Assembly: GCA_938743325.2 (NCBI GenBank)
Contig: OW568893.1
Span: 124,001-188,000, forward strand
From: Pycnococcus provasolii
Taxonomy: Eukaryota > Chlorophyta > Pseudoscourfieldiophyceae > Pseudoscourfieldiales > Pycnococcaceae
Direction of reading: 5' to 3'
DNA: 64,000 bases
The stretch's first letter is position 1; every line of letters begins with the position of its first letter. This document shows, piece by piece, positions 1-64,000 of the stretch. The position numbers and the translations under genes are program-made. The notes under the pieces are model-generated. The model saw only the letters and a list, made by a program, of their open reading frames with translations, made no database searches and was not told the origin of the DNA.

Positions 1-2245
1 AACATGGCCAGCCCCATGGAATCCCTCTTGCATGAAGGTAGGAACCGACGTTTTATGCAGCGGCGCGGATTGAACAGGAAGGTGCGTGGTCATGAGCTCC
101 ATGATAAAAGTGATGAAATGGAGCTGATGGGGTGAGTCGGATGGAGCGAGCGAGGTCTCAGTTTAATTTCGGCCCCGGAAAAGCAATAATTCAGTTGAGA
201 TATCTAAAAGATAACTGGCTCAGAAGCTTTTTTGGGTTGACAAGTCCACCAGTCGCGTATCTGCTCTGAGGCTGTCCGCGGGGGACTTTCTGCGAATTTC
301 TCGGTTAGGGTGAAATTCCGTCTGGCTGGTTTTTGTTTTTTTTTAAGTTCGGTTAAGCCGGAGCTCCCTGCTTTGCGAATCTGATTTTTCACTTAGAAGA
401 GTCCTTTTTTAAAACGCCTTAGATGTTTCCTCGCTTTTCGGCGGCCTCTCTGCGTTTCTTTGCTATGTCAAGGAGGTGCTTGAATGTGATATGTCTTCTG
501 AAGATTAGTAATCCAGCGGCACCTCTCTCTGTGTTTCTTTGCTCCTATTTTGATGGAACTTAACACTATTTTCAATAGATACCCGTGGAACGCTGCTTAC
601 CTGAACTCAGCAGAGCAAACTACAGCTTAAAGAGACACGTAAAGAGAGCAGAGCACTACAGTGACCGCCACAAACTACTCGTGCAACTACTCGCAACAGC
701 AGCACTACAACACGAACACTATATATGATTCACACAGAGAGACTCACACAGAGAGAGAGATACACTGCGACTGAGACTGAGACTGCGAATGATAAGATGA
801 CACTCCTGAGATGGCACACCAACAGGTAGACCAACAAGTCCTGAAAGTCCGTGATAAAGACACACAATAATGCCAAGAAGAATGCTTCACAACACAATGG
901 AAGAAGCAAGGGATGAGAAAAAGCAACGTGTTGTCGAAGAAAAGCAAAGGCGGTCCGACTCACCCGGGGGGTTTGAGGTGAAGGGAGGCGAGCAGGAAAT
1001 TAGCTAATAATTCAGCTGACTGGCTGACCAGGAGCTTCATATCTCGGTGAGTTTTGGTTTTGTTTTCTTGCTTCCAGGTGAGTTCTACATACCTGTTCAT
1101 GGTGAACTTCCAGTGGTGTTGACCCGCAATTCGTGGTCACCAAAACGCAGACGTTGATTTGGACATACTGTACTGTGTGCCCTATGGGCCTTATGCATGG
1201 GCGACTACAGGTGTCTATCGCGACTGCATCTATCTTTTACGCACCCATTACCGGGTACCTATGATGCAAAAACTTGTTTTCAGAGGGAGAAAAGTGCCGG
1301 CTACCTTTACATCGTCTAGAAAGTGCCTCTGTTAGTTGGCACGCCTGCATTACGATAGTGCATTCCTTTCCCCTTGCATGGGAAAAAGTCAGGCCTGGGC
1401 CGTGCCGCTCCCCTCAACATGCCTCAGGTCTCACGCGCCTTTCTCTTTCGTCGTCGAGGGAAGGCCTGTACAGGCTCTCATTCCTGTGCGAGGATTATCC
1501 GTTCCGCGCTGAGAATTATCCACTCAAGACGCCGTTTTCTCCTATGCGCTCTCGCCTCTCGCAGATTTGCGTCCTTTTTCGGCGTTTTTTTTCTCTTTTT
1601 TCTCGCCTCTTTCCAAAAGACATGAGGCAAACGCGAGATACATTGCGGGAAGCTCTGTGAGCCACGGAAACAGATTCCGCCACGGGGACCTGCATCCACG
1701 AATTTTCCAGAGCAGAGTCAGTGCTCACACGAGTTTTGTGCACCTGAGCTGTCGACAACGCACGCTAGGCTAGGGCTAGGGTTTCCGATGACAGAACACC
1801 GGGCCGGAAGCCGAGCCGAGCCCACGGAAGCCAAGTCAAGCAAGTGCTCAGAAGTGAACCCCTACTGTACTCTAAGGTTCGTTCCCTGCAAAACCCCTAA
1901 ACGAACTCCTCGCAACGGCATATCAATCCGACTACATTACGTGCATGGAGAAGGTTGGCGAAAAGCCAAAACTAACGACAAGACAGTGTTGGTAACAAGT
2001 CTATACATAAATGAAATCTTGTTGTGTTGTTGTTCTTGCCACACATGTCATGTCGTCTGGAGATAAAAAAATGAAATCATATGCTGACTTTCGAATGTCG
2101 TCAGCAAGTTTATTCGTGTTCGTGCTTGCAACACAGAGAGAGCGCAGTTGACGCACGCGCGCATCTCTAAGGAATCTAATTCGGCGAGGTCGGGGTCAGC
2201 TGATCATTAGCCGGCTCATCATCGGTAGTAGCCGGCTCAGTTCAG
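1..2245. other. Gene-poor stretch, no supportable gene
   Basis: No reading frame here has a recognisable domain or the GC-rich third positions of the neighbouring genes. Visible texture: short GA/CA-rich runs near 738-790, a pyrimidine-rich stretch near 1555-1615 ending in TTTTTTCTCGCC (similar wording occurs upstream of the Hsp70 gene near 24660), and a degenerate TTAGGG-like run near 1765-1780. The open frames of up to 128 codons are what such sequence yields by chance. It may be a promoter region or decayed repeat. Confidence 0.5.
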
Positions 2246-3332
2246 TCATTCTTCCGTAGGATCGGGCGCCGGTGCTACACCCTCCGGCGCCTTCCACAAC
2301 GATCCCTTCAGCTTCACGTCGTAATCGTAGTTGTCGCAGTGGTACGATTCGTACTCAAGCAGCATTTCCTCGGGATGGCACTTGTTCCCGATGTTCGCGA
2401 ACGTCAGCCAAGCCTTCTGCGTGCATCCGTGGTAGAGCCCCTTGTTTTCGCAGTCGGCATACTGCTGATTGCGGTACTTGGAGGTGCCGTGCTGAATCTT
2501 GCAGCTGAGCGTGAACGTGAGGTCGTCGGAGTTGACGTGCAGGTCGAAGTCCTTGTCGTATTGGTTTTTCGTCGTCGCGGTCGCGTGAATAATGTATCCA
2601 GTGTTGTACGACTTCTTGTAGTAGGGGCTGTATGACTTCCACCACTTGTACTTCGACTTCTCCGGAACCTCTTCCATCTTACCTTCCCAGTGATGGTCGT
2701 TCACGTCAGCCTTGTATTCGCACTTTCCAACGTGCGATTTGTAGCACGGACCAGTCCAGTACCCGCTCTTCTCGTACTTTTGAAACTTCCAGGTCCAAGG
2801 CTTGTAGAACTTGTACTTGGGGTAGTAGGAGTCGCACTTGTAGCCATAATCGCGGTAGTTCTTGTACGGCGCGTCGTCGCAGTCGCCGGAGTAGTAGTCG
2901 AACTTCGAGTACTTGCGGAACTTCCACGTCTTTGGCGACCAGAACTTGTACTTGGGGTAGTAGGAGTCGCACTCATACCCGTAGTCGCCGTAATAGGACC
3001 CAGAGTCGTATTTGCTGTAGTACGACTTTTTCGTCCTATTTCATTTAGTGTGTTAGGTTGTTAGTGATTGTTGTTTAATTTGTCATGGATGGTTAGAGGA
3101 AGACTTACCACTTGCTGTAGTAGCCGTCGTAATCTTTCCACGGGTAGTACTTCGACCCGTACTTGTAGTCAGACGCCCCGTACTTGCTGTATGAGTTGAC
3201 TCCTTTATCACCGTATCCATACTCGTACTCGTACGACGACTCCTCGGCGGAGGCCACGAATGAGCCGTGCACACCTAAAAGAGCCACCGCTGCCACGGTG
3301 CCAACAGCACGAAAAACAGGGTACGACGACAT
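2246..3332 (-). CDS. Secreted Tyr/Lys-rich protein, two exons
   Basis: No family recognised. Exon 1 is 3332-3109 and exon 2 is 3035-2246; the 73-bp intron (3108-3036) has GT-AG ends and splicing restores a single frame of 337 residues. The N-terminus (MSSYPVFRAVGTVAAVALLG, then SFVASA) is a signal peptide. The next part is packed with Tyr, Lys, Ser and Asp. It holds two near-copies of a roughly 30-residue block containing CDSYYPKYKF followed by TWKF and KY. The C-terminal 150 residues are less repetitive and carry about five Cys, so may fold as a disulfide-bonded domain. The composition resembles cell-wall or adhesive structural proteins, but that is inference. The signal peptide and splice structure are seen directly. 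Confidence 0.75.
3036..3108 (-). other. Intron of the Tyr/Lys-rich gene
   Basis: GT-AG intron of 73 bp, donor GTAAGT and acceptor AATAG. It interrupts a Trp codon after its second base. It is AT-rich compared with the exons. Confidence 0.75.
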
Positions 3333-4010
3333 GGCTCACTCACTCAAAAGCAAACACTCACGCGATTCCAGCACCTGATGATGCAAAGAATGATTATGAC
3401 GAATTATGACAGGCGTGAGGTGAGCAGGGAAGGGAGGCGTGCGGAGAGGAGGAGAGCAGGAAGTACCAGGGAAGGGAGGGCAAGCATACAGGTCTCGTGA
3501 GTCATAAAAGACACACGCATGCACGTAGCCGACATGGTACGGTATTGTGCATTCATGAGGCGCCGTCGAACTCCTCCTCGGGCATCGGAGCGGAATGGCC
3601 AACTGTGAAATACTGTACGGGAGAGCCTCGAAGAAATTATTTGATTGGGGGTTTGTTTTCAAAGAGCGAATATTCCGATTGATTATTTCGGGGTTTACGT
3701 AATTCTCGTCGAAAACCAAACCAATGTAAAGTTCCAAGAACAAACACAACAAAACTCCGGGAATGGCGTCGTCTCGTACACGTACACATGTTGTTGATTT
3801 CGAGCATTTCGAGCGACGGATGGATGGAACGTTCATCTCTACTCTTATGAGAAACACATACACATCATACGCAGCCTGGTTCGACACTGTGTGTGTTCAG
3901 GGTAGTATGATGTGTGTATTTATTTGAGTATCGCGGCGCATATTATATTAATATAATCCTATCCTTAATAGACTAAGGTATCAATAAGTGTAATATTAGG
4001 TAATTTTGTT
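3333..4010. other. Intergenic, no gene seen
   Basis: Upstream region of the Tyr/Lys-rich gene and downstream of the next minus-strand gene. It turns AT-rich near 3900-4005. A minus-strand open frame of 183 codons (3336-3887) has no domain-like features and was not accepted. Confidence 0.4.
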
Positions 4011-4820
4011 TTAGTCGCTCTGCTGTTGCAGTGTTCTTAACAGTTCCTTCTTCTCGCGTCGACGCGCGTTCTTCTTCTGTGTATCCGAAGTACTCATAGT
4101 TGTCGAAGAGAGTGTGGGTGAAGATGCACCATTCCCTGCCGAGCTTGTTGTCAAGTCCGACTTGCGCTTACTCGGACGCGAGACTATCTCCCACCCGTCG
4201 TCGTCATTACTCGACGTCAAGTGCGCGTGCAAGAGCTTCTCTCTCGGAGAGTCAGCATTGGCGAGTGGTGTGGTTGTCTCTTTCGTGCTCGTCACTGTCG
4301 CCTTTCCCTTTCCCTTCTTATCCGCTTGCGTCGAGGTGGTCGGAACCGCCGAGGCTTCCACGTGCAGCATTTGAGGCGCAGGAGGAGCGGAGGCAGGAAC
4401 CGGCGCCGACGCCGACGCCTTGTCTTTTTTCTCTTTTTTCTTCTTTTGTGGGCAATCAAAAGACTTCTGAGATGCAGGATGTGCATATTTGTCCTTCTCA
4501 GCCACAGACGACTTGTCTTCTTCCTCCGAGACGTTCCTTCTAAAAGAAACACCCTTTTCTTCTCTGAGACTTTTAAAGGTTTTAAAGGTTCGCATAGCAG
4601 CCGCTTTCCCCTTCCCTGGAAGACGATGGACGTTCGAAGAGGGTGAAGAAGACGAAGATGAGCCTCCCTGGGAGTACGTGCACCACATCAACCACGACGC
4701 ATATACCAATAGAAAACACGCAAGAAACACCACAACTACTAGGAACAACAAATGAACATACCAACTGAAATTACTGAGAGCGAGCGAGAAATACGAATGA
4801 GATACCACTGGAGACGCCAT
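4011..4820 (-). CDS. Hypothetical single-pass membrane protein with Lys-rich tail
   Basis: No family recognised. Read from the Met at 4820 it is 269 residues; the frame stays open to an earlier Met at 4940, but the later one places a hydrophobic anchor near the N-terminus. That anchor (about residues 20-45, WYVHLLFLVVVVFLACFLLV) is the only membrane segment. After it comes a long polar tail: a Lys-rich stretch (KKKKEKKDK), Pro/Ala linkers, WEIVSRPSKRK, and a charged C-terminus (KKNARRREKKELLRTL). This fits an N-anchored protein with a basic, mostly disordered cytosolic tail. It lies head-to-head with the gene at 5451, with a tandem repeat between them. Confidence 0.55.
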   Translation of the reverse strand: MASPVVSHSYFSLALSNFSWYVHLLFLVVVVFLACFLLVYASWLMWCTYSQGGSSSSSSPSSNVHRLPGKGKAAAMRTFKTFKSLREEKGVSFRRNVSEEEDKSSVAEKDKYAHPASQKSFDCPQKKKKEKKDKASASAPVPASAPPAPQMLHVEASAVPTTSTQADKKGKGKATVTSTKETTTPLANADSPREKLLHAHLTSSNDDDGWEIVSRPSKRKSDLTTSSAGNGASSPTLSSTTMSTSDTQKKNARRREKKELLRTLQQQSD

Positions 4821-4941
4821 GGAGCGACGGATGCCTGAGAACACGCCTGTTGCTTCTTCTGAAGATGCAGGGCGTTGACTGGACTGCGATGTCGTATAGA
4901 CTATGATGGGAAACGGCGCACCCTCACTCAATACTAACACG

Positions 4942-5215
4942 CATAAGGAGGGATCCCCAGATCAACCCATTAAACAATAAGGGGCAAGGATGGGTCCCCA
5001 GATCAGCGGACATGCAATGCAATAAGGGGCAAGGAGGCATCCCCAGATCAACCTTTAAACAATAAGGGGCAAGGAGTGGTTCCCCAGATCAACCTTTAAA
5101 CAATAAGGGGCAAGGAGTGGTTCCCCAGATCAACCTTTAAACAATAAGGGGCAAGGAGTGGTTCCCCAGATCAACCTTTAAACAATAAGGGGCAAGGAGT
5201 GGGTCCCCAGATAAA
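4942..5215. repeat. 41-bp tandem repeat array
   Basis: About six to seven copies of a unit of roughly 41 bp. Each contains CCCCAGATCAACCTTTAAAC followed by AATAAGGGGCAAGGAG. The four middle copies are nearly identical, the outer ones diverge. The array sits between two divergent genes (starts at 4820 and 5451), so it lies in shared promoter space. The first copy begins with GGATCCCC. Confidence 0.85.
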
Positions 5216-5450
5216 CGGAACAGGAAGGCGGAACAGTAAGGCGGAGGAGGAATAGGGAACCCCGGAGGAGGATCCCCTGAGGCTCGTTTTAACCTAGTTT
5301 ACCATAGTAATGATGGGGATACCCTCTAGGTCGATGAGGCTTTTCTTTTGGAATTTCCCGAGCTACCTTTTAGGAGGAGGGATCCCCTCAATCACCTTTT
5401 TCATTTCTGCACCCTCCCCCGTTTTCATTCTTCACCCTTGCCAGCTTATC

Positions 5451-6491
5451 ATGTCCATCCGCAGTCACTCGCCTGTGCCGTCCGCGGGTGGCTCCATAAG
5501 TATTGCAGCGGCAGCTCCTGTAGCTCCTGTGGACGGACTTTATGACGATGCTCCTGCTGTAGTGGCGGCCAACTACCCTCCTGGTCCGGCGGCTCATCCT
5601 CCTGGGGCTGGGGGCGTCGCTTCTTTGGGGGTTTCTTTAGGGGTGGTGGCTACGACGACCAATAACGCCGCCGCTAACGCTAATGCTGCTGGTCAGAATA
5701 ATACGCCCATGGGTGTGGCGGGGGAGAATTTTCTCAACTATCTTACACCCGCGCAACCTGCCATGACAGTCATCAGCGCATTCACGGGACAACACCCGCC
5801 ACCGCCACTCGCGTCCGTCGCGCCGCGATTAGCCGTCTCGACAGTCGGTGGGCCGCCGGGACAAACGGGATCGAGCAACACCATCGAACGCACGTACGCA
5901 AGAGCGGCGGACACCATGGGATTCGCGCAGTCAAGACCAGCCGTCTCGCAGGGAGACAGCGTCAGCCACGGAGGGGACGACGACGAAAGAGGGGAGGAAA
6001 ATGCCGAGGCTGTCGTTGCGGCAGCCATGGCACGCATGCCGCCGCCGTGGGCGTCGTCGCTCGCACCCATGATGGGACGCGCGCCACCTCCGAACGGAGT
6101 TCTGCCCCACGCAGCAAGCGGAGTTGCTATGGCAGCTGCCGCCGCACAAGCACGCGCAAGACTGCCCCAGCTGTCCGTGGGAGGAGGCACGGCGCCCTCC
6201 AAGCCGCTCGACGACGCGGTGTTTGCTCAGCCAGGCGCCGCCGCGGCGGCAGCCGCCCCAGCCGCCGCCGCCCCAGCCGCGCCAGCCGCGCCGGCACACC
6301 CTACTTCCCCACGTGGCGACGCCGTTCCGCCGCCTCCGTCCCTGGAGGAGAAGGAGGAGGGAACGAATGAGGAGGGCACCGCACGTCCCACTGCCGGTGC
6401 AGGTGCTGGAGCTCGCGCCGCGTCTCGGGACGACGGGAATGCGGAGGAGCAGAAGACGAAGCGTCGTCGTCGCGAAAACCCAAACACGTGA
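5451..6491 (+). CDS. Low-complexity Ala/Pro/Gly-rich protein
   Basis: No family recognised. The Met at 5451 gives 346 residues. An in-frame Met at 5310 is possible, but the extra residues would translate a GGATCCCC-bearing leader that looks untranslated. The protein is dominated by Ala, Pro and Gly with runs such as AAAAAAPAAAAPAAPAAPA. A more acidic segment surrounds GDDDERGEENAE. The end is charged, EEQKTKRRRRENPNT, with a short basic cluster that could act as a nuclear localisation signal. Codon use is GC-rich as in neighbouring genes, which supports real coding, but repetitive composition weakens that argument. The role is unknown. Confidence 0.5.
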   Translation: MSIRSHSPVPSAGGSISIAAAAPVAPVDGLYDDAPAVVAANYPPGPAAHPPGAGGVASLGVSLGVVATTTNNAAANANAAGQNNTPMGVAGENFLNYLTPAQPAMTVISAFTGQHPPPPLASVAPRLAVSTVGGPPGQTGSSNTIERTYARAADTMGFAQSRPAVSQGDSVSHGGDDDERGEENAEAVVAAAMARMPPPWASSLAPMMGRAPPPNGVLPHAASGVAMAAAAAQARARLPQLSVGGGTAPSKPLDDAVFAQPGAAAAAAAPAAAAPAAPAAPAHPTSPRGDAVPPPPSLEEKEEGTNEEGTARPTAGAGAGARAASRDDGNAEEQKTKRRRRENPNT

Positions 6492-6560
6492 ACAGTTCTC
6501 GTTGTAATAATAGCTCGATAAGTTGTTTGTTCAAGTTTACCAAGTGGGGACCTTCAAAAC

Positions 6561-7130
6561 TCAAAAAGTCGCCGAAATGTGTTCCTGTCGCTCACGGCGC
6601 GTCCACGAGGGTATCCGTCCGCATCGCGGTAGCTTTGAGGCACGCGGATGTGTTTCTCTTTGTCGTAGAACGTCTAAATAGAGTGTTTTCCGCCTTGTCG
6701 TCGTGGTGTTCGAGGTGGTACGACATTTCGAGCTCGTTGAGCTTCTTGAGGTAATGAGGTAGTCGTGGGCCCAATACGTGAAGTCAAACTTCTCCGTAAA
6801 GTAGGCGCCAATCTCAAACTTGCATTTTTGGCTTTTTCCTCCTATGCGCATGAATCCGGGACACCATCATCGCTTCTATTTCACGCACGAAGGGACGCCC
6901 GGGCGCCCGGCGCATTGTCTATCGAAGGTCATGGACGTCAGCGATTTTGAAAGAATCTCTCGAGTGCTCGTGTATCTGCCAACTTATACAGATGACAACG
7001 TATCAAACACCGAGCCGTGCAATGCCGGACCGTGTCGGTGGATCCCGCGCGTTGAACTTCCGAATGTTAGGGGTGATCCGCTCGCTCGTATCCGGCGGCT
7101 GTACGATGTCCTTACCTTGAGCTGCTGATG
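6561..7130. pseudogene. Possible gene remnant with coding-like pieces on both strands
   Basis: Several pieces read like protein but no single frame stays open. On the plus strand, 6820-7128 encodes a stretch with DVSDFERISRVLVYLP and CRWIPRVELPNVRGDP. On the minus strand, 6560-6850 gives EIGAYFTEKFDFTYWAHDYL and, in another frame, KEKHIRVPQSYRDADGYPRG. The latter loosely recalls helicase-associated repeats (H-x-x-VP-x-x-Y then a Gly-rich turn). I cannot assign a family, and composition alone could explain parts of this. Confidence 0.25.
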
Positions 7131-7310
7131 CGAGCTGCTCACCTTGCCTTGAGCTGCTGATGCGAGCTGCTCACCTTGCCTTGAGCTGCTGATGCGAGCT
7201 GCTCACCTTGCCTTGAGCTGCTGATGCGAGCTGCTCACCTTACCTTGAGCTGCTGATGCGAGCTGCTCACCTTGCCTTGAGCTGCTGATGCGAGCTGCTC
7301 ACCTTACCTT
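7111..7310. repeat. 32-bp tandem repeat, six copies
   Basis: Six near-perfect copies of a 32-bp unit (TTGAGCTGCTGATGCGAGCT plus GCTCACCTTGCC) begin at 7117, 7149, 7181, 7213, 7245 and 7277. The single common variant is TTGCC versus TTACC. Each unit contains AGCTGCTGATGCGAGCTGCT, itself partly self-complementary. Confidence 0.9.
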
Positions 7311-7373
7311 GTTTGCGCCGCTACGGTCGGCGCTGTAACTCAGTTAATTTTCTTGTTTAAATAAACCTTAGAA

Positions 7374-7925
7374 TTCAACCTTGTTACTAACTTGTTAACT
7401 ACGTGTCTTAAGACGACGTAAACAAGAAAAACCGTAGTGAAAAGACCACCACCGTGACACCCGGGAAGGGGACAACCAGGGAAGGTGAGGCAAGTGCCAA
7501 AGGGCCGGGGAAAACCATCTGTCCTTAGATCCATTTGGATCAGGTTCGTCCGTGGGGACCCATCACCTCCTGTAACCCTAACCCTAACCCACCTCTCCAA
7601 ACTCCCCCACACCCTTAAACCCCAACACTCCATACCAAACCCCGACACCATGCCAAACCCCGACACAGGGTGTTACCGGGGTTTGGAAGTGGAGAGGTGA
7701 GGTCAGAGAATTATGTTAGGGTTAGGGTTACAGGAGGTGGGGGTCCCCAAGGAAGAACCTGATCCAAATGGATCTATTGACAGACGGTTTCTGGGGCCCC
7801 TCGGGCAATTGCCCCACCTTCCCTGGTTGTCCCCTTTCCGGGTGTCACGGTGGTTGTCCTTTCACTACGGTTTTTCTTGTTTACGTTGCTTTTAAGCACG
7901 TAGTAACAAGTTAGTAACAAGGTTT
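7374..7925. mobile_element. Foldback (long inverted repeat) element
   Basis: Two arms of about 220 bp face each other, roughly 7374-7593 and 7702-7925, with a spacer of about 110 bp. Shared arm landmarks in order are CCTTGTTACTAACTTGTTA, AAACAAGAAAAACCGTAGTG, CACCGTGACACCCGG, GACAACCAGGGAAGGTG, GATCCATTTGGATCAGGTTC and CACCTCCTGTAACCCTAACC. Identity looks like 80-90 percent by eye. No transposase frame is present inside. It fits a non-autonomous foldback or MITE-like element; I could not find a convincing target-site duplication. Each arm carries a short telomere-like run (7571-7587 and 7712-7731) pointing in opposite directions. Confidence 0.75.
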
Positions 7926-8434
7926 AAGTAAGGTTTGAATAGGTGTAGGTATTTTCAGGAACCTACAACAAACTACGACGAGCTTGCCTAAGCTTGCTTA
8001 GCCTTCTCCACGATTTGCGTAGGACAGATTTTACGTACAATACAACATCATGCCCCATGAATGGTCCGTCAGGCGCGACACCTCCACATCTTCCCACCAC
8101 TCGTCGTCGGCGGCGCGCGCTCTGCCGCACGTCGCTCGCGCCTCACGCGCGTCGCCGGGCGCCGCGCGGAACGCCGACGCCGCCGACCGGTGGCGACGTC
8201 TTCGGCAGCGCGTACGAGTCAGCCGGGACCTCGCGTCGTGCGCGAAGCCGAAGCGCGACCGGGATCCCCAACCAACTTTTCCTTTCCAGGCACCCCGTGC
8301 AGAGAATGCAACCAGAGAGGGATCCCCTGACTGTTTTCCATCTCGCCATTTTTTTGTGTTTTTGCCGCTGCCGCCTCGGAGTGTCCCGGCAGCCCGGCGG
8401 GGGGGGACGGCATTCTCCCCCCCGCATTCTCGGC

Positions 8435-9298
8435 ATGGCGCACTCGTCTTGGACGCAGGTGATAGCTGTCGCAGCAGCTCCCCCTCCAGGTGTTGGTGGT
8501 GGTGCTGCTGGTGGTGGTGATTCGAATCTCTTGGCATCTCCCTTGGTCTCGGCGTTGCGCGCATTCACGCACACATCTTCTCCTCTCGGTGGTGGTGGTG
8601 GTCCTCTTCCTCTAGGTGGTGCAGATGCAGATGCAGCAGGTGGTGGTGGCAGTGTTTTTGCAGCAACAGCAGCAACAGAAGCAACAGAAGCAACAATAGC
8701 ATCAGCATCAGTAGCACCACCCCCACCACCAGCAGCAACACCAGCAACAACAACGACGACGACGTACGCCGTGCAGTTCCAGCGTGCGGTGGAGCGATGC
8801 CGCGCACAAAGAGAACAGCCAACAACCTCTTCGCCCTCCTCCTCCGTGGAAACGTGCATACCTCCAGAGTTCCTCGCTTTCATTCAGGCAACCGCAAAGA
8901 CCGGCCTGCTCACTATCGAGTGGAGTGACATGAGAGTTCTGCTGCGCTTACTTATTCTCGACGCGTTCGCGGCATACCACGTCGACGAAACGACGACAGA
9001 AGAAGAGACCGCGGCGCAGCCACCCGCACCGTCCGGCGACAACGACAACGACAACGACGTTGTACCTAACAGTCAGCCGTCGCCGACAAGACCGTCTCTA
9101 CCGCACGTGCTCGCGCCCAACGCGCCACCAGCAGCGATGGGCGCACTGCTCGAGCTCGACGAGTCGTTCGCGCACGCGCCGCCGTTTACTGTGCAGCGCA
9201 TTTGCGAACTTGTTCTGAATCCGAGAGCGTGTTATCGCACGTGGGACAAGTTCAGCTATGCCGTTGAGAAGTGCTTACTCGTGTGCGGTACACTCTAG
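8435..9298 (+). CDS. PPP4R2: Protein phosphatase 4 regulatory subunit 2 (PPP4R2-like)
   Basis: PPP4R2 proteins bind the PP4 catalytic subunit and steer it in DNA-damage and splicing-related dephosphorylation. The C-terminal signature PPFTVQRICELVLNP then WDKFSYAVEKCLLV (about residues 248-285) matches the family pattern PFTIQR-x-CELL...KF-x-x-x-(V/I)EK. The upstream helix IPPEFLAFIQATAKTG (about 142-157) matches the family's P-E-F-x-x-F/I start. Residues 1-130 are Gly/Ala/Thr low complexity. The usual order is altered here: known members place the conserved domain at the N-terminus and a disordered tail after it, whereas this 287-residue protein ends right after the signature. The Met at 8435 follows a G/C-rich leader with GGATCCCC at 8320. 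Confidence 0.8.
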   Translation: MAHSSWTQVIAVAAAPPPGVGGGAAGGGDSNLLASPLVSALRAFTHTSSPLGGGGGPLPLGGADADAAGGGGSVFAATAATEATEATIASASVAPPPPPAATPATTTTTTYAVQFQRAVERCRAQREQPTTSSPSSSVETCIPPEFLAFIQATAKTGLLTIEWSDMRVLLRLLILDAFAAYHVDETTTEEETAAQPPAPSGDNDNDNDVVPNSQPSPTRPSLPHVLAPNAPPAAMGALLELDESFAHAPPFTVQRICELVLNPRACYRTWDKFSYAVEKCLLVCGTL

Positions 9299-9310
9299 TA
9301 CACAACACAC

Positions 9311-9492
9311 TTCGTTTCGTTCCATTTCGTTTCGTTTCGTTTCGTTTCTATACTACTACTACTACTCCTATGTTTGTACATACATACCACTTTTAAACTA
9401 CTTACAGTACTTGACTACTTTTGATCCACTTTCATATATAAGCCGACGTGAATTCCCATCCGAGGTTCATCCCATCCCATCCCATCCCATCC
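9311..9492. repeat. Simple repeats (TTTCG)n and (CCCAT)n
   Basis: A run of TTTCG-type pentamers (9311-9348) follows the PPP4R2 stop codon. A run of CCCAT pentamers (9469-9492) lies before the CLC gene. Both are microsatellites in a 400-bp intergenic gap with no gene. Confidence 0.8.
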
Positions 9493-9700
9493 GGCTGTTC
9501 ATCCGCGGGGGGGAGGGAGGGAATTGTGTTGAGGGCCAAAAAAACAAAAAGTTGAAACTTGAAATCCATTCTGCGCCGATAATTATTTAATTTTATATAT
9601 TTTCCTCGCGCCTTGCTCCTTTCCTTGCTCAAGCTCCACTCCTTGCTTGCAGTGCCTTGCTTGCATTGCCTTGTGAAAGTGCCAATCAAGTGCGACTTCC

Positions 9701-12508
9701 ATGGAGTCGTCGTCGCCGGCCGCTCACGTCGTCACGTCTCTCCCTGGTATCTCGTGGGTATCTTCCACGCGAGGAGGAGGAGGAGGATATCTCCCGTCGA
9801 CGCCACCGTCGGGGGCGTCGTTGCCGTCGGATGGGTTAAGCTTGCCCTCACCGTCGTTGTCGAGGCTGATGCGTCGTCGGTTCGCTATGCCACCGCCAGC
9901 TGTCAAGTCTACGGAAGTCGAGTCGCTTGATTATGCACCGTGCGACAGCGAGGCGGGTGAGCTGCTTGACACGACGACACGTCGAGGACACTTTGACGGC
10001 AGCGGCCGCTCGCGTGGTATTTTTGGGTACACAGGCGTCACGGCACTGAAATATGCTCTCGTGCTAGTTCTAGGCGGCATCACCGGTTGCCTTGCATATG
10101 CCCTAGAGATGTCCATACTGACAGCGTTCACCGCGCGGAGAACGCACCTGCTTGCACCCGACGGCCAACACGCCGCGAACGTTACCACCGCCATCTTGTA
10201 CGCTTCGAGCGGGCTCGGCGCAGCTCTCGGCGCATGCGCGCTTGTCGTGCTTATCGCCCCATCCGCCGCGGGTGCGGGTGTCAGCCTCGTGATGGCGTTT
10301 CTTAACGGCAACGCCGTGCCTCACATTTTTCGAAGAAGTACGCTCGTGGTCAAGCTGCTTGGAACGGCTCTTAGCTGCTCTTCGGGCCTTGCCGTGGGAC
10401 CTGAGGGTCCACTTGTCACGATCGGCGCCATGGTTGCAGCACTGACAGTCGACGCGGCGGCAGGTTGTGAACGACTATTTGGATCGAGCTTCGAGACCAC
10501 GGCGACGGAGGTGCGCACCGCCGCGACGGAACGTGAGATGCTCTCCGCGGGCTGCGCCGCCGGCATGGCTGCCGCATTCGGCGCACCAATTGGAGGTGTG
10601 CTGTTCAGCCTGGAAGAGGCTTGCTCTCACTGGAGCCGCAAGGTGGCATGGAGGTGCTTTCTTGCGTCCGCCGCTGCCGTCTTCGTGCTTGCGCAATTCC
10701 GATCGCGCGACAACGAGGTGGGGCTGCTGCGCATGTCAGGGCTCGTGCCGTATGATGGACGCGCCTGGCTGTATCAGCTGCCACTTCTCGTGATGACGGC
10801 CGCGGCAGGTGGTCTGATGGGTGCGCTGTTCAACCGCGCGAAGGCGATCATCGCCTCTGTGGCGAATCCAATCAGAAGGCACGTCGAGGGCAGCTCGCCC
10901 AGTGCAGCGCGCACGCTAGCTTGGCGCACATTCGAAACGCTTATCGTGTGCGCGCTGTCAAATGCTGCCGCGGTGCTGCTCCCGTACGCAATCGGCGAGT
11001 GCGTGCCAGTGAATGCCCCGTCGGCAACTTCGAGTGCAGGCGAATACTCGCTGTTTGGGCGAACGTGCGGCGAGAAGGAGGCGAACGACCTCGCTGCACT
11101 CTTCACCGGCCCGCGCGAGGATACCATCAAAAGCCTTTTCAGCCAAACGATCGTTCCTAAAATTGAGCCTTCTCATCCTGACGCGCCAATCGCCTTTGGA
11201 GCACGTTCGCTCGCGGTATTCAGTGGTACGTACCTTGTCCTCATGAGCCTTGCGAGCGTGCTATCAGTGCCCGCGGGCTTCTTCCTCCCGTCGATCCTCT
11301 CGGGAGGCGCGATGGGAACGAGCCTCGCTCTATTATTCCGCCGCATGACGCTGCACGTTCGTGACGATGAGAGCTGGCGCAACCATAGCCATCCGCTCAA
11401 GCGCGTGGTGTTGGCGTACGCGCGTTTGCTTGCCCCCAAAGTTGGCAACGGACTGAACGACAGCCCTGGAATCCAGCCGGGAGTGTATGCGTTGGTTGGC
11501 GCCACGGCAATGCTCGGGGGCGTGTTCCGCTCGTCCATCAGCCTTGTGGTCATCGTGGTTGAGGGCACGGGAGCAATCTGGTGCCTGATTGGCGTCATTA
11601 TTTCAGTTGTTGTTGGGAACTACGTCGCGCACCACATCCACCCTCACGGCGTCTACGAGAGCGACCTGGAGGGCAACAACAGCTTCACGTTCCTACTGAG
11701 CGAGCCGCCTCGGCGGCTCTATAAGCTTCGTGCGAAGGACGTCATGAGTAGTGGGGTGGTTTGTCTGCGCGAGGTGGAAGATGCTGCAACGATCGTTAGG
11801 GTGTTGCACGAAACGGAGCACAACGGCTTCCCTGTCGTGCGGCACGGCGAGGGCGCTGACCACGGCAGATATCTTCACGGATTTGTGCTCCGCCATCAGC
11901 TCATGGTGCTCATCGAGCGCTTGGTGGAGTTGGAAACGCCGGCAGCATCGCCGGCAGCTTCGCCCGGCAGCCTTGCGGGAATGGATCAGCACGACGAAGG
12001 TGTGGACGTGCCGCTCCTGCTTGAAGAGCGCGATCCGCACGCTGCACACGGCTACTCGCAGGTGGAGCTCATCGCCATGGAGCGTCAGATGCGCACGTTT
12101 CACAGCCGGCGCAATCGTCATGCCAGGCCTTTCGCTCGCATCGCCACACCTCGTGCGTGGGCTCTCACCGGAAACAGCGCCGCGACGCCGGGGCCTGCAC
12201 CACCCCCTCGATGGGTTGATTTGCGTCCCTTCATCGAGCGCGCGCCGCTGTCAGTGCGCGAGATTACCCGTGCCAGTAGAATTCACGAGATGTTCAGCAG
12301 CCTGAGCTTGCGCCACCTCGTTGTTGTCGACGGCTCGAATCAGGTTCTTGGCATCGTGACGAGGAAGGATCTCGACAATGCACAGGGAGCGGGGTGGTGG
12401 CGCATAGTTTCGCCCGCCGCCCAGCTCGCAGCTCGATTCGCCGTCCGCGCGCGAGCTCGTGGTGCTGCCGGAGAAGGTGCTGCTGGAGATGACCGTGGTG
12501 GGGTATAA
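9701..12508 (+). CDS. CLC-family chloride/anion transporter with CBS domains
   Basis: A 935-residue polytopic CLC protein that should move Cl- or another anion across an endomembrane. Family marks: MAFLNGNAVPHIF after the first selectivity loop, the gating-glutamate motif GPEGPLVTIG (about residues 232-241), FGAPIGGVLFSLEEACSHW with the internal proton glutamate region of exchangers, and AGFFLPSILSGGAMG (about 525-539). Two CBS segments follow, the first near AKDVMSSGVVCLRE (about 673) and the second ending with LGIVTRKDLD (about 883). Oddity: the loop usually written GSGIPE reads GAGVSL, replacing the central anion-coordinating Ser by Ala. The retained glutamates favour an anion/H+ exchanger. 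The N-terminal 100 residues are low complexity, so the start is uncertain. Confidence 0.92.
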   Translation: MESSSPAAHVVTSLPGISWVSSTRGGGGGYLPSTPPSGASLPSDGLSLPSPSLSRLMRRRFAMPPPAVKSTEVESLDYAPCDSEAGELLDTTTRRGHFDGSGRSRGIFGYTGVTALKYALVLVLGGITGCLAYALEMSILTAFTARRTHLLAPDGQHAANVTTAILYASSGLGAALGACALVVLIAPSAAGAGVSLVMAFLNGNAVPHIFRRSTLVVKLLGTALSCSSGLAVGPEGPLVTIGAMVAALTVDAAAGCERLFGSSFETTATEVRTAATEREMLSAGCAAGMAAAFGAPIGGVLFSLEEACSHWSRKVAWRCFLASAAAVFVLAQFRSRDNEVGLLRMSGLVPYDGRAWLYQLPLLVMTAAAGGLMGALFNRAKAIIASVANPIRRHVEGSSPSAARTLAWRTFETLIVCALSNAAAVLLPYAIGECVPVNAPSATSSAGEYSLFGRTCGEKEANDLAALFTGPREDTIKSLFSQTIVPKIEPSHPDAPIAFGARSLAVFSGTYLVLMSLASVLSVPAGFFLPSILSGGAMGTSLALLFRRMTLHVRDDESWRNHSHPLKRVVLAYARLLAPKVGNGLNDSPGIQPGVYALVGATAMLGGVFRSSISLVVIVVEGTGAIWCLIGVIISVVVGNYVAHHIHPHGVYESDLEGNNSFTFLLSEPPRRLYKLRAKDVMSSGVVCLREVEDAATIVRVLHETEHNGFPVVRHGEGADHGRYLHGFVLRHQLMVLIERLVELETPAASPAASPGSLAGMDQHDEGVDVPLLLEERDPHAAHGYSQVELIAMERQMRTFHSRRNRHARPFARIATPRAWALTGNSAATPGPAPPPRWVDLRPFIERAPLSVREITRASRIHEMFSSLSLRHLVVVDGSNQVLGIVTRKDLDNAQGAGWWRIVSPAAQLAARFAVRARARGAAGEGAAGDDRGGV

Positions 12509-12575
12509 CCTAACCTGAACGTGTAGTCTATTTGTGTTTTACATACAACAAAAATACTTTACATAAATCAAAAGG

Positions 12576-13151
12576 TTAGTCGTGGAGTCGTGGCAAGTAC
12601 GCGAGGAGCACGGAGAACGTGACGGACGCGACGGTCAGCCCACCTTCGTTGAGCATGCTCGGCGCCTTCTTCTCAAGCAGCGTGTGTCCGATTCCAATTT
12701 GTGCCGCCCACGACACGGCGAGCACAGCCAGCGACACGGCGACGTTCCACGTCAAGCACGCGGTTGTCGTGAGCGCGACGTGCACGCCTAGCGCCCGTTT
12801 TGCCGCGTTTCTGTCACGTTTCGTTTCCAAACATATGACCGCGGCGCAGTGCATGATCCACTGAATAGCCGCGAGCAACCACGGCACAAGTCTTGCAATT
12901 TGTGCGAGCGCTGCCGGAGCGTGTATGGTTCTCATCAGCACGCCAAGGGATTGTTTTAAGAGTGCGTGAAAGGCGGCGGTTTCAAGAGGCACGCATATGG
13001 CGTGTAAGGTACGATTCTCTGAAGATGCGTGCGAGGCGTCGTACATCACGCGCGCTTGCTTAATGCGAGAACGAACATGGTGACATGACATGGCACTGAA
13101 CCACCACGACATGGACGACCAGGACGACGACACGGACAACAACTTCAGCAT
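12576..13151 (-). CDS. Mpo1-like (DUF962) integral membrane protein
   Basis: 191 residues. The C-terminal WAAQIGIGHTLLEKKAPSML fits the DUF962/Mpo1 signature W-x-x-Q-(F/I)-IGHG-x-(F/L)E-(K/R)-(R/K)-AP. The N-terminal ENRTLHAICVPLE fits the N-x-x-x-H-x-x-x-(V/I)P motif. In yeast, Mpo1 is an iron-dependent dioxygenase of the endoplasmic reticulum that shortens 2-hydroxy fatty acids during phytosphingosine breakdown; the conserved His residues in these motifs are thought to bind iron. Several hydrophobic helices lie between the motifs, as in the family. Several Met codons sit in the first 20 residues, so the exact start is open. It is convergent with the CLC gene, 67 bp apart. Confidence 0.72.
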   Translation of the reverse strand: MLKLLSVSSSWSSMSWWFSAMSCHHVRSRIKQARVMYDASHASSENRTLHAICVPLETAAFHALLKQSLGVLMRTIHAPAALAQIARLVPWLLAAIQWIMHCAAVICLETKRDRNAAKRALGVHVALTTTACLTWNVAVSLAVLAVSWAAQIGIGHTLLEKKAPSMLNEGGLTVASVTFSVLLAYLPRLHD

Positions 13152-13639
13152 ATTATTATTAATATTCCTCGCATGATATGATATTTTTTATGATGCGCAC
13201 CTCTTCGAGGATTGATTGGGGTTAGGATTTTGGGCATAGGGCTAGGGGAAAGGCGCTTGACTTGGGGATCCCGGTCCGGCCGATCGGCGGGTAAGACTTG
13301 AGAAAAATAGTCTCGCTTCGTCGAGGATTTATTATTTTGCGCATACTTCGTTCGCGGAAAGCGTTTTGCATAAGGTGCGTGCTTGCTAATCTTTCCTTAT
13401 GTCCAAACACGTCATCAAAAGCGCGCACGCCGCAACGGAAGGACGAGGACGAGCGGACGAGGACACGGCGTCCGACGTACGACAACAACCAACTCAATAA
13501 TAACTCATGGCGCCGGATGGTGGCCTTGATCTCATATGGTCTTCCACGGTGATCCGCAGGATTCCTGGAATCCTACGGATACAAAGGAAGGTGATGGATG
13601 GACCAATGGCACGCGTTCGTGAGAACGAAGCGCTTATTA

Positions 13640-14090
13640 CGCGCGTTCGTGGTGACGAAGGCGTTTGCTGATGCTCGTGATTTTCGTGAAGGACGAGGAG
13701 GTCATGGCGTTACCGTCCGAGCCGCTCGAGCGAATCCTCCGCAAGGCGCACGTGCCGCGGGAGGTTGACGCGGCGGCGGAGGCGCATGAGGGACTTAAGC
13801 AGGCAGCACGCAAGCGCGCGCCCGGCTCGAAACTCGTCGAACCCTTCGCGGCCCTCCTCGAGAACACGTTCAACGCTGCCGGTGCGGTGCGCCAACTTGA
13901 GCTCGAGGTCTTTCGAGGACACGCTCGACGTGCTCGAGAACGTCATCTCGAAGTGGTGGGCCCTCACGACGCGGGGCGCCGCGAGCGGCGGGAAGGCGGG
14001 CGGGCGCAACGGGATGCAACACCACGCGCCCCCCCACATGACACACGATCGTTGCATGAGCCATGAGCAGGTACCTGTACCTCAGTCCCT
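13640..14090 (+). pseudogene. Coding-like segment broken by a frame change
   Basis: Plus-strand frame from 13665 encodes EEVMALPSEPLERILRKAHV and later FAALLENTFNAAGAVRQLEL with the GC-rich third positions of local genes. Near 13905 the protein-like signal passes to another plus-strand frame reading SFEDTLDVLENVISKWWALT up to about 13975. This could be a host gene with one frameshift, a small undetected intron, or coincidence. No family is recognised. Confidence 0.3.
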
Positions 14091-14102
14091 GGAGAATCCT
14101 AC

Positions 14103-14121
14103 GGGTTAGGGTTAGGGTTAG
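14103..14121 (+). repeat. TTAGGG-like array before the GT29 gene
   Basis: Three consecutive GGGTTA units about 115 bp upstream of the glycosyltransferase start, followed within 25 bp by GGGATCCCCC (14141). Confidence 0.85.
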
Positions 14122-14232
14122 CGACCCCAGGATGGAGGACGGGATCCCCCTTGGAGCCTGCTCTGGCAAATCCCTCTGTGAGCTCTGGGATGGCGGTGGC
14201 GATGGCGGTGATCATCACGCCTTAAGGCTCGC

Positions 14233-16263
14233 TTGACTTCCTTCAAGACCATGATGTATGCGGGGGGTAGGGGCTTCTTGAGTAAATACATGCGCACCCT
14301 CCTTCTTCTACTTCTCATAGTGGTGGCCGTCGTGCGTCTTACCGTGCTGCACCGCTCGCACTCCAGTATTCAACTCATGTACGCCAACTTAAACAAAAGG
14401 ATGCACTTCGGTGTGAAAAACGTTACAGCTCCGCCGTCCTCGATCCAGGCGCCGGCGCTATACACCACAGCTCCGCCGTCCTCGATCCAGGCGCCGGCGC
14501 TATACACCACAGCTCCGCCGTCTTCGATCCAGGCGCCGGCGCTATACACCACAGCTCCGCCGCCGACGACGACGCCGACGATTCCTCCGCCGACGGCTAT
14601 ACACAGCGCATCTTCATCCACAGCTCACCGCGCTCACAGACAGCACGGCGGCCACAAACCTTCCAGAGGCAGCGCGTCCACATCCACGGCAAACGCACTT
14701 TCGCCGCCGTCACCACCACCACAACCTGAACTGCACGAACTAAGGCGGCAAAAAGGGTGTGGTGGTGCGTGCCAACTTAGGCTGCAGCGCAAAGCGAGCC
14801 GTTCGTCTTCAACTTCCATGGACAACGTCGACAACGCTGACGGACACGACGCGTCCACCTCCACCTCCACCTCCACCTCCGACGATGCTCGGGAAGCATA
14901 CAAGGCGCTGTGGAAGCCGATCGACGCTTCGAACGCGACGGCGGGACCGCTGGGGACGCCTATCGTCGACGACGGAACGTGCGCGTCATCGCCTTGCACG
15001 AACGGCGGCGTGTGCCAAAATGCACGGTGCGTGTGCCCAGCGCTCTTCGAGGGTGAGCGGTGCGAATCGCAAAACAGCAAACTTCCCAACGCATTCTCGG
15101 CAGACCTCGCCATGCACCCGCAGGATCCGGTAGACGTGCTGTTCAACTCGCGTCGCCGCTCGCGCGTCGGAGCCATCCCATACCGCACGAACCCGAAGCT
15201 TGGCACCGGTGAAACGCACAGGTTCTATGCGACGCTCAACGAAGAGACGATGGGACGCGTGCCCACGAGCGATCCGACGAAAGGTCTGCTGTGGCAAAGC
15301 TGCGCGGTGGTTGGTTCGTCAGGCATGCTGCGACGGTACCGACTTGGCAAGGAAATTGACTCGCACTCGCTCGTCATCCGCTTCAACCGCGCGCCCACTC
15401 GGCACTTCGAGAGACATGCTGGACGCATGACACATCTGAGGTTCGTGAACACGAACAATGCGCAGATGCGCGAGCACAGCGGCGAGGTGGTCGTGCAGCA
15501 GATGCAGAGCCAGACGGGATTCTCGCTGTACGTAAGATCACGGCATCTCCGTCCGTACGACAGGCTGTTCGCGTTTGACCCAACGTTCAGTAAGTTTGTC
15601 AGCGCTCAGACGAAGTATCTACCCACTGGAGGCTACTTTGCTGTTTGGTTCGCACTGCTGAAGTGTGCTTCCGTGACCATGTACGGCTTTTACTCGCAGA
15701 GCAATGCTGGAACAGAGAAGTCCGTTCTGGGTGCCGAGCTCCCTCACCACTACTACGACAACGAGAAACCGAGCCATGGCAAGCGTGCGATCCACGACTA
15801 CGCCGGTGAGCGCCAGGCGCTCGGCTTGCTGAACCGCGCACGCCTTGTGACGATCGCCGAGCCGTGCTCGTGGGGCTGCGATAGCAACACTGGTCGTGAG
15901 TGCACGCGCTGCGGTTCAGGCGCACGCTGCGAATGCGGTGGACCGCCGTGGCCGGTAGCCAAGCCTGGATTCTGCCGTCTGCACGCGAGCCGTTCTCGCG
16001 CAACGACAAGCTTTGAGATTGCATCTGAGAGCCTGTGCTTCGTTTCTTGCGGCCAGCACTCGTGTTCGCACACCCCGCACGGATCGGACGCGTGTCCACA
16101 TGCCGTGGAGCGCGCTCTCGGACATGGACGCAAATCCTCGCCTTCCTCTGATCACGAAAGTGCACCCGCCGATGCATCTCCGTCATGGTTTGACGATGCG
16201 TCGGAAACTTCATCTACGTCTGCTTCCGCGTCGCCGTCGTTGAGTGGCGTGTGCGCGACGTAG
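14233..16263 (+). CDS. GT29 sialyltransferase-like glycosyltransferase with EGF domain
   Basis: A 676-residue type II Golgi-type enzyme. A short cytosolic tail is followed by one membrane anchor (TLLLLLLIVVAVVRLTVL, about residues 23-40). Next is a Pro/Ser/Thr stem containing three exact-length copies of a 14-residue repeat (APPSSIQAPALYTT, encoded at 14424-14549). An EGF-like domain lies at about 249-276 (CTNGGVCQNARCVCP). The catalytic part carries sialyl motif L (SCAVVGSSGMLRRYRLG, about 354), motif S (TGGYFAVWFALL, about 464), motif III (HHYYDNEKPSH) and motif VS (HDYAGERQAL). A Cys-rich segment and a Ser-rich tail follow. In plants and algae, GT29 enzymes need not transfer sialic acid, so the donor sugar is unknown. 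The start could also be the Met at 14251. Confidence 0.88.
   Translation: MTSFKTMMYAGGRGFLSKYMRTLLLLLLIVVAVVRLTVLHRSHSSIQLMYANLNKRMHFGVKNVTAPPSSIQAPALYTTAPPSSIQAPALYTTAPPSSIQAPALYTTAPPPTTTPTIPPPTAIHSASSSTAHRAHRQHGGHKPSRGSASTSTANALSPPSPPPQPELHELRRQKGCGGACQLRLQRKASRSSSTSMDNVDNADGHDASTSTSTSTSDDAREAYKALWKPIDASNATAGPLGTPIVDDGTCASSPCTNGGVCQNARCVCPALFEGERCESQNSKLPNAFSADLAMHPQDPVDVLFNSRRRSRVGAIPYRTNPKLGTGETHRFYATLNEETMGRVPTSDPTKGLLWQSCAVVGSSGMLRRYRLGKEIDSHSLVIRFNRAPTRHFERHAGRMTHLRFVNTNNAQMREHSGEVVVQQMQSQTGFSLYVRSRHLRPYDRLFAFDPTFSKFVSAQTKYLPTGGYFAVWFALLKCASVTMYGFYSQSNAGTEKSVLGAELPHHYYDNEKPSHGKRAIHDYAGERQALGLLNRARLVTIAEPCSWGCDSNTGRECTRCGSGARCECGGPPWPVAKPGFCRLHASRSRATTSFEIASESLCFVSCGQHSCSHTPHGSDACPHAVERALGHGRKSSPSSDHESAPADASPSWFDDASETSSTSASASPSLSGVCAT
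14424..14561 (+). repeat. 42-bp in-frame tandem repeat
   Basis: Three copies of 42 bp (starting 14424, 14466 and 14508) plus a 12-bp partial copy. They differ by one base (TCCTCG versus TCTTCG) and encode the stem repeat of the GT29 enzyme. The near-identity implies recent expansion. Confidence 0.9.
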
Positions 16264-16336
16264 TGATCAGAAATTCTGTTATCAATATGTAATTACACAA
16301 GAACGAATGTTGAATTTACAATCGATGGGCCAAACA

Positions 16337-19300
16337 TCACGCATGCTGCTGGTGCGACAGTAACGCCGCCTCGATAAGTGGCTTCACCACTGCTTCCAAA
16401 TGCATCACAGTTCTGCGTGACTTAGGTCCAACCCAGAAGAGCCTCGGGCAGCGCGAGCAACGCCACACGTCGCGCACCCACACGGGAAGAACGGGAAGCT
16501 GGTCGTCGTTCCCGTCGTTCACTGTGCCACCATCGCTGGTATCCTCCATCTCACCAAGCAGACTATCGTCCATCTCGTCGCCGTCCTCCTCGTTCTGCAC
16601 CACGACGCAACCTTCAGGCGGCTCCCAGCCTTGCACCTCGTTGAATCGGAATTGTGCCTGCCTCTTTTTTAATTCCTGAACCTCCGACGTCGGCAGCTTT
16701 TCGCTGTTAATGCTTGCACCACACTTGTTGCATCGTGTCAGCATGCTCCTCCCAAGAGCCTCGCCAGAAAATATCTTTCTTGGAAATGCACGCACCACTT
16801 CCGCTAGCTGATCCCTCACCTTAGACGCTGTTACGAAAAATACCGTCGGGGGTGCGGGAAGAGGATGGACCATCTCACCACTTGCCATGCAAGCAAGCAG
16901 ACACGCACGTTCGTGATTGTCGGTGAGAAACCGACGATCGCGAGTCAGCACCACTCGACTCTCACGCGCGGCAACTAACCTAAGCCATCGCCTTGAGACA
17001 GTGGACCGCTCATGTGTGCTGACGAGGTGCGCAGATGCGAAATGATCCACTGATGGCATTGCTGCGTCCAAACCCAAGCATCTGAGCCATTTTCCGAGCT
17101 TGCCCAAAGCTGGATCGATAGCAAAGCGCATGGGTGCGACTGACTCAGAAGACGTTGGCATTAATGGCGTTGGCGGAAGCTGCGGTGATGGAAGCGGCGC
17201 ATTCCCCTGAATCACTCCGCCAACGGATATCCCGGCAATCTCACCACTAGCGAATGATACGAGCTCGTCGAAGCTTGCAAACACAGCTTGCTTTTCCGAC
17301 GATCCTGCACCGCTCAGCCAAATGTGTGCATCTTGCAAAAGACTGCTATCTACCACAGATCCGCCCGATGGAGGCGTGCCACAAACAAATCCACCTGCTG
17401 GTACGGACCCGGGCACAAAGCCAAAGATATTCTTGCACTCCTCAGGTGTTGCCAAGCGCAATGCGCCACCACCAAGAGCTGCTTGTGCAGCTCGCATGTC
17501 AACACGACTGCAAGCTGGCAAAATCACCATCGCAGGAATCCAAGGACTTGTTGAACGGCGTTTATCAACGCGTCGCATCATGGCAATGCTCTTCGTCTCC
17601 ACAGCACGTATGCTACCCGGGGAATCTCGGTCTGTGGGTTTGCCCGTATGCAGCTCGATCCAACGGCAGAGGCTCTTTTCATCCGAAAGCAAACTCTTGT
17701 CCACGATCGCGGGGGAAAACGATGATCGCGTTGGGTTTTGCCTTGCCCGCCACGTGTCAAATGCTTTTGCAAACGAGCTCATCGACGACAATTCCTCTGC
17801 ATCGTTGTCCTCAATGATTTCGGAATCTATACTCAAAGTCTGCTGCGATGGCGGTGGTGGTGGTGGTGGTGGTGGCGGCGGCGGCGGCGATGACGAGCGC
17901 CGTGCACCACCCTGACCAACGGAAAACACCAATTTTCTTGCTGATTCGTCACGGCAACCTTCAGGCGCACCGTACGCGTCTTCCATTCGCTCCCAAATCT
18001 CAACCGAAGCTACAGCATCCAGAGCGGCATACGCCAACTGGGCATCCTCAAGAGGTCGTTTCTCCCAGTCAGTCAAACGTTGCGTTTTGTCCAGCGGCTT
18101 TCCTATCACCTCCTCCACCATCCTGCTTAAACTCACGCGGCCGTTGTTGCTTGAATTCGACGAGCCCTGTGCGGTCAACATAAGGCGAAGTGGACTTAAG
18201 TCCAAACACTTTGCAAATGAGAGTAGCGCGCCGTCGAAGGTTGCGCCATATCCTCGTCGAACGCGCCTGAGATCCTCTCCCAGGCCATGGCCAATCAGCA
18301 CGCAAGCATGCCCCTCCCCCTCCTCAGATCCTCCGAAGAGCGCCTTTAGTCCCAACGCAAAGGTCGTGGAGTTGTGCCCTGATCCATCTGCGGCATATGC
18401 TGCGGCAAGGGCGGGCATATCAAAGACAAAAGCCGCATCCTTGACAGCCAGCTGCAGCGTGGCGACGCGGTGCGATCCACCGGGCATGGCCAGAGGTGGA
18501 ATGCCGTCAGAGCCGAGAGGTTGTGCGTCTTCGTCGAGGGCCGCATGCTCACCCTCTCCAGATTGCCAGTTCGTCTCCGGGCGCCACTCTGCATCGGCGC
18601 CTATAACGCAAATGCCATCTGACGACGACGACGGCCCAGCTGCTCTTCGAAGATGCTCAATTGCCCAAATTCCCTCCGACAAGTTTGAGATCATGTATGC
18701 ACCTCCCGAGGCGTCTCTGGAAGTGTCGGGTATCCTGATATCCAATGCGAGATTGTGGTAGTGTCCCTGTCTCGTGGATGCAGATGCACTCGCGATGGCA
18801 CGCAATTGCGCAATGCCGGAGAGATTCTCTGGGTGGTCCACGTCTATCGGGTCAACCTCGGACATATGCGTTGGAATAGCAAGGCCAAGAATTCCGAGAA
18901 ATTCGGCGTCAACCGCTGTTGTACTTCCTTCGCCGATATCGCACAGAAGCAGGCCACGCATAGCACGCATCACGGCAGAAGCCTCGGCATCTGCGGCATC
19001 TTCCGCCTTCACTGGCATTCTGCTCTCTCCATGCCTTGGGAGCAACTTGAGGAGTTTTCGTGCCTCCACGTCGAGCTCCTTTGGCGGCAGCTCCCAATCG
19101 GAAACAAGCCATCCGTATGCGACATCGGCCAAACCACGGCGAACGAGGCATCGACAAGCGGCATCGCCAAGTAGGCGTACGTAGGATTCCCTCGACATCG
19201 TCAGCAAAGGTGGAGGCGTGGGCAGACTGCCGTCGGAGCACTGCTCTCCTGCTATAAGTGACTCACGCGCAGCAATCACCGCCTGCTGAGCCTGCTGCAC

Positions 19301-20404
19301 GTTCTCGAAGGCCGTCAGCCTCTTTGCCCGAGGCCTCGTCGCGACGTTCTTGACATAGATTTTTGCCACTTCCATCTGGCCACGCATCACCATCTTGTCA
19401 ATTGCAATCAAATCATACGCAAGCTGAACGAATGGAGTGGCAACGTGCAGATGCGGCTCTTCGAGCTCGTGCGCCGCGAGTCGTCGACCACATAGATCGC
19501 GCGCGTATTTCGCTTGACGCGTGGCGACAAGCTGCTGCAGCAAATTGATCTGAAAGCGCACCACGTTGGTGCGGAATGAGCCCTCACTTTCATGCAGCGT
19601 CGACCACTCACATGCGAGACATCCTGCATCCACCGCTCCGTTCCGGACAACGTAAGCTGCGAGCTGCTCTGAGAAAATGACGCTGTATTGCATGTGGCAA
19701 GCGAGCGAAGTGCATGCCGCCGTCGCCTTGGCGTGCGCGTAGAGTCCTTTTTCGAGCGCAGCGATGAGTCGTTCGTGTCTCGACGAGTTTGCGACGCCGC
19801 TCTCGACGAATACCGGAGCGGGAACTGCGAGTGCTAGTCTCACGGCGCCTCGGAGCACGGCGAGCGGCACCTTGAGCGCACCATTCTGATCGTCCGATTC
19901 GCATAGCTCATTCACAGCACGTTCGAAGACATCTGTGACAAGCTCGTGCACGTCATTGGCGTGCTTCGACGGATTGTCTAGGTGCTGCCCGAAGAGCAAG
20001 CTCACGGCTGCCGCCAGGCTACTTGCCGCAGAGACAGCCTGCCCAGGTGCGAATGCACTCGTCGTAAGCGCCTCCCGCGCCGCTCCGATGACGTGCCGCA
20101 TCTTCGCATCGGCATTCGCACCCTGTGTCTCGCTCAGCACGACGTCACCCGCGCCCAAGTCACCCGCACGCTTCGCCGCCTCCGCCGCGGCACTTCGAGC
20201 TATGCGCGCAAGTGCCAAAGCTTCACCGCGTGAATCCCCCAAAGACTCAGACGCGTCGTTCACCATACCGTCAACACGAGCGCGAACACGAGCACGAGCA
20301 CGGGCAGCGCTGAGCCGAGTGTGGGTGCCCGGAGACGGCGACTGAGCAGATGCGGCTGCGGGCGGAATCGTGCACGGCGCCACGGGAGAGGGAGAAGGGA
20401 GCAA
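16337..20404 (-). CDS. DEDDy 3'-5' exonuclease / YbaK / Mut7-C RNase fusion protein
   Basis: A 1355-residue intronless protein with four recognisable parts. Residues 1-570: helical region without a known domain. About 600-810: a DEDDy exonuclease with motif I CVIGADAEW, motif II GHGLGEDLRRV and motif III YAALDA. After a run of 13 Pro, about 935-1075 reads as a YbaK/ProX-type aminoacyl-tRNA deacylase (KSIAMMRRVDKRRS, then RLATPEECKNIFGFVPGSVP, then LQDAHIWLSGAG). About 1085-1220 is a Mut7-C RNase domain (DPALGKLGKWLRCLGLDAA, VVLTRDRRFL). The end holds a Zn ribbon made of RCNKCG and WRCSRCPRLFW. Worm and animal Mut-7 proteins pair the exonuclease with Mut7-C. A YbaK unit between them is not something I know, and it suggests action on tRNA 3' ends. 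Location is unknown. Confidence 0.85.
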   Translation of the reverse strand: MLPSPSPVAPCTIPPAAASAQSPSPGTHTRLSAARARARVRARVDGMVNDASESLGDSRGEALALARIARSAAAEAAKRAGDLGAGDVVLSETQGANADAKMRHVIGAAREALTTSAFAPGQAVSAASSLAAAVSLLFGQHLDNPSKHANDVHELVTDVFERAVNELCESDDQNGALKVPLAVLRGAVRLALAVPAPVFVESGVANSSRHERLIAALEKGLYAHAKATAACTSLACHMQYSVIFSEQLAAYVVRNGAVDAGCLACEWSTLHESEGSFRTNVVRFQINLLQQLVATRQAKYARDLCGRRLAAHELEEPHLHVATPFVQLAYDLIAIDKMVMRGQMEVAKIYVKNVATRPRAKRLTAFENVQQAQQAVIAARESLIAGEQCSDGSLPTPPPLLTMSRESYVRLLGDAACRCLVRRGLADVAYGWLVSDWELPPKELDVEARKLLKLLPRHGESRMPVKAEDAADAEASAVMRAMRGLLLCDIGEGSTTAVDAEFLGILGLAIPTHMSEVDPIDVDHPENLSGIAQLRAIASASASTRQGHYHNLALDIRIPDTSRDASGGAYMISNLSEGIWAIEHLRRAAGPSSSSDGICVIGADAEWRPETNWQSGEGEHAALDEDAQPLGSDGIPPLAMPGGSHRVATLQLAVKDAAFVFDMPALAAAYAADGSGHNSTTFALGLKALFGGSEEGEGHACVLIGHGLGEDLRRVRRGYGATFDGALLSFAKCLDLSPLRLMLTAQGSSNSSNNGRVSLSRMVEEVIGKPLDKTQRLTDWEKRPLEDAQLAYAALDAVASVEIWERMEDAYGAPEGCRDESARKLVFSVGQGGARRSSSPPPPPPPPPPPPPSQQTLSIDSEIIEDNDAEELSSMSSFAKAFDTWRARQNPTRSSFSPAIVDKSLLSDEKSLCRWIELHTGKPTDRDSPGSIRAVETKSIAMMRRVDKRRSTSPWIPAMVILPACSRVDMRAAQAALGGGALRLATPEECKNIFGFVPGSVPAGGFVCGTPPSGGSVVDSSLLQDAHIWLSGAGSSEKQAVFASFDELVSFASGEIAGISVGGVIQGNAPLPSPQLPPTPLMPTSSESVAPMRFAIDPALGKLGKWLRCLGLDAAMPSVDHFASAHLVSTHERSTVSRRWLRLVAARESRVVLTRDRRFLTDNHERACLLACMASGEMVHPLPAPPTVFFVTASKVRDQLAEVVRAFPRKIFSGEALGRSMLTRCNKCGASINSEKLPTSEVQELKKRQAQFRFNEVQGWEPPEGCVVVQNEEDGDEMDDSLLGEMEDTSDGGTVNDGNDDQLPVLPVWVRDVWRCSRCPRLFWVGPKSRRTVMHLEAVVKPLIEAALLSHQQHA

Positions 20405-20512
20405 AATGGGGCGCGAGCAGGACGCCAGGGGGGGAAGAAATTCCCAAACCCCGAAAATTCAGATTTTGGACAATTTTATCGTAGAGTTGTCTCTATTTGG
20501 TGATAGTCTATG

Positions 20513-23371
20513 TTACTCGACGCGCGCACGCTTGAAGCGCTCCTTCGCGCTCGCGGCGGCATCCAAAACAGCCTGAACGTCGTCGTCGTCGCCGCCGCCG
20601 TCGTCATCGTCGTCGTCGTCAAGGTCGAGGTCAATCTCCTCCGCGTTCTTTGTGGCAGGTGGGGCACGTGGCCGCGCCGCACCACCTGATTTTGCCTGGG
20701 TAGGATCGAGGTAGTATCCCACGCCAGATTTGCCAGTACGGAAAACATACCCCGGACGAGCACCCGCGAACGATGCTGAGGGCATGAAATCGCCGCCGCT
20801 GATCGTATTGCCAACGATGGGCTGCTGCGTGGAAGCCACGAAACCTGGCAGAGCCTCCGTCGCCGCAGCACCACTTGCCGCCGCCGCTGCCGCCGCCGCA
20901 ATCGCGTTTTCCGGGCCAAACGCCGCCGCAACGCTGCGCTTGATACGAAGCATCTCACGAAAGGTAGCCTCGTCGCCATGACGTACCTCAAATTCGCTCC
21001 ACGCCGTCCAGAACGACGTCGCCTTGCCCGGGTCCGCGAGCTGTGCGGCATGCGAATAAATGGCCCGCGTTCGGTCCACCTCGCCTAGACTTAGCTCGAG
21101 AGATGCCCACCTAACACAGAGCGCAAGTGTATCCTCGTCCGGAAGACCCACGCCACTTGCATCGACTCCAAGGTCGCGATTTACGGACCTCTGGTAGACG
21201 TCTCGAGCCTTGTCAATGCCAAACAGAGTGCGTGCACGCTCAGCGTATAGCTCAATGATGCCACGGCGCTCGTCTCTTTTCACACGCGACGAGGCCTTGT
21301 CGTATACGTCCATCGCCCTGCGAGCGAGCCCGTGCTCCTCCTCAAGGCGCGCGAGGTCGACGAAGAACGCACGCGACAAGTCCTGCGGACAGCCGCTCGA
21401 TAAGCATTGATCGTACAGGTCGCGCAGGCGCTCCATCTTGCGTCCCTCGTACCGCTCGTGAAATTTGCTGAGATAGGTTCTCCAGATTTCCACGCAGTTG
21501 GGCCAGTTAAAGAGGCTTACTCCACGCTCGTAGATGCGAAACGCCTCCTCGAAGAACGTCTTCTCCCACAGCAGGAGAGCATAATTGAGCACCGTCTGAG
21601 GCGTCGCGAGCTTGCGCGCGAGTCGATCGTCGTAGGCGGCACGCACGTCATCCAGGCTGTCTGCGAGAGACTCCTCGAGGTCGCAACGCAGATCCCACAG
21701 CCTCTGCGACCTTGCGGCAGCCCCGGCGACGTCGTGGTTCTCCTCTCCGTCGTGATCCATCGCGTCGCCAATCACAACATGCCGAGGCGTCGGAGCCTTT
21801 GTGGCGCGGCGGCTGAGCGATAGCGCATCTTCGTAGCACTTCTGCCTGAGCTCCATCTCAATTCTCTCGCACCACACCGTCGCACAGTCCTCTGCACGTT
21901 TGAATGGCGAACGTGCCGCGCGCTCGAATGTCTCTCGCGCCTTTTTCACGTCACCTCGCTGCTCGTGGAATTGTGCGTACGAGACCCACAGCTCCACTGG
22001 ACGCCCGTCATCTTTGCCTCCAGCTCCCTCGACAACCGTGCTCACCGCCTCGTCGTACGTCGACACCTGGCTGCGAATGTCCCCTTCGTACAACTCGACG
22101 CGCTTTAGCCACTCGGGCACACTGTTGGGATTTTGACGCAGTCTCACACTGGAGACGAGCAGTGGTCGACGTGCCATGAGATGCTCAAGGCGTGCGAGAC
22201 GAAGGTCGAGGTCAGACAGAGCGGACGGCGATTTGGCGGCACGTACGAGCAGGGGGTCGGGTGCTCCGGCGGCTACAGCATCCGTTTCAGTTTGTAGTCT
22301 CTGCTCGTCGTCGTCGTTGTTGTCGACATCCGCCTCCTCCATCTTCGCGCGAAGCACGCTCTCCTCGAATTGCGCGAGTGCATCGAACACGAGGCTAAAG
22401 TCGCGTACGGTGCGCACGCTCTCGAGTGCCTCGTCGTAGACGTCGCGCGCTTGTTCGTACAAGCCTCTTCTGATGTAATAGTCAGCGAGCGCAGTCCACA
22501 GTCGTCCAACATCGGATTGAAAGCGTTCGATGCCGCCGCGGAAGATGGCGTCAACGTTGAGCGCCTGTCTTCCCACAGACGTGGGGTGGCTTGTGATGAG
22601 GTTGCACAGCTCCAGCCACAAGTCGTGTTGGGACTTGCCTAACGACGACGAGTCTTGCTTGTCGAGCACGTTTCCTAGTAAACGAGCCGCTTCGTCGTAC
22701 ACGCCTCGAGACTGGAGCGTGGAGATGTACTCGTCGACTTTGTTGGGTTGCAGCTGCATCGCACGTGAGTACGCGAGAATGAGTGTGCCAACAGGCACGG
22801 AGTCGGCGTGCTTGTGTATGTACGTGAGAAACGGTTCCCAGACTTGCGAATGTAGTGTGATTGGCAGAGCTTGCAGAGCCCGGTTGAGTGTCGTTCTTGC
22901 TTTTTGTATTTGGTGCTGTTCCAGTAGAGTTGCTATGTATTCAGCCCACATGACGGGCATTTTCGGGAGGTTTGTCACCGCACGTTCGTACAGGCTGTTT
23001 AAGGCTTCCACTTCCGGGTCTAGAACCGAATCCAAACCAGACCCCTCTGTCGAGGCACCACCGTGCGAAGTTGACGACAACGACGGAGAAGAGCACACGA
23101 CGGAGAGCGGTGCGCCGTGCCGAAGAGATCGGAGTGCAGCTGTGAATTCCGCGAGAAGCATGCGCCAGAGTTTGTACGATCCGGGCAGGTAAGAGACGGC
23201 GCGGAGGTAGATGTGGCGAGAGCAAGGAAAGGAAACGTGGCGCGCGGCACGTATGTATTCAAGGTAGGAAGCAAGGCTGTACGGGTTTTGGAGCAGAAGG
23301 GACTCCAATGGGGGCGAGAAGAACACACCAATTGGTTGTGTCAGACATGAAGATTCTGTCGTCGTCGCCAT
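20513..23371 (-). CDS. SYF1: Pre-mRNA splicing factor SYF1 (XAB2)
   Basis: 952 residues made almost entirely of HAT (half-a-TPR) repeats. SYF1 is a scaffold of the NineTeen/Prp19 complex in the activated spliceosome. Examples of repeat cores are YNPYSLASYLEYIRAARH near the N-terminus (here NPYSLASYLEYIRA), VWEPFLTYIHKH, LWTALADYYIRRGLYEQARD and NCVEIWRTYLSKFHERY. The C-terminal region AGYVF-type segment (GARPGYVFRTGKSGV) and an Asp-rich stretch close the protein, as in other SYF1 members, which usually run 800-900 residues. The start Met at 23371 precedes a normal SYF1 beginning. It shares a 136-bp divergent promoter with the Lin0512 gene, filled largely by a TTAGGG array. Confidence 0.93.
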   Translation of the reverse strand: MATTTESSCLTQPIGVFFSPPLESLLLQNPYSLASYLEYIRAARHVSFPCSRHIYLRAVSYLPGSYKLWRMLLAEFTAALRSLRHGAPLSVVCSSPSLSSTSHGGASTEGSGLDSVLDPEVEALNSLYERAVTNLPKMPVMWAEYIATLLEQHQIQKARTTLNRALQALPITLHSQVWEPFLTYIHKHADSVPVGTLILAYSRAMQLQPNKVDEYISTLQSRGVYDEAARLLGNVLDKQDSSSLGKSQHDLWLELCNLITSHPTSVGRQALNVDAIFRGGIERFQSDVGRLWTALADYYIRRGLYEQARDVYDEALESVRTVRDFSLVFDALAQFEESVLRAKMEEADVDNNDDDEQRLQTETDAVAAGAPDPLLVRAAKSPSALSDLDLRLARLEHLMARRPLLVSSVRLRQNPNSVPEWLKRVELYEGDIRSQVSTYDEAVSTVVEGAGGKDDGRPVELWVSYAQFHEQRGDVKKARETFERAARSPFKRAEDCATVWCERIEMELRQKCYEDALSLSRRATKAPTPRHVVIGDAMDHDGEENHDVAGAAARSQRLWDLRCDLEESLADSLDDVRAAYDDRLARKLATPQTVLNYALLLWEKTFFEEAFRIYERGVSLFNWPNCVEIWRTYLSKFHERYEGRKMERLRDLYDQCLSSGCPQDLSRAFFVDLARLEEEHGLARRAMDVYDKASSRVKRDERRGIIELYAERARTLFGIDKARDVYQRSVNRDLGVDASGVGLPDEDTLALCVRWASLELSLGEVDRTRAIYSHAAQLADPGKATSFWTAWSEFEVRHGDEATFREMLRIKRSVAAAFGPENAIAAAAAAAASGAAATEALPGFVASTQQPIVGNTISGGDFMPSASFAGARPGYVFRTGKSGVGYYLDPTQAKSGGAARPRAPPATKNAEEIDLDLDDDDDDDGGGDDDDVQAVLDAAASAKERFKRARVE

Positions 23372-23421
23372 GACCCGTGTGTTGTTTTGTTTTGTCTAAT
23401 GGGGATGGCGGCGGCGGCGGA

Positions 23422-23478
23422 GGGTTAGGGTTAGGGCTTTAGGTTAGGGTTAGGGTTAGGGTTAGGGTTAGGGTTCGG
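23422..23478 (+). repeat. TTAGGG array in a divergent promoter
   Basis: About eight GGTTAG-type units with one interruption (GGGCTTTAGG). It occupies nearly half of the 136 bp between the SYF1 start (23371) and the Lin0512 start (23508). Confidence 0.9.
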
Positions 23479-23507
23479 GCTGTTCCTTTTTCTCCCTCTG
23501 ACATCTG

Positions 23508-24056
23508 ATGAATATTCCTGCTCTTCGCATGTCACGCGCGTGTTCATTCAAAGTCGTATCTGCATCTGCGTATTCCACAAAACTTACTCGTTGTTGTCGT
23601 CCACTGCGCTTGCACCGTCGTAGTAATTGGCCGCTTTGCAGGCTACAGTGTAATTTGTCTTCTTCATCACGGGCCACGGCTCGCGCTTGTGCATCGATGC
23701 AGCGTGCGCTTTTCATCGAGGTGGGGTTTGGCAATGACGGACACGGGCAGAACGCGACGAAGGCGAGCGTGAGAGCTGCTCGAAATGCCATCGAGTTCAA
23801 CTCGCTCCCGTCGCTGTCTGAGCTCATACCTGGTGGACGCGACGGCATGAAAGTGCACGTGATTCTAGGCGTGCCGGACGCGTACGTCGTCGACGTCGAC
23901 GTCGAGCAGGTCAAGGGTGTATTTCCGTACGGCACTGTGACCGTGGAAGCGCGTGCGGGTGGGCTCGCGGCGCCGAGCGGCGTCGCCATCAAGGAGCTCG
24001 GCGACGCGAACGACGACATGGTCATCGTCGTCGCGCACGTCACCGTCGGATACTAA
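23508..24056 (+). CDS. Lin0512 family protein, probably organelle-targeted
   Basis: 182 residues. From about residue 64 it reads MQRALFIEVGFGNDGHGQNA then KASVRAARNAIEFNSLPS and VHVILGVPDAYVVDVD, the conserved core of the Lin0512 family found in bacteria, cyanobacteria and algae. That core is about 115 residues and its biochemical role is not established; the fold is small and alpha/beta. The preceding 63 residues are rich in Arg, Ser, Ala and Cys with almost no acidic residues, as expected for a chloroplast or mitochondrial transit peptide. The Met at 23700 would give a bare core, so the targeting extension is an inference from composition. Confidence 0.8.
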   Translation: MNIPALRMSRACSFKVVSASAYSTKLTRCCRPLRLHRRSNWPLCRLQCNLSSSSRATARACASMQRALFIEVGFGNDGHGQNATKASVRAARNAIEFNSLPSLSELIPGGRDGMKVHVILGVPDAYVVDVDVEQVKGVFPYGTVTVEARAGGLAAPSGVAIKELGDANDDMVIVVAHVTVGY

Positions 24057-24847
24057 TCTGAACCTAACAACTACTTATTACGATAGTAATAATAAGGACA
24101 TATTGTAAAGGTACACGCAAATCACTAAAACATCAAAAACCCGAAACCACAACCAAACGGCTCACGGTGAGGTTCCACGAACCAAAGGTTGCTCACAACA
24201 ACCTTGGCTCCGTTCACGGGCGAAGAGGTATCGCGCGAGCTCCTTCCTCCTCAAAGCCATGCCAGAGAGAAGGAATCCGAGACGGGCATTCTATTCTACC
24301 TTCCTACCAAATATCAGAAGCCAACCAAAGCAAGAACGCCAAAAAGCCATGAATGAAATGCAATGGACAATGGTGGATCCCCAGACACCTGCCAGCCGCA
24401 CCAGCAATACCAGCCACACCCTGGGGAAGCGGAAGCAGCCGTCCCGCGCCACAACAAGGGGATCCCCAGAAAAAAAAAACCTTCCAGAAAACCTTCCAGA
24501 GACGTTCTTCCAGAAGAGAACGAGAACGAGGGCTCCGGAAGGGGATAAGGCTGCACCTTCGCTCGCCTTCCCGAACCAACGCAACGAGAGAAGCAGAACA
24601 GGGGTCCCTGCCGCCACTTGCTGGAAATTCCTCGCCCTAATTCGTCCTTGGGATTGTTTTCTCTCTTTTTTCTCGCCCCTTTTTGTCGACCACAAGAACC
24701 CCTCGGAGGCGAGGAGGGGGTGGGCCCCGTTCTCGCCCCCCGAACTCGTTCTCGGCAGCAGCCTCCTTTTTGTGGTTTCGCTCATCCGCCGTTCATTCTT
24801 CACCTTCACACGGCTTAAGTAAGTTTCATAGACTAAGTTCATAAGCT
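24057..24847. other. Upstream region and leader of the Hsp70 gene
   Basis: No gene is seen. The region contains two GGATCCCC cores (24375 and 24460), a heat-shock-element cluster (24482-24526) and a pyrimidine-rich stretch (24655-24680). Open frames on both strands are overlapping and domain-free. The transcribed leader probably begins between the element cluster and the ATG at 24848, giving a 5' UTR of up to about 300 nt. Confidence 0.5.
24482..24526 (+). promoter_or_regulatory. Heat-shock element cluster
   Basis: Alternating TTC/GAA units at 2-bp spacing: TTCCAGAA (24482-24489), TTCCAGA (24494-24500), then TTCTTCCAGAAGAGAACGAG and a further GAA. This is the nGAAnnTTCn pattern bound by heat-shock factor trimers. 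It sits about 325-365 bp upstream of the Hsp70 ATG, directly after a GGATCCCC core, and explains likely heat or light-stress induction. Confidence 0.75.
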
Positions 24848-26887
24848 ATGATGAAGTCACGCATTCAAAACATGCCTCGTGCTGCTCGTACCCCTCGTAC
24901 CTCGGTTTACAGCTCGCGTCGCTCCTCCGTCCGCGCACGTGCGGAGAAAGTTGTGGGTATCGACTTAGGTACCACCAACAGTGCTGTGGCGGCGATGGAA
25001 GGTGGGAAACCAACCATCGTTACCAACGCAGAAGGACAACGCACGACGCCGTCTGTCGTCGCGTACAGCAAAACAGGTGACCAGCTTGTGGGACAAATCG
25101 CCAAGCGACAGGCGGTTGTGAACCCCGAAAATACCTTCTTCAGCGTCAAGCGATTCATTGGAAGGCGCATGGAAGAGGTCACCTCCGAGTGCACGCAGGT
25201 GCCGTACGACGTCGTGCGCGACGCGAACGGGAACGTCAAAATCAAGTGCAGCAACATCGACAAGGAGTTCGCCGCCGAGGAAATTTCCGCGCAGGTGCTT
25301 CGCAAGCTCTGCGAGGATGCGGGAAAGTTCCTCGGAGAAAAGGTGGACAAGGCGGTCATCACCGTGCCCGCGTACTTCAACGACAGCCAGCGACAGGCCA
25401 CCAAAGACGCAGGCAAGATTGCAGGAATCGAGGTGCTCCGCATCATCAACGAGCCCACCGCAGCCTCGCTCGCGTACGGGTTCGAGAAGGGGTCCAACGA
25501 GACCATCCTCGTGTTCGACCTCGGCGGTGGTACGTTCGACGTCAGCGTGCTTGAGGTGGGAGACGGCGTGTTCGAGGTGCTCTCCACGTCCGGAGACACC
25601 CACCTCGGCGGAGACGACTTCGACAAGCGCATCGTCGACTTCCTCGCCGATGACTTCAAGTCCGCCGAGGGAATCGACCTGCGAACCGACAAGCAGGCGC
25701 TGCAGCGACTCATGGAGGCTGCGGAGAAGACGAAGCAGGAGCTGTCGAGCACCACGCAGAGCAGCGTGTCTCTTCCCTTCATCACCGCCACCGCGGACGG
25801 ACCGAAGCACATCGACACAACCATCACGCGCCAAAAGTTCGAGGAGCTGTGCGCTGACCTCATCGACCGATGCCGCATCCCCGTCGAGAGCGCGCTCAGC
25901 GACGCCAAGCTGTCGCTGAACGAGATCAACGAGGTGATCCTCGTCGGAGGATCCACGCGCATTCCCGCCGTGCAGGCTCTCGTGCGCTCGCTCACCGGAC
26001 GCGACCCGAACGTGACGGTGAACCCCGACGAGGTGGTGGCACTCGGCGCCGCCGTGCAGGGAGGCGTTCTCGCCGGAGAGGTGAGCGACATCGTGCTTCT
26101 CGACGTCACGCCGCTCAGCCTTGGACTGGAGACGCTCGGTGGCGTGATGACGAAGATCATCCCGCGAAACACCACGCTGCCCACGTCGAAGAGCGAGGTG
26201 TTCTCCACCGCCGCCGACGGCCAGACGAGCGTGGAGATCAACGTGCTCCAGGGTGAGCGCGAGATGGTGACTGACAACAAGTCGCTCGGAAACTTCCGCC
26301 TGGACGGAATCCCGCCCGCGCCACGCGGCGTGCCGCAGGTCGAGGTGAAGTTCGACATTGACGCGAACGGAATCCTCAGCGTGACGGCTTCGGACAAGGG
26401 AACGGGTAAGCAGACGGACATCAAGATCACCGGAGCATCGACGCTGTCTGACAATGAGGTGGAGAGCATGATGAAGGATGCCGAGGCGAATGCCGACGCG
26501 GACAAGGAGAAGCGCGACGCCATCGACACGAAGAACAGCGCCGACAGCATGCTCTACCAGACGAAGAAGCAGCTCACCGAGCTTGGCGACAAGATCCCTG
26601 AAGATGTCAAGTCAAAGGTGGAGGCGAAGTTGGGAGAGCTCGAGGAGGCGATCAACTCCGACAACACTGAGAAGATGAAGGCTGCGCAGGAGGCTCTGCA
26701 GCAGGAGGTGATGGCAATGGGACAGAGCATGTACCAGCAGCCGGGTGCTGATGCCGGCGCCGCTGGCCCGGGAGGCCCGGGAGGCCCAGAAGGCCCGGGA
26801 GGCCCCGGCGCTGGCCCGAGTGGAGCCGCTGACGACGTGATTGACGCCGACTTCTCGCCGTCGGAGGACAAGCCGAAGGACAAATAA
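24848..26887 (+). CDS. HSP70B: Chloroplast stromal Hsp70 (DnaK-type chaperone)
   Basis: 679 residues, intronless. Residues 1-36 are Arg/Ser/Ala-rich with few acidic residues ([16 protein letters not shown]), a transit peptide for the stroma. The nucleotide-binding domain opens with [19 protein letters not shown] and has [14 protein letters not shown] and [14 protein letters not shown]. The linker [14 protein letters not shown] leads to the substrate-binding domain. The end, [20 protein letters not shown] after a Gly/Pro-rich stretch, is typical of the cyanobacterial/plastid lineage (DVIDADF). It folds imported proteins and works with J-domain and GrpE partners in the stroma. Regulation is likely through the heat-shock elements upstream. 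Downstream it converges with the GDT1 gene across 400 bp. Confidence 0.96.
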
Positions 26888-27293
26888 ATGGACGGAGCAG
26901 CTAGCTACGCGGCAGCAACATTAATTTTCGAGAATTGTGCTGCGTAATTTTTTTTGGTTGCCGTGTGTTGTGTGTTTTTTCTCTTCTTTCTTCTTTCATT
27001 TGCGGGAAATGGCGTTAGTGAGAAACGAAACATTTTTGGGCCATCATCTGTGTAAGCTGAAAAAACGAAGTTTCTTTTTCAAGACAAAAATAAACAAAAA
27101 AAAATGTTTGACGCAACCAACTCACCGCCCACACACAAGTAAGAGCTGGGAAGGAGTTGAGTGATGAATGGACGAGACGGTTGGACGTTGTATAAAACCC
27201 AGTTCCATTACTGAATGAGCAATCTTTAAATAATAGTCCTCTATTATTGTTTTCTTTTTCTTTTTTGTTTGCGTTGTGCCTCCTCTCCCCATC
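26888..27293. other. Intergenic region between convergent genes
   Basis: AT-rich 3' flanks of the Hsp70 and GDT1 genes, with poly(A) and poly(T) runs near 27088-27105 and 27250. No gene is seen. Confidence 0.5.
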
Positions 27294-28397
27294 CTAGCTG
27301 AAGAAGAAGTTGTGCACAGCAAACACGAGGAACAGAGCGCCGCCGACGGCTGCGACAGTCGACTGCGAGATTCTGAGCGCGACAAGTCGTCCTCCGACCA
27401 CCGCCAAGCCTGTGCAGATGGCATGTCCCAAGATTGCCCCGAGCGTCACACCGACGGGCGACTTGTGTGCTGCGAGCGTGATGGTTGCAATCTGGCTTCG
27501 GTCTCCCCACTCCGCTAAGAACGTCAGCACGAAGCACTCGAGGAAGATGGGCGTGCAGAACTGCGAGAGGAGCACGCGCCAAGCTTCGCGTTTGTTTGAC
27601 TTTGTGCGCGGCAAGCCTTCGGAGTGGTCGCTCAACTTCTCTTCCACCTCCTCGATTTCCTCCTGGATGCCTCCGCCTTCGTCCTTGCCTGTTGAGCTTC
27701 GGTATGCGATGTACAGCAGCCGTATGCCAAAGCACGTGTAGAGGAACGTCGCGAAGTGGTGCACGAGTTGTGCGTTCACGAGGTTTGGCACGACGAATCC
27801 GAGCGCTGTTGAGAGGATCGTCATGAGGATGAGCGCTCCCATGGCTGCTGAGTAGATGACGTAGCGTGGGTTTCGCATCGCCATGATGGCGGCGATGATG
27901 AACGTCTCGTCGCCGAGTTCGCTTACGAGGATCATGAAGAACGAGCTGAGAAATCCGTCGCTGAGCCTGTTGACGTCGCTAAGGTCGAACGGGTCTGTTT
28001 GTTGTTTTTCTGCGTCGGCTTTGTTTGTCGACGTTGCAGCGTCGCCGCCTTCGTGTCGCAGGTCGACGACGTCGTGGTGTTCGCCCGTGACTCCGAGGTG
28101 CGGGTCAAGGCGCAGATGTCCCGCTTTCGTCTCCCCTGCAACTGCCGACGATGCCGCCGCTACACCCGATGCTGACGCCACCACCGCCGACGCCGACGAC
28201 GACGACGAACCCGCCGTCAACGCCCCCAAGACGCCCCAATTACCAAAAAAGGCTACCAACACAAACACAAGCAAATGAAAAAGCTTCAAAGAGATATGAA
28301 GTGAGGGAGATCGCTTTCTGAGCCTCCGCTTAACATTTAAAGACGCGGCTCCCTCCGTACCCATACCCACACCCATACCCACGTGTGCGTGCGCCAT
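27294..28397 (-). CDS. GDT1/TMEM165-family divalent cation transporter (UPF0016)
   Basis: 367 residues with the two diagnostic UPF0016 motifs: SELGDETFIIAAIMAMR (about 158-174) and EWGDRSQIATITLAA (about 294-308), which together line the Ca2+/Mn2+ path. Each lies in a cluster of three helices, separated by an acidic loop (EEIEEVEEKLSD). The N-terminus has a long basic start, then LFHLLVFVLVAFFGNWGVLG and an Ala/Ser stretch, reading as a signal peptide or anchor more than a plastid transit peptide. So a Golgi or other secretory-pathway member (TMEM165/Gdt1p or plant GDT3-5 type) is more likely than thylakoid PAM71. Known relatives import Mn2+/Ca2+ in exchange for H+ and support glycosylation. 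Confidence 0.88.
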   Translation of the reverse strand: MAHAHVGMGVGMGTEGAASLNVKRRLRKRSPSLHISLKLFHLLVFVLVAFFGNWGVLGALTAGSSSSSASAVVASASGVAAASSAVAGETKAGHLRLDPHLGVTGEHHDVVDLRHEGGDAATSTNKADAEKQQTDPFDLSDVNRLSDGFLSSFFMILVSELGDETFIIAAIMAMRNPRYVIYSAAMGALILMTILSTALGFVVPNLVNAQLVHHFATFLYTCFGIRLLYIAYRSSTGKDEGGGIQEEIEEVEEKLSDHSEGLPRTKSNKREAWRVLLSQFCTPIFLECFVLTFLAEWGDRSQIATITLAAHKSPVGVTLGAILGHAICTGLAVVGGRLVALRISQSTVAAVGGALFLVFAVHNFFFS

Positions 28398-28762
28398 AGA
28401 AACAACAGACCGATCGCAAGCACCTTAGGGGCAGCGCCTTCGGAGGAAACCTAACACTGGACGCAGATGGGATGGGGATGCAGATCGCAACAAACAACTA
28501 CCGCGTGCTCCAGGGGACCTCCCTCCGGAAAGTCGCGAGCGAGAAAAAAAACTAAAAAAGACAAGGGGTCTGCAGTGGATCCCCAACAAGACCTTGTTTG
28601 AGTTGATTCGCGGCCACCTAACCTTAAGTGGTGGGGAAAGACGCCACGCCACCACGGCCGGCCATTTCATTTTTTTTTTTTTTTTTAAGCCCTTGAGCAT
28701 GTGCAGACCTCATCATGCCGTATCAACATTCATGAGTGAGTGAGTGGCGAATGTGTGTTACT
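28398..28762. other. Upstream region of the GDT1 gene
   Basis: A 365-bp gap between two minus-strand genes. It holds a GGATCCCC core (28577) about 180 bp before the GDT1 start and a 15-bp T run near 28670-28686. No gene is seen. Confidence 0.5.
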
Positions 28763-29716
28763 TTAGGAAAGGTACACCTTGTTCATACCACGAAACTCTA
28801 TGCGGCACGTTGGGCATGCCCTGCGAGAGAGAGTGCTCACGCATGACCTGTGGAAGGTATGGCCGCAAGGATCGAGACCTGCGCACTCTTGCGTGTTCAA
28901 CGCATCAAAGCAGATTGGGCATTCGAACTCCTTCGCGCGTTGCCGCTCACGCTCCAACATCTCTTCGAGATGTTCAAGCTCCCTTTTGTGCTCCTCCTCG
29001 CGCTGACGCTTGAGCTTTCGCTCTATCTTCTCGAGCTCCTTTTTGTGCTCCTCCTCGCGTTCCTCCTCGCGCTGACGCTTGTGGTCGCGCTCGATATTCT
29101 CGCGCTCCTCCTTGATCTCTTGCTCAAGCTCTTCGCGCTGCTTCTTGTGCTTACGTTCCATGCACTTGTGCTCCTTCTCGCGTCTCTCCTCGTGGCACCG
29201 CTTCAAGATGTTGTTAACCTCCTCATCACGCCCCAGTTTGAACGCGTGCTCCTTGAGCAGTTCGATCACAAACGTTGATTTGTTGCGCCTTATCGCTATT
29301 TCTAGCGGCGTTTCCTTGAAGCTGCCTCCAACGTCGAGCGCCCCTTCAGGGTACGCGTCAAGAAGAACCTTCGTCACTTCGCCCGTTTTATCATCATACG
29401 CTGCCAAATGTAAGGGCATTTCGTCATATCTCGTGCGCAGCTTCAAAAGAGTTGGGTCAATTTTTATCATTGTGAGTATGACGTCGGCGGGCGCCGGTGG
29501 ACTTTCATCCTCATGCACAATCGCAAGGTGTAAAGGAAAGCCACCATAAGCTAGGAGTGCCAGTCGAGGATTGCGTTCCTTCGCTTCTTGTTGGCCTATC
29601 TCTGTTTTAAGGTGCGCTCTTACGTCGTCCCACGAAGACCGACCAAACCGTGTGTTGCAAATCATGTCGCGTAAATCATTTTTTTTGATGTAAGGCGTTT
29701 TGTCTGAACTAAACAT
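28763..29716 (-). CDS. Ankyrin-repeat, coiled-coil RING-type E3 ligase
   Basis: 317 residues. Residues 50-155 form ankyrin-like repeats (YGGFPLHLAIVHED, DEMPLHLAAYDDKTGEVTKV, ETPLEIAIRRNKSTFVIELL). Residues 165-262 form a highly charged coiled coil of Glu, Lys and Arg with repeated KRQREEE and HKKELE units. The C-terminus is a RING finger: CPICFDALNTQECAGLDPCG, then HTFHRSC and CPTC. The ligand order C-x2-C...C-x-H-x2-H-x2-C...C-x2-C fits the RING-H2 type. The likely role is ubiquitin transfer to a partner bound by the ankyrin repeats; the substrate is unknown. It is divergent from the carboxypeptidase gene at 30216 with a 500-bp shared upstream region. Confidence 0.85.
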   Translation of the reverse strand: MFSSDKTPYIKKNDLRDMICNTRFGRSSWDDVRAHLKTEIGQQEAKERNPRLALLAYGGFPLHLAIVHEDESPPAPADVILTMIKIDPTLLKLRTRYDEMPLHLAAYDDKTGEVTKVLLDAYPEGALDVGGSFKETPLEIAIRRNKSTFVIELLKEHAFKLGRDEEVNNILKRCHEERREKEHKCMERKHKKQREELEQEIKEERENIERDHKRQREEEREEEHKKELEKIERKLKRQREEEHKRELEHLEEMLERERQRAKEFECPICFDALNTQECAGLDPCGHTFHRSCVSTLSRRACPTCRIEFRGMNKVYLS

Positions 29717-30215
29717 CGCTAACTCCCGTCCAAGGTCCGTCAGCGCCTACTCCATCACCAGTCACTGTACGGTTAAGTTAGTACCGTCACTGTCCGGTAC
29801 AGCTGGAGAAAAGATCACGCGTGGTAACAGGTTTTCGGGGTTGGATCGTTTTCGGGGTTGAAAAAAACGCAAAAAAAAAAAAAAAAAACAGAGAGAGCCG
29901 TTGCAAGGAACCATCATATGGGAAGGATACTCGCGGAGCATGCCCATGATTCTCGACCTATGCATGAATGACGACACATGAATGACGACACATGTACACT
30001 CCAACCTTGCGCAGCCTTGAAGAAAGCTTTCTGTCCGGCCTTTCTGGGCGATCCCTGATAAACGGTTCCATACAGGAGGATGGGGCACCAAGAGGGGAAC
30101 TTTTGACGGATCATCCTGGCATCCATCCCAAGGCTTATTAATTAAGGCCATCTTAAGGCCGCGTCCATAAATCTGTTTTCGAAGGGTGTTGCTTGCTTGG
30201 AGTTCACGAATCTGC
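29717..30215. other. Shared upstream region of RING and carboxypeptidase genes
   Basis: A 500-bp divergent intergenic region. It contains an A run of about 20 bp (29870-29889) and a 14-bp direct repeat (ATGAATGACGACAC, twice at 29963-29990). No accepted gene; a minus-strand open frame extending into the carboxypeptidase gene was rejected. Confidence 0.5.
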
Positions 30216-30792
30216 ATGGCGGCCCCACGTCCTTCTCGAGGTGCCTTGGAGGAGGAGCAAGCGTCGGCCGTCGCGTCTTTGATTGAATCGTTTGAGTTGA
30301 GCAGTCCTTCCTTGCCTCCCCCCCGTGCGTCTTCGCCTCCAGGTGACTCGTCGAAAGAGTTCTTCGTATTCACGGCGTCAAACAGAACAGCTTCAGCTTC
30401 AGATGTTACCGGAGGAGGAGGAGGAGATTCATCGTTGAAAGAACCTCCTTCTTTAGACTCGCACTTCATCACGGAAGTACACGTCGCCTCCGGGGTGGAA
30501 AATAAACTTGTCGTCAGCCTCAACTCGTCGAGTCCAAGACAAACAAAACTTACCGTCGAAACGAAACCACAACCACCTCGAAGTCCTAAACAACAACTGG
30601 CGCGCAACGTGCGCGTGCACAGCAGCAGCTCGCCAATCAAAAAGGATAGTAACACGCCGCTTCCTGTTCCTGCTCCTGCTCCCGCCACCAAGCCGGCGCT
30701 AGAGCTCACGCCGCTCCTCCCGGAAAGCCCGAAGCATGACTTCGTGCCAACTCACAGCCTCGTCGACGTCGACACGACAACAACAACAACAA

Positions 30793-30824
<32 letters not shown>

Positions 30825-32777
30825 AAGCTAGAAGCTGGCGACGACGCGCTCAAGTCGCCGAGCATGCAGTTCTCACCGAGCCGAACCAGCCATAAGCTGG
30901 AAACGCACCAACTCGCAAACGCGTCTCCAACCATGGACGATATCAACACTGCGAAGCTCAAACTCCTCGGCGCTGACGAAAAACGGGGCATATGCGATCC
31001 AGAGGCGTGCCAGTCAGCCGTGCCGGTTCGTGCAGGCGTGAGAAAAAGACGCGTCGCCATCGTCGTTGCGCTCATCGTGATGGTTGTCGTGGCAACCGTG
31101 GTGGGCGCCGTGCTCGGCCTGCGTTCAGCGAGTCAGAATCGAAGTGTGACGCCACCGCCACCACCGCCATCCAACTCGCCGTCATTTTCGCCAAACAACG
31201 CTTCACTCGATGCATCTGGTAACGCGAATCTGTCGCCAGCATCGTCGGCAACGTCGACGTCGACGCCAATGACAACGGCAAGCGTCGACACCGCCGCCGC
31301 CACCGCCACCACCACCACCTCCAGCAGCAGCTCTGTGACCACCACCAACAATAACGTCGCTATCACTACCACGACCACTACCAGCACCTCAAATTCCGCC
31401 ACTACCGCAACAACAGCAGCAACAACAACGCCGCCTCCGCCGCCTTCACTACCTCTTCCACTTCTGCCACCCAATCCTCCCCCGCCGCCATCGCCACCTC
31501 CAGCATCGCCACCTGCATCGCCACCTTTGCCCTCGCCGCCGCCACCTCCGCCACCTCCGCCACCTTCGCCGCCTCCGCTGCCATCTCCTCCTCCTCCTCT
31601 CCCGCCACATTCCCCGTCACCTTTCCCGCCGCCATATCCAGCACGAAGCAAGCTTGCGTACATGAGCACGTTCATCGATAACCTGAACGCAAATATTACG
31701 AATTCGTACATGAATTGGGAAACGTTCGAGGCGGAAATACTAGAAGTCGTTCGTACCTCAACAACCTCCAACGGCGGCCTCGTGGATTTCGTGCCCAACT
31801 GGCTCGGAATGGGCAAGGGCGTCGTTGGCGTCAGTGTAGAGAATCGAAAAATATACGCGTTGCGCATCGGAAGTGCAAGTGCACCTTCCGCAGTTTACAT
31901 ACAGGGCGGCATTCACGCGCGCGAATGGCTCAGTCCGGGCGGTGTGCTTGGCCTGCTTCACATGGTGGCACAGCCAACGTTTCGCAACAGCTTTCCTGAG
32001 GTGGCTGAGCATTTCAGCAAGTGTGCATGGTACGTGGTTCCTATGGTAAACCCAGACGGCTACGAGTACAGTCACACCACAAGTCGGATGTGGCGGAAAA
32101 ATCGACGCTCGAACGAGCCTCAAAGCCGGTGCATGGGAGTGGACGTGAATCGCAACTTTGAGACGCACTTTGGCCACCAGTGGAGCAGCGCCGACTATTG
32201 CGACGAAATGTACCGCGGTCCAGCTCCGTTCTCTGAGCCGGAAACTATTGCCGTGCAACGCCTCATGAAGCAGATCCTACCTCGTCACTACGTCGGCGCA
32301 TCGTTGGACTTTCACTCATACGGCCAGCTGATTCTCCGCCAGCCTGGTTGGGTGAAAGGCATTCCGCCGTCGGTGTCTGCCGAGACGCAGTCATACCAGC
32401 AGAAGGTTGGCGAAACAATGTCTCGCGAGATTCTTGCTCTTGGCGGTGCTCAGTACGGCGTACAGAGCGGCCAGGAAATGTACCCCGTTGGTGGGGCTGC
32501 GGACGGTTGGCTTTACACGCAGGTTGAGGGTGACCACCACCTCAGTTATGCGGTGGAGCTGCGTCCTTGCTTCGACTGCAACGTCATCGGCTTTCGGGCG
32601 CCTGCCTCGCTCCTTCCTGTCACCATCTTGGAAATGTTCGTCATGGGCGAGGTACTAGCAGAGCACGCCATTTCCGCGGTTGAGACACAGCCCTCGATTG
32701 CCGAGGCTCTGACTCGTCGGCGTGCACGTCTGCTTTCGTACGAAGACAGCGCGCCTCCGTTCCACGCCTTTGCATGA
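30216..32777 (+). CDS. Membrane-anchored M14 zinc carboxypeptidase
   Basis: About 853 residues from the Met at 30216 (an earlier in-frame Met is at 30186). The first 270 residues are polar and disordered. A single anchor RVAIVVALIVMVVVATVVGA follows (about 280-300). A Thr/Ser then Pro-rich stalk of over 150 residues comes next, and finally the M14 catalytic domain. Zinc ligands: H and E in GGIHAREW (about 565) and H in LDFHSYGQ. Also present are VVPMVNPDGYEYS, the substrate-binding VDVNRNF and the catalytic Glu in YAVELRPC (about 777). As a type II protein the protease should face the lumen or the outside and trim C-terminal residues. The polyproline stalk resembles algal wall-protein linkers. 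It may mature wall or secreted peptides (inference). Confidence 0.9.
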
Positions 32778-34039
32778 GCCTCAGAGTTGAGTTGGACGTG
32801 ATCAGCTGATTATTAATTTTACTACGATACCTCGTCCTTAGTCTATCTAGTTGTAGTAAGATAGTGTAGAGTACGTCTTTCAGCACCCTTTACAACATTT
32901 TTTTCCCCTCATCCCATTCGAAGTGGTCAAATATTTCTTTCTGTGCAACACGCACACTTGTTGAGTCCTTGGGTCACACTCTCCCCTCAATTATCAGGGT
33001 GTTCACGAGTCACGGACTTCCCCGTGGGTGGTCAAGGCCTTAACCCTAGCCCTAACCCTAACCCTGACCTCCCTCTTTGGGCCCCTTACTTCATATTTCA
33101 TGAAGGTTTACAGTACAGTATGCAAAGTGCGTCGCGGGCCGCGGGTTTCCCTTTGATTTCCCACCCAAGAAACAGCGTGTGTTTTACCCGTTCGCCAGGT
33201 TTCCAAATTTTAACTGAGCTGTGGAAGACGTCTGTACTCTGTGGAGGGAGGGAATGAGGGAGTGCAGGAGTGACGAGTGAATGCAGAGACCGGGTCCCAG
33301 AGACTACTGTGCTCAGTCTCTGTGCAAGTAAGTGTGCAGACCTACATAGACTATCACCTAGGGTACAGGAGTACAGGTCCTGTCTGACTGCGTGTCTCCA
33401 CTCTCCAGGAAGTGTCTGAGTGTCGGCCTGCAACGGACGGGTCCCCCCCCCTGTCAAGTCTACCCGTAGACGCTCCCAACTCCAACTCCAAAGAAAAAGA
33501 AACCCTCCAAAAACCAATAAAAGTTAGGGCACGTCTGGGATCCCGGACCCGTGCACCAATATGTTCAGTCCCACCTATTATGTTGGACCAAATAAATCCA
33601 AGTGCATATACAAGTCCATGCAATAGGTCCCACCTTACATGTTGGACCAAATGGAGCAAACCACAAAAGAAAGTCCATGCCATAGGTCCACCTATTATGT
33701 TGGACCAAATAAATCCAAGTGCATATACAAGTCCATGCAATAGGTCCAGTGAAGTCCCACCTATTATGTTGGACCAAATAAATCCAAGTGCCTATACAAG
33801 TCCATGCCATAGGTCCACTGGAGGATCCCAGGCACCAGGGGGAGGGGTAAGCCGCGGGTTTTCAAGAAAGAATGCCCTGGGACTTTTCCTCCTCCTCCTG
33901 CGCTCCGAGTGCTCCGGCGCCGGTTTCAGTTCCGAAGTGTTCTCGGCTTTCTCGCGCAATAGCGTCTTAGCGTCTTGGGCTTGCTTGCGTGTGCTGTGTG
34001 CTCGTGCTGTGTGCTTGCGTGTGCTCTTTCCTAAGAGCA
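32778..34039. other. 1.26-kb intergenic region with repeats
   Basis: No accepted gene. It contains a telomere-like run (33038-33067, TTAACCCTAG then CCTAACCC), a tandem repeat (33570-33822) and two GGATCC cores (33538 and 33823). A plus-strand open frame of 281 codons is produced by the repeats and was rejected. The last 200 bp should be the promoter and leader of the coiled-coil gene. Confidence 0.5.
33570..33822. repeat. About 60-bp tandem repeat, four copies
   Basis: Four units of about 60 bp, each with CACCTATTATGTTGGACCAA and AGTCCATGCAATAGGTCC or a variant. The second copy diverges in its middle (TGGAGCAAACCACAAAAG). The GGACC and GGTCC pair within each unit is self-complementary. Confidence 0.85.
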
Positions 34040-37000
34040 ATGGGAAACGGGTCGTCTTCAGCGGCGTCAGCGGCTTCTGGTGCGGCGGCTTCAGCGACTT
34101 CAGGTGCGGCGGGTTCAGCGGGTTCAGGTGCAGCGGCCGCAGTCACGCAGCAAGTGGTACGTTCAAGAAGGGGGACATCTCTCTCTCCCTCTCTCTCTGG
34201 AGTCAGAGAGAGAGGGTGTGTGAGAACTCATTCTCGTGGAATCTTCGTTCCACGTAGGCAGCGCCATCACGAAGAGACGTCTTGACGCTAACTTACTCAC
34301 ACTTGCACACACACACACACACAAACACACAATAACACCTTCTCGCGACACGGCCAAACAGGCCGTCAAGCCAGGAGGAGGCGGAGGAGCGGCACCGCAG
34401 CAAGCACCGAACCAGAGAAAGTGGACGAGGCGGCAAAAGAAGGAAGTTGTACCCGCAGATGGCGCATACGAAGATGAGGTCGCACCTCCGCCGGCTGTGC
34501 ACATAACGCCACGGTCGTCGACGCCAACGGGCGAAATTCGGCCACCTTCAGCCGAACCTAGCTTTTCGAGCATGCTTCCGCCTCCACCAGCCATTACGCC
34601 TGCTCTACCCGTCCGAGGGGATGTGCTCGCGCCGCCGCCTGGGCCACTGGCGCCTGTCGTCTTGCGGCCAGGAAGCCGCGCCGGAAGCGAACTGACGGCG
34701 TCTGTTAAGACGGCGACCGACAACGACTCAAGACTAAGTGTCGAGCACCAACTTGCAAGGCAGAGCGCGTCGGCAATCGTCGCTACTGGGGAAGCGACAG
34801 TTGTCGTCACTCGCGCGAGAGGCCTTCACGAAGAGCTGCACGCCATTCAGCCGACGCTCATGTCGGCAGCCTCGCGCCGTGCGGCACTCACGCTTGAGAA
34901 TACAATCATGCAGGTGCTTCGTCTAGAGGGCGAAGAGGCTGTGCGAAGACAGGACGAGGCGAAGATTGCCGCCGAGCGCGCCGCGGAGGCGGGAATCGCC
35001 CAAACTGAGCGCAGGGCTAAGCGCGAAGAAGCCGAGGCACGCGAAGCGCAGAAGCTCGAGGTGGCACTCAAGCGCGCAAACAACTTGCACGCATCCGAGG
35101 TCAAGCGTATCGATACAGAGATGGAAGCTCTTGCCGAGCGCACCGCGGCGGAGGAAGCTCGCATGGAAGCGGCCAAAAAGAAGCTCAGAGAGAGGTGCGA
35201 TACAGAAAAAGCTCGGCTAGAGCGGTTGGCCACAGACAAGCTTGACGACGAGCACTCGAGCCTGGGCGCGGCTTCGCAGGAGCGCCGGAATGCCCTCGAG
35301 GCGGCGAAGCGCAAGCAGCGCGAAAATTCGATGGCTGAGGAGGAGGCGCTGCAAATGCGCGAGGCTGAGGCGCATACTCTGGTGGAGTCCGCACTCACGC
35401 TTGCCGAACGCGCATCAGCCGAGGCGCTCAGCTGCGTCGAGGAGGCGGAGGCTGCTGAGATGCGAGCATCACGTACTCGCGATTCCGCGGCGGAATCACG
35501 TGCCATGGTGCGCACGGAAGAGGAGAGAGTGCGCCTACTCGAGGCAGAAATGCGACTCGAGGAAGAGGAGGCGTCGAAGGCTGGACACCAGCTTCAGGAA
35601 AGACTTCAAACGAGCGAATCAGAGCACAAGCAGAGGCTCGAGGACGATTGCCGTCCAGCAAGACAATCGTTGGCACAGTTTGAAGCGGAGAAGCAAGCGC
35701 GTGGCCAGTCGCTGGCGCGCCGAACAGACGAAGAGCAGGGAACGGCACGCCTTGAGATTGCACGCATTGAGGAAGAGGTTGACGAGCTAAAAGAAACAGC
35801 AGACACGTACGCCAGCAAGCTGGCATCTATCGTGACAGAGAATGGCAAGCAGGTTGATAAGATGATGAAAGAGGAGGAGGAGAGCAGCACGCGCCTGGCC
35901 AAGGCTGCTGAGGAGAGTGCGGAAGCGACGGCAGCTTTGATGGAACGTCATTCCAAGGAAGAGGAGAACATGGCACTCGATCGGAGTCGACAGCGCGCGG
36001 AGTGGGAGAATTCTGCACAGGCTGTGGAGAATGAAGTGCGTTCCGCCCTAGAGCGCTTGGATTCCATGGAAACAGAACGTCGTGAGGAGGAGGATGAGCT
36101 TGCGAGTTACCGCGATGAAGCTCGCGAGGAGCTAACACGCCTCGACGGGGAGGCGCAAGTCGCTTTCGAAAGCATTCGTGACGCACTTCTGCGTGAGCGT
36201 GACCTCTTCCTGGATGAGCACCGGCAACGCCGTTCGGAGCTCGACCTTGCCATATCAGAGGAACGCCAGGCGCTACTACACGAGTGCGCAGAACGCGAGC
36301 GTGGCGTTTCTACGGCGATGGACGACGTTGATGAAAAGCGTGCAGTTCTGAAGGATTTGCAGAACCAGCAGGCGGACAGAACAGCCGCTATGGAACGTAA
36401 GGTCCAGGAAGCGCGCAGTGTCGTCGAAGAGCGAACGAAGATACTCTCGGCGGCAAAAGATGCAAAGGTTGCCGACGACGTGGAGCTCGAGAAGGCAACC
36501 GAAGGACTTGAGAAACATTTTGCGCAGTATCGCGAGGCAGCGCTCACGGAGCTTCAGGCTGAGCAAGCGAAGCGCAAGGCGGAGCTGACTACGGCGATGG
36601 GCACATTCGAGACAGACGCTAGGCAACTTGAAGAGGACGTGGAGGCGAGCTATGCAACACTCTCCGGAGCAAAGCATGCCGCAAGGCAGGCAGAGGCAGA
36701 TCTCCAGTCGCAGAAGCAGGCTTTCGGCAGCGAACATCATCAGCGGTCGCTAGCATTCGAGGAGGAAAGGCGCGCCATTGAGCGCGAGGAGACGGCTTTC
36801 AATTATCGCATCGCGGAGATGGAGACGGCGAGTCAGGAAGCACTTCGACGTGAGGCTGAGCGCCTGAGCCGCGTGGCGGAGGAGCGAAGCGCACGCGCCA
36901 CGCGTTTGAGGAGCCAGATGCAGACATCTTCAACGAAGCGCGCTCAGGAGGAGGCGAACTGTGCCGCACGTCTTGCTGAGCTCGAAAAGCAGATCGCAGA

Positions 37001-40000
37001 GCTCGGCACGTCTATGGCTGAAGCTGTTAACGTCCACATGAGCCAACGCAGGCAGGACGAGTCTGACTGGACTGCACGTGCCTCTGCTCTAGAGGCAACG
37101 CTGCAGCGCATCGACCGCATGGGCAGCGCCGCGAACGCATCGTCGGACTTCATTCCAGGCACCAATCTCGGGCCTGAGAGCTCGGTGACATCGCTCTCCT
37201 CGCACATGAGCCACGCGATGTCGATTGCTTCATCCGCCGGGGTGTCCAGTCAAGGAACAGACGGCATTGGCGCGCTTGTGCTTCGCGCAGGTAGCCTGTC
37301 GTTCTCCGCGGCGACGGTTGGATTCGACCTAAACAACCCAGTAGCTCTGCTACAGGCGGAGAAGGAGCGTCTGATTGCGGAACGGCGGCGTCGCGAGGAG
37401 GCGGCGGCTCATGACGAGCAGCGACTGCAGCGCGAGGAGGCGAGCGCGCATGCGGAGCTGTCTGCGAGGAAAGAAATTCTTAAGAATATGAAGGAGCGCG
37501 AGGAGGCGAAGCTTGCAGTAGAGCGGGAGAACAAGACGTCATCTCTCGCGAAGCGTCGCGAGGACCTCGATGCGCGCATATCCGAGGCAAAGGAAAAGGA
37601 CACGGCGGCTGAGACTCGATTCGAGACAATGTTGACGGATGCGAGTGAGCTGTGTACGCGACTTGAGCTTGCGAGTGCGAGCGCGGATGCTGTCTTCGCC
37701 ACGTACCGCCAGCGCCTTTCTGAGCGAAGCTCCGAGCTCAAGGTGGCGGCGGAGACGCTCGACAAGGACATGGCTGATGTGCAGAAGACGGCAGATGCAA
37801 AGGCTCGCGCGAAGGTGGATGCTGAACGCGATGCTATCTCGCTCACATTTGCCGATCGCCCTTCGTTTGCTGCTTTCCTATCCGCGGAGAAGCTCTTCAA
37901 TGCTGCTCAGGAGGCACTAGACGGCCTAACAGCTGACGCCGAGGCTCTTGCCGCGACGCACGCCGACGCGGTGGCCGCCGTCCAGGACGATGTTGATTCC
38001 GCTGCACGCACGCATGACGGAAAGCAGACAAGCGTGGAGAGTTTGAACGAGAGCAAGCGCCGTCGCCAGGAGGCTAGCGAGAAGGAGCGTCAGGATGCTC
38101 TCGATCTTTCTCAGGCTGATTTCATCAAGCGCGTGGAGAAGGGACTGAAAGATGCCGAGGCTGACCTGGAGGCGCATCGGGGCATGCATGGCGAGGATAC
38201 TGCCATTGGAGCGGAGAGCGCGGCGGCAAGAAGAAAATACCAAGAGATCGTGTCGGATCTCGAGGCGATGACCCGTCGACACGACGAGGCGCGCATCGAG
38301 GCTGCGAATATTCGTGCAGCGCAGCTAGAGGCGCTGTCGCGTGCTCGTGATGCCCTGGCGACGCGCTTGCAGGAGCAGGTGGACACTGGCAAGACGGTGG
38401 TGGAGTCGCGGCGTATCGAGTTGGGAGAAAGCAAGCGTCCATTGCAAGATATGGAGATGGTGCATCAGGAGCTCAAGAAGACCTTGAATGATAAACGAGC
38501 AGAGCTTGCAGCGAAGGAGTCCGCAGCACGCTCCGAACTGGAGTCGGCGACAGCACGGCTCTCCGCAGCGCGCGACAGGCTTGCAGGTCAACGGCGTCGC
38601 AAGACGGAGGAAGTGTCGGAAAATGCAAAGAAGCGCGAGCTTGCGAATGCGGAGTACGACGTGCGCGGCGCGGAACATGAGGAAAAGATACGCGAATTAA
38701 CGGACAAGTGCCGGCTTGGCATTGAGGCAGATCGATTGGCGCTTGAGCGCGCCTTTGTTGACGACAAGGAGCGACGTGATGCGGCGGCGAGGCGGCGGCG
38801 AGAAGCGTTGGCAGCGGCACGCCACAGTGTGGAGGAGGCTTCCATCAAGATGAAGCAGATGGATGAGTTGAGCCTGCAGGCTACGGAGGAGGCGCGAGAA
38901 CGCCGCGAAATAGCCTCGGAGGCGCTGAAGAGTGCGGAGGATGCGAAGGGTGAGCACAAGCGCGTCGAGGTGGAGGAACGCCGCTGCAAGTCGATTTGCG
39001 ACATTGAGAGGAGACGATTGAAGCGCGAGGTCGAGCAGCTGGAGCACGAGTACGAGCTCGAGATGAATGGCTTGGACCTTGGCTTGAAGCAGGAGAGGGA
39101 GATGCGTGAGTCGGATGCCGCGGCTGGACTGGAGGCGAGTTTGCTCGAGCTCGAGAAGGCGCTTGAGGGTGGTCTGGAGGAGGTGGAGAAGGAGCGCAAC
39201 ATTCACAGGCGCGACATGAAGGATGAGCAGCGCGAGCTGGAACAGCGGCGTGCACGCGTGAATGAGGAGCTCGCACAGGCGATTGCGCAGCTAAACGAGG
39301 CGAAGGATGCCCACATGGCAAGCTTGGACTCTGAGCTCGATAGGCTCGACAATGCAGCGCGGGCAGAACTTGCCGCCGCAGGAGCAGCCGCAGCTCGTCA
39401 CGCGGATGCATTTAGCCGAGAGCTTGGTGATCTCTCACGGCGCATGGAGCATTCCCGAGAGGCGCTCGAGGAGTGTGTGCGCAACGACGAGCTGGAGGAG
39501 GAGCGCAAGGAAGAGCAGAGACGCCAGAGTGAGTTCCTGAGGATGCGCGAGAAGGTTGAGCGTGAGGAGCGCGAGATCCAACGTCGTGAGGAAGAGCGCC
39601 GCGAGGCGAAAAAGCGCCTCGAGGAGGAGCAGCGTGCAGCAAATGCCAAAATGGAGGAGCTCGCGCGCACTCTGGAAGAAGAGAGACGCGCGGCGGCGCG
39701 CCGTGCGGAAGAGCAGAAGAGGGCGGAGCAGGCTGTGGTGCAGGAACGCGAGGAGAAGGAGGAACGCATCCGCGAATTGCGCGCACGCATGGAGATGGCC
39801 GAGAGGGAGGATGCGACGCGCAGGATGGCAGTGACGAGAAGGCTCAACGATCCATCGAAGCGTCTCAGATTAGGAGGCGTCTCCGTGGCTGCGCATTCCG
39901 AAAGCATCCCTGCGGCTGCTGCGCCGATCATGGAGCTTCCGAGCCCAGAGAACTCGTCGGTGTTCATATCGGAGGATGCTGGCGCTGGCCCGAACGGAGC

Positions 40001-40397
40001 TCCTCCGCGGGTGCGCGATGTGACATACGGCGCGTGGGAGAACTCTGCCTCTCCAGGAAAGGAAAATGATGGCCAACAACAGGACGCCGCGTTGCACTCA
40101 TCGCCGTCTCCTGCCAAGGAGTCGCAGCCTGTCGTTGCAGGCGAGCGGCTCGTGCCGAGTGAGCCGGCAACAACATCAGAGGCGGACTCGTCAATTAACT
40201 CCGCGAACAGAAAGGAACATCTGATCAAGCAGATGGAACACGAGGCTTCTCTGTTTGCGAAGGAGAAGGCGGCCATGGCATCTGAAATGGCACGTCTAGA
40301 GGCTGAGCTTGCATCGCTCGATGATGATCACGGTGGCAGTGGTGGTGGTGTATTACCACCCGCCGCCGCCGGTGCGATTACTACTGCCACAACGTAA
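34040..40397 (+). CDS. Giant coiled-coil protein, possibly N-myristoylated
   Basis: About 2050 residues, mostly uninterrupted alpha-helical coiled coil rich in Glu, Ala, Arg and Lys (from about residue 170 to 1900), with one non-helical island near 37100-37330. The last 170 residues are Pro/Ser-rich, then EHLIKQMEHEASLFAKEKAA. No specific family is recognised. Start: the long frame alone begins at 34236, but that N-terminus would translate a CA microsatellite. A better model has exon 1 at 34040-34156 (MGNGSSSAASAASGAAASAT...), an intron 34157-34361 with donor GTACGT and acceptor AACAG, and exon 2 from 34362 in frame. MGNGSS fits the N-myristoylation consensus, which would tether a long rod to a membrane. 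The intron is inferred; the acceptor tract is weak. Confidence 0.8.
34157..34361 (+). other. Probable intron of the coiled-coil gene
   Basis: GT-AG, 205 bp, phase 0. It contains a CT-rich stretch and a (CA)n microsatellite (34305-34324). Removing it joins an MGNGSSSA start to the Gly-rich region before the coiled coil. An RNA read would settle this. Confidence 0.5.
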
Positions 40398-40464
40398 TAC
40401 ATTATATTTTTTTTCTCGATAACTCTAATTTTACAACTTTACAACTATACAACTTTCCATCGCA

Positions 40465-42807
40465 TCATTCCCACACTTCCTTTCCATGGAGGATACCGTT
40501 GTCATAGATACAATACAACTTGCTGCCACCGCCCTCCAGCGCGTACTGCACGTACCGCCGTTCGCTATTCACACCGCACGGCCCGTCGCCGTTTATGTGC
40601 GTGTGGCCATACACGTGTACTTGGGAACCAAGGCGCGCCACCTGATCCTCCAACTCCAGACAGCCGACCGCCTTCGCCATCTCCGTCGTGTCGCAGCCAT
40701 GTGGATAGGGGAGCTCGACACGCGGCAGAAAATGCGAAAACGAAATGACTACCGGATCTAGGCCCTCCTTGCGCACCTCCTCGATGCGCTTCTCGACTGC
40801 GTTGAGCCTCCACCCATTCAACGCCAACATATACTCTGCTACGTCGTCCACGTTCACAGGCCACTTGCAGAACTTGTCGTATAGCAGTCCTCCCGGCTTG
40901 GGATGGTACGTGTCGAATGTGTAGTGATACCAGCTGTTCAGCGGAACGACAAACACGCCGCACGCCACCTCCATCGGTCTCATCGTCACCGAGCCTCGCT
41001 CCTGGCCAGTCGTCTCGCATAGATTTTCGAGGCTAAACAATTTGCATATGCTATCTGGATACTCGTCGCTCGTGTCGGGTCTGATCCACAGGTCGTGATT
41101 ACCGGCACAGTAGAAGACGCGTCTGAACTTTGGAGAGAGTTTGCGCATGCAAATCTTCACGGCGTTCGCGGTGTCACCGACGTCTCCGGCGACGATCAAA
41201 ATGTCGTTGCGAAATGCCGTGGATGAGATGCGATCGCACCACGAAATGTTTCCATGCTGATCGACATGCAGATCGCTCGTGACAAAGATGCGAAGCCGTT
41301 TCCGATCTCTCTGAGCGTCCCGGCGGAACCACTCGTCGCGCCAGCTTGCGACGGACGAGCTCACCTCTTTTGGTATAATGCGAAGAAGCGATTTTGCGGC
41401 CGACTGGCACTTCGAGGCAACCGTTCGCGACGACTCGCCTGCCGACGACGCGACGTCGAATCCTTTCATGTACACGCAGTACGCATCCTCGAGATTGTTT
41501 GCAAAGTGCAGCGCGGTTCCGAGACGCAGGTACGCCTTTCCCCACCTCGGGTCGCAGGTGATGGCGGTTCTCGCGCTCGCAGCCGCCTCGGCGTAATTTC
41601 CCATCCCGCAAAGAGCCGCGGAGAGGTTCGAGTGCAGAACAGCGTCGCGCGGTCGCTGCTCGATAGCGCGACGGTACAGCGTCACTGCCGCCTTGTATTC
41701 CTTTGCGGCAAACTTCGCATCTGCGGCTGCTTTCGGATCGGCATGCTCCGGCGTTCCGTCTGACGTTTGCGACTTGAGAGCATCGAGAGCTGTTCGAATG
41801 TCTGCACGATGCTCGGATTCTACCGTGACCAGCGCCTCCTCGAGTGTTGCTTTCGCGTCACTGGCTCTTCCCATTTTGGAGAGACACGTCGCCACGCGCA
41901 GATTTGCACGAAACCAGGAAGGGCGAGCCTGGTGGCACGTGCGTGCATCGACGAGAGCGGCACGAAGCCAGTCGGCTCTGCTTGGCGGTTGTTGTTTACC
42001 TTGCGTCTGTCCTTTCGATACGGCAGCGAACACGCACGTGAGTGCTCCCGCGAGTTCGTCGGCATCGTACGGCGGTGTGAGCTTGAGTGCGGCGGCGTAT
42101 GTGGCGGGTGTCGACGCCTCCGCGACGTGTACGAGCATGGCGCACCGGTTCGAATACAGACTTGCGTCGACATGACCCGTCGTAGCTTGCGCGATCGCCT
42201 CGTTGGTCTGAACGATGCCCGCGAGTGCGTCTCCGAGGCGGTACGCAACCGTCCCTCGTTCTTTGGGCTCAAATCCGTCCATGAGTGCGATGGCCCGGTG
42301 TCGCATGTTGCACAGCTTGGCTTTGGCGCTGATATTCGCTTTGCCTGAGTGCACGACGTGTATGTGCGCGTCTTCCGATTTCACGTTAAGTTTCGCGAGT
42401 CCTTCTTCCGCGAGGTTTATGGCTTGTTCTAGTTGACCCATCCAAAACGATGCTTTCGCCGCCTCAACGTACGACGCGGTGTGCGAAGGTCGCGACGCAA
42501 TCGCCTGCGTTGCAAATTTCAGAGCGACTTCGGGTGATCCCATTTGATAGTGGCAACAGGCGGATAACGTCCATGCCAGAAAATCCTGATGAGATGATGA
42601 CGAAAATGACGAGAGGACGGAAGCTGCTTGCTCAAAGAGGCCTTGCTGCACGAGATTTTGCGCTTGTTGCAGTTTCCACGACGCCGACGACGCCGACGGC
42701 GACGACGCGGCAGTTGGAGTTCCTGAGGCTAAGGAGGACATCTCTCGAGAGACAAACGTGTGCGGGTGATATGATGTAGATTGTAGAGCCAAGAATGTAA
42801 CGGACAA
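40465..42807 (-). CDS. TPR protein fused to a calcineurin-like metallophosphoesterase
   Basis: 780 residues (or 758 from the internal Met MSSLASG). The N-terminal two thirds are tetratricopeptide repeats, for example DFLAWTLSACCHYQMGSPEV, DAVLHSNLSAALCGMGNYAE and WGKAYLRLGTALHFANNLED, in the style of co-chaperone TPR arrays. From about residue 509 a metallophosphoesterase domain follows with all five blocks: TSDLHVD, VAGDVGD, YCAGNHDLW, SHFLPR and VYGHTHING (about 736). The metal-binding Asp, His and Asn residues look complete, so the enzyme should be active on a phosphoester; the substrate is not evident. TPRs suggest docking to Hsp70/Hsp90 tails or another partner. No targeting signal is seen. 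Confidence 0.87.
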   Translation of the reverse strand: MSVTFLALQSTSYHPHTFVSREMSSLASGTPTAASSPSASSASWKLQQAQNLVQQGLFEQAASVLSSFSSSSHQDFLAWTLSACCHYQMGSPEVALKFATQAIASRPSHTASYVEAAKASFWMGQLEQAINLAEEGLAKLNVKSEDAHIHVVHSGKANISAKAKLCNMRHRAIALMDGFEPKERGTVAYRLGDALAGIVQTNEAIAQATTGHVDASLYSNRCAMLVHVAEASTPATYAAALKLTPPYDADELAGALTCVFAAVSKGQTQGKQQPPSRADWLRAALVDARTCHQARPSWFRANLRVATCLSKMGRASDAKATLEEALVTVESEHRADIRTALDALKSQTSDGTPEHADPKAAADAKFAAKEYKAAVTLYRRAIEQRPRDAVLHSNLSAALCGMGNYAEAAASARTAITCDPRWGKAYLRLGTALHFANNLEDAYCVYMKGFDVASSAGESSRTVASKCQSAAKSLLRIIPKEVSSSVASWRDEWFRRDAQRDRKRLRIFVTSDLHVDQHGNISWCDRISSTAFRNDILIVAGDVGDTANAVKICMRKLSPKFRRVFYCAGNHDLWIRPDTSDEYPDSICKLFSLENLCETTGQERGSVTMRPMEVACGVFVVPLNSWYHYTFDTYHPKPGGLLYDKFCKWPVNVDDVAEYMLALNGWRLNAVEKRIEEVRKEGLDPVVISFSHFLPRVELPYPHGCDTTEMAKAVGCLELEDQVARLGSQVHVYGHTHINGDGPCGVNSERRYVQYALEGGGSKLYCIYDNGILHGKEVWE

Positions 42808-42839
42808 ATGTGCGAGAACAATGCTGCGACTAAACCTTT

Positions 42840-42960
42840 AAAACAAAACGTCCAAACCCCAAACACCAATCCAAACCCCAAACCCCAAACAGAACCATCC
42901 AAATGAAACCCCCAAACACCAACCCCCAAACCCCAAACCCCAAACAAAAACAACAAAGGA
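42840..42960. repeat. CCAAACCCC-rich repeat in a divergent promoter
   Basis: A run of CCAAACCCC/CCAAACACC units (degenerate, telomere-like in texture) between the TPR-phosphoesterase start (42807) and the eIF3j start (43119). It is followed by near-palindromic GGGGGAATCCTCAGGATCCCCC at 43025-43046 or so, just before the eIF3j leader. Confidence 0.7.
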
Positions 42961-43118
42961 GAACCTTGCAAATGCAAATGCAAATGGGGGGATAGGCCGA
43001 TTTGCATGCGCCCAAATTCCAAATGGGGGAATCCTCAGGATCCCCCATTCCAGTTCCAACGCGCCGCCCCCCCCCAACCATCCTCATCCGCCTCCTCGAT
43101 TCTCAGAATTTCATAAAC

Positions 43119-43820
43119 ATGGACGACGACTTAGCGTGGGACGACGACGACTTCGAAGTCAACCTCCCCGCACCTGACGCTGCTCCTGGGGTTGCGGTTG
43201 CTCAGAAGCACCAGGAGTCGTTCGAAGGGGAAGATGATGGGGTCATCGAAGTTGCGAAAAAAACAACCGGTGCGGGTGCGGATTCTGGGGCGTCGAAAAA
43301 ACCAGGTGCGGCAAAAATGGAAGCGGCGCGTGCGGCGGCGGCTAACGCAGGAACCAAGCCGCTCGCTGACCCAGTCGCGGAAAAACTACGACAAGTGCGT
43401 CTGCAGGAAGAGGCGGACCTCAAGGCGGCGAAGGAACTTTTCGGATGCGAAGGCGAAGAAGAGAAGAACCTCTCCGACATCATACCCAAAACGAACAGCG
43501 AGTTCGAGGAGTACGGCCTGCTCGTCGCCGCTACGTACGTCAAAACTCACGAAAAGGCGAGCCAGGCCAACTACGTCGCGCTCATCAAGGGTCTGCTGCG
43601 ACGTAGCGTCGCCAGCCTCAAAAGCGACGCCATCAAGGAGATTGAAAGTTCAGTTATTGCAATGCGAAACGAAAGACTCAAGGAGGAAAAGGCGGCGACT
43701 TCCAAAAAGAAAAATGCCACAAAGAACCAGAAGAAGAGTCTCAACTCGGGTGCGCTGGACGAAATTGACGACCAACTAAACGCAGGATACGATGACCAGG
43801 ACGACTACGACTTTATGTAG
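43119..43820 (+). CDS. EIF3J: Translation initiation factor eIF3 subunit J
   Basis: 233 residues. eIF3j binds the 40S decoding centre and the eIF3 core and regulates mRNA entry and ribosome recycling. It starts with the acidic family signature MDDDLAWDDDDFEV, has a charged middle (KLRQVRLQEEADLKAAKELF), a helical core (NYVALIKGLLRRSVASLKSD), a Lys-rich stretch KKKNATKNQKKSL, and ends with the hallmark YDDQDDYDFM. Length matches the family (220-260). The Met at 43119 is chosen because the next upstream in-frame Met would translate the GGATCCCCC-bearing leader. Confidence 0.93.
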   Translation: MDDDLAWDDDDFEVNLPAPDAAPGVAVAQKHQESFEGEDDGVIEVAKKTTGAGADSGASKKPGAAKMEAARAAAANAGTKPLADPVAEKLRQVRLQEEADLKAAKELFGCEGEEEKNLSDIIPKTNSEFEEYGLLVAATYVKTHEKASQANYVALIKGLLRRSVASLKSDAIKEIESSVIAMRNERLKEEKAATSKKKNATKNQKKSLNSGALDEIDDQLNAGYDDQDDYDFM

Positions 43821-43850
43821 AAGGCCGATGTGTGCGTTATTCAGGAGAAA

Positions 43851-43852
<2 letters not shown>

Positions 43853-43889
<37 letters not shown>
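43853..43889. repeat. (AC)n microsatellite
   Basis: About 18 AC units in the 128-bp gap between the convergent eIF3j and GRXS16 genes. Confidence 0.95.
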
Positions 43890-43893
<4 letters not shown>

Positions 43894-43948
43894 AATGCCA
43901 ACGTATCGTTTGGAAAAGTCAAAATTCACGTTACTGGTTACGCACGCT

Positions 43949-44911
43949 TCACTCTGCCTGTTGTTGTTGCTGCTGTTGCTCCTGCTGCTGCCCAGCACTC
44001 GCGACTACACGAACGAGTAAGCCAGATGCGTGCATTTCAGTTAGAATATCGCTCCCGCCGAGAAACTCACCCGAAGCGAACACTTGCGGTACCGTTGGCC
44101 AGGTGGTGAATTCTTTGAGTGTGTCGCGCAAGTCTGGCGGATTTCCCACCTCATCAAGCACGTCAACGACATCAAAGTCTGCACGGCACGAGTCGAGCAG
44201 GTTCACCACTTGTGCGGAGAAGCCGCACTCCGGCTCGGCGCGCGTTCCCTTGATGAAGGCGACGACGGACCTGCTCTGCACCGCCGCCTCAATGAGTGTG
44301 GACGTAGGCGCGTCGCTCTGCGCATTCAGCTCGGCTGCTTGCCTTCGCAGCTGCAGAGGCGGTCTCTTCGGTATCTTGAGCGACCGTCCCCAGCTTCCTG
44401 GCCCACGTCCGTTTCCCGGCGGCGGCGCGTTTCCCGCTTGGATGTGGCTGAGCATTGTCGCCTTCCAAAGTTCCTGCAGAGCTTCTTGTGTTGCTTCTTC
44501 GTCTTCTGGAAGAGTTTCGATACACGCGGACCACGCCGCTCCAGGTCCGAACTGCGCGGCGTGCGCCTTGAGCGTTCCTGCGACAAGACGGGACAGGCCA
44601 ATGTACTGGAGGTGTCCGTCTTTGGCATACACGAAGTACACGCCAGGTCGTTCGAACACCTGCATTGCCTCGTCGGTCATATCACCCGCCTCCTCATCCC
44701 AGAGTTTGATTGCGTTCAGAGGATTCTCATCATGAGTAGAGGAGCCATTTTGCGACGACGACGACATCGACGCTGACGTTATCGACGATGACGTCTGCGA
44801 TGACGTGGATGCCGCGCGCAACAAAGACGACGAACGTATCGCATGATAACGCAGCCCGTTGTGCCTAAGGTGGCCAGGTAACACACGCGCGGAGCATATT
44901 GCCGCGGACAT
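43949..44911 (-). CDS. GRXS16: GRXS16-type glutaredoxin with GIY-YIG domain
   Basis: 320 residues. Residues 1-55 are a Ser/Arg-rich, acid-poor extension expected to target the chloroplast. Residues 85-190 contain the GIY-YIG-like nuclease fold of this plant-type family (PGVYFVYAKDGHLQYIGLSR). The C-terminal monothiol glutaredoxin domain has the Fe-S-binding active site ECGFS (about 227), then TTWPTVPQVFASGEFLGGSD, the glutathione-binding TVP and GG sites. Such proteins hold and transfer [2Fe-2S] clusters in plastids, and the nuclease half is reported to be redox-controlled in land plants. A Gln-rich tail ends the protein. The frame stays open upstream into the neighbouring gene, but the Met at 44911 is the reasonable start. 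It is head-to-head with RPC9, 145 bp apart. Confidence 0.92.
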   Translation of the reverse strand: MSAAICSARVLPGHLRHNGLRYHAIRSSSLLRAASTSSQTSSSITSASMSSSSQNGSSTHDENPLNAIKLWDEEAGDMTDEAMQVFERPGVYFVYAKDGHLQYIGLSRLVAGTLKAHAAQFGPGAAWSACIETLPEDEEATQEALQELWKATMLSHIQAGNAPPPGNGRGPGSWGRSLKIPKRPPLQLRRQAAELNAQSDAPTSTLIEAAVQSRSVVAFIKGTRAEPECGFSAQVVNLLDSCRADFDVVDVLDEVGNPPDLRDTLKEFTTWPTVPQVFASGEFLGGSDILTEMHASGLLVRVVASAGQQQEQQQQQQQAE

Positions 44912-45056
44912 GGATGGAGCCACGACACGACACCACCCGAGGGAATGGCGACGGATAAGTAGATAAGAAGAAAACGCGACAAGTTTCCCAGGGGGGTGAT
45001 TTCGGGGGTGGCATTCCCTCGTTCCCCTCCCCCCCCAGTGCATACTATTCCCGGCT

Positions 45057-45774
45057 ATGGCGGCGGCGCCCTCCACCACAGGAACCCAGTCGCGCTCACC
45101 ACAGCACCCGCGCCCGCAGGACTGGTCGCTCGTCTCGCAGGCCGAAGTCATGGCTCTACTCAGAAACAGAGGGTACCCCGACCCGCTCGGGAAACGACCC
45201 GCGGCGAACACAGTCAACAGCCTGCACGCGTACCTCGCGGCTAACATGGGACTCGCGCGCAGAACCAACGAAGACGGGGGATCCATCGACGAAAGAGGAA
45301 CGTGGCGTTCGGACGAAGCGTTTCCCAACGCAAAGGATGCACAACTTGCTGCGCGCAAACTGAAGGAACTCGGGTGGAGCGCGCGTGACATATGTCAGGT
45401 GCTCGACGCAAGACCAATCAGCTTAGTGGAACTGAGTTTCTGTCTCAACAAAGACAGCCCTCAAATTGAGCAGGTGCGTTCTCCTTTTCTCATTCGACTT
45501 TCAAACACAAGTGTGCACAGTGTGAACTAACGCAAAAAAAACATGCTCTGTTATTTCTTTCCACGTCGAAAAGGCGGACGCTGTGCTGGAGATATGCAAA
45601 GACCTCTTGCATGGCGAGGTAAGACGGAGGCACCGCCTTCCAAGAGTGCAAGCGCAAACAGCTCTCGAGTCCGAGTGGCAAGAATACGCTGAGGAGTTGC
45701 CAGCAGATGACGACCTCGTGGATGCGCAGACGGGAGCCGGTGGCGAAGACGACTTTCTTGAGGATGACGATTAA
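45057..45774 (+). CDS. RPC9: RNA polymerase III subunit RPC9 (Rpb4/CRCP family), two exons
   Basis: Exons 45057-45473 and 45574-45774, with a 100-bp GT-AG intron in phase 0, give 205 residues. RPC9 pairs with RPC8 to form the Pol III stalk needed for initiation of tRNA and 5S rRNA transcription. Family marks: an N-terminal strand-helix (SLVSQAEVMALLRNRGYPDP), NTVNSLHAYLAANM, and the HRDC-like helical bundle AARKLKELGWSARDICQVLD followed by ARPISLVELSFCL, corresponding to the human NHRPVTAVEIQLM region. Exon 2 supplies the last helix (ADAVLEICKDLLHGE) and an acidic tail. Without splicing the frame runs into a stop within the intron. Confidence 0.85.
45474..45573 (+). other. Intron of RPC9
   Basis: 100 bp, donor GTGCGT, acceptor GAAAAG, phase 0. 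Removal joins QIEQ to ADAVLEI, the continuous helix expected in the Rpb4/RPC9 family. Confidence 0.8.
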
Positions 45775-45873
45775 GTCTTGGTGTTGTCGCTATTGTTGCT
45801 GTCGCCGTCGTCGCCGTCGCCGTCGTCATTTACCGTGTTCCCTTTGTAGACAAAGAAACGTTCGAATGTTCTG

Positions 45874-46210
45874 TTACTTTGGTGTCGGCTGGAGCACGCT
45901 AGGCAGAGGTGGCACGACACCGCCAAACTCACGTGACGCGTCCGTGTATGCACTGCCCACGCCCATGCCCAGTCCAAAGGACATCGCACGTCCACGCCCT
46001 GCAGACGAACCTGAAATTGTTTCATTTTCGGCGTGAGTCTTGGCATAGATTTAAACCATTTTTTTAAAGCGCACGATACGTACGTGTAAAGATCAGTCCT
46101 AGTGCAAGACCTGCGCCTGCACCGTATACAAGACGTCGAAGCGTCAGTTCGATCGCGCGGTCCCACTGCGCGTCTGTTGCCTGAGTAGACGTGTGTTGAT
46201 TTTGTTTCAT
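45874..46210 (-). CDS. MIC10: MICOS subunit MIC10, two exons
   Basis: Exon 1 is 46210-46084 and exon 2 is 46010-45874; a 73-bp GT-AG intron splits an Arg codon after its first base. The product is 87 residues. MIC10 is the small inner-membrane protein that oligomerises through glycine-rich hairpin helices to bend cristae junctions. Both glycine motifs are present: RRLVYGAGAGLALGLIFT in helix 1 and SFGLGMGVGSAYTDASREF in helix 2, joined by a short basic loop (GRGRAM), in the family's usual spacing and total length (80-100). The N-terminal WDRAIE also fits. It is convergent with RPC9, 99 bp apart, and divergent from the TMEM65 gene. Confidence 0.88.
46011..46083 (-). other. Intron of MIC10
   Basis: 73 bp, donor GTACGT, acceptor TTTCAG. 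Splicing makes an Arg codon and joins the two MIC10 membrane hairpin halves. Confidence 0.85.
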
Positions 46211-46643
46211 TCAGTTGGTGAGCAAATTTTTTATTTTTTTTTATTTGGCATATTATCGCTCGCACATCTCTCTCTCTCCCTCCCCTCCCAAATAAAAAAC
46301 CAGCGCACAAACTCGTGAGCTGGGTCTACGACAACCAGATGACCACAGATAACAACCACCACGACAACCACCACGACGCGAGAACATGCGTGCCAACATG
46401 AACGACAAAAAGCCCATGACAAAAAGCGACCAAAAACCAAAATAAAACCAAATAAACAAACAAAAGAGCTAGGTGAAAGCCAGAAGCACACAGAAGGACA
46501 CCACACCAGGTAGTACGTACGAGTTCCGGCGGGCGCGCCATGCTTGCAGAGGGGGGCATGTTTGGGAAAAACAGAACAGGGGTGGCGTTTGCAGACAAAG
46601 AGCACGCGCAGAACACGGAACACCGGACCGGACGACGAGTAAA

Positions 46644-46766
46644 CCCTAACCCTAGCTAGGACAGAAATCAAGAGAAAACCCGAACAAGGAACAGCCCTAA
46701 CCCAGAAGTCAGAACCCTAACCCTAACAGCCGACCCGCTAACCCTAACCTCCCCACAACCCTAACG
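46644..46766 (-). repeat. Scattered CCCTAA arrays in a divergent promoter
   Basis: Five short clusters of AACCCT units between the MIC10 start (46210) and the TMEM65 gene start (46867), all in the CCCTAA orientation on the plus strand. The last ends about 100 bp before the TMEM65 ATG. Confidence 0.85.
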
Positions 46767-46866
46767 CTTTGTTCCTTCTCCCAGGGCCACCCCTTCTCCA
46801 CCTCCCATTTTGTCCAATCCCAACCCGCGGGGCAACTTATTTTTCATCCACCTTTCCCCCGGTGCC

Positions 46867-48036
46867 ATGGCCGGTCCCGTCACGCCTCCGAAACGTTCGT
46901 TCTTTTCTTCTCAGGTTCAGGCTCGTACTCGTGTTGGGCTTGCTCGTCGTAATCGTCGTCGTCTTCAAGTCTTCAAGTCAGGTTTTGAAATCAGGGCATC
47001 TGGTGGTGGTGGAGATTATGATAATCTTCAGGACCCCTCTCCTCTCGGGGGAGGCTCTGAGGATAAGAAGAAGCCAGCGTCATCAATGTCGTCGTCAACG
47101 GCATCCGCAGGACAGACGACGAAGCAAGTTCGGCGGCCGCACGCAGGACCGCCGCAGGTGCACTGGTCGAAACCCGCAGACAGCACTTCCGGAAGCAAGG
47201 ACGAGTGCGACCCCGAAATCAAGGGACCGTACTGCGACATCGACGAGGCCGTTCGCGAAACGTACGAAACGTACGACACGGACGGCGACGGTGTGCTGTC
47301 CATACAGGAATTTCAGGCGTACGTCGACGCGCAGGACGAGAACGCAAACGCACCCATCACTTGGAGCGACGCCATGGGACTTGGCCTGCGAGCGAGCATA
47401 CGCACCGTCGGACTAGGGGCGGTCGACACAGCCATCCTCCTGCTATGCGGCGATGCCATCGAAAGCATGCTCGCGGCGAGCATGAACCTCACCACCCTCG
47501 GTGCGGTGGGCATCGCCTCCATCGTGAGCTCTGTCGTTGGCTTGGCATTCGGGGGCTACCTCGAGATGATCATCGAAGGACGTCTGCCTCCGCTAGAGCT
47601 CTCCGTGCAGCAAATGGAACGGCCGTTGGCGCGGAACGCGGACCTGCTTGGCGCGTGTCTTGGTGTTGTGGTGGGTTGCCTCGTCGGATTCCTTCCCATC
47701 ATCGCGCAGGGCAAATTCTTCCGCTCCGAAAGCGCAAGCTCCACACTGAAATCTCCGAAGGCGACACCTGTTTCGGCGACAACTCACACTCCAGCCCCAA
47801 GGGTGGTGACGACAACGACAACGACGACGACGACGGCAACTGCAGCCACATCAACTTCCGGGTACGGCTACGCGAGCTTAAGCGCGTCCGTGGCTGCAAA
47901 TCCGTCCTCGTTCGCGGTAGGTTGGGCAGCAGCTTTCGCGGGTGTCGTTGCATTCTTGACGAGGTTGGCAGCCTTCGTGCGCTCACCGCGACGACCGCGC
48001 GCCGCCCGCGCGTCCATACTTAATGGGAGGAAGTGA
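46867..48036 (+). CDS. EF-hand protein fused to a TMEM65 membrane domain
   Basis: 389 residues. The N-terminus (TPPKRSFFSSQVQARTRVGL, then basic LARRNRRRLQVFK) looks like an organelle-targeting peptide. One canonical EF-hand loop follows, YDTDGDGVLSIQEFQAYVD (about 135-153), with all Ca2+ ligands. The TMEM65 domain spans about 166-282: three hydrophobic helices with DTAILLLCGDAIESMLAAS, GIASIVSSVVGLAFGGYLE and CLGVVVGCLVGFLPII. A last hydrophobic segment (WAAAFAGVVAFLTRLAAFV) precedes a basic tail. Animal TMEM65 is a mitochondrial inner-membrane protein tied to Na+/Ca2+ exchange; the attached EF-hand suggests built-in Ca2+ sensing here. The Met at 46867 is preferred over 46810 because it begins the targeting peptide. 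Confidence 0.85.
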   Translation: MAGPVTPPKRSFFSSQVQARTRVGLARRNRRRLQVFKSGFEIRASGGGGDYDNLQDPSPLGGGSEDKKKPASSMSSSTASAGQTTKQVRRPHAGPPQVHWSKPADSTSGSKDECDPEIKGPYCDIDEAVRETYETYDTDGDGVLSIQEFQAYVDAQDENANAPITWSDAMGLGLRASIRTVGLGAVDTAILLLCGDAIESMLAASMNLTTLGAVGIASIVSSVVGLAFGGYLEMIIEGRLPPLELSVQQMERPLARNADLLGACLGVVVGCLVGFLPIIAQGKFFRSESASSTLKSPKATPVSATTHTPAPRVVTTTTTTTTTATAATSTSGYGYASLSASVAANPSSFAVGWAAAFAGVVAFLTRLAAFVRSPRRPRAARASILNGRK

Positions 48037-48101
48037 AAAGACAGGATGGAGAGACAATAACCGCCAATTTTCATTATGTTACATACTCTTATTCGCATGT
48101 T

Positions 48102-48338
48102 TTATTTTTTCGCGTTGGATCCTGCGAGCGTGTACGCCCCTCCCGCCGCGGCGGCGACTGTCGCGAAAGCCGCCTTGACCATTCCTCCAGCCTTGGCACC
48201 AACAGCGGCCGCCGCGGCCCCCGCACCCGCCCCTGCCGCCGCCGCGGTTTTCGCGACTGACGCACCTTTGGTTCCGAGCGCGACGACGCCGACTGCGCCT
48301 GCTCGCGCGACCGTCGCCGCGTCCACATGCTTTGCCAT
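48102..48338 (-). CDS. Small Ala/Gly-rich hydrophobic protein
   Basis: 78 residues, no family recognised. MAKHVDAATVARAGAVGVVA opens it, followed by a Lys-containing turn and long Ala/Gly runs (AAAAGAGAGAAAAAVGAKAG, then AAFATVAAAAGGAYTLAGS), ending NAKK. It could form one or two weakly hydrophobic helices. It is short and low in complexity, so coding status rests on the GC-rich frame, its sensible start and its position between two genes. The frame is open upstream to 48437, but that part looks untranslated. It is convergent with the TMEM65 gene (65 bp) and divergent from the aminotransferase. Confidence 0.45.
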   Translation of the reverse strand: MAKHVDAATVARAGAVGVVALGTKGASVAKTAAAAGAGAGAAAAAVGAKAGGMVKAAFATVAAAAGGAYTLAGSNAKK

Positions 48339-48505
48339 AGAGTAAAATCTGCTGCTATGACGAGGAGGAGAACGAGCCGCGAAAATAATGAACGCGTCAG
48401 GTGGATGAGAATGACCTCTCCCCCAGTTTGAATCCAACCCCCCCCCCCCCGTCTGCCCGTGGCCGGTGCGTGGGCAGAGCTTGCCAACCTCTGGGAAACC
48501 CCGAG

Positions 48506-48540
48506 TAGGGGGTTAGGGGTTAGGGTTTAGGGGTTAGCGG
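48506..48540 (+). repeat. GGGGTTA array upstream of the aminotransferase
   Basis: Four to five GGGGTTA/GGGTTTA units, a degenerate telomere-like run, in the divergent region between 48338 and 48878. Confidence 0.8.
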
Positions 48541-48833
48541 GTCCGGGTGCTTGCCGTTGGGGCTGGAGACTGGGAGAGGTGAACGTCATCGTCATCGTCA
48601 TTCACCGGTTCATTGTTGTTCCATGCGCCTTACTGCGACTACTCTCTCCTCCAGGTCACCCTCACACGTCTTCGGCTTCGCACAGTGTCGCCAACGCCAA
48701 CGCAGCCACAGTCAAAGCCACAGTCAAACAGCTTTAGCCTACAGTGTCCCTGCCTCAGAAGAAGCTCGTTCTGCTCCACTTGTAGTGTGCTACGCCTCTC
48801 ACTCGCAGGGACGAATCCATCCGTCACGACGGC

Positions 48834-48841
48834 TATATAGA
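48834..48841 (+). promoter_or_regulatory. Possible TATA box
   Basis: CTATATAG lies about 40 bp before the ATG at 48878. If functional it would place the transcript start just before that ATG and argue against translation from the upstream in-frame Met at 48623. Confidence 0.35.
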
Positions 48842-48877
48842 TATTCTCGTATCGTTCGATCCGGGAGGAGGGTAGTC

Positions 48878-50089
48878 ATGGCCTCCTCTGCGGTTCCCCC
48901 CTCCGTGCGTATACAGGCGGCGGACGACCCTATCATCGTCACCATGCGACGACTCCTGCAGGCGCGTGAAGACGGCGACGTCGTATCGCTCGCACAGGGC
49001 GTCGTGTCGTGGGCGCCGCCCGAGTGCGCGCTCGTCGCGGCGGAACAGAACGTGCGCGCATCTTTCGCGTCATCGTACGGAAACGACGACGGCGACGAAG
49101 AGCTGCGAGAGGCAATCAGAAAGAAACTCGACGAGAGAAATCAACTGCCGTACGATGACACATATGTTATGGTCACGGCGGGAGCAAACCAGGCATTCTT
49201 CAACTGTGCCGTCGCACTCGCAGACTCGCAGAGCAAGGCGGTTCTCTTCGCGCCGTACTACTTCAACCACCTCATGGCGCTGCAAATGACTGGCGTGGAA
49301 ACCGTCATCGGACCGAGCCGTCTCGACGACGGGTCGGGAGCGCCGGACGTTCAGTGGCTCGCGGACACGTTCAAAAACCACGACGACGTGCGCATGGTCG
49401 TGCTGTGCAACCCGTGCAATCCTACGGGCGTCGTGTACGACTTCGACACTCTGCAGGCTGTTAGCAACCTGTGCAAGGAGAATGGAGCGTGGCTTGTCGT
49501 CGACAACACGTACGAAGACTTTCTGTACGCCGACGGCGCGTTCGAGGCGGGGCACAAGTGCCTTGCTGATCAGCACGTCGTCAACATATTTTCCATGAGC
49601 AAGGGATACGGCATGATGGGCTGGCGTGTTGGGTACATCGCCGCGAGTATGAAGGATGGCGGCGCGCTATCCGAAGAGTTGCTGAAGGTGCAGGATACGT
49701 GCCCCATCTGTGCCAACAGGCTCGCGCAGCGTGCGGCGCTCGCAGCGCTCACGGACAAGTCGGCGGGCCCGTCGTGGGTTCGTTCGAACGTTGAGGAGGT
49801 CACGCGTCCGAACCAGCAGAAGGTGCTTGCGGCTGTTCGTGCGGGAGGTGCGCCAAACGTCGTGGGCGGCGCTGGCGCGATTTACCTCATGGTCAACATT
49901 CCAGGAAGCCAGGACGACATGGAATTTGTCAAGTTCATGATAAAGGAATACGGCGTGGCTGTGATACCCGGCGTCGCGCATGGCATGCCAGGCTGGATCA
50001 GGGTCGCGTACGCGAACGTCGACGCGGAGATATGCGACGAAGCTTGCCGTCGTCTTGAGGCGGGCATGAAGGCGTGGGCAGCGTTGTAG
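48878..50089 (+). CDS. Class I/II PLP aminotransferase (aromatic/ISS1-VAS1-like)
   Basis: 403 residues from the Met at 48878; the frame is open further upstream (a Met at 48623 would add 85 Arg/Ser-rich residues, possibly a transit peptide). Fold type I features: SLAQGVVSWAPP, SSYGNDDGDEELREAIRKKL, TAGANQAFFNC, CNPCNPTGVV, VVDNTYEDFLY (Asp and Tyr contacting PLP), the Schiff-base Lys in FSMSKGYGMMGWRVGY (about 242), and a C-terminal Arg in GWIRVAYAN for substrate carboxylate. The pattern is closest, from memory, to plant ISS1/VAS1 aminotransferases, which move amino groups among aromatic amino acids, Met and pyruvate-derived acids. Substrate assignment is uncertain. The 3' end is only 50 bp from the convergent DUF1279 gene. 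Confidence 0.88.
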   Translation: MASSAVPPSVRIQAADDPIIVTMRRLLQAREDGDVVSLAQGVVSWAPPECALVAAEQNVRASFASSYGNDDGDEELREAIRKKLDERNQLPYDDTYVMVTAGANQAFFNCAVALADSQSKAVLFAPYYFNHLMALQMTGVETVIGPSRLDDGSGAPDVQWLADTFKNHDDVRMVVLCNPCNPTGVVYDFDTLQAVSNLCKENGAWLVVDNTYEDFLYADGAFEAGHKCLADQHVVNIFSMSKGYGMMGWRVGYIAASMKDGGALSEELLKVQDTCPICANRLAQRAALAALTDKSAGPSWVRSNVEEVTRPNQQKVLAAVRAGGAPNVVGGAGAIYLMVNIPGSQDDMEFVKFMIKEYGVAVIPGVAHGMPGWIRVAYANVDAEICDEACRRLEAGMKAWAAL

Positions 50090-50138
50090 ACATGTAAACA
50101 ACTGTGCCATTGGAAAATTGAAACAAACTTTACAAGCG

Positions 50139-50828
50139 CTACTTGCCAGCACGCCCGCGCGTCAGCATGCGTGTCAATGCGGGTGTCGTTGCCAGCACAA
50201 ATGGAAAACGTACCACCTCCAACGCTTCGTTCAGGGCGATTGCAGCGGCGACGTTTCCTGCAGCTGGTGGAAGTCCAAGCTGGTGCAGGTTGATTTTTCC
50301 CGACGTCGCACGCTCAAGTGCGCCGATGAGATCAACCTCGAACACCTCGAGTGTCCCGTATAGTGCAGCGCCAGTTATCACCCACATACCCGTCCAGTAG
50401 ATCATGAACACGGGACCATGCTTCTGCAAACTGCCGAGCACGCCCACGCCGCGACTAGGCGTTGTGGATGACTGCTGTGCCTCCAACTTGCCTTGCAGTT
50501 CTTCGACTTTCGTTTCCAGCTCAGCGATGCGCTTTTGCAGTTGACTAGGGCTTTGACTCGCGTTTGGTTTTGGCGTATTTACGGCCGACGCCGCAAACGA
50601 CTGTGAAGGCTGTGTCATCATTCTTCTCACCCAGGACTCCCCAGGAGCCGTCGAACTCAGCGACGGCGGCGGCGCCAACGTCGTCGAGTTGAGCGAACGT
50701 AACACCACGCGCGAAGTGACTTGAGCACAAGTCTTCGAGGCACTGGCTTGAACAGGAATGGCGACAGGGACAGTACTTGCGCCTGCGCATGAGCGCGCTG
50801 CCAGCCGACGGAGCAGCAGCATCGCCAT
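50139..50828 (-). CDS. DUF1279 (FAM210-like) mitochondrial membrane protein
   Basis: 229 residues from the Met at 50828 (MAMLLLRRLAARSCAGAST), which starts a mitochondrial presequence; the frame is open to 51008 but that part has no targeting logic. A coiled coil (KRIAELETKVEELQGKLEAQ) precedes the DUF1279 domain: LQKHGPVFMIYWTGMWVITG, then ALYGTLEVFEVDLIG and AIALNEALEVVRFPFVLATT. Animal members (FAM210A/B) sit in the mitochondrial inner membrane and affect mitochondrial translation and metabolism. Coiled coil plus DUF1279 is a common arrangement. It ends in a basic tail (RMLTRGRAGK). Confidence 0.8.
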   Translation of the reverse strand: MAMLLLRRLAARSCAGASTVPVAIPVQASASKTCAQVTSRVVLRSLNSTTLAPPPSLSSTAPGESWVRRMMTQPSQSFAASAVNTPKPNASQSPSQLQKRIAELETKVEELQGKLEAQQSSTTPSRGVGVLGSLQKHGPVFMIYWTGMWVITGAALYGTLEVFEVDLIGALERATSGKINLHQLGLPPAAGNVAAAIALNEALEVVRFPFVLATTPALTRMLTRGRAGK

Positions 50829-51269
50829 CGCCGGAATGTCTGGTCCTGTGGTGAGTGCTGGGAAAGCGGAGGAGGAGGAGGTTCCCTGACGGCGGAAAGG
50901 AAACCCGCGAAGTTCATACCCTACCTCCGAAATGGTCCGTCCAAAATCTGGAAAAAAAAACATCTTGAGTTCTTCTAAACCCGAATAATCACCCGAGCAA
51001 AACGGCAAAAAACGTCTTGACTTAAAGGTGGGAGGTCTCGACTTAAGGCTACGTCACGCACTTCTTGGCAGTCGTCGTGGTGACGGTGCAGTTTCGGATA
51101 CTCGCAGTTCGAAATGCCACATTATTAACTCACTCGCGCACTTCAAGTTGGACCGGGACACCTCGTTGATCTCACGGATCCACCCGGGTCTCCTGTGGAT
51201 TTTATTAAGTCACGGAGTCGTCAGCATGTGTGGCTCATGTTGTTACACACCAAAAGTTATCATACAACA

Positions 51270-52499
51270 TCAATCAGTCTTCTTATTCGCGGAAGCACTT
51301 AACGACGACGACGATGAGCACCACATAAGCGCGTCGGATAGCAAGGCGCTGAATTGCGTGTAGAGCTCCTCAACGCCCGTGGGATGGCGAAGCAACATAT
51401 GATTAGCGCCGGGAACGCGAATGACGCGCAAGCGCGATGAGCATTCCTCGTAGACACCACTCTGGAGCTGCGCAATCCATGTCTCGGCGCACTGCACGGG
51501 AGTGTGATCGTCGTCGGCGCCGGACAGGAAGTAGATGTGCGGTTGGTGTGGACGCAGGCGCTCGCCATGCACGTACGGGCACGTTGAGGCGTAGAGGCGA
51601 TCCCCTTCCGTGAACGGAACGTCGAGGCCTTTGTTGACGCTGGGCTTGCCGCCTGGTCGAAGCCAGTTGGGTGTGGCTGATACTGCAAGAACGTGCGTGA
51701 CGCGCTCGTCGAGTGTCGCGGCAGTCACGAAGGCATCGCCACCAACAGAAAAACCGATACAAATCACGGGCACGCGTTTGCCTTCACCACCGTCACGCTT
51801 GAGCGCCGTCTCCGGGTACGTTGCCGCGACCCAGTCGAGAACGTGACTGACGTCTTTCGCACTCTGCAAAATGGCGTTCCAGAATGCGTCCTTGCGGTTT
51901 GAGTGGAAGTCGACGTGCTCCGACACATCCGTCCGTCTGCTTCCGACATGTGGGTGGTCCCACCCGACGACGAGCAAGTCGCCCTGTTCTTGCACCGTAT
52001 TGCGTTTGGTGGTACCGTGCAAATATCTGACGCTTTGTATGGCGAGTGCTGTTGCGTGTGTGAAGATGCGCTCCTTCGCACCGAGTGCGGGAAGCACACA
52101 CAAGACGGCGCGTATATCCTTGCTTTGCGCATCCGCTCGTCGTGTCCAGGAGTCCTTGGGTTTGCATATGCTTACGCGTGCCGTGAGCAGTTCCTGCACG
52201 TCGTCGTTCTTAAGTGTTTGCGTCCGTTCCTTGGCGTCTCTGCCGTCCGGTCCTAGTCCGTCGCTGTCGTCGAGGTTCGCCTTTCGTTTCGCCGATCTGA
52301 TAAGTCGCGGTAGTTGCGAAGCTTCGACGAGAGTTCGGATCAGTTTCGGCACGTACATGAAGGCGTGTACGACGACGTATATCATGAGGCCAAGCCCGCA
52401 CGAGAACACAGATGCCCTTAAGAAGGCGTGCCATAGCCGGCCTGCGAGTTGCACGGCGTCGACGACATCCCCGCTGCCGCCGGTGTGGGACATCATCAC
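51270..52499 (-). CDS. Membrane-associated alpha/beta hydrolase
   Basis: 409 residues. An N-terminal hydrophobic segment (ASVFSCGLGLMIYVVVHAFM, about 30-50) likely anchors it. The hydrolase fold starts near AVLCVLPALGAKE. The nucleophile elbow is ICIGFSVGGDAF (Ser about 248). The acid is in YFLSGADDDHTP (about 331) and the His in VPGANHMLLRHP (about 368), the dienelactone-hydrolase/acyl-hydrolase-like order. The catalytic triad is therefore complete. The substrate is unknown; esters, lipids or acyl-CoA are possible. It ends with a Ser-rich tail. It follows the DUF1279 gene on the same strand. Confidence 0.82.
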   Translation of the reverse strand: MMMSHTGGSGDVVDAVQLAGRLWHAFLRASVFSCGLGLMIYVVVHAFMYVPKLIRTLVEASQLPRLIRSAKRKANLDDSDGLGPDGRDAKERTQTLKNDDVQELLTARVSICKPKDSWTRRADAQSKDIRAVLCVLPALGAKERIFTHATALAIQSVRYLHGTTKRNTVQEQGDLLVVGWDHPHVGSRRTDVSEHVDFHSNRKDAFWNAILQSAKDVSHVLDWVAATYPETALKRDGGEGKRVPVICIGFSVGGDAFVTAATLDERVTHVLAVSATPNWLRPGGKPSVNKGLDVPFTEGDRLYASTCPYVHGERLRPHQPHIYFLSGADDDHTPVQCAETWIAQLQSGVYEECSSRLRVIRVPGANHMLLRHPTGVEELYTQFSALLSDALMWCSSSSSLSASANKKTD

Positions 52500-52797
52500 G
52501 CAAGGGGGAGGGGAGAGACACAGCCGGTTTGGAATGGAGAGGGATTTTTTCCAGGGGCCCCCCGTGCAAGCCCACGAAAACTCCCTCGCACGGTCAGGTC
52601 AACCCTTCCTCTCGGTCAACCCTCTCGAGGCGTTCACGGAGAGATCGTACTACCTTAGTACTACAGGTCTCCAAGGCGAGAGACGTGTACATAGTTCTAT
52701 TTTCATCAGGGAGGGTTTACTGTACATATGTACTTTTTCAAGTTCAAGGAACTTAGTCTATGGTGGTTATGTTTTCCCGACTTAGGGATGCTCCCGG

Positions 52798-52828
52798 GTT
52801 AGGGTTAGGGTTAGGGTTAGGGTTAGGG
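52798..52828 (+). repeat. TTAGGG array
   Basis: Five consecutive GGGTTA units, about 300 bp upstream of the hydrolase start and within 20 bp of a GGGGATCC core (52842). Confidence 0.9.
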
Positions 52829-52984
52829 CCCCGTTATGGTTGGGGATCCACGAGGAATTGGTTTGGTCTGGTCGGGTCTCGGGAAGGCTTCGGCCTCCCC
52901 ATCTCATTCAGACTTCAGAAATTCTGAAACCCCTTGGGGTGGAAGCTCTTGCATCTCCTAATTATTTGCTAAGTCGGAGCTACA

Positions 52985-53095
52985 GGTCGGGGGAGGGGCG
53001 CCTCATAACGGAGATTTTGGTCGGAGGACGAGGCGCCTCATAACGGAGATTTTGGTCGGAGGAGGGGCGCCTCATAACGGAGATTTTGGTCGAAG
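52985..53095. repeat. 35-bp tandem repeat, three copies
   Basis: Three copies of a 34-35-bp unit containing GGCGCCTCATAACGGAGATT and TTGGTCGGAGGA; the GCGCCTC landmark is at 52998, 53033 and 53067. Confidence 0.9.
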
Positions 53096-53949
53096 AAAGA
53101 ATGGAACATCCCCCCTTTTTTTGAACGCCCTTGGGCAATTGACAGATGGATGGGGACACCTTGGTCGGTGGCTACAGGTCGGTGGAGGGGGCGCTTCATG
53201 GGGAGTTTGAAAAATTGCGGGATTGTTCGGGGCCAGAGGTCGGGCAACCTTTTTCTCCATCGGCAACCTTTTTTTGATCGGGGCTCCAGGTCGGAGGGAA
53301 GTGGGCAAATTTTGTTGGTCGGCGCCAAGGTCGGGAGGCATTGCCGCTCATCGCGCCTTTGTTGCGAGGGTCTCCAAGTCGGACGGAGAGGGACCGGCAA
53401 CATCTTTGTTGGTCGGGGCTCCAGGTCGGTGGGGGAAGGGTGGGTGGCATGGGTGGATTCGCAGTTCGGTGGGATGGGTGGTGTAGTCGAGGAGGGGGAA
53501 TGTCTCTAAAAAATGGGGGTTTCAGCTCTAGGCCCCCGGCCACCTTATCCCATTATTCCGCTTGGTTGGAACCTCCGGCTGTCCGGTCTCGGTTTCTTGG
53601 ACTGCGCCCTCGTCAGTCGGAAATGGGGGAGTGCGGAGTCCAGGGAGTCGAGGGAGGCTCGGACTGTGCAGTGTGCCCTTTACTAGACCTTATCGTAGTC
53701 TAATAAGAACTAACTATGCACGAACCTGATTAGGCGAGGCGAGACGTGTGATTCGCGTGGTTCCCCCCTTCTTCTTCCCCTCCTTAGAGTTAGACTATTG
53801 TTGACGCCTCGAGCCCATTTCTTCTCGTTGACGACAAGACAAGACAACGGCCTCCTTGACTTCTGCTGCGCTCGGCTGACCAGTGACGAGGGACAAGGGA
53901 CGAGTCCTTCCTCGACTGTCAACTGTCGTAAAGGTCCACAGCTGAGCAC

Positions 53950-54020
53950 GACCCCCTCTCCTCTCCTCTCCTTCCCTCTCCCTCTCCTCTCCTCTCCTTC
54001 CCTTCCCTTCCCTTCCCTTT
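53950..54020. repeat. CT-rich (CTCTCC/CCTTCC) repeat
   Basis: Polypyrimidine run of CTCTCCTCTCC and CCTTCCCTTCC units about 170-240 bp before the NEK start, possibly part of its promoter or leader. Confidence 0.8.
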
Positions 54021-54191
54021 CCGCCTGCTCCTCAGGTTACTACGACCGGACCGCAACGCCTCGTCCAGGGACGGTCCGGTCCGGGACGTTGACGACAGTA
54101 CTACTACGACAGTAGTCCCCCTCAGTCCTCACGCGACGCTTCGTAGTTGACTGACCACGGGCCGTTCCCCTCGTTCCCCTCCTTTCAAGCC

Positions 54192-55784
54192 ATGGCGGAC
54201 TCTTTGAGCAAGAACGACGGTCTTGCACGCGCGTCTGCGGCCGCGGCAGAGGACACCGCGGCCGCAGGTGTCGCGCCAGCAGAAACGGACGGACCACCCG
54301 CGCGAGCGAACCCGGCGGCCAAGTACAAGGCCGTGCGGCAAATTGGAAAGGGGACGTTCGGCACCGCGCTGCTCGTCGAAGCGCCCGCGACGGGTAAGAA
54401 ATACGTCATGAAGAGAATACGACTCGCAAGAATGACAAGACAACAGCGCGACGCCGCGCTCTTGGAAATGTCACTCCTAAGCAAACTCGAACACCCGAAC
54501 ATTCTGGAGTACAAGGAGGCGTGGGTCGAAAGTGGACACACCATCAACATCGTCACGCAGTACTGCAGCCGCGGAGACCTGCTCACGCTGTTACGCAAGT
54601 GGAGAGGACCGCCGCCAGACGAGGCGTTCGTCGTCGAAGTGCTCGTCCAGCTCACTGCCGCGCTCAGCTACGTGCACGGGCACGACGTCTTGCACCGCGA
54701 CGTCAAGAGCTCGAACGTCTTCCTCACGCACCGAGGACTCGTGCAGCTCGGCGACTTTGGACTCGCAGCGCGCGTGGGACCGCTCGACAATGACACCGTG
54801 CCCGGCACCATGGTGGGCACCCCCAACTACATGGCGCCGGAGGTCATATCCGAAAAGCCTCACGGACGGCCTTGCGACGTCTGGAGTCTCGGCTGCGTGA
54901 CGTATGAGATGATGGCACTGCGGCCAGCTTTCGCGGCATTCGACCTCGACGGGCTCATACGCAAGGTCAAGTCGGCGTCCGCGCCCAAGGTGCCAGAGCG
55001 TTTCTCTAACGAGCTCAAGACGACCGTGCACAAGATGCTCAGCAAGAGGGCGACGGACAGACCAACGTGCCAGTCCATGCTGGAGGACAACTGGCTCAAG
55101 CAATACGTGCCAGGAGTTAAGGAGAAGGTGACTGGCCTGTCGAGCCCCATGCGCACGTCGCGGCTACCGCCCATACACGTCACGGCATCCGCAGCGCGCG
55201 ACGGCAGAGCGCGTGCTTCGACGCATGCACGCCGAGGTCCGGGCGCCGCGGGGAACATCGTCGCCCCGGGGTATGCGCAGGCAACGGCGACGGCGCAGGT
55301 GGCCGCGGCGGTGCCGACGAGGCGTGGGCTGTACCAGTACGGGTTTCGCAACGGCACCGAGCCGCCGAAGCACGGCAAGAAGCTCGCCCCGATCGAGAGC
55401 GGCGGCCGGCTTCGCGCCGGGACGGACCCCGCGATGCAGGCTGGCGAAACGCAAGCCTTCCACGGCAAGAAGAGGGGCGTGGTGCTCAACCCGATCGAGA
55501 AGGCGACGCGGCGGAGAAGAGGGGATGGCGACATGCCCGTCCCCACGGCGCTCAAGATGTACCGTCCGCCCGTGCGCAAGGCAAAGCTCGAGCCTATGGC
55601 ACCGGATCTGGCCACGCTCAAGAGGATGGACGTGCCAACTCTTGAGAACGACGGCGCTGCTGAGTTTAAAAAAGTGCTCAACGGCGCAAGAAAGCGCGTA
55701 TTGAGCGGTCGGAGGCCTCTAGTGAAAAAGCTCACGCCCGACGCACGCCGAGGCTATGGCGCGACGCCGGAACCAGACCAATAA
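54192..55784 (+). CDS. NEK (NIMA-related) Ser/Thr protein kinase
   Basis: 530 residues. The kinase domain spans about 42-305: glycine loop IGKGTFGTALLV (about 51), ATP-anchoring Lys in YVMKRIRLARM (about 73), catalytic loop LHRDVKSSNVFLT (about 168), DFG in LGDFGLAARVG, and VGTPNYMAPEVISEKPHGRP with the NEK-type activation loop. LSKLEHPNILEYKEAWVESG and WSLGCVTYEM also fit NEKs. NEKs act at basal bodies, cilia and microtubules or in mitosis. The long C-terminal tail (about 310-530) is basic and disordered with repeated KKLAPIE or KAKLEPMAP-type short motifs, perhaps partner docking. The start at 54192 follows a leader and precedes a short Ala-rich stretch. Confidence 0.92.
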   Translation: MADSLSKNDGLARASAAAAEDTAAAGVAPAETDGPPARANPAAKYKAVRQIGKGTFGTALLVEAPATGKKYVMKRIRLARMTRQQRDAALLEMSLLSKLEHPNILEYKEAWVESGHTINIVTQYCSRGDLLTLLRKWRGPPPDEAFVVEVLVQLTAALSYVHGHDVLHRDVKSSNVFLTHRGLVQLGDFGLAARVGPLDNDTVPGTMVGTPNYMAPEVISEKPHGRPCDVWSLGCVTYEMMALRPAFAAFDLDGLIRKVKSASAPKVPERFSNELKTTVHKMLSKRATDRPTCQSMLEDNWLKQYVPGVKEKVTGLSSPMRTSRLPPIHVTASAARDGRARASTHARRGPGAAGNIVAPGYAQATATAQVAAAVPTRRGLYQYGFRNGTEPPKHGKKLAPIESGGRLRAGTDPAMQAGETQAFHGKKRGVVLNPIEKATRRRRGDGDMPVPTALKMYRPPVRKAKLEPMAPDLATLKRMDVPTLENDGAAEFKKVLNGARKRVLSGRRPLVKKLTPDARRGYGATPEPDQ

Positions 55785-56002
55785 CGAGAACTACAGGACA
55801 TCGCTTCTATTTATTGTGTATCTATCTATGAACCTGACATGGCAACATCTGCATTGGTGCAAGGAGGGATCCCCCCCCTACCCTATGGTAGGGGCAGGGT
55901 CTCCTCTCGTCCTCTCGTCCTCTCCCCTCCTGTCGTCGCCGGCCACCTCAGTCAGTCCAGTGCTCCAAGAGGGTCGTCGTCCCCTTCCGTCTCTGCCCGG
56001 GT

Positions 56003-57754
56003 ATGGCGGGGACGCCCAGCCTTAATGGACTCGGCGTGGGCGCCGCAGAGGTGTCTCGAGAGGTGGTTGGGCCAACCTCTCGCACTCAAGCAAAGCGTAC
56101 CGTCGCATTCAGCGCGCGCATACTTCTCGCGTTCCTCCTCCTCGCACTCGCGGCTGTGTATGCGTCCCAGCACGCACACGTGTGGATGCACCCTCGTGTG
56201 CTCAAAAAAGACTACGAACACGTCAAGGCGGTTGCGAACGCCGTGCTTGGAGTTGTGGCAGCCGCTACAGTCGCGGCAGTTGCACCCATGCTCACGACGC
56301 GCGTCACCACGATGGACCGACGCGCGCTCTCAGCGGACAGAGGAAACACGGCGATGGCTGCTTGGGGTGACACGGCGGCCGTCGAAGCGGCGAGCGCGGA
56401 CAAAAGAAGAGTTGACTTGGCGACACTAGTGTGGAATATCGTGCCCAGTCCAACGGAAGAGCAGCTCGAAGCGCTCACTAGTGACGAACCGCCGAGCAGC
56501 GCACTCCGCCAGCTCGTCACTTGGTGGGCGAGCCTCGTTCGACTCAACGCGCCAGGTGGAAATGCGTCGGCTTGCACGGGCCGCAACGCCGACGGAAACA
56601 TTGTCATCCTCGCCGCAGTTCTCGTCATCACAGAAGCTGAGGCAGTAGCCACGCTCGGCCGCGATGCGATGCAGGCGCTACGCAGAAGCGGTGGTGCGAA
56701 ACACAGGACAGCGACAGCCTCAACGACAGAGGTGAACGTCTATGACGAAGAACATCATGATCCCGACTCCTTCGTCATTGTTGCGGACCTGCCGGGCTTG
56801 CCTGTTTCTGGCGTTGCGCTAGCAAGCTCCGTTGAAACGGGTGACGCGCCAGCTGTTCTGGCACTCCTCGGGCGCCATCTTGCGCGCACGGCACATCCTG
56901 CAGCAAATGGCATATTCGTGCGGATTCCAGAAACGCGCGCGCCGATCGCTCTGATGCACGCGGCACTCTCGGACGCCGGTTTTTCTCCCGCCATGCCGGC
57001 GGTGCATCGCCTATTCGACGTTAAGCGTGGCCCTGGTCGACGCCTCTTGCGCGCGCTGCGCCGGTATCGCTTGAAAGGCGGAATTGTGGAGGCTAGAACA
57101 ACAGACGCAAGTGACCTCGAAGAGGTGGCGCGGACATTGCTGGCGATCCGCGCATCGACCGTGATGGTTGGTGCACATGCTGGACGTGGCCTCATGCCCT
57201 CAACGCACATGCTCGCTTCTGTGCTGAGCCGAGACCATCCCGTATGTGCAACTACGCATGGTGGAGCGTGCGTACTTGTCGCTCGCGGCGCAAACGGTGC
57301 GCCGGAGGCTTTCGCACTTGCCGCAACATCGCATGATGGAAGCGTTCTACGTCTTCGCTGGTACGGTGAAGACAGAATAGCATCGCAAAGAAGTGGCGCC
57401 GGGCGCGCGTTGCTAGCGCACGCGTGTTCTATTGCGATGCTTCGTGGATGCCGACTCATCGACGTTGGTGGCGGAGAGTCGGGGGCGACACCTCCAGGTG
57501 CTCAAGCTGCTGAAAAGCTTGGCGCCATGCGCGAGCCATCCAACATCGCCACGTCAACGTTGCCTCTTGTTCCAGGTGCAGGGCGCAAGGCTCTTGCGGA
57601 GCATGTCTTGCTTGTGCCCTTAGAGAAGCGGCAGGATGATAACAAGACAAAGACTCTACTGTTGGCTGGACCTTCGAAAAGAAAGGCTACGCGATCAGCG
57701 TTAACAGCAATAGACAAGGCGACGAAACGTGCTATTCGTGATGTACGATTGTAA
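56003..57754 (+). CDS. Membrane protein with GNAT-like C-terminal domain
   Basis: 583 residues. Two hydrophobic segments lie near the N-terminus (ILLAFLLLALAAVYAS, about 37-52, and AVLGVVAAATVAAVAPML, about 78-95). The middle is unassigned. The C-terminal part has GIVEARTTDASDLEEVARTL, ACVLVARGANGAPEAFALAA, and RSGAGRALLAHACSIAMLRG followed by CRLIDVGGG. That order (a strand, an acetyl-CoA-like loop R-S-G-A-G-R-A, then a helix and a Gly-rich strand) fits the GNAT superfamily, in the style of FemAB/BioF2-type acyltransferases. The assignment is tentative, and the acceptor cannot be told. A GGATCCCC core lies at 55867, 136 bp before the start. Confidence 0.65.
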   Translation: MAGTPSLNGLGVGAAEVSREVVGPTSRTQAKRTVAFSARILLAFLLLALAAVYASQHAHVWMHPRVLKKDYEHVKAVANAVLGVVAAATVAAVAPMLTTRVTTMDRRALSADRGNTAMAAWGDTAAVEAASADKRRVDLATLVWNIVPSPTEEQLEALTSDEPPSSALRQLVTWWASLVRLNAPGGNASACTGRNADGNIVILAAVLVITEAEAVATLGRDAMQALRRSGGAKHRTATASTTEVNVYDEEHHDPDSFVIVADLPGLPVSGVALASSVETGDAPAVLALLGRHLARTAHPAANGIFVRIPETRAPIALMHAALSDAGFSPAMPAVHRLFDVKRGPGRRLLRALRRYRLKGGIVEARTTDASDLEEVARTLLAIRASTVMVGAHAGRGLMPSTHMLASVLSRDHPVCATTHGGACVLVARGANGAPEAFALAATSHDGSVLRLRWYGEDRIASQRSGAGRALLAHACSIAMLRGCRLIDVGGGESGATPPGAQAAEKLGAMREPSNIATSTLPLVPGAGRKALAEHVLLVPLEKRQDDNKTKTLLLAGPSKRKATRSALTAIDKATKRAIRDVRL

Positions 57755-58526
57755 CAACAAGCCTGGAATCTCGGCTAATCTCGGGTATCTTTACCGCTTT
57801 GCTACGAGCTGCAACGATTACTTTCGTAAGCCGGCGATTTTGCTTCCTTTGTTGAGCATAGCGGCACGTTTGCCGCCGGCGAACGTGCCGCTATCTAGGG
57901 TCTTTCTGCTCATCTCCCGCTGTTGGGTCCCGTTGTAAGTATCTGTTAGGGTTACGGATAGGGTTACGGCTAGGGTTACGCTAGGGTTACAGATTAGGGC
58001 TAGGGCTACAGCTAGGGTTACGGCATATTGCGTTATCTGCGCCGTTATAGGTGCTTTCAGCATGTCATTTTTTGTATACGACACGTCCTAATTATACTTA
58101 AGATGATGCCATGTCAAACTTTTAACATATCTGAATATATTTTTTTTTTCGGTACATATTCCGCGTTTGAAAAATGGATTAGGAATCTAACTAGTTTGTT
58201 AAATTACTTTGATTCTAATTATTTTGGAATTTCACACAGACTTTTTCGTACGGCGAGGTGGTGGTGCGCACGTTGTCGCAGCGCGTGCGCGAGGTCTTCG
58301 GCACGTCGTGCACGCCGACGCTTAGCTTAAAATCACGTCTGGGTGGTCGGGAACACGTCACGAAGCAAACCCCGAATCGATCATTTTCGACCTTTTCTTG
58401 ATAGATCCAAACCCCTACTATGGATAGAGGTGGGGCTAGGACAAACAAAAAAACAGTTTTTTTTTGGTTGTTGGTGAAAAGGTGAAAAATATCAAGAAGG
58501 CAGATTTTTTTTTTGCCTTATTACAT
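57755..58526. other. Intergenic region with degenerate telomere-like run
   Basis: Between two convergent genes. 57945-58020 is an array of GGGTTA/GGGTTACGGCTA-like units. The rest is AT-rich with poly(T) runs. A short coding-like patch (58237-58400) reads YGEVVVRTLSQRVREVFGTS in one plus-strand frame without a start; it may be a gene fragment. Confidence 0.5.
57945..58020 (+). repeat. Degenerate (TTAGGG)-like array
   Basis: About nine units of the types GGGTTAC, GGGTTACGGCTA and AGGGCTACAG, clearly derived from a TTAGGG-like array by drift. Confidence 0.8.
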
Positions 58527-58668
58527 TCGAAGGCGCCTCTTTCGTGGAGGCTGGTTGATGTAAATTACATCAAAGCCTCCACGAAAGAGGCGCCTTCGAG
58601 TTCGTTGGAGCAGATCATAATTGGTAGCTCATCACAGAGCTCTCCAAAGAGTTTCTGCTCCAACGAAC
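58527..58668. repeat. Palindrome centred on the MED15 stop codon, plus a second hairpin
   Basis: Arms 58527-58552 and 58574-58599 are perfect 26-bp inverted copies. Between them, TTGATGTAA (58555-58563) and TTACATCAA (58565-58573) are also perfect inverted copies, so the whole is a nearly continuous 73-bp palindrome with only a GG bulge. Its centre is next to the stop codon of the minus-strand gene (58567-58565). A second inverted repeat of 14 bp (58600-58613 with 58655-58668) lies immediately inside the coding region. Confidence 0.92.
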
Positions 58669-59934
58669 CCGAAACCGCCATTGAAGGTGCAGTTGCATCG
58701 TCGGGCGATGCCGCGGCGGGAGACACCGCAAGCGTCGTCGTCTCGCTTGGGGCTGAAGCGACAGATGGAGCCGTGGCAGCGGCGGCAGCAAATTCGGGCG
58801 TCGGCGGGAATTTGGTAACCGCAAGCGCTGCGCGCTTCAGCGCCGATGCACCATCCTCTTCGTCGAGCGCCCCGGCGAGTCGCTTACGTCCATCCCTCTG
58901 CACCATAGACGTCGGCGCCGGTAGGGCGGTCGCCGACGCATCCTGCGTGGCAGCTGCATCTTGAGTTGAAGTTGCTTTCGCAGCTTCCACAGCAGCAGCT
59001 GCTGCTGCCGCAGCCTGTTTCTTTGTCATCTGCTTCGTCGTCTGCTTCGATGGTGCCCTGGGCTTGCCCGAAGTCGCGCGACCCCTCGAGTTCTGCCGCG
59101 CTGGCGGCGGAGGTGGCGGCGGTGGTGGGTACCCTTGAGCGGCGGCCGCTTGAGCCTGAGCCTGAGCTGCCGCCTGCGCCTGTGCCATTCGCTTCTCAGC
59201 AGCCGTCATAGGCTTCGTGCGACCGCGCGAGCCGACAGAGCCGGTCACGGGGGCGCTGGCGCCATGCGGCATCTGCACGCCCTGAGGCATCGTCGCGTAT
59301 GGGGTTGGCATGAAGTGCATGGCATTCGGATCAGCGGGCATCATCCCAGGTGGCATCGCGCCGGGGTGTGCGTGATACGCGCCATGCGCTGCCACAGTGA
59401 GTGGCATGCCCATGGATCCCTGAGGCATCATCGCCGCAGCGGCACGCTGATCGTGGTACAATTGCTGCATCGGGGCTGACGACATGGCATGCTGCTGGTG
59501 CAGAAGAGCGGCATTCGACATCTGGGGTTGTTGCGGCGGCATCTGCTGCTGCTGCTGCGGCGGAAGCTGTTGGCCTTTTCCCTCGCGCTGATGACGCATC
59601 TTCTTGAGCCTGGAGATGCGCTCGAGATGGTTTATCAGCTTTCGTAGATCCTCGTGACAGGCACGAGTCAGGCCCTGATTCGGCTTGCGTGGCTTCTCCC
59701 GCTTACTGCTCAAGCTCTGCGCACATGCGTAGAGAACTTTGACGCTCTGCTTGTACTCTTCAACACGTGCGGTGTCATTCGCTTCCTGTGCCTCCTTATG
59801 ATTCACCGAAAGTTTCCTGATGATCTGTGCGACATCGTAATAATACGTTTCGCGAGCTTTGTCGAGCGTTTTCCAGTAACTTTCGTACATCTCCCTTTGC
59901 TGGGGGGTGAGCACATTGACATCCACTGGAAGCG

Positions 59935-59966
<32 letters not shown>

Positions 59967-61391
59967 GCCTGCGCCTGCGCATGGTGGTGTTGGTGCTGCG
60001 CGGCGCCTTGCATGGATCCCATGGCCATCGCACCGGCGTGTGCACTACCGTGAGTTGGCATGAGCATTTGCCCGTGATGTGGCATAGCCATAGACGTCAC
60101 AGGCATGCTGACATTTGCATAGCCATGCGATGCAATCGCCATGGAATGAACCGGCATTCCATAAGTCGTGGGAAGAATCTGTTGCTGCTGTTGCTGCTGT
60201 CGGTGGTGCTGCTGGTGCTGCTGGTGCTGCTGCTGCATGGCCTGATACGGATACGCACTTCCACTCGTTGGCACCATCGTCTTCTGCCAGCCAGCCACGG
60301 CATTGCTAGGTGCAGCTTGCTGTGGCATGCCACCCATAGACGCGCTGAAGCTGCCCAGGAATCCTGCGTCCATTGCTGGATCTGAAGGCATAGACGCTGC
60401 TCCGCCTAACACGTCGACAGGTTCGATTGCTCCAAACAAGTCAGCTCCACCCATACCGGCACCGCCGCTCGCATCGATATCTCCGTAACCCATCTGGCTC
60501 AGGAACGTAGATAGATTGTCCCCAGGTGCACCACCACCCGGTGCTGTTGGCGCTGCCGGGACAGCGTGGACAGCGTTTTGAGCTGCGAGGCTCGCGGCGT
60601 GGTGGCGGTGCTGCTGGTGCTGCTGCGCTTGGGCGTGCAGTTGCTGCTGGTGCTGCTGCTGCTGCAGGTGCATATTTTGCTGCTGATGGTGCTGTGCCGC
60701 GGCGGCGGCGGCCATGTGCTGCTGGTGCTGCTGGTGCTGTGCCGTTTGCGCGTGGTGTGCAACGTACTGACTGTGAGTGGCGGACGAGATGGGCATGGTT
60801 GGCATAGCGTTTTGTCGTTGAGGTGGAGGTGGAGGTGGGGGCGGGGGCGGTGCAGCACCACGTGCAGCTGCTTGTTGCTGCGTGAGTTTGTTTTTCAGAT
60901 CCTGTATTTTCGAGTTGACGCGGTTAATATAAGCGTTGCGTTCTCCCCTCGTGTCTGTAAAGACGGTGTTTTCAAATTGAACAGCCCTATTATGAAGCTG
61001 TTCCTCCGTGGTTGGGTTTTGCACGAGCTGCATAATGCTTCGCAGAAGGTCAAGGCTGTTGTGCGTGTTGTGCGTGCGTATTATGTTGTTGTTATTTTTT
61101 GAATGTTGTGAGTTGGATGACTTGATATTTTGTTTCACATGTGCGTCGTCGCCCTCAGGTCAAAAAAGAAGAAGCGAACGAGAGAGAGAGGAAAAAACGT
61201 TTGAACAAAAAAGCAAGGTCAACGACGTACATGCTCTTGGTGAAATAGTGTCTTTCTTCTGCGGACACGCCAACGCCAACGACTCCCTGCATATTCGCGT
61301 GAGCGAGCGCGGCAGCCTGTTGTTGCGCCGCCAGCTGCCTTTGCTGTTGTGTCGCAGCAGCTTGCGCCGCGCGTTGTGCTTGTGACACCAT
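58565..61391 (-). CDS. MED15: MED15-like Mediator tail subunit, two exons
   Basis: Exon 1 is 61391-61231 and exon 2 is 61055-58565, with a 175-bp GT-AG intron; 883 residues. MED15 is a Mediator tail subunit that binds activators through an N-terminal KIX domain. Splicing creates a continuous KIX-like region: ERHYFTKSILDLLRSIMQLV, then EQLHNRAVQFENTVFTDT and AYINRVNSKIQDLKNKL. Long Gln/His/Met-rich stretches follow, with a pure Gln run (CTG/CAG repeat near 59939-59965). A folded segment lies at LTPQQREMYESYWKTLDKAR to LRKLINHLERISRLKKMRHQ. Basic Ala/Gln linkers end at ICSNELEGASFVEALM. An earlier in-frame Met (61631) would lengthen the N-terminus. KIX plus Gln-rich architecture supports MED15, though sequence conservation is low. 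Confidence 0.72.
61056..61230 (-). other. Intron of the MED15-like gene
   Basis: 175 bp, donor GTACGT, acceptor AACAG, phase 2. It is the longest placed intron apart from the probable one at 34157. Its removal assembles the first KIX helix. Confidence 0.7.
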
Positions 61392-62507
61392 GTATGTTTC
61401 TGTGAACGTATCACCGAACGGGTTTGTTATGTTCAACGAATCACCCTCACGCCGAGGACAGCGCCCACAGCTGGACGACACTGGGTCCGGTGACCGGCGG
61501 CGTGGCCTGCTCCGCCGAGGTAATGTGGCGGAGTGTTGTGCGAACACCCGCAGCGCTGGAAAGGGGAGGGGCGAGTAGAAAGAAGACGGGGAGTTGAGAC
61601 TTGAGACTTGAGAGGGGGGAGGGGATCCCAAGTTCCCAAGTTCCCACCCCCCTCCCTTACCTCATCGGAGTCTCGGAGAGAGCGAAGCGAAGCATTGGGG
61701 AAGTGAAAAGGGCGACGACGACGACGACGAGAAGTTCGTTGTGGAACTCGCTGTTTCTCGCGATGGAACCTGACGACGAGGCGACGACGACGTGTGTTTC
61801 TTGCCAGCAGCCAACTTTACGAGAGCTTCCTATCCTAGAATCCGAGGGACACCTTGGCATGGTCGCAGTTCGCCAATGGCAGACTTGGCAGTTCGCCGGA
61901 CCACCTTCCCTTCCGGGTCTTTTCCAGGCATGGCCAGGCGTGGCGGCTCGGCCAAGCCTGCTTGAATCGCAACTGACAACTCCATGGCCTTGTCTGCTTG
62001 TGCAGTAGTCTTGCAACAATGCACATACATAGACCATTCTTGCCTTCTAGGCCTTCTATCGTAGTGCCACCGCTGGGCGCTGGCGTATTTTCCGCCGTTG
62101 CGACGGTTGCGTCGCCACTCGGAACTCGGAAGGCGTACTTCCTACAGGCCAGCGTCATGAAGGCGAGCCTCAGGTGGGCCATTTCCCGCAGGTTATCTCT
62201 TCTCCTACACGGAGTACACGCCCTTCTTGATTTGCCTTTTGGGCATTGTGGGAGCAACGGGTCGGAAGCACCTGTCGGAAGACTCAAGTCGTGGGAATAA
62301 GATCTAAAGGCCGAGTTCGGGGTTGGTTTTACCTAACCCCTGATTTTCCGGGTCTGACTTCTTTCCTTCTGGGAAGAAGGGATCGTTCAGATTTCGACCC
62401 AACGGTCGTCATGCTGCCAGCTCAGCGCCTCGTCGACGGTTGCGCCCGGCATCGTCACCGACACCTGCAGCAACAACAAAACCGCCGTGTCGTCTCGCGT
62501 CGTCGTC
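61392..62507. other. Divergent intergenic region, no gene accepted
   Basis: Contains a GGGGATCC core (61621) and CCAAGTTCC direct repeats near 61630, upstream of MED15. Several open frames on both strands between 61750 and 62300 have Cys pairs (plus strand TTCVSCQQPT; minus strand CPKGKSRRACTPCRRR) but no continuous frame or recognisable domain. A decayed gene or element is possible. Confidence 0.4.
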
Positions 62508-63494
62508 ATGTCCCTCGTCGTTGAAATACTCGTGATGACTCTGCTTATGACGACAGCCGCTGCCGTGTCACAGGTCGAGCGCACGCATGGCGCGGACACG
62601 TCGTCAGCAGAAGAAATCTTTGATGAATGGTGGAGTAAGTCTTCCTACCTCTGAACAGTCATGGTGCATATAAACAACAACTAACGTGACACACTAACTA
62701 TTTCAGCGATGCCTCACGCGTTCTACGCGGAACAGAGAAGACGTGGTGCGAGCGATGCGGACATTTTCACAATGGGGATACAAGAAGAACCTTGGCAGCA
62801 CCTTGCAAATTTTACAACAAAAGCTGAGGATATTGCACCACCATTTGCGTTTCAGGACTACTATACGCCTGCACTCGGTGGGCAAGGAGGTGCAGTCGCA
62901 AGACTCTCTCGTTATGAGACTGTTTCTGAGTTGTGTAGTGGGTTCCTTCGACGTTTGAATGTCTCTGCGTTTGACCGACTTTATCGAGCAGCGGCGTACC
63001 CAAGCATTTCGCCAAGACGACCATCTGGAAAGGCGGAAGGCTGTGTTGTTGGATTAGGTGGAATGGAAATGCGTGCACGTCTTGCACCTTGGAGTGGGAA
63101 AGATTTTGGCGCGAATGGCGAGGTGATGAACCTTGGCTGGGGTGAGGGAATGGAGACTGTGAGAGGCACCTATGGCATTGGACGTAGCTGGGATGACTTG
63201 AAGACACCCGCGCTCATCATCCAGTACAAAGAAGAAGAGCTCGACTGGGCGGTGCGAGCATTCGAAGGTCCGTTGGGAATCCGTTTCAAGACGTTTCGCG
63301 ACGAAATTCGCGAGGTGTGGCCTGGTTTGTTTCTTGGTAAGGTGTTCGTTCGTCCTAATCAAAACCCAGGCAGCAGCGTGAGCAACGGCTGGTTGCGTGG
63401 CCGGCAGCCGTTTCGTTGGTTGTGTTTGCACTTCGCGCTGATACAGAAGGAGCGCATGGACGTTGTGGATGATAACAATAATCTCGTCGTGTAA
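62508..63494 (+). CDS. Secreted protein of unknown family, two exons
   Basis: Exons 62508-62634 and 62707-63494 with a 72-bp GT-AG intron (donor GTAAGT, acceptor TTTCAG) make 304 residues. The N-terminus MSLVVEILVMTLLMTTAAAV is a signal peptide. The mature protein is rich in aromatic residues and Gly, with WWTMPHAFYAEQRR, FAFQDYYTPALGGQGGA, GCVVGLGGMEMRARLAPWSG, TYGIGRSWDDLKTPALIIQY, VWPGLFLGKVFVRPN and WLCLHFALIQKER. The late Trp/Gly-containing segment looks like a compact beta-rich domain, but I cannot name it. It could be luminal, extracellular or, if the signal is bipartite, plastid-lumenal. Without splicing, the signal peptide and the body are in different frames. Confidence 0.72.
62635..62706 (+). 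other. Intron of the secreted-protein gene
   Basis: 72 bp, donor GTAAGT, acceptor CTATTTCAG, phase 1; it joins GAATGGTGGA to CGATGCCT, keeping one frame. Confidence 0.85.
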
Positions 63495-63879
63495 GAGACG
63501 TTCTAAGGGTAGGTTCTCGTCGGAGTTCACCACATGTGTGACGTCGAAGCCTTCCTTCCCCTCGGCCCCATCTTGACCACCCTGCAGAGAGGGTACGCGT
63601 TTCGGAGGAAGGGATGGTAGAAGTCCACCCTTTTGGGAGGGGGAGATGGATCCTCGAGCAGCTACCTGGCAGTCCTTCACGCGTGTGCCCAGCCCAGCCC
63701 AGTGGTAGAAGGAACCCATCCACGTGGACGCGACCGCACCCAAACGCCGAGACGGACAGACCGCGCGAGGAAGCTCACCGGGCGCGTGCCACAACCACCG
63801 CCCCACCGCACCACCACGCACCGATCACCGCTCCGCAACAACGAAACGTCTCCTGATCATCGGGCACCCAACCATCAAC
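63495..63879. other. Intergenic, no gene seen
   Basis: A 385-bp gap containing GATGGATCCTCG (63648) and CCCAGCCCAGCCCAG repeats (about 63689). It serves as the promoter of the partial gene that follows. Confidence 0.45.
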
Positions 63880-64000
63880 ATGCCTCGGAAAGCTCATGCT
63901 CTTCTTCTCTTCCTCACGTCCAGCCTCCTCGTGACGCTGGCCCAAACCCAGCAGATGTACGAGCCACCGCAGGCCAACGACAGCATTGCAGTTCCGTTCT
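63880..64000 (+). CDS. Start of a secreted protein (partial, runs off the window)
   Basis: Forty codons are visible. MPRKAHALLLFLTSSLLVTL followed by AQTQQMYEPPQ is a clear signal peptide with a likely cleavage site after Ala-Gln. The mature start is Pro/Gln-rich. Too little is present to name a family. It is tandem with the preceding secreted protein. Confidence 0.6.
   Translation, partial: MPRKAHALLLFLTSSLLVTLAQTQQMYEPPQANDSIAVPF

Follow-up and report, generated by a model that had tools for sequence, protein, structure and literature searches.

The Arabidopsis protein At5g24340 joins an exonuclease to a Mut7-C domain and is not known to have an INS domain; a literature search under this locus name yielded no paper. 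DEDDy exonucleases require a free 3'-OH. The sections of the MUT-7 paper drawn on here describe MUT7-C as TOPRIM-like and as contributing to the binding of RNA, show that RNA binding and degradation fall upon its deletion, and report no nuclease activity of MUT7-C alone (PMC11347159). The same sections state that MUT7-C was lost in Drosophila Nibbler and that C. elegans MUT-7 efficiently degrades unstructured RNA only (PMC11347159). According to the portions of two further papers used here, members of the INS superfamily (YbaK/ProXp) are aminoacyl-tRNA deacylases (PMC11295145, PMC11286415) and therefore act at the tRNA 3' end. Our search of open-licence PubMed Central found no paper describing an exonuclease, an INS domain and Mut7-C in combination, in agreement with the earlier note on this DNA, which knew of no description of such an architecture.

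In the window, i.e., the whole stretch of 64,000 nucleotides analysed, an open frame of 1355 codons spans 16337-20404 on the minus strand, exactly as previously claimed, without interruption. This frame starts with TTG (residue numbers below are its codons), and the first in-frame ATG is found only at codon 47 (window position 20266), so that the likely protein has 1309 residues (16337..20266, minus strand). With a stop frequency of 0.031 per codon, simulations based on the dinucleotide make-up of the gene gave p ~1e-18 for an open run of 1309 codons, thereby excluding a chance origin of the frame; the longest open run among 300 simulated sequences of the same make-up was 314 codons. We also considered that the single frame might be an artefact, arising from a retained intron or from the joining of two or three genes. 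Third-position GC is lower in codons 801-1200 (0.44-0.53) than in codons 1-800 (0.53-0.66), and no orthologue was found in the genome and viral contigs searched, both of which would fit such an artefact. However, the 97-codon linker contains 0 stops in the gene frame compared to 3 and 4 in the other two sense frames, the 29-codon linker contains 0 compared to 2 and 1, and the INS sequence itself keeps the frame and is recognized by Pfam. Given also the length of the stop-free run, we regard an artefact as very improbable.

Pfam revealed three domains, all above their curated cut-offs and ordered DNA_pol_A_exo1, tRNA_edit and Mut7-C from the N to the C terminus. The domain search that the earlier note had proposed thus recovered the three families, bearing out its claim of three homologous modules in a single frame, in the order given. 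NCBIfam returned exonuclease families only, with scores far under their cut-offs; a PHROGs search gave no relevant match, and Rfam gave 0 matches within the window. The N-terminal region (residues 47-598; 18611..20266, minus strand) contains no known domain, as Pfam yielded 0 matches at E <= 1 for residues 47-590 and a PDB search with the same residues returned nothing significant (best E 0.23). It sits at the place of the HEAT-like repeat domain of Nibbler and MUT-7, with no detectable similarity.

The DEDDy 3'-5' exonuclease domain occupies residues ~599-815 (17960..18610, minus strand; outer limits set by eye), as supported by Pfam PF01612 (residues 730-808, 7.5e-11) and by PDB matches, the best of which was 7jw2, an exonuclease mut-7 homolog (6.1e-08). 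Motif I, DAEW (residues 604-607, with D604 and E606; 18584..18595, minus strand), and motif II, GHGLGED (residues 705-711, with D711; 18272..18292, minus strand), were recognized by eye outside the Pfam match. Motif III, YAALDA (residues 792-797, with Y792 and D796; 18014..18031, minus strand), lies inside the Pfam match and the PDB alignments. All of the catalytic residues D, E, D, Y and D of a DEDDy enzyme are hence present, as expected from the three motifs reported earlier. The exonuclease is followed by a proline-rich and acidic linker evident from the sequence (residues 830-868; 17801..17917, minus strand).

The middle segment, previously called YbaK/ProX-like, proved to be homologous to the INS superfamily by Pfam, hhalign and HMM comparison. 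It covers residues ~913-1062 (17219..17668, minus strand; outer limits set by eye). Pfam PF04073 (tRNA_edit) matched residues 953-1038 (2e-10, 41.3 bits for a cut-off of 25.5), an HMM built from 35 INS domains scored 39.3 bits over residues 958-1059, and hhalign against a ProXp-x-like alignment gave 92%. The closest solved INS structure by sequence is PDB 2cx5 (5.5e-05). Alignments with relaxed gap costs place K938 (codon at 17591..17593, minus strand) in a column that is lysine in 35/35 INS domains and in 48/48 of a wider set. This residue sits 6 columns off in five few-row alignments run at tool defaults, and the Pfam and HMM matches begin C-terminal of it. The INS catalytic lysine is thus probably kept as K938, although its placing varies with the alignment used.

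At the place of the GXXXP loop, the alignments show GSVPA (residues 999-1003; 17396..17410, minus strand), without the final proline. We initially took this as a sign of a damaged pocket given that proline was found in 35/35 domains, a set omitting 18 of the 53 loci considered; we rejected this interpretation, as the proline is present in 43/48 domains of the wider set. The latter represents 48 of the 53 loci, L068, L070, L073, L074 and L077 having given no match and being uncounted. In these 48 domains, the glycine is invariant (48/48) and the last position is P in 43, V in 3 and A in 2. Since A or V also occurs in 5/48 compared domains, GSVPA does not prove that the pocket is dead. D1019 falls in a column that agrees with 33/35 INS domains.

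These observations bear on whether the INS domain could be a passive spacer or RNA-binding relic, devoid of any deacylase role, within a MUT-7-type nuclease that trims unstructured RNA, small RNAs included. The INS domains compared are at most 27% identical to it (26% in the wider set), although identity to one INS group reaches 33% when the C-terminal 97 columns are taken. Furthermore, the hairpin following the lysine is longer, other insertions are present, and the loop is GSVPA, all of which would suit a passive domain. The genome also contains an Argonaute-type gene, which makes small-RNA trimming possible. Conversely, the agreement of the lysine and loop-glycine columns in 48/48 domains and of D1019 in 33/35 exceeds what is expected of a neutral relic, and the Pfam score is well over its cut-off. 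We consider a passive INS domain somewhat unlikely. AlphaFold models of the INS segment built from few-row alignments had pLDDT values of 43.5 and 37.5, too low to support a fold assignment.

Comparison with five INS groups gave 29.9 bits for the kin of 2CX5 and 4.4, 7.8, 19.9 and 23.2 bits for the others, all five groups being small and ProXp-x-seeded, with several members recruited using the window domain as query. Because the groups are small and their selection is biased toward the window domain, the ranking of subfamilies that places this INS domain nearest to bacterial ProXp-x is soft. Used as a query, the window INS domain matched 14/190 bacterial genomes (class of G002) at E <= 0.01 (best 9.7e-5), as would a distant relative.

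The C-terminal module, residues ~1089-1340 (16385..17140, minus strand; outer limits set by eye), is a Mut7-C domain according to Pfam PF01927 (residues 1092-1243, 4.7e-16) and to hhalign against four bacterial Mut7-C (97.5%). It is the sole Mut7-C match found in the genome. The pairs CNKC (residues 1225-1228; 16721..16732, minus strand) and CSRC (residues 1316-1319; 16448..16459, minus strand) constitute the Cys4 zinc finger of Mut7-C itself, so the terminal Zn ribbon formerly proposed is not a module of its own. The two pairs are separated by a largely acidic spacer of 87 residues (16460..16720, minus strand), whereas four Mut7-C proteins of bacteria have 25-29 residues there.

Searches for relatives of the whole protein returned 10 stretches matching a pattern in the genome contigs, 0 of which were confirmed, and 0 in the viral contigs. 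Four scans of the viral contigs with the INS and Mut7-C rows returned 16, 16, 89 and 35 stretches, and 0 were confirmed. We rejected the idea that the fusion arose in prokaryotes: of 200 genomes from the phylum of G002, 17 had a Mut7-C match (14 over the cut-off), and the 19 Mut7-C matches listed for those genomes all lie in open frames of 64-292 aa. The genomes holding ProXp-x-like loci had a Mut7-C match in 0/3 cases. The genome under study contains 51 chlorophyll a/b-binding matches and SYF1 adjoins the gene, which indicates a photosynthetic eukaryote, most likely an alga.

From its sequence, we predict that the gene encodes a MUT-7/EXD3-type 3'-5' exoribonuclease in which an INS domain, located in the exonuclease-MUT7-C linker, would recognize the RNA 3' end. 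We hold this reading tentatively, with a probability of roughly 0.4. The RNA substrate, the recognition of its 3' end, a deacylation step if there is one, and the sequence of events are inferred as follows. MUT7-C and the INS domain would hold the RNA 3' end, and the INS domain would recognize an acceptor-like end, possibly hydrolysing an aminoacyl ester by which the exonuclease would otherwise be blocked. The DEDDy site would then take off a few unpaired 3' nucleotides. The tRNA 3' overhang is short. As MUT-7 is efficient only on unstructured RNA, 3'-end trimming seems likelier than tRNA destruction.

The earlier note went further, proposing a coupled machine: mischarged tRNA would first be deacylated by the INS domain, and the same tRNA would next be either trimmed or destroyed by the exonuclease. 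The lysine aligned in 48/48 domains, the occurrence of A or V at the last loop position in 5/48, and the presence of the residues of an exonuclease type requiring a free 3'-OH are compatible with this scheme. However, the genome contains two further tRNA_edit genes, which means that the present protein is not required for tRNA editing to take place, and the MUT-7 paper mentions 'tRNA' 0 times in its main text (PMC11347159). The preference for unstructured RNA, as given in the sections cited above, weakens the claimed destruction of faulty tRNAs, and the role of MUT7-C in RNA binding given there, with no RNase activity reported, makes the claim of an INS fold between two RNA-degrading folds overstated. 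The interpretation therefore stands for the modules, the exonuclease residues, the INS homology and the probable lysine, and is not supported for the second RNA-degrading fold. We deem the coupled machine unlikely. RNA 3'-end quality control by a single polypeptide whose INS domain samples tRNA-like 3' ends, deacylates wrongly charged ones and passes the freed CCA to the DEDDy exonuclease, coupling charging faults to tRNA 3'-end removal or turnover, appears quite unlikely. We know of no earlier case in which aminoacyl-tRNA proofreading and the trimming of RNA 3' ends are physically linked, as they would be by an INS domain located within an exoribonuclease. Such a domain could also offer a defined substrate for a MUT-7-type protein.

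Compared to ProXp-x (PDB 2CX5, TTHA1699), the INS domain shares the core motifs and an aligned lysine. However, ProXp-x is a single-domain protein with the loop GGVPP, whereas the present domain is embedded in a nuclease and has GSVPA and a longer post-lysine hairpin. In the same genome and superfamily, L002 (ProXp-ala-like) and L004 (MCP3/ProXp-7-like), labelled by motif and size, differ by the absence of a second Pfam domain and by loops that keep the proline (GGVTP and GAVVP). The INS domain of ProRS and the ProRS-fused ProXp-ala of protists and fungi likewise reside in or beside another RNA-acting enzyme, which, in the portions of the literature used here, is a synthetase instead of a nuclease. 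The long spacer between Cys pairs resembles that reported for animals, in contrast with the minimal MUT7-C that the sections drawn on here attribute to plants and prokaryotes (PMC11347159). Finally, as in MUT-7, EXD3 and Nibbler, a long N-terminal region precedes a DEDDy exonuclease and then, except in Drosophila Nibbler, MUT7-C with a Cys4 zinc finger, but the present gene differs by an INS domain between the exonuclease and MUT7-C.

The MUT-7-like gene lies in an open frame of 1355 codons (16337-20404, minus strand) that opens with TTG and is preceded by two in-frame stops within 100 codons. Translation from the first ATG (codon 47, position 20266) would give the likely protein, of 1309 residues. 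Sequences simulated with the dinucleotide make-up of the gene had a stop rate of 0.031 per codon, at which the probability of 1309 stop-free codons is ~1e-18, and the longest open run among 300 of them was 314. The uninterrupted 1355-residue frame described in the earlier note is thus upheld. Furthermore, the coding frame has no stop in either the 97-codon linker, where the other two sense frames have 3 and 4, or the 29-codon linker, where they have 2 and 1. Because two genes would require an intervening stop, much the simplest reading of the frame is that it is predicted to encode exonuclease, INS domain and Mut7-C as a single polypeptide.

A Pfam search of the kind proposed in the earlier note placed all three modules above their cut-offs and in the order given there: DNA_pol_A_exo1 at residues 730-808 (42.6 bits, cut-off 23.6), tRNA_edit at residues 953-1038 (41.3 bits, cut-off 25.5) and Mut7-C at residues 1092-1243 (59.6 bits, cut-off 23.3). 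The nearest solved relative of the exonuclease domain, used in isolation as query, was 7jw2, an 'exonuclease mut-7 homolog' (6.1e-08), and that of the INS domain was 2cx5, TTHA1699 (5.5e-05). The three exonuclease motifs noticed from the sequence are present as DAEW, GHGLGED and YAALDA, the first two placed by eye, and between them account for the residues expected of a DEDDy exonuclease (D-E, D and Y-D, respectively).

An hhalign comparison of the Mut7-C domain with its counterparts from four bacterial proteins gave a probability of 97.5%, and both Cys pairs are kept. The terminal Zn ribbon of the earlier note therefore exists as Cys pairs, but it is the zinc finger of Mut7-C and not a separate module. 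An acidic spacer of 87 residues (16460-16720, minus strand) separates the pairs, a distance that is 29, 29, 29 and 25 residues among the bacterial counterparts; insertions at this place have been described for animals, with plants and prokaryotes minimal (PMC11347159). According to the same work, MUT7-C has a TOPRIM-like fold, carries a zinc finger and is no more than a distant relative of PIN domains; when it is deleted, the exonuclease both binds and degrades RNA less (PMC11347159). In its passages on the domain no nuclease activity of MUT7-C itself is shown, and the label of RNase given earlier to this domain is not supported, the reported role being in RNA binding (PMC11347159).

When compared with five INS groups, named by us and assembled from 33 bacterial loci, the INS domain reached its highest score, 29.9 bits, against the 2CX5 kin, ahead of 23.2, 19.9, 7.8 and 4.4 bits for the remaining four. 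Likewise, hhalign gave 92% against a 2CX5-like alignment and 83% against a YbaK-like one. These results suggest closest kinship to the 2CX5 kin, a ranking that is soft because the loci were selected with a ProXp-x seed and several were retrieved using the window domain itself. Identity reached at most 27% to the grouped domains and 26% in a wider set, and was 33% across the C-terminal 97 columns of the 2CX5-like alignment (hhalign). Used as query, the domain found matches in 14 of 190 bacterial genomes from the class of G002, a bacterial genome, with a best value of 9.7e-5.

All characterised INS members are said to rely on a GXXXP loop together with a conserved lysine (PMC11286415). The probable lysine, K938, appears present by alignment: its column is K in 48/48 other domains under relaxed gap costs, and this placing requires those costs and a longer hairpin following the lysine. 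With default gap costs K938 was off by 6 columns in five few-row alignments, and the Pfam and HMM matches start downstream of it. The counterpart of the loop is GSVPA. Among the 48 compared domains (53 loci considered, 5 without a match being left out of the counts), the loop opened with G in 48, and 43 of them ended it with P, 3 with V and 2 with A; P stood at the end in 35/35 of a smaller INS set. GSVPA thus deviates from the stated motif, as do 5 of the 48 tRNA_edit matches. The bacterial matches ending the loop with V or A are L036, L037, L041, L044 and L045.

The sequence is best read as an exoribonuclease resembling MUT-7/EXD3 that carries one additional domain for 3' ends. For its substrates we infer that the RNA would be held by MUT7-C and INS, the latter recognising an acceptor-like 3' end. 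INS might also hydrolyse an amino-acid ester, which would obstruct the DEDDy enzyme, after which the exonuclease would take off a few unpaired nucleotides. Full destruction of a folded tRNA without further factors is unlikely; efficient degradation by MUT-7 in vitro was limited to unstructured RNA in a study whose main text does not contain the word tRNA (PMC11347159).

In the main rival, the INS domain would be a relic, passive or RNA-binding, within a small-RNA or general trimming nuclease. Domain searches of the own genome (32.3 Mb, 46 contigs; six-frame, exon by exon) revealed one Piwi-domain (Argonaute-type) match, L079 (G000:C16:104765-105328), and a small-RNA pathway, a possible setting for a MUT-7-type nuclease, may therefore exist. 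The three tRNA_edit matches are the gene itself, L002 (334-codon frame) and L004 (332-codon frame), so that general tRNA editing need not rely on this gene. The gene is also the only Mut7-C match in the genome and one of four DNA_pol_A_exo1 matches. Another exonuclease, L005 (G000:C26:36469-36960), lies in an 819-codon frame, resembles the window exonuclease around motif III (DWSHRPL...YAALDA) and was its sole phmmer match among three own-genome exonuclease loci compared; a match on C40 slightly outscored L005 in another comparison, but extends into the proline-rich linker.

Upstream of the gene lies a SYF1-type splicing factor (20513-23371, minus strand; HAT_Syf1 families, best E 1.1e-133), and downstream, in convergent orientation, a sialyltransferase-like glycosyltransferase of family 29 (14233-16263, plus strand; Glyco_transf_29, 3.6e-33). 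An EGF-like stretch ahead of the latter falls under Pfam cut-offs (EGF_TEN 5.3e-06, 26.6 bits vs 65). The genome holds 51 chlorophyll a/b-binding matches and is therefore that of a photosynthetic eukaryote. Two clusters of six such matches each (G000:C31:133072-142609 and 360395-366434), all twelve with an equal score of 92.2 bits and on mixed strands, look like recent local duplications.

The earlier note knew of no description of this architecture, and we likewise found no account of the order, searched as YbaK with Mut7-C or exonuclease and related combinations, in the open-licence PubMed Central literature; among the papers listed, none named both Mut7 and YbaK. For eukaryotes, our genome search covered the window's own genome, and the same protein may occur in other algae, or in databases without a paper. 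In the phylum of G002, Mut7-C was found in 17 of 200 genomes, and the 19 matches listed all lie in open frames of 64-292 aa. According to a review, INS members other than the ProRS INS domain are single-domain proteins (PMC11295145), and fusions of ProRS and ProXp-ala are known from protozoa and fungi (PMC11286415).
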